This document shows positions 1 through 64,000 of a stretch of 64,000 bases of DNA, in pieces (positions within the stretch are counted from its first letter, which is position 1; each line of letters opens with the position of its first letter). Position numbers and translations under genes: made by a program. The stretch lies in assembly GCA_008508345.1 (NCBI GenBank), contig QNGE01000404.1, positions 113,225 through 177,224 of the forward strand, read 5' to 3'. Source of the DNA: Paragonimus westermani. Its lineage: Eukaryota > Platyhelminthes > Trematoda > Plagiorchiida > Troglotrematidae. The notes beneath the pieces are model-generated. The model did no database searches and was not told where the DNA came from. It saw only the letters and a list, made by a program, of their open reading frames with translations.

Positions 1-3000
1 CTAGTACCCACTGTTAAGAGAATAATCCAGATTATTAGTATCCTCTTACCTGCTGACAGAGAAGTATACTTGTCAGATTATGGCTGAACTGTGGTTCAGA
101 TATATGCACAGAAATGTTCACAAGCCAGTAGCCTTTTCTATCCAGTTTCTATCATTTGTAGGTTTATTTTTCGTTGTTTTTCTCTCAAACATCTCAACGA
201 ACCGTTTGTCAGAATGACTTCGACCAAAGCAGCACGAATGATTGGACTAACAGAGATCTGTCTTCAGTTTTTACAAATAAGCAAATCCGCTAACAACATG
301 TTCACTGTCACATTACAAAAGAGGTAATCAAACAAGCTGGGTAGTAGTACCAAGACAAAACGGATTCTGGTGGTAGACTCTAATTACCTATTAAATTTCT
401 TAAGGAAAATATTGATGGTATTGCAATACTTGCATGTCCTGTTTTTAAAGATTACTTTCAAATCGGCGGTTACGAAACCCATGGGAAGGAGCGCCAGGCT
501 CTTAGGGACTTCAGACTGAATGAGTTCATATTCCAGTTGTGTGAACAGAGGATGTTTGAGACTTTCGAGTGTTGAAGTCGATCATCAGGTCGAACTCAAG
601 ATACAGCGAGAGAAAGGAAAGTAATTCAACTTGAATATTAGTGGTTACCATGACATCAAATTGCGATTTGATGACTCGGAAATGACATTCTAGTTAATAA
701 GCTTGTTTTGAAAAAGAAATTTTTGCATTAGTGTTTCGTAAGTTTAATATGAATGAAGTCTGTTCCAGCAATCATGAAATTTTGTAACACTGGTTTGAAG
801 CAACAAAGAAATACGTGTATCTTTTCGATAAATTTTGACAGTCGTTCGAAAACTTACCATTCTGAAACAGGAAACATTAATCATACTGTCATTGTCCTTT
901 ACAATATTCAGGCTTGTTCACTGGTTTTAGGGGGAAATGTCGACACGCCAAAAGGTAATCAGTTATCACGGACGTTGCCAGTGGTCATTTTTGAAACAGC
1001 CTTTAACCGTGAACAAAAATCGATATTCGCACAGTGGACGTTAATGTTTCTTACTCATCCATTCCACTTTGTCCCGTAATCTGATCACAGGGTGTATTAG
1101 GATATTTTCCATTATTTATGCAAGTGAGTGTATTTCGATAATAACCTGCTCCAATCCAAACTGGCTTGGATTAGTCGCACTCGAATGAATTACTTGACCT
1201 GATAGTCAACTAATTTCAGCAGTTTATTTTTGTGAACCTTAAAAGTGTTTCGATTTTTAAATTAGCGAAATACTGGACGGCATGCAGTCTTTCGAAGTAG
1301 ACGTTTCTACCGGTCAGCTTCGATGACATGGTGTAAAATGAAGCCTTCTGCACTCTGCACACTATCTGAACTAAAGCTGGATTAGAGATCGGACTGGGAA
1401 CGGTATGCGCTTAGCGGAACAATGGTTAACAGTCTTGCTTCTGAGGTTTGTATACCAGAAATCAACTGTCACTTCCGATGAGTTCACTCGTAGGCAACAG
1501 GCGATGATTGGCGGGCAGGAAGGACTAAAAACTTATCAACTACAGTTGAACGTTTACAGAGCTTCCGGCTTTGTTGAGAAGAGCTTGATGAGGTAGTTAG
1601 CAAGAAGAATTAAAAACAGCTGGTCACAGCTTGAGAAGTGAACTTAACGTTCACCTCCCAGGCTAGATGTGTCGGCTTACCTGGCTACTGGGTAAGAAGA
1701 CTTGAAGAAATGTCCGCTCTCAATATCACAAGTAATGGATTGATTGTATCTGAACCACTGACAGTGACATGACCGAGGACAGTACCCAAGACGTAAGCTT
1801 TTCCGCGGGTGCAATGTGAATTTTATCTGGCACTGCGTTTATTGTTTGAAAAGTGTGTACTTGGATGGTGAATGACTAAATTTAACCATAAAGAAATACG
1901 TTGCGTCCTTGGTTGCTTTCATTTACAAACTAGGGATCCTTGTGTTGTTTTCAGGATTTCAAGGCACTTCAAAATCGGCGTCAATCTATGACTTATTTAT
2001 TGTTGTCAGTGAAGATGAGGCTAATAACTGGACCATTCCTAAACTCACGGCTGCCAACAGAATTCGATAGACTAAACCATATCTTATGAAATTAGACGTC
2101 AATATTAGATGACAATGATGTTTAGCTGGTTTGGATCAAAGTGGCTTGTCTTACAGCTTCAAAGAAAAGCGTTCTCTAGCAGAGCGAATGAATCCAGTGA
2201 CTAAGTTAGCCACCGTCGTGGTTGCTGTTCAGGCAACATCGATGTGGAAGTCTCACAGATACTGTAGTAATCGTTCGTTCCAAATCGACAATCGAATATA
2301 AAGTATCAATTTTAGTTCAGTCACACGCTATAGTTCAAGCGTTAATTTGATGGCTGAACACGTCCTGAATTTTCACTGTTTTGTATTTGTTTCGCGGTTT
2401 AGAAACGTATGCTCTAAGTATGCCTATGGTAAATACCAGAAGCATTACCACAAAGGCTGTGAGAACATAAATCGTGCTATCAATCTTGTGTCTGCTTCAA
2501 TCAGACTGAGCGTACTATTGTAATTAGCTCGAACTTAGTGTCACTTCAGTGATTCGGGGATCAAACTACCCTCCTCTTAAGTGCACACTCCACATGGTCA
2601 ATCACAATAGAACTGTGAATCTGTATAACAAGTGAACTACAACGAACGACAGTGAGTGAAAGTCAGCCATTCTTCCTATTCCCGATATTGACGGAAACAC
2701 TTTTTCCGATTAAATGTGTGTAATCTTAGAGCAGTGATGTCTGAAGTCGGATTGGCTAAATTGTGATAAAATATTAGTTTGAAATAAGCCGTTTGAATTT
2801 CATTTCTACTGTTGGCCTACAGACATGGATTTCGATCAGTTCAAAACGTGTTCGGTCGTAAACAGACAACTGTCTAATTTACTCCAAATTCATTGGTTCA
2901 CCCAACGATCAGGGTTTGTTGAAAATAAAGAGACCTAACGGTGAAAATGGGGATAACAACTTGGAGTCTAATAAGACAGTGACATAATCATACACATGTA

Positions 3001-4721
3001 AGACCGAACTTGAAAAGAGTGAGTACCACCATGTGTATATAACGGGCTGCAAAGTGAAGGTGGATAGAATATGTCTGCTGGGGTTAGCATTGAATGCCGA
3101 TGACAAATCCAGCAAACTCTAAACAACGCTTTACAGATTAAAATCGTACTATCAAACGAATAGTTGGGAGGTTTCAAACCGGACGTTTGACATCTTACAA
3201 CCAAATATCAGTGAAATCAGCTCACTTACATCAACAGCCAAAATCTTCAATGATCCATAACTGTGCGTACACGAACTTTCTTGATTAAAATTGAACGGAA
3301 TAACGCATAAAATATTGTTGTTAAGCTTTAAACTTGTTCTCCCGAGGGTTGCACATTACAACTGGATTCAAAGGTGCTATCTGAAAATCTTTGTGATCAA
3401 TTGACTGACCCGTAGGTACCTTCACAAACGGTCACTAAGAAAGTGAATTCGATTTTCATGCAGTCTAGTTATAGATATTTGATTCAGGAGAAGGAGAAAC
3501 CGAAGGATAACCAACAAGCAGGCACATTACAAAGTACAATGCAATAATATTATGTCGAAACAAAAGAAGTTCTTGAGCACAGAGAATCTCAGTAGTGTGG
3601 AGTGTTTTCACAGGATACCTACTTCAATGAAATGTATTAACCTGGAAAAAGGGATGCTGGAGAATATCGCTCGACCGTAGTTGAAAGAGCACTTTTCCAG
3701 ACTACTGAGAGACGTGAGCAAGAAATAGGTGGTTATTGGGGAAAGGTTTTGAGGACTTACAATAATATGTCCTCTTAGTTAGTGACTGAAGAAATCACAT
3801 ACGGACGGTATACCGCTGCGAGTTACTTTGGATTTACATTATTTAATGCGTCGTACCACGATAAAATGATTGAGCTAGTCGGTGGAACGGATTGGAATAC
3901 AGTTATCCACATACAAGTTAGGTAGGAGCATTTGAATTTACCGGTTTTTACCGGGTGTTCCCTTCCGATTTTATCTTTCCTGTTCTGTAATACTTTTGAA
4001 CGAGAAAACAAATTTCTTGCATGATTACTAACAGCATTGAAAGTAGCAGTAGGTTATAATTAGATAATGAACGCTGGCAATTTCTGGTAGTTGATTCCCG
4101 TTTGTTAGAAACGCTCATTGAGAGCAAGATGGGATAATGGGACTAGTACTACCTTAGCTCCACCACTCTGAGATTTACGCGGCAAAGGCTGAACGATTCC
4201 ATTTGTTATATTCCATTAGATAATGTGGATTTGGTGGGCACTTTGTGACATCAAATAGATCACTTGTAAGGCAAAATTGTAGGAGAATTATTAACACAGC
4301 GAAGCACAAGCTATAGCGCTCACGGGTGTCTTGCTAAAACTTAGTAACAAGAAGTTGCACTCGTTTCGGATGTCCAATTTTTACGTCGTCTGGAAAGTTC
4401 ATTGAGATTGGGTTACGCAGTGTGCAATTTATGGCAGTTTGGTAACACTGGAGGCAAACTTATCCGCTGACTTCCACATACCGTCACACAGATCCGTTCC
4501 TGTGGCATTGTTGAAAATGAAAATAATTGTATTCACGGCAAGTATTTATGGGAATTGGCTGTTTGAACCCACCAGATGGGCTAAAGTATGGTAGGTGATA
4601 GGACGAGCATTGGTACCCATACCGCAAATAAAGGGTTTTCTGACTTTCTCTACAACAGTGTCATGTAAAATGTCTTGTGTAGTGACACTTCGTTTGCATC
4701 TCATCGATCACTTTTTCGAAA
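1..4721. other. Stretch with no supported gene
   Basis: I see only short open frames (108 codons at most) on both strands, none with recognisable domains, and no clear repeat. It is AT-rich non-coding DNA, either intergenic or a long intron. Confidence 0.5.
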
Positions 4722-4873
4722 TTAACATACACTTTATATAGTAGGGTAGGAAGCAGCTAGGCGGAATCAATCTACTCATGTCTGAGTCAGTCAGTCAGGT
4801 GACCAAACCGGAAGCAGCAAGGTGCAACTGAGGAGTACTCATTAGTAAGAAACATGAATTTTGTGCAACACAA
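4722..4873 (+). repeat. Left inverted arm of the Penelope-like element
   Basis: This 152-bp arm is the reverse complement of 5414-5567 with about 17 differences. It starts TTAACATACACTTTATATAG and ends GCAACACAA. It contains the tandem CAGTCAGTCAGTCAGG-like run near 4789-4799. Confidence 0.8.
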
Positions 4874-4945
4874 TAGAATAGCAAGCACCTCAGCATATGC
4901 ACTAACGAACACACACCGAAATGTTTTTGAATTCGGAGATCGGTT

Positions 4946-5293
4946 GTGCCATCAATTCCATTACAAGACATCTTCTACAGACCAGGCACTCAGTGGGCCC
5001 AAGGATTCAGAATGTTCTTTAGACCGAAGCTTAAGCAGGCTCTCATTATTGCGGAAGCTGTCGCAATACATCGGCTGAATCCCACTTTGTGCACCCAGAA
5101 ACACTTGGTGACTAGCCTTCCGATATGTTGGTACTCTTTGTTCTCATTCTGCTTTCCTGTTTCCTCCAAACCAGAATTTTTAGACCGATTTGTTTCTTCA
5201 TACAACCTCACAACTGTTGGGTCACCCCTATCATTTCTCAATTCATACTGCCTTATCTTTTTAATCAGCTCATACGCAGGTGCACTATTTTAG
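4946..5293 (+). pseudogene. Penelope-like GIY-YIG endonuclease, C-terminal fragment
   Basis: This is a 115-codon open frame without a credible start. Residues about 27-61 carry the recognisable part: an IAEAVAIHRL helix, where GIY-YIG enzymes keep a glutamate-bearing helix, then NPTLCTQKHLVTSL and a tryptophan. The remainder (F/L/S-rich, to residue 115) is not recognisable and is probably 3' untranslated sequence read through. The GIY and YIG motifs are missing from this copy. The endonuclease normally nicks target DNA to prime reverse transcription; this fragment cannot be functional. Confidence 0.55.
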
Positions 5294-5413
5294 TTTGTGT
5301 TTGTTTTCCATAGGTTTTTCAGCCATATCTGACCTTTCCTATTCGATATGTATGGATTTTTTCAGCCAACTCTTTCTTTTCGGACTCCTAGTACCCTCCT
5401 GACCGACAACAAT

Positions 5414-5567
5414 TTTGTGTTGCATCAAATTCATGTTTTTCAACTAATGAGTACGCTTTAGTTGCACCTTGCTGCTTCCGGTTTTGTCACCTGACTGACT
5501 GTCTCAGACATGACTAGATTGATTTCGCCTAGCTGCTCGCTACCCCACTATATAAAGTGTGCGTTAA
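5414..5567 (-). repeat. Right inverted arm of the Penelope-like element
   Basis: Reverse complement of the arm at 4722-4873. The shared block includes GGAAGCAGCAAGGTGCAACT and ACACTTTATATAGT. Differences are scattered substitutions with one small indel near the inner end. Confidence 0.8.
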
Positions 5568-6409
5568 GTTAACAAAAGTAACCGATAGAATGCGAACGAA
5601 ATGTCAATGTGCAAGACATCTTACATGCTGCTGTTAACTTTTATCAAATTAACCGATGGGAACCAATGTCTCGAACTTCCTACACAACATAAATACTAAA
5701 ACAATAATGAAGAATTAAGGGGCTCCGTTGTCGATACGCGTTTTGCTGCGCAGGTGTAATCCATACTGACTTTTTTTTCAGAATTCCCTCTTCAGCCAGA
5801 CGTTAAGTTTCACATAGGTGCTGCTTTTTACTACGAACTTCAATACGAACAAGCCACACAGGTCGTACAACACAACACTTATCAGAATGGCATTTTGAGT
5901 ATCTTCCCGCTTTCCTGCGAAACAAGTCAAAGTGTCAACAATCCTCATTCCTTTTGTCTTTAGTCAACCACTTGTTGCGAGTTGTCTTGAAATAAGTCAA
6001 CCTTCACATCTGAATGATAGTTGGCACCACCAGACTTTGTTTACACTCTTCCTCTCTGGGTGCATAATCACATTTCATATATGTGTTGAACCTGACACCT
6101 CTGTTTTTTGAAGGTCATGGCGAACGTAGCATAAATAAACTATTTGCACGTTTTCATCCATTCATTTGGTAGTCAAACCAATCAGTTTCCGCTTTACATA
6201 ACTGTGGCTTGGTATCTGATGTTTTCACTCCCGCGTTATATACCATCATCACTTCCTTCAAACCAGTGGTCCGGCTACCCCACTCATGCCAGCCAGTTCG
6301 TAGAGAAGTCAACTAGCTGTTTATCTAGCAGCTATCAGAACGAGAGGATAACCTGAAGATTACCTACAGGAGAAAGTGGCTAACTGTTCATAGGTGATTC
6401 AGTTAGCAT
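5568..6409. other. Stretch with no supported gene
   Basis: Nothing recognisable; only short open frames. Confidence 0.5.
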
Positions 6410-6650
6410 CTAAGGTGGTCACTGAAATAGTATTTAACAGGGTTACCCCTTAGGGGTGCGGGCGGAGCTTAGTACGAAGCGTAGACAATAAACCGCATAT
6501 CTGACAAGCTCTACCAAAGAAGAACCCCGAGCATTCTGTGCCATTTAGAAGGAGACCGACTGAAAAATCTATCCGAATGCGAAATCTACGAACAAATTTA
6601 AGTGATGTCCGTCTCGCATACGGAATTGTAACTAGTCGAATGATAAAAAG
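6410..6650 (+). repeat. Decayed hammerhead SINE copy
   Basis: Along most of its length this follows the family seen intact at 16950-17160. GTATTTAACAGGGTTACCCC aligns with the A-box flank GTGGTTAACACGGTTGCCTC. CTGACAAGCTCTA (6499-6511) aligns with the ribozyme core and stem II. The tail AAAATCTATCCGAATGCGAA (6563-6582) aligns with GAAAGTCTATCAGAATGCGA. The core has a CTGACGA to CTGACAA change, stem II is destroyed, and GAAAC is lost, so this ribozyme is dead. Confidence 0.55.
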
Positions 6651-9600
6651 AATAGAAGTTTACTCTGTCGCTTTTTGTGACGCAGTTGGACATTTTTGTT
6701 CCTCTCCTGTAGATAATTTAGGGGAAAACGTCCAGGATGGTCCGTAATCGGTTGTTCATTTGAGGAAACGGTAGGGTTCCAATTTCGAACTTCCATGAGG
6801 ACAGCTTAAAAACCTTTGTTGTGAGCCTAGCCTACATAAGTTTTGACAGGTATAAGGATATTTCAAGTGATCACTGCAAAAGATGTTTTTCCTTGGTTTC
6901 CAGCAGACGCGGACAGTGACACGTTGACCCTGTATTTCTCAAAGTAACTTCGGCAGAGTCTTCTCCGCTTTCGCCACAGACTATCTTCCAGAACGATAAT
7001 TGCCACAACCCACTACTTCCAGCTGGGATGTACTAGATGGTCCGAATGGTCAAGCACCGATCAATGTTACAAGGGGCGATACAATAAACACGAACCTCTA
7101 ATAGGTTGTTTAGCTTCGAAGATCTGTGGGCCAGGTTTCCGGATCAATAACGGAGTTTTCCAGTCATATTAATTAAGCAAACTGGACCAGGTTTGTAACG
7201 GTTGTGGTGACGAAAAACTGAGGTGGAATACTAACCACATGGGCTGAGCAAGTTAAAATTTGAATTGGCGCCAACACATACGTGAACCACAGTGAGAAGC
7301 TGGATGTCATTATAGTCGCTTAGAGGCAGCACGAAGTTTTGAGTAAAATTTACGACAAAAATGGAGAACATTAATGGCGAACATTTTACACTGTGATTTG
7401 ATGTCATCGATTACTAAAAGAGAACCTTCACAAAACTGTATACAACAAAAACGCTTGAAGAGGCCGATCAAACAATTTCTGTATTCTGCACGTTAATGAT
7501 ACGACCAGTGATTAATTACTCCAAAAGTATTGTGTGCGCAAAGAACTGGTCGTTGCAGTTTGTTCAGTATGGCTTCAATAAACGCTAGCAATTTCTGATT
7601 TCGGTTGTGCAACAACAATCTGAACAATATGGCCGGTTCAACTAGGTGACCGGTTGATATGATGTGTTAAGCGTCAACTAAGCTTAAGTCTTCAAGCTTG
7701 CTGTAGCCAACGGGTCGTCTGCTGCATATTGCAGCTTTCACTCTGATGCAGGCACCAATATGTATGTAACACCGTTTTGCGGAGTTAATCTTCAAATGCT
7801 TTAAAGAGTGCACATCTGGATAGCTGAGTGGATGTTCTGTGTGGTACATTTGACCCTGGCTTGACCCTGGCGACCAGACACCTAGTTGGGCCAAACAAAG
7901 TGTTCAGGGTATTGTCGCAAAGTAATAACCTGAAACTGCTTGTGAGTAATGAAGCAATCCCAATCAGGCAACATCGTCCAGTTTTGTGTGCGTAGAGGTA
8001 GCTGACAATTAATTTCTTTGTAACAGAATTGACTACGCTATTACTGCGCAAACGATTTTATCTCTGTGGTTGATCAGTTCCCAAATTGTGCTGAGTACAG
8101 TTTGCATCGGATTTGTTGGTTTTAGATCAATAACTAGTGCCAATAAACCGGAATACTAACATTTCGAAAATTATTTATTCTCATCATGTTTACAGTAAAG
8201 AGATAAAGAGGAGTGAGTGCGTTAAAGTGAAGGTGCGACAATTGGAAAGCAACCACCGACGTTCACGGCATTTAGTTAGAATGCACCATACCGCCGAATG
8301 CCATAGATGAAAACGTTTCTGTTTTACGCTTGATACCTTCTCAGTCATTGGATTACTAGCCGTTGTCTTGATGTGGATCTCTGCCACGTCAACACTTCCA
8401 CAGGTTGTTGTTTTCTTGTCTGTCAGATGCGTAAAGAAAAGTTACCATATCACTTCTCTGCTGGACACCGGAACCGGTTTAATCTGTTGATCCCAGCTGG
8501 TTGCACGTGACTAATCTTGCAAACTGTACACGTCACATGTGATGGATAGCATCTCAACTGCACACTGAAATGTCCGGTTGGAGCGCAGACGTGGTTCAAG
8601 AAACAGTGGATGGTGTAAGTTTGTATGTTCAATTTTTTTTGATAGACTGGTCACTAGACAGACGATTACGTTCGCATTATGTGATTAAAGGTCAAGAGTG
8701 TGAGCAAGTGTTTGAACGTTGTGTTCAAATCAATTTACACAGAGTAACCAGTTTGAAGGAAGCTTGTGAACAATGTAAAAACAAGACTCCGCTGATGCTC
8801 AAGTCTTCTGCCACAGCAGATTTATATTTACGTTGAATCCCGGAAATCCTTTTGGGCTTTATGTAAGAACTGCGCGAACACAGTTTTGTTTTTCTGTCCT
8901 GTTTAAGTTCCGAGATACCCGTCGCAATTTGTGTGCACAGATTGCGTGTGGTGCAAAATTTTCAATGTGTATTTGTAGACTCTGGTTAGTGCGTTCACGA
9001 AATTTGCTCTTTTAAGTACACCCATACACAACCACATAGACGATGTTACCATTAATGATCTAACTGGCTTTAGCAGAGTTGATAAATGTGCCGCATTCTG
9101 GTTTCGACGCACCTGTCATGTGCATTCAAAGTGTTTGTCTGTGTGTGTACGTGTGCGAGTGCAGTCGTTTATGAGGACCGCGATGACTCAGATGGGAGAG
9201 ACGTACGTGCGCTGGCGGACTTGCAGGTGTTCAGAGTTTAACAGCAGCCTATGCAACAACAACACAATCAGCAGTAACAAAACCCTCCCACTTTGGCCGT
9301 AGACAAACTACACCGATGGACTACGGAAGAGGAAAACGGATGAGGAAATTCTGGCAGTAAGATGAACGTGTTTTTGTCAGAAAAACGCACGTACGCTGCA
9401 CGCGTGCGTACTTGCCTGCGTATGAGCCTGCAGCAACACTGGGAATTATCTATACACCACAACCTATATGGGCGTCGGAACGCTAGAAATGTTACCCGTT
9501 TTTCCCATCTCTCTCTCACTCTAGACTTCACACGGTTTCGTGGATCTTCTTAAGGCTGAGGGTGATGATGTGAACAATGCTGAGCTTGTTGTTAGGCACG

Positions 9601-12600
9601 GTTGTCTGCGAATATCGCACCTATGTAGCAGGGAAAAAGTGACGGAAGTTGTTGATTTATTTTACAGGGTGAAGTATCCATGCGACACAAATCAAGAGGC
9701 GTGGATTTTCAATCACCTAAAACTTGAATAACCTACAGACTGTCACGATGAATGTCATGATCAAGAGAAGGCCAAATGATATGGTCAGGACTAGTCATGT
9801 TGCACTAGCCAGCGTGTGCGCATCTTGATCTTTAGATGCTGTTCATCAGTCCAATTTGACGGATCCAAGAAAATTGTCAGAGCATTCCAGTTAGCATCCA
9901 AATGAGTACACGATCCAGTCAGCCGTTTAGCAGTTTGAAACTGATAATGAATCTCTGCGTTCCCTAGCACTGATCACCAACCTGAAACGTATCGTTAATA
10001 CATTGTCTTAACGAGTAATTCAGATCAGATGGTGAATATAAGCTATGTGTATGAAGTCATCTACCTCCGTGTTTGAGAGATGCTAACCTTGACTATATGC
10101 TACCGTAGCGGAACAGGTAAGAACTGATTTAATGTGGCAAAATTGAGCAAGAATTGCTGGTTAGAGGTAGTAGTAGTATTTGGTCGGATGGGAACACGTC
10201 AATGATCGCCCCAAGCTTCTTCACCGCACAGCTTTCTCATCAGCCCATCGGGTGATCTAAGAGTTCGTGATCAGCCGGTAGAGATTCATCAAGGTTACAC
10301 CGCTGAACTATCAAGTTTTTATTAGTTCGTAATCGTGGATACCGCGTGATGATGCGGTAAACTTTTGCTGGTGTTCAATCTCTGTATCTGCTTCACTAGT
10401 CGTAATTTTTGGATTTTGCTGGACACACTAACGAGCTAGTGGCTTGCATTAGCAATCAGCCTAGTTGATACAGGTCAAACGTTGGCAATAAATCATACCA
10501 AGACTGCTCATATTTTCATGACGCATACGTCAAGCTCTCAAACTGCTGAGCAAAATAAGTTGTAATCGGACGCTGCACACTCTTCGACGACGATCGGGCG
10601 AAATTGTTTCAACGTCACAAACAACAAAGACTGAACGGAGTAGCTTTTACCATCACCTCACTCGTCAATGCATTCAAAAGAAGTTTACTGAGTGGGTGTT
10701 TACTTCATACACATCTGAGCGTTATGCTGGGTAGCGGATACAAACGCTCTGAAATCTAAATATGAATGATAGTCTCTCTCCTTTTTTAATAGGCAACAAT
10801 TTATTCGGTGGGCTACATACTGTTTACCACAAGTTGTACCTTTGTAAGTTAGATGTCCTCTGTGGTTTTGAGCCTAGAACCACCAGTTTTAAAATGTACC
10901 CAATTTTTATTGCTCCTGATCAATAATTGTGACTTTTGCTTGCGGGTTTTAACTAGTAGAAGAATTCCATTAAAAACTGTGAGTATAGCTTCTAAAGTGG
11001 AGCTGAAACCTGGCTGCTCTAACCCTCCTGAAGTCCAATCACTTTTGATATAACTGTGCGAGACAGGCTGAATAACTGATCAAGCGTCAAGGCATATCAT
11101 TACCCATGTTCAATTTGTCTACGGACACAACAAATTTGTGCTCGATAAGCAAATTCACTCAATCAGCCCATAGTTAAGAACCAGTTTGGTGTGTAGGTAC
11201 TCTGGTTTCATGTGATCTTAATGACCAGCCAACACTGGTTTGAAATTATTAGAAGCCATTCAAAGTGAGCATCACTGTTTAAAAATAGCGAAATTGGCTA
11301 CAAGCGAATATCAAGTCACGAATGTTGGAAATCATAGGTTAGAAACTGCCTTCCCATGATGATAATCCGGTTTAAACCTAGAAACAGTTAGCTATACAAA
11401 TAAAACGACGACAGAAAAAGCTGATTACCCCAACTTGAATGTACATTTATTGACATCGGTTTACACACGATTTTTATACCGTTTTAATATAAGAAGCTGA
11501 AATTACAGATGTACAGTGGACTTCAGTTGGTGAATCCCCGGCTAGACAACGAACAACAGTGTGACAATGGATAGACTGACCATTTTCAAGAGCACAATGA
11601 AGTGTCGTTATAAAAAATTACTTTTGAGTAAACCAAGAACTGTGTGTTGCACATCGTTTCTAATTGGAGCGATCGAGTTTCTAGTGTCTCCGATACAAAT
11701 ACTTCAGTGTGTACAACTGTTAAAACGCGAAATGGTTGACGAGCTCAAAGTGTGATATATTCTTTGTCACTGCATTGTTGTCAGATTGGTTGAATAAACA
11801 GGTGCTAAGATGAACGTCTTCGTTTTCATGTAGCCTTCAATGAAACACGGTAAGATTCTGACAGTTTTCATAATAACTTCAGCTTCACAGTTTACAAGGC
11901 ATCATTTTTCAAGTTGTTTGATAAAATTGGGCCCATCTTTTTATGTAGCTCGTAGTAAAGATGGAAGAGTGTTTGCCAAAGTGCGCCAATGAAGTCTGTT
12001 TATTTACACACAAAAGATGTCATTGCACAGACTAACAGTCGCAATTTCAGTTGAAAAATGTGTACTAAGTCAGTTTGATTACTTATAGATGAAGTCACAT
12101 AGGTAATGTGTTAATTGTTGGCCTGCATAACCTGCAGTCATCAGTCAGCTCTGCTTAAAAGTGACCATTTTAAAATACCATACCAAAGTCGATGTTGCGT
12201 GAGCCATTGGTAGCGAATTTCAAGAAGAAGCTACCCATGCACATATTTTTAGATCAGAAAGCCGAGTTTTCAGAATCATTTAAGCAAAACGTAGGTAAGT
12301 TCTAGCGTTAACTGTCAAGTCTAGTCGGGTGTCAGTTACAGCAAAAAGTTGTCAGCGAGAGCTAAGGTGATTTACTAAAAGGCCACAGATTAAATTTACA
12401 ATAAATCAGAGTCCATGACACTGACTGAGTGGTCATGAATATGTTCACTTATACGCAATGTTTGAAGGCTTGATTAAGGTGTTATATGAGTCTATGGCTG
12501 TAATTAATGAAACAGGCAAGTAGGTTATTCCTCTGTTAAGCCAAAATTAATTAAAAGTTTCAAGTACTTAATTATTCAAGGATAAGGATTTCCATTTTCA

Positions 12601-14307
12601 CCCTAAGTAACTATTTTAGGTTTCAGCAATGTTGAATATAGCGAGACTCTAAAAAACAGTTTATTTTTTCAACCTTAATGATTCTTAATCTAATCGTAAG
12701 ACAGACCCTGGATGCACTGAAGGATGTTATTCCTACGACAAACTTATTCACAGTCAGTGAGGAAGTTGCTACGCATTGACGTGTTAATTATTATATCCGT
12801 GATGACTGCCAAGATAGTCTAGTGCATGTACTGAAGATACATAGTACACAATCTTCTCTTCGTTTGCTTCATGATCTGCAACTCATGTTATCGGTTTTTC
12901 TACAAAAAGGGTATACTAATTCTAGTCCAATTTTCTGTATTTAACGTGATTTTGTTAACACTAATGTAGTTTCATAAATGCTGGGTCATGTATTACTAAT
13001 ATGATACTAATAAGCTTCAGGAGGTATGAATGTAATACAAACTAATGTGATGTGGCATTATTCCTTTCACATTTCCTAATGTATCTGCTAATGTCATAGT
13101 TAAGCTGGTAGTATTTCTAATACCGACGACAGTCAGGTTTAGCAGTGATTGACACCTTCCCCAAGTTCTAGCGAAGTACAGGCAGCTGACAGCCTCCTTT
13201 CAAACCTTTCTGCCCCTTGCCATAATAACATGCAATTTGTGTGGTTAACTGACGAACCCCATCGTTAGCACATTTGTTGCAGTTGCGTTTTTGTTTCGGC
13301 AACCACGCTATAGCATAAAATCGCCCATCACAAATGACTGACGACATCTGATTCTATTCTGCTGATGTAGTGTGTACAGTCCAATGTCACTGCTCCAAAT
13401 CCGTTTTCAGGGTGAAAAATGATTAGATCCTCTTTGCCAAGTTAGTGTTCAAGAGTGTCTGTACACCGTGTTGCTAGAGGACAACTCCGACCACATGAAT
13501 CACATTGCGACATGCAACGGATAGTAACTAGTCACTGTCAACAGACAAATGTTCAGAGTGTCTTCATTCCATCGCGATGATTCTCGTGAGGAATTGGTTT
13601 AGGTATTCGGTTTAGCATTCTGTGTGTGTCCGTCAGGTTGCGGTTTGAATTCAACCACCGATAAAACAGTTACTATAGACTCTGGTAGGTAGTTCTAGAG
13701 TGGTCTTATCCGGACACAAAAGAAGTATTATGTAAAATTCAGACGACCCAGTTTATGCTATGGCTTTGGCGAGCTACTCCCGAAATTGATAGGTACAAGT
13801 ATTTTTCTGGAGGAATATCGCCACTGATGAAGGATATCATGCAGTAAATTCAAATCACGTTCAATACAACGGTAAAACACTCGGAACTGCCCCAGTTTGC
13901 GTAACCCGTCTGGATAAGATATGGAACATTGTTTTGTAACCCGTTCTCTATCTCAACACTGAACCACCTCAATAAAAGTAGACTGATAAACTTCTGTTTG
14001 TTAGTGATCAATCATTTGTAAAAAGTGAAGTTTGTCAATACTTTTGTCTTTCTTTATCTGCCTGAGAAGAATGCATTACGTAATTTTTGGAAGTTAGTCG
14101 ATATCATATTTTTCCAGTAGTAGTGTCTGTGAAAGCTGGGTCTATTTTGCCATTTCCGTAAATGACAGTCATTTGACCTTTGCAGGATTTTAGAATAGGT
14201 TGAATGGTACCGAAGCCGTGAAGCAGAATGTAAGTAATTCAGATCGTATACCATCTGCCTTTTCAAACTGAATGTGTCAATGTTATCTATGAAAAGTCAT
14301 ATTTAGT

Positions 14308-14311
<4 letters not shown>
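6651..14311. other. Stretch with no supported gene
   Basis: About 7.7 kb with only short open frames (97 codons or fewer). There is a GT-rich run at about 9127-9160 and a small local duplication (TGACCCTGGCT twice, 7850-7871). No domain, RNA gene or mobile element is recognised. One 42-base acceptor-donor interval at 12253-12294 was considered as a micro-exon and not accepted. Confidence 0.5.

Positions 14312-14349
<38 letters not shown>
14312..14349. repeat. (AT)n microsatellite
   Basis: A perfect AT dinucleotide tract of 38 bases, flanked by GTGCGC on the left and TCATAG on the right. Confidence 0.97.
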
Positions 14350-14352
<3 letters not shown>

Positions 14353-16712
14353 TAGAGGTAAGCATCAACTCATCATTGAGATGTTCGTGAATAAAAGGAC
14401 CGCAGGGAAGAAGCCGAAAGGAATTAGAATTTCAAAACGACTATACACAATGCATCAAAATAACTAACAGTTATCACAGAGACAATCGGTCAGCCTACTT
14501 CCTACAATTCATTCAACTAAGAATATGGAATTCTCTTCTAGGGGTGTCCGATTTGAACAATGAACCACCAGAAATGATAGAACATACACGAGTAATTTCA
14601 CCGTCTTTCTTTACATCGGCAACGCACATTTTCATCCACACGTGAAGAATACAACTTGAGAAACGGATCAGAAGCCTGGAGTTTTCATCATACAGCCTTG
14701 CCACGGTTGAGATTAGAACAGTGGCTACACTTTCACGAGAGAACCTCCTTGACTTTTGCACCATCCACCTCACTTTAAGCACCAACGGACTGTCGTATCT
14801 GAGCACTCAACCGTTTCTGATACCTTGTAATTCTCAGGTTTTCCGATCGTTCATAAGTAAACGTTGTTAAACCGTACTAGGCGTTGATGTGCGGTTCATT
14901 GCTGATAGGTCTTATACATATGGATATGGAGGATGAATCGATAAATGCACGATAAACAAGACCTATATAGACCTATATAGACCGTGAATTTACGTACTCT
15001 GTCAGAATTGCATTGCTTGTCTAAGATAACTTCCGTCGGTGAACTTAACGAACCACTGTACGTGACCATACTATCAACTCTCGCATGAGCTGACACTAGC
15101 TGTTAAAAGAAGTTCTATCATCGGGTTGAATCCAAATTGGACAACAAATTGAGAGATATTTTGTTAAATTTTCTGAAAAAACAACTTAATGAATCGAATA
15201 TGAGTAAAACTTGAAGAAGAGGTTTGTTGAAAGACGACGGATGTGTAAATGGATGTGTTTGCATTCCATGTGACTGACAGATGGTGTTGAAACTGGCAAA
15301 CCGCATGATCTAGACGAGTTTTCAGTCCTACCTGCAACATCTGTTTGAAGTTGAGCTGCTGTGTTTCGGGACTAACACAACTTTGCGTAACCTGTTGGGT
15401 AGCTCATCAGTAGCGCGACATATTGATAAAATGTCGGTTTATACAAAAAGCTACTTATTGCTTAACTTCAACTTCAAAGTTGCATTTCTGAAGTTGGTGA
15501 ATCCACTTACAACACACATTGAATCCTTTTGATGAGAGGCCCAATAGAAAACTGTAAAACCTTATCTGGTGAAGCGACTATTAGAACGCCACATGAAAAA
15601 TCAGGCTATTCAGAAATAACATCGAGCACCATGATTACACGCAGTTTCCTTTCAAATTTAGTCCGGAAACAGAGTTACATAACAAATTTATTCACGCTGG
15701 GATGCACTTGCGATTAAGTGACCAATTAATGATGGAATCTTCTTACTGGTTGTTATTGCCAACTGGGGATGAACACCGTTATATTTGCTGCCACACTGTT
15801 AAAACAACTCACTGGCTGGTACAGTATTATACTGCCCAGACTCGGACTCACAATCTCTAAACGGCCTGTGAGTTTAAAACAGTTAGACTTCGTAAGTCTG
15901 AACAAAGCGGTAAAAAGACGAAAGCTGGTAGATGCTAGCATTTCGTATTGCCTCTTCCCTACCAAATAACAGAAAACCAGCAGTACATGTATGCACATAA
16001 CACTGACAGGGCGTGAAATGGAGAAATAGATTTGAAAGTGGGCAGAAGATACTCGTAATCCACTGCTACCTTCAGCAAAGAAAGGACAATATATCGGCGT
16101 TAGCCCCCATTGTGCTGATCAGTGTGTTCGTAACCGCGGTGAAAATTAGATCGGCAGAACCCGTGTATGCGTGACCTCTAGGATGATGGGACATCTATCA
16201 GATTGGGTTTAGAATGAGACGGCGCATTCTAGTTCCCTCATACCGGGATTACGCGAACCTTCGACTTCAAGTATCACCCGACATATCTTGTTCAATGATC
16301 GTCGGATTAGGCTAGAATCGACATTGGGGACCAACGTGCGTCACGCCAGTCCGCATTTTGACAGATCGGTCGCGATGGGCTGTTTCAAGTCAGCAGTACG
16401 TGTACAAAAACAATTACTTGTAAGTCTTAGGCTCCCGCTTACCAAACAATTTTGTGCTCTGCCCTGCATCTCACTGGTATTCCTGGCCATTGCCATCTGG
16501 CACTGAACAGGCGATGTAGGACTTCTGAGGTAGCAGTGACTTGAAACATATGGTCTCACAACCATTTGATAGGATAATATTTGTCTCAGTTCATTTTTAA
16601 TGCAGTTAAGTGTAGGATTAAACACACTCGATCGCAAATTAACATTAGGCAATCAAGCTACTTTCCGGTAATGTGAAAAATAATTAAGTCAAATATTTAG
16701 AAACGTTTTTGT
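14350..16712. other. Stretch with no supported gene
   Basis: The longest open frame is 97 codons on the minus strand (14806-14513), ending in a stop. I do not recognise it, and its length is within chance for this base composition. There are no repeats apart from a short TATATAGACC duplication near 14965-14985. Confidence 0.5.
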
Positions 16713-16961
16713 CAAATCTGAACGCTCAACCACTCTCGCTTGTAAGCAATAGTCAGGTTGCCCGATTGTCTCGAGAGGAGACACGGTTACTGCCTCTTAA
16801 CTGCAATCGATAACCCCGCGATTAGGACTTCCAAGACAGGTCAAAATCTCCGATCTCATTGAACCTGCAAGGCGATATTTTAGATTACTGATCATTGCTC
16901 ACAAACGAGGGTGGTTGAGCGTTCCGATCTGATAATTCGGTCGTACCTAATGTGAGGTCAT

Positions 16962-17015
16962 TGGCGCAGTGGTTAACACGGTTGCCTCATGATTGGAATG
17001 GCCGGAGTTCAAATC
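16962..17015 (+). promoter_or_regulatory. Pol III type 2 internal promoter (A and B boxes)
   Basis: TGGCGCAGTGG at 16962-16972 fits the A-box consensus TRGCNNAGYNGG. GTTCAAATC at 17007-17015 fits the B box. The start-to-start spacing of 45 bases is tRNA-like. A run of four T at 17083-17086, just past the ribozyme, could end a Pol III transcript. That would give an RNA of about 135 nt made of a tRNA-like head plus the ribozyme. Confidence 0.7.
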
Positions 17016-17034
17016 TCGGCCGTGGCAAGGATAT

Positions 17035-17079
17035 GCACTACTGACGAGCTCTAATGAGAGCGAAACTCGAGTCTAGTGC
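17035..17079 (+). ncRNA. Hammerhead ribozyme, type I, minimal stem III
   Basis: All core elements are visible. Stem I pairs GCACTA (17035-17040) with TAGTGC (17074-17079). The CUGANGA core is CTGACGA (17041-17047). Stem II is GCTCT/AGAGC with loop AATG (17048-17061). GAAA is at 17062-17065. Stem III is A-C-U paired with A-G-U around a two-base CG loop (17065-17072). The predicted cleavage site is after C17073 in a GUC triplet. The very short stem III is the arrangement known from Penelope-like elements and metazoan retrozymes, where dimerisation or loop contacts are thought to aid activity. It lies 20 bases downstream of the B box. Confidence 0.9.
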
Positions 17080-17190
17080 TTCTTTTCGAAAGAGGCTGGC
17101 TGGAAAGTCTATCAGAATGCGAACGCTGCGATCAAATGTGAGTGATGGTCAACTTGAAAATAAACCAAATCCCCGAATACTCATCAGTAA

Positions 17191-20100
17191 ACATCTTTGT
17201 CGTGTTTAACCCGAAAAAATAGCAATTAGTACAGCGGATGTCACTATAACGGTGCATTTAGAGACCCACTCTGTTTGCAGCAAACAAATTGTACGGCAAA
17301 ACGATTTTTGTAAATAACTTTTATACTACAAGCGAATGATATGCGTGATATGTCATCTATCCTTTTTTGTACCTTGCCCATAAAGTGAGAGGCAAACAGT
17401 GGATACAAATTAGCAGAGAGTCACAGACAGTAAGAGGATGTTGACGTGTGATTGTATTATTTTTAATAACCAAATTCTCGTTTTCAACTCTATAACGGAC
17501 AAGCATAATTAGTACCGCAGTTTGGCAGGATGAAGTAAATATTTACCGGTCACTCGGGAAAACCGAAAAGTTTGGTCATAAGACAAACATTTACACAGAT
17601 TTTTAAAGTTGGGGTTTGCCTACCGGCTGAAATGTTCAGTAACCCATAGATTATCAATTAACAAAATTGTTCTTAGCACGCTTAATGATGACATCTTCAT
17701 GATCAAGCTGGTTAGGTATGTGTAGTAGAATGAAGTCAGCAGTATCTTTCATTAACATTCTAGTAATTGTGTCCAGACAGATTTGATACAAGTGAATTGC
17801 AGAGAATAAATGGGACGGAAGAGCACAAAACAGTGTATTTCTTATTATTATGGAAGCATCCTGTTGCCCTCTAAGAAGTGATTTTTAAATTGATCCGAAT
17901 AAATGCTGCAAATAATTACGGAGAGATTTTTTCAAGCTTTATTGTTTCATTTTTCAAATTTTGAACTGCAGGTTTCTCTTCTGGAATAAAACCACAAAGA
18001 AGCCATAAAACTCCTTAATTCCTCGTTGCCTCGGCTGTGTATTCTAGAAAATAGGTCTTCTAATCCATTTACTTTCTCACGTCATTTTCAGGTGTTTACA
18101 AAATTCTAATCGACAAAATAATGAAGATTGAGTACCAAGGTTTTTTGCATATCTTCATGTTTTGATTTTGTTTCTGTGCGCACCACATTTAATTCTTGCA
18201 GCTTCCTAAAACAATTATGTATGTTTCACCTACATTCCAAAACCCCATAAAGTAGTTCAATACGTGTATCCGTTTGAACGGCATTAAACGACGAAGGGCG
18301 TAGGTTTTCAGATATTTATGCGTAGAATCATTGCGGCGCTTCGTTGCGTTCAGATTCTTAGTTCTTCGGGTTATACACATTCCTATGCACTTCGTATTAT
18401 CCTAGTATAGAAGTGGAACTGGAAGGCATGATTATCTCGGGGGTGCTGATATGAAATACATATTTCTCAAAGGTTTGATTAGTAACTCACATTCCTAGAG
18501 TGTATAAAATATATTTTTTGTATGGTTCACATTCTAATTTTGGTGATCGCGTAGGTTATTTATACTCATGATTACTCGAGTGTTTTCATCATTACGATGT
18601 TTACTAAAGTGAGCAAGGTTGCGACGGATTACGTTTTGGAACATTTAACGGGCACTAACCAAAAACGTTTAGAATATATTTTGGTTTCAGAGACAGGTAT
18701 GTTATTTCATTCTTACGACCAAGTTAGTTTCGTGTCAGTAGTTTAATACGATCAGGAAAGACTGACTTTGTATAATAACTTAACTTGCTAACAGACGGCT
18801 GGCTAGCAAACTAAAAATGATCACTGAAGGAGAAAATGTTCAGCTACGTTTCCTGAAAAGTCGTGAAATTTTTAATACTGCATTCAACCTGTCTATTCCA
18901 TACCTAAACAAAAAAGCAGGAACGAGGATTTCACACCAAACTAACTACATGTCAGTAATTTCCCAAGAGGAAAATTAAGGACCAAAGCAACTGCTATTTC
19001 GAGTCCAGTCGAAGGGCATTTTTTCACAATTAGCTCTTTCCCAAATCATTAAAGCTGCCAGTCAACTTATTGTAATGTAATTTCCATATACAACAGTACA
19101 GCTGATGAATTTCAACGTGAGTTGTTTGAGAAATACTGCCAGGACACTCAGTTTTCTGGATTATTCACTGGACTCCCTACGACGCAGTGGGTTGAAAAAG
19201 TAACTGAGACAGGTGTTAAAATTTCTGGTTTGCCGGCGTGGAGTTCTAGCCCACACGGTACAGTGCTCGTCGCGTTTGGACATGTCTCTTCCTTTGGTTC
19301 AAATCCAAACAAAGCCCAAACTCCTCACAGATGTCTCGTTCAAGTTAAACAATCTGCCCAAATTTCTAATAACGTTGGAGTTTTCAAGCGAATTTCGCCG
19401 GAGTTTATGACACGTACATATTGGTTGTTGTGTGAGTTGCGGTTCTCAGAATGTTTGAAGAAATATCTGTTACAGCAAGCACTTTCCTGTGTTCAGTTGA
19501 TCAACTCCTTTCTTGTTTTTGTAATTTCCCGCGTCAACAAATGACACCTGATTGTTTAATACATTCAAGTATGTCGGTGTCTTACAGACACTGCCAAGTT
19601 GCACGATACCACTTTCCTGCCACATTAACCAATTCGGATCTCTGGACTACAACAAGACATAACAACTTATTGGTGAGTTTCAAATTGCATGAAAACTATT
19701 GTTTATTACGATATTCAGTGGATCACGTCGAAGAGTCACAATCGTCTAATACGCCAAACAGCAGAAAGGTTCTTCCTGTGCTAGGGATCTCTTATAAAGT
19801 ATTCTAGTCTGTGGCTGTGATTAAGTTACTGATGTTAAGTTACTTGTAATTGGAATAGCAATGACAAGTGTTTCATTCCACACATGAGGGATTAAAACTA
19901 ATACTAACCAAGTTAGGAAACTGCAGACGGAGGTAAAAAAATACGCTTCATTCAGTTGAGAGATTTCACTTAGTAACCTCCGGTGTTTCCTTGCTGGACG
20001 TTAACTACCTTCAGAGTATGCTAAATGAATTGGAGTGTTAACTGCGTTTGCAGTCGCTTAGTTAAAACACACTACTGGAAACTTCGCGACTGGTCGTTTC

Positions 20101-20289
20101 AGTGTTTAACTTGAGATTTCAATGGTTTTTCCTCACGACGAAAGTTATTTATCTGTGATTAGTTACTCCCACTTTGCCCCCCGCATTTTACATTTTGTTC
20201 CATTTCACTTCACCCCGGTGTCGGCGATCATGAAACAACCGAAATCAACTATCTATACGGAATTAATAAACATGTTTTCGAAAGTAGAG
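17191..20289. other. Stretch with no recognised gene; one long open frame
   Basis: Mostly featureless. An open stretch of about 164 codons runs on the plus strand from about 19053 to 19544, with no credible start. It is composed like protein but I do not recognise it. It lies about 0.75 kb upstream of the CR1-like remnant on the same strand, where that element's endonuclease would be expected, but I see no endonuclease motif. Confidence 0.4.
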
Positions 20290-21480
20290 GTCTCAAGTTC
20301 TATCGCAGGGCAAGCTTTGCACGAATGAAGACACAGCTTAGCAAGACTGAATGACCTGGATCCATAACCTCATTCAGCTTAAGTGATCACCGGCAGATCA
20401 TCTTTAAGGAAATCTTTGATGCTGTGAACAACCATGTTCCATTAAAGTGTGCCTAACCTGACAAGAGGCTGAGGCAACTACGGAGTCGGACCAAACACGT
20501 AATTATAGTGCGACATTCTGCCTTAAACGGATGCCAACCAGAGCAAGTCGGACTTGCCTTTATTCAGTATGTTTCGTGACGCAATCGTACCACGGATGCT
20601 GTTAGAGAGGACCAGCTTTGCTATCAGCGCTGTCTTGCTGGAGCGATGGAGGTGAATCTTAATCTGCTCTACAACGAAGTCGCAGCATACACGAGGAGCA
20701 GAGTTGGCATTTTGCAACTGGTAACCTCTGGAGATGTAAGCGATCAGCATACACAGATGTGCACGGGCGATTTTCAAGTTCACAGGTCAGAATCGTATTG
20801 GAGAACCTATCAAAACACGAATCGCTCTTCAAACAACTGACATCCTCTGCTGTTCGGTAAAACTCCGTCACCAAATTTGCAGGACCGCTTACACTGCTTT
20901 GTATTCATTGTAGGCCAGTCCTTTATCAAAAGCCTGGAAACAGCCCTCAGTCACATTTATCTTCCAAGGTGGATGCAGAGGACTCAGCAAATCATCAACC
21001 AATAACGTTGCCTCTAGTGGTCTCTAGAGTAATGAAAAGTTTGCTAGATGACCGTCCGGGCCAAGGTTGAAGACCCCCAGCTTGTCACTGAAGAGTCTCA
21101 TAGGTTTCCTAGGGGAGGTAAATGTGTCAAAAATCTGACTTTTGGTCAAAATCTGAGGATGCTAGACTAGCCATAGATATGGTATGCTTCGAATTTTCAA
21201 AAGAACTTGGCACGGATGATTACTTCAACTTGCTACAGTAACTCATCGGTTTTGGCTTAGACAGTCACTTACTCAAGTGGCTTGGGGATTGTCTGATTAA
21301 ACGTGGAATCATCGTCGATGTGATTGACCAGCTGTCAGAGCGGTCCCCTTATCAGAAGCTCTTCTCCTGGATCCACCTGAGTATAGGTGGTATTCATTCT
21401 TTTCTTACTGGAACCATCGGCATAGTCAAAACTCTAAGCTGATGACGAAACTCTGCCTAGAAAATGCGGTAAGCTGAAAG
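20290..21480 (+). pseudogene. CR1-like non-LTR retrotransposon ORF2 remnant (reverse transcriptase)
   Basis: Translated with frame changes, this follows the linker and reverse transcriptase of CR1-clade elements. Near 20364-20460 it reads SDHRQIIFKEIF and PLKCA, typical of the endonuclease-RT linker. Near 20676-20760 it reads AAYTRSRVGILQLVTSGD, the segment before RT motif 1. At 21193-21213 CFEFSKELG stands where FSKAFD is expected, with both aspartates not conserved. At 21250-21330 it reads FGLDSHLLKWLGDCL and DQLSERSPL. At 21439-21462 ADDETLPRK replaces (Y/F)ADDVKLWRK, keeping the catalytic A-D-D. At least six stops and several frameshifts make it inactive. The clade is judged by eye. The element is 5'-truncated or too decayed to follow upstream. 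Confidence 0.75.
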
Positions 21481-24294
21481 AACGATTTCAAGTGTCCAAA
21501 CGGCAGAAAATATCTTGTCGTTCAGTGTAAAAAAGTGTGAGCCTGTATGATATTCGCCATCAGAATTGTACTGAAAATAACTTAGAAACACGAAGGTAAT
21601 TGTGTCAGTATGCGAAACAGACCTAGAGAACATAGTGACAGACAGTTTGAGTGTCAACAAATTGTATCATGGTAAAAACAACATAAATAAAATGGAATCT
21701 TCTGAGAAGAATTGCGAAACATTTTGCCCCGAAGTGTTTTTTACTATATTTGCTCCCGTGACCCACTCAAATCTGGAAAAAAAACACACAAACCTATCCT
21801 CCTCCTCTCAAGAAAGATTTGACACCTATTGAAAGTGATCAGAGACGGAGCATTAGGAGGAATACTGGGTTCAAGAAGAACCTCGACCCAAAATGATTGG
21901 CAGAATTATCTCATTTCTTGCTGACTTACACAACCCTCAGTGGAAGCCTAATTTCTAACCCTGAAACGTCACACACAGGGTCGTCCAGTGGCAAACTTAC
22001 TGCCGCAAAATTAAAGTGATTTGAGCAACGGAACAGGCAGACTGGTTTTCAGACCAAACATTCACAAACCGTCCAACTCGATTTTTCTCGTGGCCAACAC
22101 AGAGTCAGGAATGCGTAAGAAGACATCTGCTGTGCTACTGACTTGTGCGTCTGTTAATACCACGTTAACTTTCTCTCACCCTGTCTCTTCCTAATCCACT
22201 TCACACATGTTTTTACTGTATATATTAGGGCAACAGGAATCATGGAACAGTGAGTCGTTCATTAGGACAAATAATTAACACTTAGCTTTATGCAGCCTTC
22301 TATGCGTTTTCCACAATCCGTCGTACATTTGTAAATTTGCAGTTGTGACTTGTTAGCCCTGGTCTGAGAATTGAGACACTAGTCTATATCTGTCCAGGTA
22401 GCTTTAGTGCCTGAAAAATCGGAGTGGCATCACAAAGCTGTACATTGTATTTTGGTTCCAAATAATTTCCTGGTTTCGTTGTGTGCACGGATTCAGGCGG
22501 TTTGCATGGCAGGAGCGTTGTTTTGCGTCACAAGTTGTGTGAGTGACCATGGGGATGATGCGATGTTCTAGATATACTACTGTGCTTCTCAGGTTGCATT
22601 TCTTCAGTGGGTTACAAGCTTCACTGTCCCTCACCCAACGCTTCTCATGATTACAATCTGCATCGAACCAACCGCTATTTGTCTCTTAAGAATAAGGGAA
22701 TTCTGTCTCTATAGCCTATCGTTCATCATCTTGTAGTCACTAAAGTTTGACATAGACTATCGGGACTCTTGCACTATATATGGATTTCCTCTCTCGCACT
22801 GGTGTGACGAAAACCAATCAAATATGATTTGCTATTTTCAGCTTCATTCCACTACCACCCTTCATAAAGAAATATTATTGGTACTAAGACATCTTCAGTT
22901 TTTGAAGGCATAAAGCAAGAGTTTGCCTTATTTCATGTTCTAATTAACATACAAATATTGGTTGAAACTTGCTTGCTAACAGCCTTGCTTTCTATCCAGA
23001 CACGATTATTAGCGGTAACGTCACAACAACAATGGGACCAGAATGCAACCAACGTATCAGACTTAGCAATCAGCTTCTCAAGTTCCTGATCGTCCAGTTT
23101 GAGTTTGTTCTTCTCCACCTCATCGGCTTATCCCGTGGTGTCGTTTACCTCTACGTGTATCTGCATGCCCGATTTGTAGATTTTGATTCCAGTTACTTAG
23201 TGAACAATGACCACATCGAAGATCATTACAAAACAATGTGATCATACTGACAGCAAACATCTGTTGAGCCAACTAGCTTATTATAGATGTTTTTGGTGAA
23301 CATGATATATATCTACCCAGCTCCATTCATTCATACTATAGCCACGTCTTATACACAAAAATCTTGTGCAGATTTATTTATTTAAGTTGTAACTAAGTTT
23401 GTTTTAACAACAAGAAATAAACCATGAACAGAATTATGTTTGTTTTTTGCGTCATTGTGATGCCTTGTCCCAGTTTGCAGTAAAATAAGAATTCCACTTG
23501 AATACTGCGATAAAACGTAAGACGGGGTATCACTGATTTGGGATAGCGAACAGACGATGTAGGATTTATGATGTGTTGTGTTCACAGGAACCGTCACTTA
23601 AAGCCTCTCAGCTCTATCACTTGAAACTAACCGAAACGTCCGAGCTTGAAAAGTGGAAAGCTGATCAACGGTCCGAAGTTGGTTGATATAAGTTAAACAT
23701 TACTTTCAACTAATAGCAGATTTCGTAAGCAGATAGATTAAGCAGTCAGCTTCATTCGGAAACGGACATCTTGCATGAATTTCGCTTCTACCTGACTCTA
23801 TCAGTAGAGCTGCTCCTTGACTATTCCGTGGCTTGAATTTGACTCGCGTTGACTAGTATATCTGAGTTAAATTTCAAGTTATTGATCAGTATGCAAAACG
23901 TGACTCAACAGTCTTAGTAAAGTGAGTGATGTAAGCAATATTTACCGGAAGGCGACCGATTGCGGTTATCAGTAATGTTGTATGACCGCTTTCAGTTATT
24001 ATCCGGGATTTTGACTTTTGCTCACTGCACGGCGTGACAAAATAAAATCACGTAATACTTAATTTGCGGTCAATGTTAATCTCGTGGTGGTCAACATGGT
24101 CGTTTAGCGAAGTCATGGACTGGAGTTACTGTTCTTACCTATGAGACCCAACGACAATGAAACCAACGTTTAGTGTTGCTTTCTGATAGGGCTATTCAAG
24201 AGGTTTGTGTTAGCAGACGTAAAAATCAATCGTGAATAGGTTGTTTAAGCTGAATATATGTAGAGTGATTGATGTTTACTAGAAACCGCCTTAC
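21481..24294. other. Non-coding stretch downstream of the PDZRN-like exon
   Basis: On the minus strand this is intron or 3' flank of the exon at 24901-24295. That exon ends mid-codon at a donor, so at least one further exon must exist; none was identified here. A weak minus-strand candidate at 23127-22933 is discussed under rejected items. Confidence 0.4.
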
Positions 24295-24901
24295 TTTGAA
24301 TTTTTATCACAGAAGTCTCGTCCATTAGCTGTGTTTGTGTTGTATTCTCAGCATGGACCTGCTCTTGCACTGAGGTTGGGTCTGGATGATGCAGGTTTGC
24401 GTTGGTAGCCACTTCCATTCCCCTAGTTCCCATCCGGGGCATCCGCGGAGTGATGAACGTACCATCTGCTGAAATCCGATTCATCGTGCAACTGGAGCAA
24501 TTGTTAGTTGTGTGGTCCTTGTTCCCGTTAATACTGGAAGCTGCTACAGTAGAACTTGGGTTTGTTGTGCGAGTGTGACCAGAAGCTGTCTTTGTGCTAA
24601 TATTTGGCTTTTCATGAATGTCAGCTTGATTAAGAAGCCCGGGTTCACCTCGATAGGCTATTTTTACGTTTACTAGTTGACGACAGTGGACCACAAGGGA
24701 TTGCATCAAGCGACCCAGATGTACCAGTTCTTCATCTATTGGGTCGGTGGGATGATAATTTGCAAAAACATCCCCCGAGAGTGATGGCGGGAGAAGTGGG
24801 AACGTTGTTGGGTTTATAAACGGTGAGGTCAACTGTGCCTGATATATTTGAGCTTCATAGGCTGAGACTGCAACATTAGATTTCTGATCCGATTCAAGTT
24901 C
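24295..24901 (-). CDS. PDZRN3/PDZRN4-like E3 ligase, exon after the second PDZ domain
   Basis: This internal exon of 607 bp has an acceptor ATATACAG before 24901 and a donor GTAAGG at 24294-24289. It opens in phase 0 and ends one base into a codon, so a further exon follows on the low-coordinate side. It begins ELESDQKSN. Residues about 51-74 read DPIDEELVHLGRL then MQSLVVHCRQLV. This matches, by eye, the short helix downstream of PDZ2 in vertebrate PDZRN3 (pattern DxxDxEL..L...L.S....C...V). The rest is Ser/Thr/Asn-rich, probably disordered, with a CSSC pair. PDZRN proteins are RING E3 ubiquitin ligases acting at synapses and cell junctions (established for vertebrates). Here the assignment rests on this helix plus the PDZ exon upstream. 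The ATG-less frame rules out a start here. Confidence 0.65.
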
Positions 24902-27900
24902 CTGTATATTACATGAAGGAAGATTTGGGCTGACTAATATCAGAGTAAATGATAAATCAAAAATCTTATAAGTATTCTAAACACAACATTCCCATATATG
25001 TCCTTTGTGAGTTAGTTGATAGGGAGGAAACTGCACACAACACTTGTTAAGTTCATATTCCAAATGTTTTTGATAGTATATTCATCGCCGTCCAGTGAAC
25101 AGCTTGTTAGTCAGACAAGGTGGCTTGTAATGAGGAGTTTGTGAATGAAATGAGCTCACAGTGTTTGAGGTTGGTAATCATTTTGGCTCCTGACATATCT
25201 TTTATCTGTACCTAATAATTTGATCGGAATCTAACAAACATGACAGTGCAAAATGCGATCGCAATCTTGAGCACCGTACTGACAAGCAAGCGGAATCCGG
25301 AATGACTGTGACGCACTTTTCACGGAAATAGCGAAGCAACTTTGCGTACCCTGAACTATTTAATGCATTGAAAGTCAAAGAACGAACGGCTAGTTGCACA
25401 AACAAGCATGCTATCTGGACACATGTGAACATTCACTTCACTAAGACGTGTATAGCTAGATGCGTTTATAGGGAATATAACTTTGTTAACCATAGCGATT
25501 GCAAGCATACAGGTTAAAGGTTAGTTCACAAGACTACTGGGTGTGTCATAGATATGCAATTACCGTTTCTCTTAAAACGACATAGCAAGCCTTCAAATTT
25601 GGACACATACCGATGTTTGTTTCAATGAGAAGCACATTTTACGTGTATGGACGTACGCATTGTTTTTACTCTGACTTGTTCCTTCTCAGGTGAACATCAA
25701 AGTTTCATAACGGTACCCAGAATGTGTTTAGTAACCTGACTGCTTGATAAATTGTCGAGTATGTATAGCGAAGACGTGAAGTAACTCTGTCAGCCCTGAA
25801 ACATTTAATGTGGAGGTTTTTTGTCAGTGTGATTCACTGCCTTGTTCTTAAAGTGACCGAAGCGACAACCTCAAAATCAGTTTGCCGCTCTCAAGTTAGG
25901 GGCCAATGATACGCTCAGACTTACGCTTACAAGATTTAGGTGCACAGAAAACAGCCCAAGCAACGATAGCTGTGTTGAGCTGATTAAAGTGGTAAACCTG
26001 ATAAGCCTTTCTGTTGGGGTTGTAGGTTGGTACTGCCAAATTATCAACAACGCAACTGAGTTCCCGCAGACACAACTTGTTGAAACGGATCCCCAACCAG
26101 GCTGAGAGTAAGAAACTGCGGATTAAAAATCTTTACAAGCTAGACACTTTAGTTTTGCTCCGGTGGCCTACACCTTGCGAGCACAGGACTGTGCTAAGTT
26201 GCACATGAAACAAAAGTCACAAGTGGTGTCTCTCAAACAGTTTGGTGGTTATTCTATTATCCTGTCCACTTCTTCGACCTGGTGAACACACCGGAGATTC
26301 GTAGAAAAGTGTGTTAGAAAAAAAGTCAATGATTTTTGTAAATACTTGGTTATTATCTTCAACCTATCCGGCATGTTGACGAGGCTGACGAGTTGAATGC
26401 TCAAGGAAGTACATATTTCAGAAAACTAACTTGTTCGGAACTCTCTTCCGTACGCGCACTGTCATCTGTGGTTCTACCCATACCGGAATCTTGGTCAGGA
26501 CGTTTAAATGCCTTGTAGAGGGACGGGGATAAAATGAAATAGGTAAAATGAGAAACATCTTTCAGCTTGAATTGACAGACCTACAATTGAGCTGGATAGT
26601 CTTCAATTTGCTTGAAACAAACAAAAATGCTATTAAAAAGCATGGTTAAAAATATGCGGAGCATTTCTTCTTTGTACTCACAATTTTCCTTATCAATGTA
26701 AGTTGTGAAACGTTCATAAGTTATATTGGCTCGCAAATTCATGTAAAATTTACCTCCAACCATTTTTTACCGGAGGTTATACAAATTTACAAGGCACAAA
26801 GCAATCGTCGTGCGATTGATAACAACGGTTCATACCACTGAGTTAGCAGAACACATGCCCGATAAGTGAACAGGTAAGAACGCTGTAAATGACGTACACC
26901 GGCAATCTATCTGGCTGGTTGTATTGGCTGTGATCCTATTGGCAGACATTGAACTTTTCATGTTAGTTCTTCAGAGGTGGAAAAAACCATTAGTTTTCGG
27001 TAAGACTCTAATGTTGAAGGCATGACAATTAGAAACTAACCTTCCCGTACTAACGCGCTTTAAATGATCACCCACGTATTCAAGTACGTTAAACACAAAA
27101 GCGTCCTCTGTTCAATGTTTATTTAGCTCCACTTTGGCTGATATAACTGTCCACACCATAGTCTTCATACTGTTCACTTGTTCCTCAATTTAAAAATGAG
27201 GTAAACTTTTTCGTTTATCAACGATAATACATGACAGACTAAACGGATTCCCAAAGTTCTACTTAGGTCGACTATACAACCTGATGAATCTCAAACACAG
27301 ATAATCGCACTGACATGAGTAATGTGGGGAGACCAGCGTGTACTCCGTTGGACATGAAAATAGTTTGCTTCTAGACAAGCATTTGGTTTTGTTACGTCTG
27401 TCAAATCCTGTGATTCAATGTGCCAACCAGGCGAAGCAACAAGCCTTTGTTGTGATTGCCTCGATGCAGACTGAAAAATCACTCCATTTGGTAATCTAAT
27501 TAACATTCACCAGGTGTGCAGCCCCGTAGTTAGAGCGTTTCACAGTTTAACTTCAATTTAGTTAGGGTCGTTCAACTTTGACTCATCAAGTTCGTGTGCG
27601 ACCAGTTCGATCCATTTGGACTCATCGGTCATGACTGTACGACTTATTGTTGAAAAGGCCGAGTTGCAGAATCACATAATCCTCATTGATCAGTATTACC
27701 TATTTCTTTTGCCAGATGTTCGGAGGTAAATCGATAGCTTGAAGTAAATGCGAACTTGATGATTTCTTCCTGTTTCTATTAAGGTCCATCATGGAAATGC
27801 AGAAGGGCTTTTATTATAAGGATGTCTAGTTTAATTTACTGCAGTTAATGTCATTTTTATCCCTCGGTTTCGAGCCTTCTTAGAGTTCTATTATGCTAGT

Positions 27901-28609
27901 TGTAATCTTTCTGGTATCAAAATAGCATGGTGTTCTTTGAAAAAACCTGAATAAATCAGCGCTCAAAAACTCCAACGATATGATGTTTTTAGCGAGTCAA
28001 TACGACAATACCAACACCTTGTCATTTTAACTCTTAGTCGGCTGATGTACAGTTGTATCCGCCAGGCTCAACCAGCGGTTTAATACTTCATGATTCCAGC
28101 ACGACTGACAAAGAATGACCAGATATGTCTGACTTATTGGGTTGCTGTGGCAAATGGGCGTGATTACGTCAACCAGGATATCACTTAATAGTTACTGATG
28201 CATATAAAAAAATGCATCCTTGTGACTGAGTAGAATCATCAGAATGGAAGAAACGAACAACATTGTCACAGGTTACGTCCCGTCTGCAAAGAATAGATGT
28301 TTTATTTTGGTGAGCAGCATGGAGCGGTCGGAGTGGTGGAGCGTTAAGTTTACATCACTAAATGGAGCAAGAGAACAACCACTAGTCAGTGGTGATCATC
28401 TGGATAATCTCTCTTGTGATAGACGGTGATGCATTCAACTTGGGGACAGTTTATGATGAACATATGTCTCCGACAATACGTCGCAGTGTATTAAAAAAGA
28501 AACGAGATTTTTAGTTGCGCAAAATTGTAATCACGACAAGCACATTAATCACTATACACAAAAATGTTCCACAGTAATATCTCTGTTGAACGACTAGACG
28601 CCTGCTGAA

Positions 28610-28700
28610 ACGGATCAAGAAGCACCATCCAGTCAGGATCGAAACCCGGGTCACATGGGCAGTCAACATTGCGGTCTTGACACATCTTGTTGTATGTAAT
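28610..28700 (-). repeat. Possible decayed tRNA-related SINE fragment
   Basis: On the minus strand GGTTTCGATCC (28647-28637) is close to a B box. The upstream GTCAAGACCGCAATGTTGAC resembles the A-box flank of the hammerhead family. No ribozyme core is visible downstream. It may belong to another tRNA-derived family. Confidence 0.25.
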
Positions 28701-31700
28701 AACCTAGTAGACCTGTCAGAAGCAACAGAGGTCATATACTAGTTTCAACTCAACCACCCACAGATGGTCAAACATTATATTTTGGCAACTGGCGAATTGA
28801 TTGCAATCAGATTACATAAATTAGTGTTTTGCACACAAAACAGTTTGTCAAGACCTCGTTAATCTCTTAGCTCCTAATGAATCCTACTGTTCACTCATCC
28901 ACATACACACAAACGTGTGACCTCCTCCAAGGGACACAAACCCATCCGTATCCAGATTGACCAGCGATGATATACTTGTGTGTACTGATAGGGGTGTAAT
29001 TGTCGTGACTTTAATTATGACCAGCTAAACACCTCACTTTCTCTTCATTATCCCTTGCAGTTTTATTGACCTGATAATGAGGCATGAAAAATACACATTT
29101 GTCATGTTTTGTAATCTCTAACTAAGCGAGATTTTCGTGATACTTACGTTCAAATCTTACCACTTTGGGTTCAGTGTTAGAGAACGCAAACTAACTGCAC
29201 AAACTCAACTGTACTGTAACAACGACGTGATCACTATTTTACGAGTATCAGATGAAAAATGCACTGTGTTTGCAAGTGTTATTTTCTTAGAAAAGCTTAA
29301 CCAATGGTGACAAGCGGGTACTTATTCAACGGCCAAATAAGTGTTACGCACCTACAGCAAGACATGATTGAGGCAAAGCTATCATCAAAAACCCAAAGTA
29401 AACTTTAGCTGGCAGTGGCCAGTGATTATAGTTTGCGTGCACGTTTTCGGTGCTGACCAGCATGTTTGAAAACTTTTCATGCTAAACTGAAGCCAATTCT
29501 TATTTTCAGCAGCATTTACTCATTGGAACTACCCTACAGTTGTTACAGATCTCATCAGTATGGGGTTAGAAACTGTTTCGAACAAGCCAGTCATTGAGGT
29601 AACAGTTCGTGCCAGTCACCCTTCCGATTTGCCATATGAAACATGGGCATTAAGGTTCAACTGACTGATGCTCAGATTACCATGAAACTTGACAAAAATT
29701 CTGTCAACTCACAGCCTACACTTGGCTTCGCTAGTTGTTCAACGGGTGACATTTTCGAAGGACGGAAAAGAAGATCCGATTAAATCCCAACATTCTCCGC
29801 CCATGTACACATGCACACATACAAGCATTCACCTGTTTATAGGAATAATTCCTCTGTCATTTTACACACAAATACACACCAACATTCAGGCAGAAAGCGA
29901 CTACAAGCGGGACCTTTATGGGTTTGGTATGTTTCACTCTTTCGTGTTCACGATCAACCACTATGCATCCAAGTTGGTTGCCTGCCTGAGTGTGTGCATA
30001 CTTGACATCGACGTGTAGTGATTCATCGTTTTTCCTACCTAAGCACCTCCACCCTGTCCACGTTATTCATCACCACCATCCAGCACGTGGTCATCATATT
30101 GGCATCCACTGTTGACCCACTGGAAAACTGTATAACTCATGTGAAGTGTTACCAACGGTTTATAAACAGCAGGTCGTTAAATTCGTCAGTCTTTGATAGA
30201 ATGCACTTTTTCCGATCCCAGAGACTTCGTAGTGTAAACTAATCAAGAGCAATGGAACGAAAACATTCGATCTTAGTCATTCAAAGCTTGATGATAAAAA
30301 TGCGAGAATATCTTAACATTCGAGGCAAGGAAAACATGATTAACACAGTTAGACAACCAATCTGCGGGTAGGCTTCCAGACTGCTAATCGCAGTCACGAG
30401 TTTTTCACGATCATTTATGGTGCTGGCAACCGAAAGGGGTAGATCGAACAGAACTCACATTCAGTTGATGTATCTTCCCATAACTGCAGGATAACGATTT
30501 GAAACTGACAGCGTGGTGGGATAAACTAATTGTACGAAGGTCATTACATTTGGGGCCCCGAATCTCGTCCCTTCGGACTAACTTGGCGTCTACTTCAGCT
30601 ACTGGACTATGCCTTTACGATGTGCTTTGTTTCTTCCACACACACATGTTTGCATCATCCACCGAGTTCTTAGCTTAGTGTGTGGGCAAACAAACTATGA
30701 ACTAGAATGAATTAGATCTGTGTTATTCGCGCTGTGATGACATTTATTTCCAAACGCGGGTATCTGTAGGTAAACATTAAAGTAAAGGGAAAAACCGACT
30801 TAGCCGAAAAACAGAACCTGATAGATTACATCGTTAACACAATTGACAGTCAAATATAGTGAAAATGAACCGATTGCTCCTGAAAATGTTTGGTAAGCAT
30901 TGGTGAAATTTTGGTGATAACAGACACTTTTATGAAGGTGGTTACGAAAGAAAGACGTCCAATGAGGAGTACGCTGGGCTGTTGAGAACGACAGGTACAT
31001 GAACTCGCATTAAACAATTTCTACCGATGTTTGCTCTCCTTGCATACATTTTGAAGTGGATCATAAACAGATAGCCCAAGTTGTAGAGATTTCGGATTCT
31101 AGCTAGCATGGAAGTTTTATGCTACAGAATGACATCCTAACACAGTAATTTTCAAGAACAATTGATAGCTGCGAAGTGACTGTTTGAGCACAAGCCAATC
31201 CCTGGTTGGCTAATTTACTGAGTCTAAACCGTGTACTTTTGTCGACGGCATAAGTCAGTAAAACTGGTTTATTATTCAAACTGGCAAAGTTGTAAAGCTC
31301 CTAACAAAGACAGAATAACAAACAGATTTTTAATCAAAAAAACCAATTAACAATCTATACTAGAAGGCTGGGAAAATGACACAGAAAATGAAAATAGGTG
31401 AAGAATAAAGTTTCAATCGTAATGATTTCCACTTCACAGCAATAGTGACTTGTTTCCAGTGAGTGCCGTAAGTGACAGGAAAGGTGCGAATAGAGGCAAC
31501 AAACTTGATTTGATTGAAGAACTGAAATGTGAACAGTATTAAGAGATATAACACATATTTCGTATCACTCCCAATTAACTGATGAGACACTGAATCCATC
31601 AAGCATTCTGACTCGAACGATTAACGTTAATTTGCGTTTAGAATTACGCTCACAAATTTCCATCCATATTCAAGGATCGTTCGACAATCTGTTCAGACGT

Positions 31701-33771
31701 GTTTATTCCCTATAAAGAATGATCAAGGAACCAACTTCTCATATTATTGATCATTAATATTAATGATTCTCGATCAGCCGGAGTTTTTGAAAACATCGTT
31801 AACTTCGTATGTAGTTCAACTCCTTCAATTTATATGTAGCGGAAAAGATGATTTGTATACAACTGTGATTTGTTAGTTTCATTAATTGTTTTGTTTCCCA
31901 AAACCATACTAATATTCTTTCCAAGTATCTGGTGTACTTTTTGCAATTCCTTACATTAACCTCCTTGTATGCAGACACTATGGACGTTAGTACACTTTGG
32001 TCAATTACTGACTATGGGTGGTTTATTCTGGATATATGTTTCAAACAGGATAATCTATGTTATGTATTATTCAGAGCTAAGGAAAGGTAATCACGGAAGT
32101 TTCAATTTTGTGTTTGTACTATTCTGGTGGGTCTATTAAAAAGTGAAACTTAAAGCGCTCGTAATCAGCCTGAACCTTTCACCGGCTGTGAAATAAGAAC
32201 GCAGAAATTCAGGTAAAAACCAGGAATTAACTATGGCTGACGGTATAGGTAGAATTGAAGATTTACTTTCCGTATTTATTATTAAAGATTTTAAAACATC
32301 TCCGAGATTCCTCAATGCACAGCTTGACGATGAACACATGTAGATGTATATATACAGCAGTCCCCCCAGAAGCTCCCCCAAGATTACCACTCCACTAGGA
32401 AAACTACTTCGTTTTCGTCTATTAAAGTTTCTATAGGAATATGAGAGCGGAAAGAGATCAGATTCAGATGTGTCCACCAAACACACAGGCCACCAAGAAG
32501 ATCACTGTGATTATCAGACAATTTTATCCCGACAACCAATCTACACTAACCAGCTAACTTTATAATACTTCTCCTAGCTACAAGTTTTCTGCACATCTAG
32601 TACAGCTATCCCATTGATTTTCTACCGCATAAGTTTGTTACTCTGCTGCACCTCGAAGTTTTTGGTTGTTCTGAACGAATAAACAAAATCTATAACCTCT
32701 GGTTTACAGTAGGATTATGTTTTTGATATTATGCTCACGTAACATCAACTCTGGTGAGGAACACTAAATATATGAAGGACCTTTCATGATTTAGCTCAGT
32801 TTGTTACGGAAGTTAAGGTATTGTGAATGGAAACTGTATCTGTTTGCCATTATTCACATCACGAAAATTGTGTAACTCTGTGCTAGACGTATCATCAGTT
32901 ACATCCTATTGAATGCATTAAGTACAGCATAGAAACGACTTTCGAACTAATAAAATAAGCTTTTTGTTAAGGTATAGTTTACTCCTGGTAAAAAGGCTGG
33001 ATGGTATTCGGAAGATAAATCAGCTTGCATATTTGTTGACATCAACTCGTATCTTCATGTTGACCCTGAGGTCAGTGTATAAGTTAACCATTTGTACGTG
33101 GTCGGGGGAATGAACACTGTTGAAAAAAGACAAAAGGAAATCAACAGAACGGTTTACAATACACGGCACACCGCCCTGCCTAATTTGACCACTTAAAGAT
33201 GGAGAGTTTTCATTGGGTCAGCTGCATATCAGCGAAGAGTTAGTCCTAACTTTTATAGGACCAACATTCAACTAGATCATACGTTAATACCTGTAAGTTT
33301 TTCTGGGACAGCCAGTACTCTTACAGCTAATCCGTTAATGCTACTTCATTGAGTGAGCCGTCGGACCAGCGGAAAACACATTCGGTATCTGACCTACCAT
33401 GATCTGCCGTAGCAACGCGTTAATCGGACGAGTTCCATCACAGACTAGATGCACTCATTCACACCTCCAATCCAAAATTTCAAACCATTAGACTGATCCC
33501 TCTGTCGTTTTCATGATTGCAGTAGGTTTAGAATAAGACGGACCTCATAGGGTCGCATGAGTTTGCATGAGGTGTACTTGCCAAGCTGCGTCAAGGTTCC
33601 CATGTGACTCATTTCGTTTAACCAATCGCAATACTGTTGGCATTCTGGATCTAAACTATTTCACGGATTTATGTTAATTTCTTTAGCTTCCAAAGCCATA
33701 TCCCAAACGTATAAATAGTTTCAATCTGATTAATTCCATTGATTGTCAAATACTGCTAGCTAAAGCCTCAG

Positions 33772-33990
33772 GTTCACACCGGAATTGCATGCAATGGCCA
33801 TCTGTACGGTTTGGGCTCACTAGTTTTTTACGGCTTAGTCAGTTGGGACCAAAAGAATGCGCTTAGGTTATTGGATGAGTTCGTAATTAAGCTTCGGTTG
33901 AAACTAACTGCTCGCCTTAAGCTTGCTTCGCACATTGTCAACGAAAATTTTATTCGTAAAAGTCCGAGGTGGCTGTCCATAAATATTGAG
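33772..33990 (+). CDS. Possible plus-strand exon, unrecognised
   Basis: A 73-codon open stretch begins after CCTCAG and ends at GAG|GTAAGC, in phase 0 at both ends. It reads GLGSLVFYGLVSWDQKNALR and then a long amphipathic, basic helix (LDEFVIKLRLKLTARLKL). It looks protein-like but I recognise no family. It would lie antisense inside an intron of the PDZRN-like gene. The acceptor has a poor pyrimidine tract and no neighbouring exon was found, so chance remains quite possible. Confidence 0.25.
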
Positions 33991-34285
33991 GTAAGCATAC
34001 TGCCAAAGTTATCTCACCGCTGTCGGAGTTTTCAAGTAACTGTTTGGGGCATCCATATATCTTGTGAGTACTGGGTATTCCCATTCATTGAACCTTATCA
34101 GTATAACTGCCAAACACTGACAACTGAAATCAACCATCCAAGGGGAGAAAATAGTGTGAGTTACAGTCTCAGTCTTCTTGCATAAATTTTGTACATACGT
34201 GTATATGCAGATACTTGTTCGTGGTATAAGCTGCTTGCGTATATCACTCGGAAATAACCAATGATTTCAAACATATTCGACTTAC

Positions 34286-34561
34286 AATGCATGGTGGGGT
34301 ATCGGATTTCAGAGGCGGTATGATGGTTTCCGAATAGATTGGGTCAAGATCATCACTGCGAGCTGATGCCTCACACGGCTGCAGGAAAGGCACGTTTGCT
34401 TTTGGTGGTTGACGAGCCAATAGTAGGCTGGCTGTGTTTTGACTCCTTTGGAACAGTTCTATCACTTGTTTACGTGACCGCACAAGCTGACTGTTGATTT
34501 TGATGATCCGATCACCTACCCTAACATCGGCACCGTTGGAAGCCACGCTGTTTGTTTCAAT
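34286..34561 (-). CDS. PDZRN3/PDZRN4-like E3 ligase, second half of PDZ2
   Basis: This internal exon of 276 bp (92 codons, phase 0 at both ends) has acceptor TTCTCAATCCGACAG and donor ATT|GTAAGT. It reads IETNSVASNGADVRVGDRII, then KIN, QLV, RSRKQVIELFQRS and NTASLLLARQPP. This is strand 3 to strand 6 of a PDZ domain, with the usual GDRIIxIN turn and a final helix and strand. Of PDZ families I can recall, PDZRN3/4 PDZ2 fits best: it shares I(E/D).NS(V/I)A, GDRII.IN, R....(I/V).L and (L/I)ARP at the same spacing. A PDZ-RhoGEF is the main alternative. The tail is a Pro-rich linker with DDLDP. PDZ domains bind C-terminal peptides of membrane partners; here that is inferred from the fold. Confidence 0.75.
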
Positions 34562-36650
34562 CTGTCGGATTGAGAAGAGATGAACATCACGTAAGATTTG
34601 GGGTCTAAATGTCAGGTTGGAAGTTATTACAAATTTCACGTAAAAACTATTTTGTATGTTATGCTGGCTTGTTTGGCTAGTATCAGTAGGTAGGAAACTG
34701 CAGATAATATCCAAAACCGCTCACACCTTGCTGACTTACAAACGAACCTTGTTGACGCATGTCTCGTCTTTGCTTTTAGTTCATAATGACAACAGACGAA
34801 ACTTGTTCGAAACTAGATGTTACTTAGATGTGTTTGTACAGCAAACACTTGTGCTTGTCATTTGCTTACGTAGCAAATCGCTCTGAACTTATTTGGTCAC
34901 TGCGTCTGCTGTGCTGTCAAGGACACGGTACAAACAATGATGTCTATCTTGCTGAAATCTGAACAAAGGAGTCGAAAAAAACTTGTCGTAAGATGCTTTT
35001 GCAATCTCAACCACAAATCTCTGGTACCAGAGACATATGTTGCGTTGACCGCTGTTCAGTGTGAGTAAACGGAACACATATTTGTCGAAGATGTATACCG
35101 CCAAGAGAGATTAGAAAGAGTCTGGGTGAAGCACATGTTAAAATGAGTATAGCACTGATTAAAAACTGGACACGACCTTTTTCACTGGTAATCTTGCAGA
35201 GTTCAGATGAATGGACACGAAATACTTCATTCTTACTCGTTTGTTTCACTTGCGCTGAGGTATACTGGAGGGGCACCCGCTTCTCTGAGATAAAAAAATC
35301 AAGTGGTCCCCCGTACGCTAGTTGCAGCAACCATCTTTCAGGTGACCACTGACCAGTGCCAGTGATGCACGGTTATTCTTCACAAGAACGGTAGTTGAAG
35401 GTCACAGGCATTATGAGGAAAGGTGAATTGTGCGTTGGTTTGCTTTGGAATGGCTAAAACCGTTGGATGAAACCAGTAGCTTTCCCATACTTTGTTCCGG
35501 TCAGAATAGTACACCTTATTGTAATCCACGTTCCGATTTACTGCATGGTCCTAAGCGTAACTGCTACTGAGCGGGGGCTTAGTAACATTTCTAAAACCCC
35601 TGAATGCGCGTCATGTCTGCGTAGTATACCAGAAGGCTACTGTCAGTTAACAAGTGCGGGCTGCGTGACTGCAGTTTATACTTAGGAATTCCATGTACTC
35701 AACGCCGGTGCTATATGAGGAATTCAAGTTTCTCGGTGACATATGACGTAAAGCCAATTTAACTAGTCGCGATGCTTTTAATACACTGGATTCCCTTCAC
35801 AATGAAAGCTTTTCTGATGCATGTACATACAACGAAGTCTACCACATTTTCTGTCAGTTTCATTGTTGTATCTGAAATACGTTCGTGTTTCTGCAACGTC
35901 AGTAAAAATTGATGGACACAGTCCCTAGTCGAGTTGCTGGAACTATGGACGAGAAACATGTTGAATGTACCTCATCGATGCATGCATAACAATCATCTAC
36001 GTCCAGTGGACATTTCAATGAACTATTCAAGTTTGACAACGCCGAAACTCGGGTTTGATTTTCGCACGTACTGTAGCACTAGTCCGCTGAAAAGTTCACA
36101 AGAGTGAACAAAAATAGCTTAAACAACAAGAGAACGAAAGATGACCGTTCATTTGTACACCGCTTGACCACCCAGTACACAGACATGTCTTCGATCCAAC
36201 AGCATTCAGTCAAAGAAGACAAAAAGTGACAGCACAAAGTCATGAGGTCGTTCGGCCGACCTAATGTCGAGAAATAATAAGTATTGGGACGCAATAATGA
36301 GACAACATTTTGTACGAACAGAAAATCCGACACATACTCAAATGTATTTACAACTATTTGAGAAGTGGAATATATTAGTGATCCCTTCAAACATGCAATA
36401 CACTTGTTAGTAAACCAGTTAGTTGTCCACCAGTTATTTGATAAGATGACATTAATCACGTTGAAAATAAATATCTGAGTGCGTTCACAGGTTGCCCATT
36501 TTTCAATATGGTTTGTGTAAGCACTATGAGCTGACCATTTTTAAGCCAAAAATACTTAGTGACATTAGATTGAACACCACTCAGTTGATCATGGATTTCG
36601 TCAGTCCATAGATGTTTTAATCAGCTGGCTTTAGAAAAAAACACTGAATT

Positions 36651-36735
36651 CGCATTTAACGCTTGTTAGAGCTCGTCATTACTGCATTTCCTGGCCACTG
36701 TCGAAATTGGGACTGTGGCCAAGCTTCAGTGTGCT
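36651..36735 (-). repeat. Decayed hammerhead SINE fragment
   Basis: The plus-strand run TTAGAGCTCGTCATTACTGC (36666-36685) followed by CTGGCCACTGTCGAAATTGGG matches the family's stem II/core and B-box region read antisense. The ribozyme core C3 is changed to A (ATGACGA) and stem I is broken. Confidence 0.6.
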
Positions 36736-39179
36736 TACTACCAAGCCAATGTTGCTTGCTGAGTTACCACAACAAGAAAACCAGACCAAGGGCAGTCTGA
36801 GAAACACTAATCAGTCCCAATTTATTACGAAAACTTTTATACAGAGAAACTACCATAGTTAACGTTGCCACTGGGCTACAGATATTTTGATTTTGTTTGG
36901 TCCGTTTATCGTCATGTTCACATGACCTTGTCTTACGTAACTGGTTTGATTCGATACATATTTAGACAAATTGTTTTAATCACCACTTGTTAGAAACATA
37001 TCCGGTGCCGCAGATGACTAATGTTTTGATTAGATGGCGCCGAACAACCGTGATTTAGTCAGAAACAGCTGGTGCGTGAGCTCTTGTTTTCTGAAATTCC
37101 TCCAATCAGGAAGCCACTCCCGTTCAATCTGACTATAACCGCCGATCCTATGGTAAGCAAGAACAAATTGTCGGATGGAAACGTTCAACAATACAGACGC
37201 AAAAATCGGCACTGCTTGTAAGTACTCTTCAGCTTGTGTCGACCACAATCCCCTCTATATATACATGGCTTGACGACAACGCGATCGATCGAAAAAGGCG
37301 GTAATTTATTATACTGATATACATCATTTGTTTCTCCTCTTATACATCACACAAGAAAAAAAGTGGAGTTGGACGGTGAATAACATTTTGGTTCTACTTC
37401 TATGACGTTTAACTTTTCTAAGGTCTTAGATTTCCTTTTTTCTATGAAGGTATTGTGCCAGAATTTCTGCTGTCACTTTATGGACTGTGTCTGTGATCTG
37501 ATATTATCTAGTTTGGGTGGTACCCACATTCTTCCACCTGGTCAGGTTGCCCATTTGGTTTTGTAATCAAAGGGCTATGGAGAAAATTAGTCATTAATAA
37601 TTGTGAATGGGCTGTTAACACCGGCTGATCATGATTAATCACAAAAGTGCCAGCGGAAAGTATCCAATTTAAGCTTTAATGAATCATTAGATTGTACTGC
37701 TCTGGTATTGTTACCTATTGAAATGTGGACAAGTTACCTGCAGACGTTACCCACAAACCATGTCCACACATTGACGGCTTGTTGTGGGGCAGTAATGTTG
37801 TATCACCTGTGCCGTTCTAACCAGTTATTTGAGATGGTTAATTGTTATTTTTCAGTGATTGTAAACTCTACCTAATCGTCATTGTTAAGCACCAACTTAC
37901 TGTTTACCTGACAGTCTAATTAACCTGATCCCTCACATATCGACGCAGTTCTGACTCTCACAGTTTCACTTTTAACATTCCAGCAGTTTTTCGCTGATTC
38001 ACTTCTCACTGACTGTGATTTTGTACTGTTCACACATATTGCAGATTGTGGTGCAGTCAACATCGAAGTTCATCGTTTTTCTGTCTTATTAATGTGATAT
38101 AACCGGGTTGACCCTCCTGACCCACTGAATTAACAGTAGCAATAAATAGGAGAGCACTTGTAGACAAACCGTAAACCAAAGGCGTTTCCCTGATCGCTTC
38201 AGTCTCAACCATATGTTATTGGCTCGTCTCTTTTCACTGTGGTTTAGCGAACAATATGATGAGGTAATTCCAATTAATGAAAATTTGTCTTACTAAACCT
38301 TAGAGAACCGAATGTTTCCCGTCAACTAACCTGATGAGGTGTGCTATGTAATTCACTCATCGTGTTGTCTATAATATGTAAGAATAATTGCTTCTTAAAA
38401 GGAGACTTCCACCATAACGGTATTTCCAGGGTGGATGCATTCACCAGGTATGAACATGATTGCACACAGGTGGGACTGGCTGAGATATAACATCATGAGA
38501 CTTGGATTTGTGTAGCCTCAACACATGTAATAGCAAGTGAAACAGTGTACCGATCATCTCTCAGTTTCAGTCGGTTGAGTGTGTACAACTTAGTGTGGGA
38601 GAGGTAAGTATGGCAAACATTGAACTAAAAGATATTAGACGGTGTAAATATTGTTCCACATAACGAGTGATGGATGCTTTACTATCGTCTTTACTTCCAC
38701 GGAATTGGAAATGGAAGACTATCAGAGCGTTGACAAACAGGAGCGTATAACTAAAACGATTGAGGGTGTTGTCTTTAAGGGATTGTACAGAAGAAATACC
38801 ACATCTAACTCACTTCGCCTACATAAACGTCACAAGGATCATCCGGATCTTTTCCATTCCGATAACACAAAGTCAAACCGAACTTTTCTTGCGAACTCGA
38901 GCGGCGTAGGTTAACTTCCTGCAATGAAGCAAAAGGTGGGGTAGAAAAAAAGAGGGAACTTCGCGTCTTACTTCAACACATGCGCTACGATAGCAGTCAA
39001 AAATATCGTGTCCAGGTTGTGAGTTTGCTAAAAGAATTCAAGCTGAATTATGTGAATACCGTACGCAAATCAACAACGATTAAGCAAAATTGTCCAGAAA
39101 CGCTGAGTTCTGTTTTGGTGCTAACATGTGTGTAAAATGATAATGTTAACCATAAATTGATAATAATGCCACAACCATA

Positions 39180-39350
39180 CTTACTAAAATGGACCAAGTC
39201 GGATGGAAATTCAAGTCGGCCATCATAAGGAAACCCAGTACTCGATTTTCCTTCAGTTTACGACATAACATTACCATATATCTCTCGCGCAATTGGAACT
39301 GCAACACCGGTGAATAGTTAGTTTTGACATGTTCGCTAGTTACTTCTTAT
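39180..39350 (-). pseudogene. Possible non-LTR retrotransposon endonuclease fragment
   Basis: A minus-strand open stretch reads LCRKLKENRVLGFLMMADLN then FHPTW. It resembles the (V/I)L..GDFN.P...W motif of apurinic-like endonucleases in CR1-type elements, preceded by the usual basic helix. G of GDFN is changed to A and F to L. Only about 45 residues are readable, so this is tentative. Confidence 0.35.
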
Positions 39351-39499
39351 TAGGCATAACCGGGTCATCCTACCGAAACGATCAGGCACAATCTGTTGTA
39401 AGTCCACATCTTCCGGTCATTGGCAGGAGTTAGTGAAACAGTTACTGTCTTCCTTTCTGGCGGTTAGGAAATCTGCGAATTTTTCACGATTAGGTTTAG

Positions 39500-39625
39500 A
39501 CGTGATAGTTCGATGGTGGTTAATGTGAGATGACTGGTGAAATGGTCAACATGGCTGCCTCAAAAAAACCTAGAGTGGTGTTAAAATCCTGATAGTAACG
39601 ACGGTAGGTGTTACATGTGTATCTT
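39500..39625 (+). repeat. Decayed hammerhead SINE fragment (tRNA-like head)
   Basis: TAATGTGAGATGACTGGTGA and ATGGTCAACATGGCTGCCTC (39541-39560) follow the family's TAATGTGAGGTCATTGGCGC and GTGGTTAACACGGTTGCCTC. A weak B-box relic, GTGTTAAAATCC, follows at about 39580. The ribozyme part is not recognisable. Confidence 0.55.
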
Positions 39626-41319
39626 AAAATAGTTCAGTGACTTGTGCTGATACGGGCGTGATGCAAAGCTTATGGGAATTCGACACTTATAGCCAAATGA
39701 AGGAAATGCTCAGCTTACGTCAACTAAACGCCTTGCTAATTACCAGCAATTAACCGATATAACCGATTTTCTTCCGTGACCACATTGCTAGTGATTAGTA
39801 AGATATTCTTTAACCACCCCAAGTAAAACTGTACCGCATGGTCGCCGCGCTCGTTTTCACTCATTTGCTGGTTGATTAAAGTGTGTGCTCATAGTACAAC
39901 GTTTTCATATGTCCACATACAGTCAAGAAGACGCCAATATACTTCCTTGCTCGATAAGCCTACTTCCTTCATTGTGATGATGCTGAGGTTAGAGTGGACC
40001 AAGAGGACAATCGATATGCTTCGGAGTGGATACCATGTTTAAGTTAGTTGACTGGTTTTGCGTTTGTTGGATGACCTCTGATTATTACGATTAAACAAAA
40101 GGACACACTCAACATTAACAATTGATATCGACCAGAAAAGGCTAACGTAATACGGGAAGTCTTTCAGATTTTGTTTGATTAACTGAAGAAACTGATTATA
40201 GGCTGGATTTCGTGAGACCCGCAATTTACAGCACGGACTTACTTGAAATAGAAATTTTCTGTACTGCTTGACAGCTATACATTTTTAGCAAATTTAATGA
40301 CAATCATGTAACCGCTGAAGGGCCACTGAGGTGTGATAGATAAAGCGTTTAACGAGTGAAAATGAGATAAGAATTGACGGAATAAGGCAGGCGTTGAAAC
40401 GACAAGCAATGAATCTTGTAGCAGACTGACAAATGATTAGTTAGATGCAGAAACCGTACGAGTTCCACTCACTCTATCAGGTGGTTTAGAAGTAAATTTC
40501 AATTCGAAAACTGCCACCTATTTGGGTTTCTGTTCGTAGTTGTTCATGAGTTGGACTACGTAGTGTAGACCCAAAGTGCCTGGCAATAACATGCTTCTTG
40601 TATAGACGTGCCATACACTAGTCTTTTCTCCGAATTTTTGATACAAAGTTATTACTTGTAAGCATGAGATGACAAAACCAAATGTTTAGTCCCACAATTA
40701 TGTTGTTGTTATTCAGGAGTTGAGAAGCCAAGTTTATTGGTGCACAACAGTATTAAAGAAATCACAGTCTGTCATTGGCTGATCGTATTAGCACATTCAG
40801 AGTCATGAACTGTATGTTGATTTGTGCGATACGCAACAAACAAATTGGCGAATACCGGAAGGCACGACATTTAGACCGTTTGTCCAGTCCTGATGTTGTA
40901 TCTTTAACGCGATATTTATATTGGCCGTTTGTCAGATCTTCTGTTGTGCCAGGGTTTGGACAAGCGGTGAATCTAGTGGATTTTCACCACAATGATATCG
41001 GTGGTATATTCATTAAAACAGGAAACTGAGTTTCCACAGGTTTGCTGGTTAACGGATTAGCGTACGTGAAGATTACTTGCTTAAAAAAGTATGAAATGAG
41101 AGTCACACAGCTGGGATAACTGGAAGCATTTTGGAATGTACGGGAATCTCATGGTCACCATAAGTTACCCGTGGTTAGTGCCATGGACGTTACTATAGCT
41201 TCTTCTAGCACAAACCGTCATCTTTAAAATTTCCGTCAACATCACTATTCTCCAATAAACTTGACTGTCGTGAAGTGAGCATCACTCGCACTTGAGCTCA
41301 TTCTAACGTGGCTCACATT

Positions 41320-41460
41320 CAGCGGGTTCCGGAAAGACGTGCTAGATTCTTGGTTCATTTTTCTAAGAGCTTGCCAATAGTGCACATCCTTGCCAGGGTC
41401 AGGATTACAACGTTGGCCACATTTCCAGGAGGCTAGTGATCTGACCAATGCACGGTCGAT
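41320..41460 (-). repeat. Decayed hammerhead SINE fragment with dead ribozyme
   Basis: On the minus strand the order is an A-box relic (ATTGGTCAGATCACTAGCCTC), CCAACGTTGTAATCCTGACC at the B box, then GGCAAGGATGTGCACTATTG. Past that lie GCAAGCTCTTAGA and TCTAGCAC, where the ribozyme core, stem II and stem I should be. CTGACGA has become TTGGCAA and GAAAC has become GAACC, so cleavage is not expected. Confidence 0.6.
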
Positions 41461-41789
41461 TTCAAACCAGTCAAGAACGATTTGCTGTAGGTAACTGTTT
41501 AGCCACGCGACTGTCAGCGAATTATATCGAAAAACAACGAAAGCGGCGAAGCACCTCAAGAAGTTGGTACTTTCAACTTGGTTGCGATGAAACAGGTTAC
41601 AGTTCATCAGCGCCTGTGGTACTGATAGACACGACCAGGAGTTTTGTAGGTCACCAGTTTGCAGCTTCAGACCTTTCACTGCGGTACTTCGAATATATTG
41701 TGGTCCTTGGATGGACATTCAAGAGTAGTGGATCGATTACTTGAGAACGTGTACTTGGTCGGTTCCTTCAAAGCTATATCCGCAGGTAA

Positions 41790-42125
41790 ACTGGAGCAGT
41801 GAAGACACTGAACAAACCGGATGATTACTGTATATGTTAATTTTTCTTGTGGAACCAGTTATGTTGGTGGCGTGATCGGAAGCTTATTTGAGCATGTTCG
41901 TTAATATCGCTCAGGCTTACTCTATACTAGCTTAATGAGGCCAATCAACACCGCCGTAATATTGAACCTTATGGATTCTAATCCCCCTGTTGATTTGATA
42001 GAGGCAGTATGTTCAACCTACCAAGCTGAAATCATCCAGTCAAAGATAGAGAACAACAGGATTCAGTCAGGGTCGTTTGAATTCCCCTCTACAACTTGCC
42101 TGTTTTATTCCAGTAATCATATACT
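41790..42125 (+). pseudogene. Penelope-like GIY-YIG endonuclease fragment
   Basis: With two early stops and a frame kept from about 41935, the translation reads VYVNFSCGTSYVGG, then LFEHVR, then NTAVILNLMDSNPPVDL and YQAEIIQSKIE. These correspond to the GIY (VYV), YIG (YVG) and downstream arginine-helix and H-L-x-D-x-N-H segments of Penelope-like endonucleases. The element's RT is not seen upstream and the C-terminal NPxLCxQK segment is missing or scrambled. It lies within the 16-kb intron, next to a hammerhead SINE relic. Confidence 0.6.
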
Positions 42126-45100
42126 CCACGTTTTGGAATTATTTTGATCAACTTTCCACCCCCTAAACCTGTAGAAATCTGTTCAAGTGATTTATTGATT
42201 GTATCTTGAAACTGATTTGAATGATCTCTTTAACCAACCGTCCTGTTTATCTCAATCATGTTTCTCTCGTGATCTTGTGAAATAAATGTGATAATGAATT
42301 TCTGAAAACGAGTTTGTTAGCCACACTGCATTTTTGATTACTACGCCAGGAATGTGTTCACGTTAAATGGTTGCTGTCAATCAGTTCCCAGTTGTGCAGC
42401 AATCTGAGATAGAATTCCTGAAAAGTATTGGCGTTTACATGTTACAAATTTTTATACGGATATTTCTTTTTACCAAACAACAAGCCGTTTTATTAAGAAA
42501 CCCATATGCTGAAAGTCTTATCACAAATACACCCATTTTATGAGGTATTTGAACCAGTTTTGGCTGGTTCATCAATATTGATAATGATGTGAACAGATCT
42601 GGGATCGTTTGCTTCCAAATGCTGTACTCAGTATTTGTTTTGAAATAGTGTAACATTCTATGAGCGTTTATAAGTTTTGCCCTATGCGAACAGCTGGTAG
42701 ATGCAGCAAATATATCTTCGATATGGGCTTCATTAGTTCCGGTATTAGCAATGTGACTCATTCCGGTACAATCTCCGATAAGTTTCAGTGACCATTTTAT
42801 GGTTGTTCGGATGCCTGCTATTACCAATAACTGGTCGTTTTTCCAAACATGATAACTGTTAGACTGCTGATCAGATGGTTTTAGTACCGCTGGCTGCCAA
42901 ATGAACATTTTCGGAGATGAATCAACTAATTGATTCTATTGTGCTACCTGTAGGCTTACCACAACCAGAAACAGTATGATGTTTTTAGTTCTGAAAAGGC
43001 AATGAAAGCATTACAAAATATCTCGCAGCATCTTTATTAACTACACGTAAACTTTATCAATATCTGTGAGAAAATGCACTCACTATGCCAACTGCACGAA
43101 TCGTATCGGCGAGTGTTTTACAAACTGGTGGAAACGAATAGCAAGAAATGTACGATCGCATGGCAGTTAATGTGAATTTTGTGGGGTGGCTGGTGTAGGA
43201 GAGTTCAAGCGATTTAATGTGCTTGTTATTAGTAATCTTAAGTTTTCTATGTTGAATGGGTGCTTTCTTAAGCGAAAGACTCATTACTCCAGTCTATTCG
43301 ACTAACTTTCTGAAGCAAACGAGAGTTGAGCTAGCAAAAAGAAAGGCAGTTAGATTTATAGTCCTTGACATGCTTTTTCATGTTGTACACAAAGTTTACT
43401 TACTCCCTATTGCATTCGACTAAGCGTTTTTCCTATTTTCGAACTTCGAATGTTGTAATTCTTCAAATGTTCCCACACTTTTGAGTAATGTGCCAGAATA
43501 CTGCCAATGCACTTGAGTTGAGCAGATGTCACACTTTGCTGTGAAGAGAAGTCCCGCTTTATAAGCTCACAAAGACAGTCTGAAGGAGCATCATGAACAT
43601 GTGCTACTGTGTTCACTGATCTTTTGGTGACGTGATAAGTCAAGTGCTCTGCGAAATCAAAGCAATCACCTCGACTGGGAGACGTCTGTTCGTCAAAAGA
43701 GACTATCAACCAAATCGACAGACTCCGCGCATGTATACATGTGTATAATGAAGTCTTTCATCCTCCGGATGCACGGTGGAACGCCGTTTGCTAATAATAA
43801 CACAACTAGACGAGTTTGAATCACCATGGTGATGACTGGTTAGAGTTTCCGAAAACATAGACTAGACAACGTGGTTTAATTTGAACAAAAGTGAATGCTA
43901 AGTAATCAACTTTGCAGCGTAATAAACAAAGGAATCGTTGACGCGGCTGTTGTTCCATGCAGTGAGATGTCTGGGACATCAATCCGCTTGCGGCTGTATC
44001 ATTTTCACGCTTGTTAAACCTTTCAGTCAGACACGACCTCCCAACCTCTCATTCGGTAGCCATGACCTACGACAAGATGTTGCACCTTAGACTCAAAGAA
44101 TTCATAGAGAGAAATTTACATCTATCAGTCGGATAAGGGGGTTGAGCGAGCGGCGTTTTCCAACTGAAATGTCCTTTCCAGCAGGTGATGATTAGAGACA
44201 TTTTTTCAAAAAGACAGCATCATTTTCAATAAAGTGGATATCAGGATAAGGTCAACGCCTTCAAATCGGGATGGAAAGGCTGTTTGTAAAGATAATCGCA
44301 AATACGCGCATAACGGTACGCATTATGCGACTTGTCAAAGTTATATATGGGTTGACTAGTTTTTTATCATTTCCAGCTAGTTTGTTTTGAACCTAGCTCC
44401 CACACTAGTGACGAATCAACCCAACAGGAAGGTGTGCCAAGAAGGAATGAATACAGAAGTTTTCATCACTTATGCTGGTATGTTAGGTCAGTTGCTCCCA
44501 AGAAGTCACCAGATAAGGCGGGATTACAACTCTGCATTTGGCTGATGAACCCACTGGCACTACTAAATTAGGGACGAACACTGTTAGTGGTTAGCAACAC
44601 GGGTACGATAATACTAGGGTTGGCAGTTTATCAGCAAATTAAGTGTTTAACTTCACTGTCATCTTTCAGTCTGAGCGTTCACTGGTCACTTAGTATGTCA
44701 CTTAATATGTTTTGTTTTGGACACGTTCGGCTTTTAAAAATCTTCTTCAAATGATATTAAGCTTACATGATGCGATTAAGTGTTCAGAGTAAAGCGTCTA
44801 GGTTGACGATGTTTGGCAGTCAAACATTTGAACTTTTGTTTGCAGTCGTCATTAGATTAACCACACTTTGCATACTGAACTTTGCTCAGTCTGGTTGCTT
44901 CCCGCTTGTTTGGGATAATTCGTAGACCAGCAAGGTTGAAAGTTTGTACACGCACAGATTCACTCAAGCCGCTCTACCCAGCTATCATAAAGCGACCGTT
45001 GATCAAGAACGATATCTGTCAAACACACTGAGAGGACCGATGTAGATCATGAGCCTGGGCAACATACCCGCCGATACGACCTTGTAGATTATGCAAGTCA

Positions 45101-45285
45101 GGCGTATTGACGACCTACTTCGCCAGGTTTTTTAACCATCTAGGTCATTCATTTGTCGAAGTGGTGTGCAAAATGTCAGATATGTATGCCCACATCTCAC
45201 GAGCACACCCACTAGGTGGGGTTGACATACGTGTTTCAGTTATTCAGTTAGAATTTCCAACCAACCTATTTCGACAGTAAGCAAT

Positions 45286-45355
45286 TAATTCGAGTGCTGC
45301 TCATATTGGATCTGGTCACGACCGTGATTTAGACTCCGGTCCATGTTCATCTAAA
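45286..45355 (-). repeat. Decayed hammerhead SINE fragment (B-box region)
   Basis: The plus-strand run GTCACGACCGTGATTTAGAC (45316-45335) then TCCGGTCCATG matches CCACGGCCGGGATTTGGACT then CCGGCCATTCC of the intact copies. To its left CGAGTGCTGCTCATATTGGAT matches the ribozyme 5' side. No usable core remains. Confidence 0.5.
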
Positions 45356-48300
45356 GCGAACAGATAACCAATATCAACTTGACCTTACAGTGGGCGGGAT
45401 CAAATTATCCTGTTTAGCCACATATTTTCGTTGAAGTAGACTGATTGCTGCAGTGGATGGCCTTGCAGTTGAAATTTTTTTATCGAATTGAAATCACGAA
45501 GGTTCCCCTACTTACCGGAAGTTGTTTAAACCGTGTGTGATTTGTAGGAGATTTAGTTATCTTGTGAGAGAATGAGCGAGGTTTTCACTCGTGATCACAA
45601 CAGTGGAGGTGAACTACTGATATGATCTAACAGGGACAAAACTCGAACTGAATGATTCTTTCCAAAAGGGGTCCTTTAAAAAAGTTATGTGAACACGAAA
45701 TATCCAGTCGACTATGAACGAGTTCTAATTAGCCATTTCGTGACTGCCTAAATCTCGCGAATGATGGCTTGACCCAAACCAACTCTCTTCTCGTCGATCA
45801 AAACCTATTAATTTGGTATTTCAACCATTATGCTTTTTCTAACTTTTGTAAATATAATGATATATTGATAATCTCCTGGAACATGCGGGTTTTTTTATCT
45901 CTACTCTTTAATAACCCCATGGATTTCATCAGTGTCATCAAGTTTTTTTGCGGTAAATCACGGACTATCTGGACAGTGCTTTTAACAGGGCATTTTGAAT
46001 AAGTCACTCGTCTTACTGATGTCCAAATGCCTTTGTGAACACTGACTGCTGCTACGTATGCTTAGGATAGCTGACTGGATATCATGATACGATATACCTG
46101 GAATGCTTTCGGCTGTAAGTTACGTCGCTAATCTTAATTTGGCATAGTCCCCGTTATTGATGGCTGGTCCTTAAATATTCGGGTTAACGAAACTACAAAT
46201 TTATGTGGTTTGTCAGTTTACTTTGTCACTAAACGCTCGAAGTCGCATAAAAGTCTAAATTTGCCATCACAAGAGAAAGTCAACTTTGCCTCATGTTGTA
46301 AGGATTAGCCCCAGTGAAACGATCCGTGAAGCAATAAGGCAACGCATTATGCAAACGATAAAGCCTTACAATCAAAGATTGATAATATCAAGATCACTAG
46401 CTGAGGGCCCGAGATCTGCAAACCTCCTGCACTCTACAAATGAAGCCATCCAGGCAACGGGAGAACTGTTTAAGTATGACATTAGCCTTAAACATGACGA
46501 CAGATACAGGAGTTCAAAGCACCATAAGTTATGTCAAAACCAAACACACCGTTCTGTTATACAGGTGTAAAATTCGTATACAATGCAAGATTTAGTTGTA
46601 AGTATGCTCGTCCATTCTATTCAAGATACAGTATACTGGCGGTCGCGTTATTCAGCCCTAATCAGTTTACAGCAAAAAGGGGAATGTTGGCGTACTGTAC
46701 AATACAGCTCGTTACGAAAGGCATCGTTTGTTTCAAAAAGCAACAAGGTTGACATATATTACAGCTTACCGATTTAATGGTTGTTTTTTATAAAACCGGT
46801 AAGTAATTATTTCACTCAATTATAACGGCATTCTCTGATACAAAGTGCAAGACTGTGTTTAATGTTCTGTGAACGGGCCAGATTTTTGAGTGCTTTCTAT
46901 AGCAAGTTCTACATCATCATCCTTCTAAACTGATTATCCAATCATTTCCCTACATACAGCTTTCATCAGTTCACACACATCATCTTCAATAACTTGCGAA
47001 CAGTGGACGTGTGCACGAACCTTGATAATCAAGATATCAAGTGGACGCCTGCCTACCGGTTTGCAATGTAACTGCCTCAAGTTCTTAACAACCCTGTGAT
47101 TCCTTAGGTGAATCTACGAGGTTGTGTTTAACCCGTATAAAACTGTGGGCAATCCGTAAAAACAATTTTTATCATGGAGAATAAAATTGTTGGCTGTGTA
47201 AACCATCTTAAGCCTGTCAGACGGATTTTTGACGAGCCATTTAGTTCCAGGGGGTTTTGATCGATTTAACCTCTGGTCACGGATTGGAGTGTAATAGTGT
47301 TTTCCATTATACAACATTCAAAGCTAATTGCTGCTTCCAGCTTTCGAAAGACTTTCGGTGAAGATCATTTTTGAAAGACTGGCAAGGCTTGACTTTTCCT
47401 TTTGTCAGAACACATCGTTGCCTGTGTTGCAGGGAAAAATGAGGATTCGTTTGACTCTATTCGATTACCTGAGGGGCACTTGAGCCGCTTCCAAAACAGG
47501 CAATTAGAGCGGATTGAAAATAAGCTGTACATTTACAGTGGTCCTCGGAAATTTGAGAATTTTTCAGCAGTAGCGTAGTCTGGGACGAACGGAAACAAAT
47601 TAGGAGAAAAACAAGATGCGAGGTGGTCTGCATCTATCCGGCAGCGCTCTAAAACGTACCCTACAGAAAAATATGGAATCTTCGAGAACTTTCAGCTGTA
47701 ATGAAATGTTTGTGAATGGAACAACAATCAACACAGACCAATCGGTAAGAGAGGGCGAATGTGCGTTTTGCACAGTTATATGCACCACTGAGGGAAGTGA
47801 ACCAATTGCATGTCAGGCTGTCTCCAAAGGGCATACGGAGCAAGCGAACATAAGTTTGTACATGCGACTCTGATGTATTAAAAGCTATAGGGATTTCTAC
47901 CTAGGCCTGCTTCGAAAACATGGGCTTGGAGTGGGCAGCCTCCTCTCACGTAACCGGAGGTAGCGACTTACGAGCATGTCCATATGGCTTTGTTTGTCTC
48001 ACACACGAGGTCACGCTTACATACACAAAAGACTCAATAACATGAAGTTTTACACCTAAATTGTTTCCAGGTTATAGAGATAAACTTAAACGGAGTCTGC
48101 ATTTTCTGACAGCCGTATTGAGGCAAGCATGTTTTGTGATGAAATTCGTAAATCACAAAGTTTGTGATGAATACTGAACCCACGCAAGTAGGGCGCAAAA
48201 AATGGGTAACCCGGATATCTGCGAATCGAACTGCCATTTACTTAGCCCGAGAACAACGTTCGTCGAGTGAGTGGTATCACTGTACCTCTTGCTAGGTTAG

Positions 48301-49409
48301 TGAGTTTTTGTAATGTGAAAACCTTGAAGATTAAGAAGCGAAAGGTGTTGGAATGCAGTGAAGATAAAAGTCCCTTGCAGACGAGGACTGGAGTTAGGGA
48401 ATTTCATCAGGGAATCGGTAAACATGACCAAGCATTCCGGAATGACTGTATTGTAGACAAGCGTACGAGAAGCTATGTGTGATTCCTACCCTTACGGAGT
48501 TGTGAACTTCGCGGAACATGCTTAATTGTAACGGGAACGTTGACCATGAAGCCGTTCATGTTATGCGGAAAATGAAGTGGTATCATATAACTTGAGCGTT
48601 TGGGCAGATTTGTTTCTGACTAAACTATAGGTTGCCCGATATAACCGATGAACAACTTACCAACTACCCTGCTACCATTCGAACATTATCAGTCAGTCAA
48701 GTTAAAACCAAAGATGTTCTTCCGGCCTGGTGTGTAATGTTTGTGAGGCTAACTGTTTTTGTCTACTGATACCGAATCAGTTCATTCTAAGTGAAAGTTT
48801 ACAGGCTGAGAGCACATAATATTTGACAGTGTGATAGACGATTTCCAGTTAGAAGTGGGCATTCCGTATTTCGTCGTATAGTGCACAAACTCGTCATCTT
48901 ACGGTCCACTGTAGCTAGGTGATATTTATTTTGAGGCGTTCTGGCTGAAGGGCAAATGCTGCAGAATAACACAATCGAAAGTTGTATATGAAATTTAGTT
49001 CAGTGAGTAGAGTGTTTTTAACAGAAACGTTCGATTTACTAATCGGAGGACGCAGGTGCACACAAGTTAGCCAAGAGAAAACCAATACGGAATTGTGCTT
49101 ACTTTCACCGAGTTTGACAGTGAAACGTTAACAATTAAAAAACCTGTCACAATGCATAGTTGAGCGCTAGCAACCGCCTGTTGTCTTCAAATTCATGCAT
49201 ACTTTCGAGCTGAAGTGCATCACATCACAAATTTCAAACGATTGTTGGTGCACTTTTCTCAGGACAACAATCCTGAGAAAGGCCACCCGAGATGATTGAA
49301 ACATAGAGTAGTACAACTTGCTCGTAACGTTGTGTTATTTTCAATCTGTTCATCAACAACCTAATCTGTTGCTGGGTTACCTATTAATGCCGCTTCTTTT
49401 ACTTAATAA

Positions 49410-49700
49410 TGTGATCGATGACATGAAATGGCTTCGCAACGGTTCGATAAAGCCCATTGCCAGTACAATCGGTTCCCACTTAGATGACACCGGTCACCAA
49501 ATTGAGCCAGATGAAGCCTTTTGAGTTACCTACAAGGTTCATCAATCCCACTCCAGAGCTGTTAGGTTGTGACTGTTATCAACGGTCGAGGCTGTTGCCA
49601 TCAGACTCTACAACCCGTCTGTGTGCCCAAAAACAGTTCGTGCAAACCCTACATCTCCCTTGGCCAACTATTTCACAGCCACTTGAAACTCAAGCAAGCG
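49410..49700 (+). pseudogene. Penelope-like GIY-YIG endonuclease, C-terminal fragment
   Basis: Plus-strand reading gives MKWLRNGSIKPIAS, SHLDDTGHQIEPDEAF, a stop, VTYKVHQSHSRAVRL, another stop, LLSTVEAVAIRLYNPS, a frameshift, and CAQKQFVQTLHLPWP. The order (EH-type helix, H-L-x-x-T-G-H, AEA-like helix, NPSLCxQK, PW) is that of the Penelope-like element at 5.0 kb, so both belong to one family. Two stops and a frameshift make it inactive. Its GIY and YIG motifs would lie just upstream and are not recognised. Confidence 0.7.
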
Positions 49701-50824
49701 TGAAACTCTTGACATCGACGACTGCCTATCTCACGGCCGGCACGAGTAACAGTGTGACACATTCACCAACACTCCCACCTCCCTCCAATAGACTGTCATC
49801 CGCCCCATGCCTATGATATTAATGACCCATTTGACTTGCTCCAGTTTTTTCTTACATGAAACGCATGTACCCTACGTAATTGCAAAAGCCCGATGAGAAT
49901 GACCGAAAACAGCAGTTCGCAAAACTGACTGATTATGAATCCCATGGGAATCCGGAAACGATATTAAAACAGTCGAACACAAACATTATAGTACGATATA
50001 ACACATAACTCGCATTGCATAATGCGGCTTAAATAGGTAGCTTTTTAACACGACTTGCCGAGTCTTTGTGGTCAACTTCTGTTTATCACTTCCTGTCTCA
50101 AATTTAAATTACGCCTAACAGATAGATGATGACTCCACTAGGATGACTAACATTAGTATGGAATAGTTTAAAAATACTTCTGTTTTCTCACTTTCATGGA
50201 GGTTAACACCACGGAAAAATTTACCCTTGATATATTGTTGCGATCGGCCATGTTATGTATTTTGTCATAGTTTATGAAAACATTCAACCTTCAGTACACT
50301 ATGGACACTTTCACAGCTAATAAAGTTGTTCTGTTCAGCTGAACAGAGAGCGCTGAAGATGATGCTACTTAACCAAGAATCCATTCGGCAGCTTATTACC
50401 TGGTTAGCCAAATTATGGTCATGGTTTGCTATAATTTTTTGGCTCAAGCTATTTCGTATGTTCCGAAAAGTTTTTGTGTGAATTATCTGCTATGGTAATG
50501 TGTCGTCAGTGGTCACTTTCGTGGGGTATATATTATACCAGTACAAAGAATGCACTAGTTACACCGTCGTTAGTTACATACGACTTTGACATAAACGTTC
50601 GGGCGTGTCTTGTTTGAAGAGCAATATCGTTCATCTTATTACGAAACGAAACTGCATCAGAACTGACTAGTTTCAGATATGTAGATTGGCAGACTTGTTT
50701 CATGTGGCCTTTTCTAAGTTTCGAATGGAAGTTCATATGAACGGACAGTTTAGAGTCCTGTTTGCGAATTTTTGCATATTTATATCATTCAAACTTTAAA
50801 TGAGGTGCAGTTACCAGAACTTAC

Positions 50825-51248
50825 AGTAAAAATCAAATTTTCCAGCGCTGATTTCTCGTTTGAGCTACCATCCGAAATTAAGTTGGAATCTGTGTGTCCA
50901 ATGCAGACTGTGTTGGGATTGAGTAATCTTGACCACGTTGACCGATCGTATTGTTCGTTAATCGCTTCCTGACAAGCACACACAGGGTGACCGTAACTGT
51001 AGGGTTCGTAGACCGATACAGGCAAGTCATAATCATGCATCAAAAGATTTGTGCTTTGTGTGGAAAACAACCTGTCCACGTTGGCCTGAACTCCATCCAC
51101 AACCTCTTCCTCCTCCACCTCCTCCTCGCCCTCTTCGTCTTCCTCAGCCTCGTCTAGTTTGTTCTCAACTTCATCAATCTCTTCCTCTGGGTCCAATTCG
51201 ACGATATCCAACAGACCGGAAACACTGGAGGAGTAGATCGTTTCAGAG
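50825..51248 (-). CDS. PDZRN3/PDZRN4-like E3 ligase, acidic linker and first half of PDZ2
   Basis: This internal exon of 424 bp has acceptor CCTCTGAATTTCAG ending at 51249 and donor ACT|GTAAGT. Its first base completes a codon and it ends in phase 0, the same phase in which the PDZ exon at 34561 opens. Early residues read VSGLLDIVELDPEEEIDEVE, followed by a run of about 20 mostly Glu/Asp residues. This resembles in position and charge the acidic linker between PDZ1 and PDZ2 of PDZRN3. The end, TVCIGH...LENLIFT, can supply PDZ strands 2 and 3, and splicing gives LENLIFT|IETNSVA. The usual GLGL peptide-binding loop is not obvious, and about 15 extra residues separate the two strands. No start codon is expected. 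Confidence 0.65.
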
Positions 51249-51276
51249 CTGAAATTCAGAGGTATTACCTTATGAA

Positions 51277-51863
51277 NNNNNNNNNNNNNNNNNNNNNNNN
51301 NNNNNNNNNNNNNNNNNNNNNNNNNNNNNNNNNNNNNNNNNNNNNNNNNNNNNNNNNNNNNNNNNNNNNNNNNNNNNNNNNNNNNNNNNNNNNNNNNNNN
51401 NNNNNNNNNNNNNNNNNNNNNNNNNNNNNNNNNNNNNNNNNNNNNNNNNNNNNNNNNNNNNNNNNNNNNNNNNNNNNNNNNNNNNNNNNNNNNNNNNNNN
51501 NNNNNNNNNNNNNNNNNNNNNNNNNNNNNNNNNNNNNNNNNNNNNNNNNNNNNNNNNNNNNNNNNNNNNNNNNNNNNNNNNNNNNNNNNNNNNNNNNNNN
51601 NNNNNNNNNNNNNNNNNNNNNNNNNNNNNNNNNNNNNNNNNNNNNNNNNNNNNNNNNNNNNNNNNNNNNNNNNNNNNNNNNNNNNNNNNNNNNNNNNNNN
51701 NNNNNNNNNNNNNNNNNNNNNNNNNNNNNNNNNNNNNNNNNNNNNNNNNNNNNNNNNNNNNNNNNNNNNNNNNNNNNNNNNNNNNNNNNNNNNNNNNNNN
51801 NNNNNNNNNNNNNNNNNNNNNNNNNNNNNNNNNNNNNNNNNNNNNNNNNNNNNNNNNNNNNNN
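51277..51863. other. Assembly gap (587 N)
   Basis: Unknown bases begin 28 bases beyond the acidic exon's acceptor and end at a (TA)n tract. Open frames reported through it are meaningless. The gap probably reflects collapsed simple repeat and could hide sequence of any length. Confidence 1.

Positions 51864-51904
<41 letters not shown>
51864..51904. repeat. (TA)n microsatellite abutting the gap
   Basis: A perfect TA tract of 41 bases directly adjoins the N run, so its true length is unknown. Confidence 0.95.
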
Positions 51905-51906
<2 letters not shown>

Positions 51907-54900
51907 GTGGCAGTTTCAGCACGGGTTCCGCGTCAAAATGTATATCTCTTTATGAGACCATATTTTCGAGTCAGTGTCTGTTATTAGCAATAGTGTGTTA
52001 GTGTTCAATTTTAGTACCAAATCATATGACAGCAGGACGTGGTTGTTATCAAACACTTATTCGACATCCAATCCAGCTGGGTTGTGATGGGTTATAAGTC
52101 GTCCAGTCATCGTGACTACCTATAGAGCCGTCAGTCTAGTGTTTGAAAGCCGGGATTTCCAACACAAGGGTACCAACCTGATCAGGCCACTTTCAAGCCC
52201 TTACAAAACCGGTCGGCAAAATTTTCACAATTAGAGCCTACACGTAAGGGAAAAATCGTTTCACAGCGACTCGAACTCGCGCAGTTCTCGATTTATTTTT
52301 GCAAACATTTCGACATTCGCAATGTTGGCTGGGTTAAGTTATTCATTTATTTATGATTCATGAAATTATTATAGTGACTTTCATTTCTTGTCTCGAGGTT
52401 GAAAGGATATGATTGGAGGTGTAGCATAAAAACAGGGTACTGCAAACATTTTGATAGCTCCCTACTTTTTAAGTAAACAAGATGATTTGTCCGGTGGTAA
52501 TAAAATAGACCACGGTAAATCTTTTGGAAGAACTTAATAGAGAATAAGAACAGGTTGAAACACTCATTGAAAGTGGCTCTCAGGAGCGGTTTATTCGTAA
52601 ACACACGTCAATGGCCACAAAGTAAACTGAAACGCGGGGAAATTTTTTTGCGTTATGTTACTTTGTAACATTGGTTGTTTATTCGGGGACTTAGGGAATA
52701 AGAAGCTAAATGATTAACAGAACCTACTTCGTAACTCATCAGCCTGCCCGGTTGAAGTTCATAGCAGTCACGTCTCTATCTGAAAAATATATTTTGTCCA
52801 ATCATACCACCTCATTTTCCTGTGTGCCGTTTTATTCAATCATGTAGAACAAGCCTCATAGGAAGAATACAACAGTGAGTATCTGTACAATTTCTGCAGC
52901 GGGGTCTAATGGGTTTAAGAACAACTGATTACTGACGGCTTGGCCGGCTGCACTTACTGTGACTTTAGTCCGGTCATTGTAATTAATTCCTTAAGGCTGC
53001 TGTTTCGGGTTCATGGAGCGTGATCAAAATGAGCACAGCAGGATAAGCTGAAAACCGCGGAAGTAACTGCCATTCCTCTGCTTCCACCCAGACATGTACT
53101 CAAGACACGCTTGGTCGAGAAACTACACTACCCTTGAACCATGTCTTCGTAAAACAGCTGAACCCACCACGTAGATGTGTTGGTTTTTACAAGATTTGTG
53201 CAACCCATAAAGATGAACAAACCAAGATGACATGCTTGCCATGATGTTACCTACCATCCTTGATGAACTCAAACAAGTGTGCATTCAGCCTGATTACTGA
53301 ACACGGAAAGATTTTCCTTTGCGTCTCTTCTTTGGAAAAGCCGAGCTTACTCACCATAATTATGTTACTTCCAGCTAAGAAAGACACGTATACCTAGGGA
53401 TATTGTCAACATTCGGTTAAAACAAAAGCCAGACGTTCCGAAGTTTTCCATCGAGACCTGATCAGTCATTGCAAATATTGGGGTCATCAGAGTTATATTG
53501 AATAGATTACTGTATTGCATTTGTGCTCTAGACATCACTGTGACGTATCTGTAATGTGTGTCCACGTTTGAAGTAGGAGCTGATAATATGACCCTAAAAA
53601 TGTTGAAGTTTGAGCCGCTGAACTGCGCTCGTTTGTTTCTGTCACCCAGTGTGCTGTTTTCTTTACTATAAGCTTAATTGATATTATTTTGAGCGGGGTG
53701 AATGAACAGTGTTTTATCATTGTTCTGGTATGTCTGTATAAATCAGTCTTAATAAATATCTCTCTATTCGTCCGAACAAAATTCCCGTTGTGTCAAGCCC
53801 CCGTGATCCTCATGAGAATAACCTACTGGAGCCACAACGGTAAATGACCTACGTAAACTGTAACCAAATACGTCCCACCAAAGCATATTGCAACAGTCAG
53901 CAGCTGATGATTTTAATCGCACACATGTTGACTAGAACAAACGCAAGCGTTGTTCACAGTTTCATGGTCATACCCTGACACTGAATATCTGCCTTGTTTT
54001 AAAGCGCCGTTGTTGTGTTATGTTCTTGTTAGATTGCAGCTTTATAAACCGTCGGTTTTTGACAAACGGTTCTCATCCGTTTGCCCCATTGTTCTCTCAA
54101 CCCTTTGTATCGGTTAAACTTCTAGACGCCGTCTTTCCGAAATTACTGCACCGTCACCTGGACTTCGTTGTTAAATCGTCTAACACTTATTCGAATGCAT
54201 TTCTTCATAAACGTACCTCGGTACTCTGTAATCAAATCTTTTAATCAGTTTTCAAATGACTTATCGTTTCCTGATGCGTCTTTCAGACAAGATGTTGGGT
54301 CAGTCGAACAACAGGTTGGGCACTTACTGCCTTCAGAACTTGAAATTGCGCCACCAAACAGCACAACGATTGGCTGTATAGTAAAGGAACGCTACTAAGC
54401 GTCGGGAATAAAGCTTATGTTGGCCCCCATGCATATTAACTGGATACAGATTGCGCGGACACACACGTATCTCACACATAACACAGAAACCCCTGTCTGA
54501 CTGAATGTTGTCAAAATGGCGGTTTAACTTGTCGTTGATCAAACTGTCAGAAAAGCGGACAGCATAGACAATGGAATCCAAGACGTGAATGAAGTGACAG
54601 ACTGGAAGTCCTAAACCAAGATGACTAAAGTTCTCTAGGGGTAAATAACCCAGAGGTGACAGACGGTACAACGTTCTGTGGATGCTGCAAAGGCCAGTCA
54701 GTTGTGTTGTACCCTATCATTTTAGTTATATGTGATCAGCTAATTAAATCAATGAGTTGGAATCTTTTACAACAGGCGGTAGGCAAGTATTATGAGACAG
54801 GCTAAGTGTTAACTAGTTTGACAGTCGTATAGAAGTCTTACGTCCAACAAAAGTGTCGGTCAAGTGAGCGTTGCCGTTGAGTTTAAAAATGAAAAATAGT

Positions 54901-55979
54901 AATTTCAACTCTCTGAGCAAAGATATGAGTTTCGTGTGCATATCGTTAGCTGATAGTGTGTGTACGATCAAAGTTGAGCAGACCATATTGAGCGGATAAC
55001 AAGCGGTCGGAAACATTTTTGTTTCAGTATTGCAAGTGGCTGAGGTGATCAGGTGCGACATTAAAGTTTGTTTACGTTCAAGGAGTTCACATTTTTTAGA
55101 CCAACAGAAACGAAATTCAGAACAGTGATACATTATTCAGTGAAGACTTTTCCAATGCAACGGAAAGGAAATGTTACACGGCGTTTTCGAATATCAGCAA
55201 GGAAAAGACTACAATGCGGTACGCAAGTTTATCCTGTGAATCAACTTTTATCACGATGTCAACTTTAAATAGTTTAATCTGAAAGGGGTGCTGTTCATTA
55301 AGTTTAGGTACAAAGAATAAGTACACATGCTTAGAGAATTTAATACTTTTGGAAAACATGTTGCAGTCATCGGTTCAACTTTGGGCAGGATGACGGCAGC
55401 CAATTGCTTGTCAGTGATCTTAGATGATTTACCAGTCGTATAGTTGATTCAAGTAATCTGGGCAATCATACGGTTGGCGGCATCCGATTCGGATTAGCCT
55501 GTCACAGTGACCGAAGCCACAGGACGCCTGCGCTTATCCATCACTGCAATTGGCTTGCGCTGAACCGATTGCAGTTCCACCAAAACATCACATATCCAGT
55601 GTAAACCCAAAGGAATAAGACCGGGAGGTGTGACAGTGGGGCCTTTCTTTCCAGCTGGCCAATCATACTACAGGAAAGATAGACAACCTCCCAGGTTCTG
55701 GTGTAACCACCCGGTGCGGTTAGCCTGATGCGAACTTAAACATTTTGGATGATAACTTATATGTTGGTTATTAACCACTGAATGTCAAATCGGGTCCAGA
55801 ATGATACAGAGACTAAACACGAGGTATTTCACCTAAATTTGGCTCTGCTGATTTAATTACCATGCTGGGTGTATTTTCAAACAAAACTGAATGGAGATGC
55901 ATCTTACTAAGTTTAGCACTCAGTCTGATCCCTGAAGATAGCTATGCCCACATTGTTGGTTGAGTCTCCAACTATCTCC
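51905..55979. other. Stretch with no supported gene
   Basis: Only short open frames (112 codons at most). The upstream RING, TRAF-like and PDZ1 exons of the minus-strand gene could lie here, but I could not find them. One weak hammerhead SINE relic lies at 52.1 kb. Confidence 0.45.
52110..52175 (-). repeat. Possible decayed hammerhead SINE fragment
   Basis: The plus-strand run TATAGAGCCGTCAGTCTAGTG then AAGCCGGGATTTCC resembles the antisense stem II/core, stem I and B-box order of the intact copies, with the spacer shortened. The match is short. Confidence 0.3.
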
Positions 55980-56055
55980 AAGTTGACGATCACTCACATT
56001 TGATCGCAGCGTTTGCATTCAGATAGACTTTACAGCTAGCCCCTTTCGAAAAGAA

Positions 56056-56100
56056 GCACTAGACTCGAGTTTCGCTCTCATTAGAGCTCGTCAGTAGTGC
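56056..56100 (-). ncRNA. Hammerhead ribozyme, type I (downstream unit of the dimer)
   Basis: The 45 bases are identical to the plus-strand copy at 17035-17079 when reverse complemented. Stem I is GCACTA/TAGTGC, with core CTGACGA (56094-56088), stem II GCTCT-AATG-AGAGC, then GAAA and ACTCGAGT folding as a two-to-three pair stem III. Predicted cleavage is after C56062. Confidence 0.9.
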
Positions 56101-56119
56101 ATATCCTTGCCACGGCCGG

Positions 56120-56173
56120 GATTTGGACTCCGGCCATTCCAATCATGAGGCAACCGTGTTAACCACTGCGCCA
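56120..56173 (-). promoter_or_regulatory. Pol III A and B boxes (downstream unit)
   Basis: TGGCGCAGTGG lies at 56173-56163. The B box GTCCAAATC (56128-56120) has one change from GTTCAAATC. Confidence 0.6.
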
Positions 56174-56486
56174 TTGACCTCACATTAGGCACGACCGAAT
56201 TATCAAATCTGAACGCTCAACCACTCTCGCTTGTGAGCAGTGATCAGGTTGCCCGATCGTCTCGAGAGGAGACACAGTTACTGCCTGTTAACTCCAATCG
56301 ATAACCCCGCGATTAGGACTTCCGAGACAGGTCGAGATCACAGAACTCATTAAACCTGCAAGGCGATATTTTAGATTACTGATGAGTAGTCGGGGATTTG
56401 GTTTATTTTCAAGTTGACCATCACTCACATTTGATCGCAGCGTTCGCATTCAGATAGACTTTCCAGCCAGCCTCTTTCGAAAAGAA

Positions 56487-56531
56487 GCACTAGACTCGAG
56501 TTTCGCTCTCATTAGAGCTCGTCAGTAGTGC
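56487..56531 (-). ncRNA. Hammerhead ribozyme, type I (upstream unit of the dimer)
   Basis: Same 45-base sequence and fold as the other two intact copies. Core CTGACGA is at 56525-56519 and predicted cleavage is after C56493. Three identical ribozymes amid diverging flanks suggest either recent spread or selection on the ribozyme. Confidence 0.9.
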
Positions 56532-56550
56532 ATATCCTTGCCACGGCCGG

Positions 56551-56604
56551 GATTTGAACTCCGGACATTCCAATCATGAGGCAACCGTGTTAACCACTGC
56601 GCCA
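56551..56604 (-). promoter_or_regulatory. Pol III A and B boxes (upstream unit)
   Basis: TGGCGCAGTGG lies at 56604-56594 and GTTCAAATC at 56559-56551, with the same spacing as the copy at 16962. Confidence 0.7.
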
Positions 56605-56683
56605 TTGACCTCACATTAGGCACGACCGAATTATCACATCTGAACGCTCAACCACTCTCGCTTGTGAGCAATGATCAACTATT

Positions 56684-59600
56684 TCAACAGCATTAATTGC
56701 ATGCCTCAGAGCAGCCAGCAGGGTCCTCTTGTTTTGTCTTCTACGTTCATGCTGGCAAAACACAACAAACTTTATAAATACTTTCGTAGCGATATGTGAA
56801 CGAGGAATCGTGTTTTATCTATGAATTAGTGATATTTCCGGCCACGGCTTTGACGTTTCAGTTAATTATATTCAATCCCACGGGCGAGTTAGAACAGCAG
56901 CAGAAGTGTGGGTGACGACAGCCACGAACGCATCAGCCATTTGAAAGAGTTGGTGAATCATTCAGATAGTCTTCTGCTAAATCCATGGTCGTTATACACC
57001 TGATTTGCAAGATTATTCACGGAAGTGTGCTGTGAGGCTACGGTGAGGACATAGAGTTGGCATTCGTAGACATAGAGAAGCTAATCACGTGCCCTCCGTC
57101 AACGAAACTCTACTAATGTCTAAAGCATAGGAAGCCTAAATGACATAAGAACAATATCATCACAAATGGGGGTGAGCCATTTGATTACCTCTGTTGAAAC
57201 CGTTCGTCCCTAAAGCAAACTCGAGAAGAAAATATAGTCTGGGGGTGTTTGGGATTGGAGGTACCGGTACACGCTTATTAAAAGAAAGCACATAACTACA
57301 GACCAAGAGCTTTCGTTCGGTATGATGAAACGTTGATGCACATAGAATAAAAGCGCCTGCAAGAAGACGATGAACAGATTCCGGAATTGGGTAATCAACG
57401 TGATCAGTTAAACAGGAACTGTGATATACATTAATTCAATGCCGTCGGGGGCACATGCATACCGTTCCAGAGCGGGGAACTTGGTTTGCAACACAGTCTT
57501 CGTGTTGGAATGCATTTTTTCAGTCACATGACACGACAAACACTAACTGATACAGACTGTAACGATTGATACAGTTCTTAAACTGTTCTCCAAGACGATC
57601 CGATAATGTTTACAGCAGAGAACAACGGTGTTACCAGCTGACCTCCGCGTTTGATTTGATGATCGTGACCAGTTCAACGTAGGGCGAGGGCATCGACATT
57701 CCAAAATCCTCTTAACAAACCTCAGTGGAAAAATTCCCACAGCACACAGGACACAGAACAAATTCACAGAACAAAAGAACTTTGTTTTCGGTCAGAATGA
57801 CAGAAGAGATTTTAAACCTCTTTCCAGACTGCATCGTTTCTGGGAAACATTATGCGACTCAAAGAAAGGGATAACTATTATGAGAATGACGTCGGGGAGG
57901 CCTCGGTCAATAGTGGTTATTTACATAGTTTTTATCATGGCAGGTAGTAGCTAATATTTTTGGACCACATCTTCACTTGCCTGGAAATTGAAAAAGAAAC
58001 TGTAAATCGTGAATTTGTCGGCTGTGCTTATTAAACTACATACAAAGTATACAAAGCAGAGCATATGGACACTTTTGTATTAAGAAAATAGGCCAGAGTT
58101 TGTTAGCTGGAAGTTTGAGGTTTCAGGGGTAAGCGGGAGTTCTAACATCTCAGCAATAGCCTTTATCATGAATAGTCGGAAGGAAAAGTGGAGTGGGTTA
58201 TCTCACTAACGAAACAACGAATACCTCGCAACTAATAAATCGAGACAAAAGCTACCTCTACATTTAAGAAGTTCGTTTCAACGTAGTAAAAGAGCTTTAT
58301 AGCGAATAAACTGGTTGAAATATGCATAACATAGCAAGCGTTATACGTTGATTATTTACTGGTCAACCTGACAGTGAAAAATACAGTTGAAACTCTACAG
58401 TGGTAGAGGGGACCGGGATCTGCTTATATTGAATGCGGTTGGTGTGCTTGGAAAGACGACCCGGTTAACCTGATGCGGTGGTGTAATAGAACTATTGTCT
58501 AGTATAATGGGTGCAGTTAGGATGCAAGGAGATCAACAGAGTTGTGAAATATGCATGATCCTAAAAAACGTTGGCAGGCCAGCAATGTCATTTCATTTCG
58601 ATAGTTATGAATTTTTGTGCTGTCTTTCGTGAATAGGCCCGATTAGTGAAGTGAATGCTTCGGTCTCGACTCAAGAACGTGATAACACGTGATGGCGATA
58701 GGTAATTCCGGTCAAGAAAATTCCACTACCGTGAACTATGACAGTCTGCGCATCACGTTAGACACAGATATCCAGGACAGAGAGACGTAGTTCGATGAAT
58801 TGAATATCAGAGTAGAGTCCCGCCTGAATTTTAACTTATGTAACTAAACGGCTGTTGTTTGCCGTATGCTGAAGCCCGTTTACAACGTTCATGATAGACG
58901 GCTATGATTTTGTTCCGTCGCCCTATCATCAATATAAGTTTTGTATTTTTTCCCACCGCAGCATTGCCTTTACGGGTTTCCATTATTCAGTTGACTGTAC
59001 TTATTACGATATCACCCTTTTTGTTTACGCCATCCAATATAAATCCAGATTTACCCATGCTTTTTGGTTTATCTAGCTTGCGGTCTTTGAGGTCATCCGA
59101 GACGTTCTGTCACATTCCAAAGTGAAGGATGTTCGAATGTAATTGTCACGCAAACGCCATTTCGTGCACGTGATCGCACCCAGTGGACAAGTCTTCAGCA
59201 GTCCCAGACACAGACATGTCTGGATAGTTGGGGTTATATTCAACGTGCATTGTTTGTAGGCGCTTTGTTATAACAAGTAGGAAGTCCTTCACAATGAATA
59301 CTGGTGCGCTACGTTCTTCTTGCTATGAGATGTAACATTATGTGCTCTCGTACTTACTCGCACATATCGTAAGACGAACACATCAAGTGTACACTAGGTT
59401 TCCGTTGTGAATGTATGTGCGCAGTCATTACCTGGGTGGCATTTGTATGTACACTTGCCCTAGAAATCTTAGAATATCACCTGCAGCAGCAAAGTTCATA
59501 GATGCCAACGTAATCAACCTGCGACATCCGTAGGAGAAATATTGATGCTTGTTACTGACCTTTTCACAGGAGCATGGACAGAATTTAGAATGTCAAATAC

Positions 59601-62384
59601 GTGGGTCCTAGATTGGGCAAACGTTCTGTTATTAGACTAAATAACAGTTGTTTCAATGTTGGGCCATATTAAAGTTTAAAGAGAACCTATCCGGCAGCTT
59701 ACAGCTTACTCACTGCATACGAAAATGTAGATCCGCGTTGACCACTATTCAAGAAAATTGTGTAACTCGAAGCTGAGATCTGTCATTAATGACTCATTCA
59801 TGTATACTTGATGGTCACCTGAATTCTCAGCATTTTCGTTTCATTCCAAAGAAGAAAGCTTGAAATCTAGTGGTTGCAAAACAATACACATCTTGTTTAC
59901 AAAGTTATTCGTTTTTCAGCAGTGTTAGAGAAACCGAATGTTTCTTCACGCTGAGTTGCTTTTGAGCAATGAAATTGTCATGTACTATTTGGAACAGGAT
60001 GTGCACACTCGTGAATTCATGACATGCACAAAATTGGAGACACTAGAAAAGTAATAAAAACTGAGATGGAATATGCAATGTTCGTGACAGACAATTGGTC
60101 TCTTGTAGACTCCATAAAAGATGACTGGGCAGATTGACGTATAGAGGCGGCCAAACAGGTAAGCTTGATACACACCAGTCACTGATGGAACAAGTGAACA
60201 CTTGGTATTGTCAGCATGAGCTATTCAAACGTTTTGAATGGTTTATGCATGGTGTGAACTGAAATCAAACATAAAGTAGACATGAATCACAAGCCATTAA
60301 ACATTTGACATTAGCACTGTTCGTTTGGGAAAGAAATGCTAAGATTGACGCTGTGTTTTGTTAGGGGCCTCCACTAATGCGGATAATATAGAATATATTT
60401 CACATGTCTTATAACAGAAGAACGACTAAAAGTTTCTGACTGATACTCTGCTTTGTCAGAGGGATGACTTTTGAGCTATTTCTAAACAAATGACGTGGTA
60501 CCTTACTACAACCAACACCAGCTGTACGATTCGGTGAAAACTATCCCCGATATTATTGCACTGACTGCTGTGCAGTGACCTTTTGGCAGTTGAAGACTTT
60601 CCGGTGCAAATTTTGAGAGCAATTTCCGGAATATTTGATGTGAAATATAGTTAACCTTCCTACAGATTGGAAGGCCTTTATACTGTGCCCATTTTACATA
60701 TCGCAAAACCTCCGACTGAAATGGTACGTTGCATTGCAAAACACAAACGGGAAGTCAGTCAACATTTGCTTAATCAGTTAAAATTGACGTACATTGTACT
60801 ATCTCCCTAACTGTTTTATGCTGAACAATGCAACTGTCGTTTGATTAGATTCCCCAGTATTTTTAGCTCAAGTACAAATTGTCATTTATCGAGATGCGAT
60901 TGCTCCGGGAAGTACGCTGCCTCTTCAAATAGGACGGTCTCTTTTGATAGGGTATGCCAGTCTTACATGAAAATATCGTTGTGCTAACTTTACGGTCACT
61001 AAAACCAGTGTAATTTGCGAGAACCGTCCAAACAATCATATATTCATAATGAAAACCAATGACCAGAGAAAACTGTTGTTCAATTACTCAAGACCCCATA
61101 GGCTTGTAAATTGGTTTGTTTTGATAACCCCAAAAATTGATGTACTACAGTTTAACTAAGTTTCACTCAGGACATTTTCAGTCTGGTGAATGGTTCACTA
61201 CCGCGTGATTCATGTCCTGTACAGTCGAGTTTAATGTCGTTTTGATTCTTCTGTATGAGCTAGTTTTGCCGGTGATTGCTACCATTTACTGGGGCGAAAT
61301 ATTTGGGTTGCACATTGCTTCTACTCGGTCAAACCGTGATCGTAATGTTCCTGGAAGGAAGGAGCGTTATTCGTGAAATGCCGGTGCACATTGTTGACAC
61401 TCCACTTGTACTTACGAATTGTACGTAACCTGTTTTAGATAGATGTGGGTCAGTGATGTGGTCACCTCTTGCACATGATAGGGTCGATCAGTGAGACAAC
61501 CGAAGTATTTGTTGTTTTGGGCAGAATGGGGAAATCTCAGTCCTCGACAAGCGTCTTTTGTATGCTACTACAATGTAAGCTTCTTGATAGGAATAGTCCA
61601 GTGGAATCATACGTACTATTTGTAATGGCGTTCCAGGAATGAGTATATCCTTTTCAGAGGACATTCAGTAGCTGATTCTAATTACCATCCCCAGTGGTTT
61701 CTATTCTGCGGTCAGACATTATTTGCTTACTAACCCATTATGAAGTGAATCACGGTCATCTGATATCCAGACAATTTATTTTGATTTTTCGTAGAACAGA
61801 TTAAGTTAACGTTTCAACTTCAAGTCAGCTGGTGTTCGGCATTGCGTGCAAAACAAAGTTTTCTTAAAATGGGCAACAACAAGTTTGCAGAAATAACAGA
61901 CGTTTTACACCTTTTAAATCGGGTCTTCTGATTAAAAGTGTCCACCGGGGAAAAACGCCTTTGCATGTTTTTCAGATTAAGCTGTTTACTTTTTTTGCCC
62001 TCTACTTTCTGTGTTTTTGTGGGGTTGGGTGAAACAATATTTCCAGTCCTGATCAAAAAGGGCAACAGCTGGTGATCCGGTGTCACATGTGTTCCGTGAA
62101 TTGTCAAAGTCAACAGGTGGTAAGGAACATGTTCCGGGGACTAACTGGGGAGAGGAGGGATAACAAAATTCCTAACTGTCTGGAACACACAGGAGTAGCT
62201 CAGCCCAGATGCAACGGTTTTATACAAGTAAACCGGTTGTGGCGAGAAAGTCTCTGCCATGAAGATAAACGTTAGTTACAGCATGTGGCTATCTTGCATG
62301 ATTTTAATCACCACCGTCCCTTGGGTTGTTCCTACAAGTGCGACCCAAGCAGTTGAGGATCCCATCTGGTAGCAATAATTCAAG
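56684..62384. other. Stretch with no supported gene
   Basis: Short open frames only. A plus-strand stretch at about 60868-60974, preceded by a good TTTTTAG acceptor, reads QVQIVIYRDAIAPGSTLPL and reaches a stop. It is too short to accept as a terminal exon. Confidence 0.45.
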
Positions 62385-62590
62385 TAGACTTTCCAGCCGG
62401 CGCATACTGAAAGCAAGTACTGAGTGATATCTTGATTTCGTTATGATCATCCGTGGGGAACATATACTTTCTTAAACAAAACAAGATTTCAGGATCTGCA
62501 CACATGCATGCATGACGGGCATGTTGATCACTGCTCCGCTGACCTCAAATCAGACACGAATAAATTTTCACAACTAAATTTCCAGCCAAA
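62385..62590 (-). repeat. Decayed hammerhead SINE copy
   Basis: The plus-strand run AAGTAGACTTTCCAGCCGGC (62384-62403) matches the tail CAGATAGACTTTCCAGCCAG. Further on, CACTGCTCCGCTGACCTCAA (62529-62548) then ATCAGACACGAATAAATTTTC matches the A-box flank. The ribozyme segment between them is heavily changed and shows no CTGANGA/GAAA pair. Confidence 0.55.
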
Positions 62591-63333
62591 ATCGTCTGTC
62601 AGCCACTACGAGATGATCACAGTATAGCAATAGGGGATGCATCAGTCGGACCGAGTGTTCTAAAACAAAAACTTGTGATGAAGGTTTCGAATTTGTGATG
62701 TGATCACTGATCTACAATCCAGTAAACAATGTTCTTGATCATAGACGAATCGTCAAGGATTTTGCTTACCGTACATTTAGCACCACACACAGTTGGTTAC
62801 AGCTTCCTTTGGAATGGAGTTTCGCGATGTGTTCACGAAAAATATATTATTGGTAATCTCTGACATGTGAAAAGCTGTTTTCTAGTTAATGTTTTCTGAA
62901 AGGGTCCCTCGGATTTTCCACTGGAACGTAAAGGCTACAGTCCACTTCAGCATACATTTATATTTATTTGGTCTCCAAAACCGGATGTGGTCACTTTCAA
63001 AAAGTGTTCATATCTTTCTCGACTCACGGCAACAAACAGGCCAACAATAACTTGTTTAATCACAGTTATAACCTTTTTTTCAACTCAGCAGTGTGGCTTG
63101 ACACAGTTCACCATAAGGAGCTGAACAAGCAACCCATCGTGCTACTAGCCGAAGCACTTACACACTGTGCCACTAAGTTCGATAGCACCAGCAGTAAAGT
63201 GGAATTTTGTATGTACTTTAGTTCTAACTTGTTTTTCAGCCCGTTAGTAAGTGTACAGTCCGCTGTGAATGGCTACTTCTGTAGCGGTTACGGCTTATAA
63301 GGACACAATCATGTTTTCAATGTCCCTTGATGC
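62586..63333. other. Stretch with no supported gene
   Basis: No gene recognised. An AATAAA on the minus strand (62968-62963) lies about 370 bases beyond the stop of the candidate exon at 63334 and could be its polyadenylation signal. Confidence 0.35.
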
Positions 63334-63529
63334 TCAAACTCGAACTGAAAATCTACGACCTGATGTGTTTTTGTTTGGGCTCATCAGGTAGAAGTAATCT
63401 AGAAGGGAATCGAAGCGGCAATCCTTTAAGTTATTAGCCAAAACTCTTATCCGCTTGGTCACCCGTTCTATAACCATTGCTTTTGATGAAGACTTTGTTA
63501 GGATTTCTGACAGTCTGTGCCAGATCAGT
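63334..63529 (-). CDS. Possible terminal exon, unrecognised
   Basis: It is preceded by a strong acceptor, CTTTGTTCTTGTTTAG, and then runs open to a TGA at 63336-63334. It reads LIWHRLSEILTKSSSKAMVI, then ERVTKRIRVLANNLKDC and FDSLLDYFYLM. The composition is protein-like. The VIER...LA..LKDC..F(D/N)SLL pattern faintly recalls helices of RasGEF domains, but I would not assign it. CAG|GTCGTA near the end could be a donor instead of the stop being used. If this is a terminal exon, a second minus-strand gene enters the window from the right. Confidence 0.3.
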
Positions 63530-64000
63530 CTAAACAAGAACAAAGTCGATCGCGGATTGTCAAGTTAAAGGTGAGTATCAAAAAACTTTTAAAAAATGCT
63601 CGAGGAGTTTGATGTCAGCCATTGGAGCGAGTTAAATTGAGCCGTGTCTACTCGCATTAAACAGATGGAAAACAGATTATGACTGAAGCAAACACATGTT
63701 TACATACACGTGTCGCAATGGCGATTCAGTAATTAGTCCACCAGGCCTTGAGGTCGTTGTCTTAAAATGAGCAGTGCCTGGAAGTTTCATTTAGATCGCG
63801 CATGTTAAGCAGTATTTCACTGACACTCATCGGAACCAACTGATTGAAAAACCGTTATTTTTCTCACTTGAAATTCATAATAAATTGGTATACCGCATTT
63901 AAGTGCAAATCTCCGCTGACTGCATCACCGAAGAGAATAGTTTGGTTTGTGACTGAGCACCCACCCATGAAGGCTCAGTCAAGCTTAACGTGAAGTCAGT

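Follow-up and report, generated by a model that had tools for sequence, protein, structure and literature searches.

The 64,000-nucleotide stretch of the Paragonimus westermani genome analysed here (hereafter the window) carries three identical copies of a type I hammerhead ribozyme sequence, which belong to a short, tandemly repeated element with copies on many contigs. Directly visible in these copies are a 431-bp unit, two 3' ends, inverted pieces, target site duplications (TSDs) and runs longer than one unit, and the genome also contains genes of the Penelope-like element (PLE) type. We interpret the element as an Sm-alpha-like retrozyme, non-autonomous and non-coding, that is moved in trans by a PLE, a reading to which we give a probability of roughly 0.7; the mover, and likewise transcription, cleavage and circularization of the RNA, are what we infer.

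A type I hammerhead in three copies

An initial annotation of the window had reported the same 45 bases three times, and an exact search agrees, with one occurrence on the forward strand and two on the reverse:

17035 to 17079, forward strand: type I hammerhead, copy 1 (RF00163 34.7 bits, E 6.2e-5; predicted cut between 17073 and 17074)
56487 to 56531, reverse strand: type I hammerhead, copy 2, identical to copy 1 (RF00163 34.7 bits and exact match)
56056 to 56100, reverse strand: type I hammerhead, copy 3, identical to copy 1 (RF00163 34.7 bits and exact match)

The annotation had proposed a covariance search with the Rfam type I model (RF00163, Hammerhead_1), and all three copies match it over its full length (1-45) at 34.7 bits, against a curated gathering score of 34 bits. 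The parts it had listed are all present in the 45 bases as read from the sequence: a six-pair stem I (GCACUA/UAGUGC), the core CUGACGA...GAAA, a five-pair stem II (GCUCU/AGAGC) and a GUC cleavage triplet, and stem III is indeed reduced, to two pairs closing a UCGA loop. All three copies thus combine the CUGANGA core, GAAA, an NUH triplet and three helices with a score over the curated one, and by this model score the motif is a well-formed type I hammerhead, a predicted ribozyme.

The annotation had further likened the motif to the form known from PLEs and retrozymes. The comparison is apt, but stem I can be extended outward (AAGGA/UCUUU across a UAU/U internal loop, from the HH9 match and the fold), and so the motif is not simply the minimal PLE form; the two-part HH9 model itself gives a weaker match, 35.3 bits, under its cut-off of 52. 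In canonical type I hammerheads such an internal loop in the outward stem I is the kind of place where loop-loop contacts are made. Folding of the 45 bases alone is not clearly more stable than that of shuffled versions (12 of 200 at least as good), and unusual stability is also unsupported for the tRNA-like stretch (shuffles as good in 29 of 200), the extended ribozyme (38 of 200) and the tail (144 of 200). Judged by eye, an ATG in loop II, at 17054, may open a frame into the tail, as in an Anolis PLE, an impression from which we draw no conclusion.

A 431-bp tandem unit

The 45 bases do lie in a repeat, as the annotation had it, but in a larger one than the short repeat it described, one that has a tandem unit of 431 bp, two 3' ends and inverted 5' pieces. 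In the genome (823 Mb, 9701 contigs), a 321-base query around the motif gave 2651 first-look candidates, 40 of them scored, and 41 matches at 94-100%; a second query, which stopped short of both 3' sites, gave 1841 candidates (again 40 scored) and 41 rows, i.e. 1841-2651 candidate places by first looks.

The unit was read from the flanks of 29 loci (L042-L070) plus the two window loci, 31 loci together. In order, it comprises a spacer of 128 bp, some 75 bp of further sequence, the tRNA-like stretch with its A and B boxes, the hammerhead, and a tail 117 nt long. Positions within it are given as rot 1-431, ending ...CATCAGTAA at window position 17190, such that rot equals window minus 16759 and the predicted cleavage falls after rot 314 (window 17073). 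The direct run exceeds one unit at 17 of the 31 loci and reaches 911 nt at the longest. GC content is 0.478 (48%), and neither RT nor GIY-YIG endonuclease coding was found in the unit, whose longest stop-free stretch is 53 codons. In the window, the element is laid out as follows:

16888 to 17190, forward strand: insertion 1, direct part (rot 129-431, 96.4% to the unit of locus L043); ends at the far (long) 3' site
16712 to 16892, reverse strand: insertion 1, inverted piece, head-to-head with the direct part (92.3%; rot 424 across the unit boundary to 173)
16962 to 17015, forward strand: Pol III A box and B box of the tRNA-like stretch (A+B box regular expression)
17074 to 17190, forward strand: tail, from cleavage site to 3' ends; near site at about 17158-17169 (mostly 17160-17165), far site at 17190, placed from the 3' ends of other copies (rot 399-410 and 425-435)
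55973 to 56677, reverse strand: insertion 2, 705 nt, terminating at rot 403, the near 3' site (98.2% to the tandem unit)
56248 to 56375, reverse strand: 128-bp unit spacer between the two bodies of insertion 2 (unit anatomy from L043)

The direct part of insertion 1 holds the 5' unit part, tRNA-like stretch, hammerhead and tail; the outer end of its inverted piece, at rot 173, is at neither 3' site. Insertion 2 is over one and a half units head to tail with a period of 431, and its possible TSD scores 7, a value reached by 2.8% of control pairs. Weak matches to the unit (70-78%) at 36629-36721 and 41327-41419 on the reverse strand, and at 39503-39562 and 6544-6607 on the forward strand, would be either old remnants or related families. 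We also considered whether the tail might pair in antisense with the ribozyme core and lock it, and rejected the idea: 118 of 500 shuffles form a duplex that equals or betters the best one found, and the circular fold also lacks this pairing.

The tRNA-like character reported by the annotation stands in part. An A+B box pair occurs in the window only at 16962 on the forward strand and at 56604 on the reverse, hence in two of the three element copies (the third has a changed B box letter), compared with a mean of 0.1 and a highest count of 2 in 30 shuffles. The head is not recognizable as a real tRNA: in eight loci the covariance model RF00005 gave no match, even at an E-value limit of 1, and ARAGORN found no tRNA in the window; the head may be called tRNA-like on its boxes and a similarity judged by eye. 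The only T4 run of the unit directly follows the ribozyme, which makes Pol III reading on into the tail doubtful, and a Pol III stop before the tail would count against a PLE as mover.

Insertion footprint

The 3' ends of the copies cluster at two sites, which lie 87-96 and 113-121 nt past the predicted cut and are separated by about 29 nt. In the first sample, whose query extended past rot 431 and so favoured the longer form, 30 of the 31 direct parts extend to rot 431 (or up to 8 letters further, by chance matches), the exception being one in the window that stops at 403. In the second search, whose query stopped short of both sites, the best 28 of the 41 rows divide into 12 with the near site, 14 with the far site and two with other ends. 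Newly fetched junctions make up 20 of these: 12 lie at rot 399-410, with ten inside 401-406, a further six at 425-435, and two elsewhere (420 and 443); the remaining eight rows, the window copy among them, have far-site ends already given by the first search. All 3' end positions are accurate to a few letters, and the junctions printed show no poly(A) or short-repeat tail. A pair of clusters with this spacing is what a fixed 3' end past a hammerhead with an optional tail of about 30 nt, one signature of PLEs, would look like.

A second PLE signature is a head-to-head inverted copy that is shorter by the length of this tail. By our script's rule, an inverted piece adjoins the direct part head-to-head (5' end to 5' end) at 11 or more of the 31 loci. 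The outer ends of 11 such pieces fall at rot 401-405 in seven cases and at the far site in one; the other three, including the window's own, end elsewhere and count against a PLE mover. L045 and L062 also have inverted pieces, which fall outside the script's rule.

TSDs with a score of 9 or more (9-15 nt) flank 11 of the 31 loci, as against none of 2000 mismatched flank pairs, and are absent at the other 20, which weighs against a PLE mover; at a score of 7 or more the figures are 15 of 31 loci and 2.8% of the control. The direct parts have widely varying 5' ends: the 31 starts are spread over the unit with none fixed at the tRNA-like head, in a sample whose query favoured copies that extend to rot 129. 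No start lies at the cleavage site either, the query having chosen copies that cross the cut.

These ends bear on two other explanations. The first is that the element is a classical tRNA-derived SINE moved by a LINE, the usual assumption for SINEs, in which the hammerhead is a passenger or trims the transcript. The A and B boxes would suit such a SINE, TSDs of 9-15 nt are also compatible with LINE integration, and Schistosoma Sm-alpha and Sj-alpha are described, in the parts of those papers available to us, as SINE-like retroposons carrying a hammerhead (PMC2770079, PMC8490949). However, direct copies start anywhere in the unit and not at the tRNA-like head, and the pair of 3' ends 29 nt apart without poly(A) or short-repeat tail at the printed junctions, the tandem units and the inverted pieces ending at the near site are all features of PLEs. 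Our comparison of tails covered PLE regions. On balance we consider a LINE-moved SINE unlikely. The second explanation is satellite-like DNA spread by unequal exchange or extrachromosomal circles, with the ribozyme as a relic. Head-to-tail units with a constant 431-bp period would fit this, and hammerheads are known in satellite DNA, but the copies are dispersed on many contigs and reach only about two units in our sample, a third of the loci have target duplications, and the 3' ends are fixed; this explanation, already disfavoured, appears very improbable.

Cut, circular or multimeric template

Transposition by a PLE, our preferred reading, raises the matter of which RNA is copied. Since the sampled copies extend upstream across the cleavage site, and in many cases cover more than a complete unit, their template would not have been the cut linear monomer, an argument confined to the sampled copies because shorter products of cut RNA would be missed by the searches. 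Both a ligated circle and an uncut multimer fit the sampled copies. A ribozyme-made, ligated RNA circle, as in the retrozyme model, is a real possibility at somewhat under an even chance. In its favour, L054 has 15 variants common to both of its units, of which eight do not occur at any other locus covering the position; two rounds of copying of one molecule would give this pattern. Retrozyme circles are also reported as abundant in other animals (PMC7229834, in the portion available). Yet the other 16 multi-unit loci add a single shared variant, against 108 variants in one unit only, so that the test is driven by L054 alone; a homogeneous tandem source would yield the same sharing; and the Anolis PLE inserts RNA without ribozyme cleavage, ribozyme-dead RNA being inserted as well as live RNA in the available account (PMC11167929).

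PLE-type genes in the fluke genome

Genes of the PLE type were sought with an RT-motif pattern, presumed to mark them, which gave 109 matches in the genome versus seven for the reversed control. Each of the eight regions examined downstream of such matches reads, to the eye, as the end of a PLE-like endonuclease. The Pfam GIY-YIG model matched none of the four endonuclease pieces compared with it, a point against a PLE mover, and PF01541 (GIY-YIG) has one match in the genome; the putative endonuclease assignment thus comes from inspection by eye and from homologues of the RT. Among three RT pieces compared with RVT_1, one was over the cut-off, one weak (E 0.036) and one without a match. The piece over the cut-off, a 311-residue RT frame, matches RVT_1 at 7.8e-9 and has 2192 homologues; the 120 listed mostly combine PF00078 with PF26215, a domain that we take to go with PLEs, and among the matches listed one is named a GIY-YIG endonuclease.

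Two PLE families, L083/L104 (contig C1793) and L076 (contig C543), each with thousands of first-look places, allowed a comparison of 3' ends. These are fixed as well: in the L076 family, 39 of 39 other long matches end within query positions 216-226, and in the L083 family 39 of 39 end at 266. By arithmetic L076 ends 32 nt past a candidate ribozyme cut, the ribozyme being placed by eye where Rfam found none, and L083 ends 13 nt past that of a RAGATH-1 match below its cut-off. The fluke PLEs therefore resemble the 431-bp element in having a fixed end slightly past a possible hammerhead, and differ from it in the distance. The L083 PLE shares a further trait with the element, the head-to-head layout of an inverted piece of itself: 81 nt of its 3' region recur in inverted form (91%) upstream of the RT motif, at L104, and the outer end of this piece is exactly at the fixed 3' end common to the 39 of 39 other long matches.

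Two further observations weigh against a PLE mover. One is that no PLE with a matching tail was found among the regions compared: at E<=1e-2 the eight PLE 3' regions contain nothing that matches the unit, and of two PLE upstream regions one has just a chance-level 19-mer (E 0.026). The other is that the 3' distances of the element agree with those of a lizard PLE and not with the two fluke PLEs measured. In Anolis, reverse transcription starts 111-118 nt into the ORF and the hammerhead cuts at 26 nt (PMC11167929, as far as available), from which we compute a start 85-92 nt past the cut; given ends at 32 and 13 nt in the fluke PLEs, with their uncertain ribozymes, this agreement may be partly luck.

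A PLE as mover would account for the copies as follows. The unit would be transcribed into RNA, which may cut itself at 17073|17074. A PLE protein would bind the tail and copy the RNA into new sites, with reverse transcription starting inside the RNA at one of two sites, some 87-96 or 113-121 nt past the cut. The template would be a circle or an uncut multimer and not the cut linear monomer, and priming by both strands of the broken target would leave target duplications of 9-15 nt and head-to-head inverted 5' pieces.

Hammerheads elsewhere in the genome

With RF00163, the genome gave 42 matches at E<=1e-3, 35 of them above the cut-off (74 scored of 136,546 first-look candidates); none of 14 control genomes gave a match. 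We examined covariation in 31 distinct copies from two families, made up of the one in the window plus 30 taken from the 42 genome matches; the 12 left out were duplicates or differed in length. In these, 87% of helix cells are paired and 54 are double changes, compared with a mean of 21.4 in shuffled and 3-14 in slid versions, a concert that is partly built in because 30 of the 31 copies were found by a covariance model, which favours pairing. In the youngest copies, variation is no different inside the ribozyme (4.8%) and around it (4.6%), as expected of dead genomic copies. Old copies differ less in the ribozyme (11.5%) than in the surroundings (18.6%), yet this sample was picked by the ribozyme model, and we reject the difference as a sign of selection.

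A second hammerhead family (GTGGTGCTGATGAGACCC...) accounts for 28 of the 42 genome matches (e.g. L002, L004, L005, L006, L008, L016 and L037). Like the 431-bp element it has a tRNA-like head of its own (by eye), a type I hammerhead and inverted pieces; unlike that element its copies are diverged and its 3' ends lie at other distances past the cut, in 24 distinct loci at 152-170 nt (13), 184-189 nt (six) and 39-77 nt (five). A third family (CTCCAC...GTGGAG) comprises L017, L023 and L026. At L017 the head resembles tRNA-Ser/Leu by eye and HH9 scores 47.5 bits against its cut-off of 52; the region is 74-76% similar to a stretch about 0.8 kb beyond the endonuclease end of the PLE locus L081, either a possible PLE partner or an independent insertion. 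Some hammerheads (L009, L013 and L014; L010 and L011) recur on separate contigs, or in either orientation, with flanks that are identical or almost so, and represent either larger duplications or assembly duplicates.

Other features of the window and assembly

A reading frame at 34244-34720 on the reverse strand has a PDZ domain (PDZ_6, 1.8e-7) and is probably an exon of a host gene. The window also holds a 220-bp inverted repeat pair (4654-4873 and 5415-5635, 84% identical) and an assembly gap of 587 N at 51277-51863, adjacent to a (TA)n run. Mitochondrial COX1 of this genome, translated with the flatworm code, is 100% identical over 444 residues to that of P. westermani, with the next protein listed at 84%, which identifies the host as the oriental lung fluke or a species that COX1 does not separate from it. 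Additional COX1 matches, off the mitochondrial contig (C9701), lie at C7067:5-748, C3990:24587-25666 and C30:539457-540216, possibly a second mitochondrial contig or nuclear copies.

Relation to known elements and implications

The closest relatives by description are the hammerhead-bearing repeats of other flatworms and animals, known to us from the available parts of the papers cited here. Of the Schistosoma repeats, both Sm-alpha and Sj-alpha are SINE-like, the former being related to tRNA-Gln (PMC2770079, PMC8490949). As in Schistosoma, the P. westermani element is a trematode's short, dispersed SINE-like repeat with a type I hammerhead; compared with Sm-alpha, which we know by description only, it has a 431-bp tandem unit, two defined 3' ends and inverted 5' pieces. 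Metazoan non-LTR retrozymes, among whose hosts platyhelminths are named (PMC7229834, Cervera and de la Pena, 2020), have type I hammerheads in tandem units of 150-450 bp, a GC content under 50% and, when present, TSDs above 4 bp. The fluke element agrees on each count, with its type I hammerhead in a 431-bp unit that continues beyond one unit at 17 of 31 loci, a GC of 0.478 and TSD scores of 9 or more at 11 of 31 loci, and it is likewise non-coding. To this description it adds A and B boxes and PLE-type insertion ends; expression as circular RNA, another retrozyme trait alongside the lack of an LTR, primer binding site and polypurine tract, would be a further point in common.

A PLE was proposed as the helper of retrozymes in 2020, from shared hammerheads, tandem copies and co-occurrence (PMC7229834). 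The parallels with PLEs themselves extend to a hammerhead upstream of a fixed 3' end, an optional tail of about 30 nt, the head-to-head inverted copy, partial tandems and TSDs of about 9 bp; the difference is that the fluke element is without an RT or endonuclease gene. In the sections available to us, a typical bdelloid PLE insertion is a pLTR-ORF-pLTR with an adjacent inverted pLTR shorter by 37 bp, a 9-bp TSD and an optional 31-bp tail, and the pLTR sequences alone suffice for trans mobilization of an unrelated gene (PMC3846280). In the same limited sense, the tail of the Anolis PLE, 30-40 bp, is the stretch between two reverse transcription start sites, and both target strands are cut and extended (PMC11167929).

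The P. westermani genome paper stresses LINEs and LTRs in the part available, and we found no literature combining Paragonimus with a hammerhead ribozyme. The element thus belongs to a known kind, that of retrozymes and Sm-alpha, previously undescribed in the Paragonimus literature searched; nor, in the portions of the literature searched, did we find a PLE footprint described on an element of this kind or a demonstration of the helper of metazoan retrozymes. The copies described here carry the detailed footprint expected of a PLE, i.e. two start sites, priming by both target strands and shorter inverted 5' copies. It is conceivable, although we would place it a little short of even odds, that retrozymes and Sm-alpha-type SINEs form one PLE-dependent class of SINEs, in which a hammerhead with a two-start-site tail would serve as a portable pass that allows Pol III or other small RNAs to be copied by PLE proteins, and two 3' ends would be the footprint of the PLE enzyme in the genome. 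The finding bears on which machinery moves ribozyme-bearing repeats in animals.
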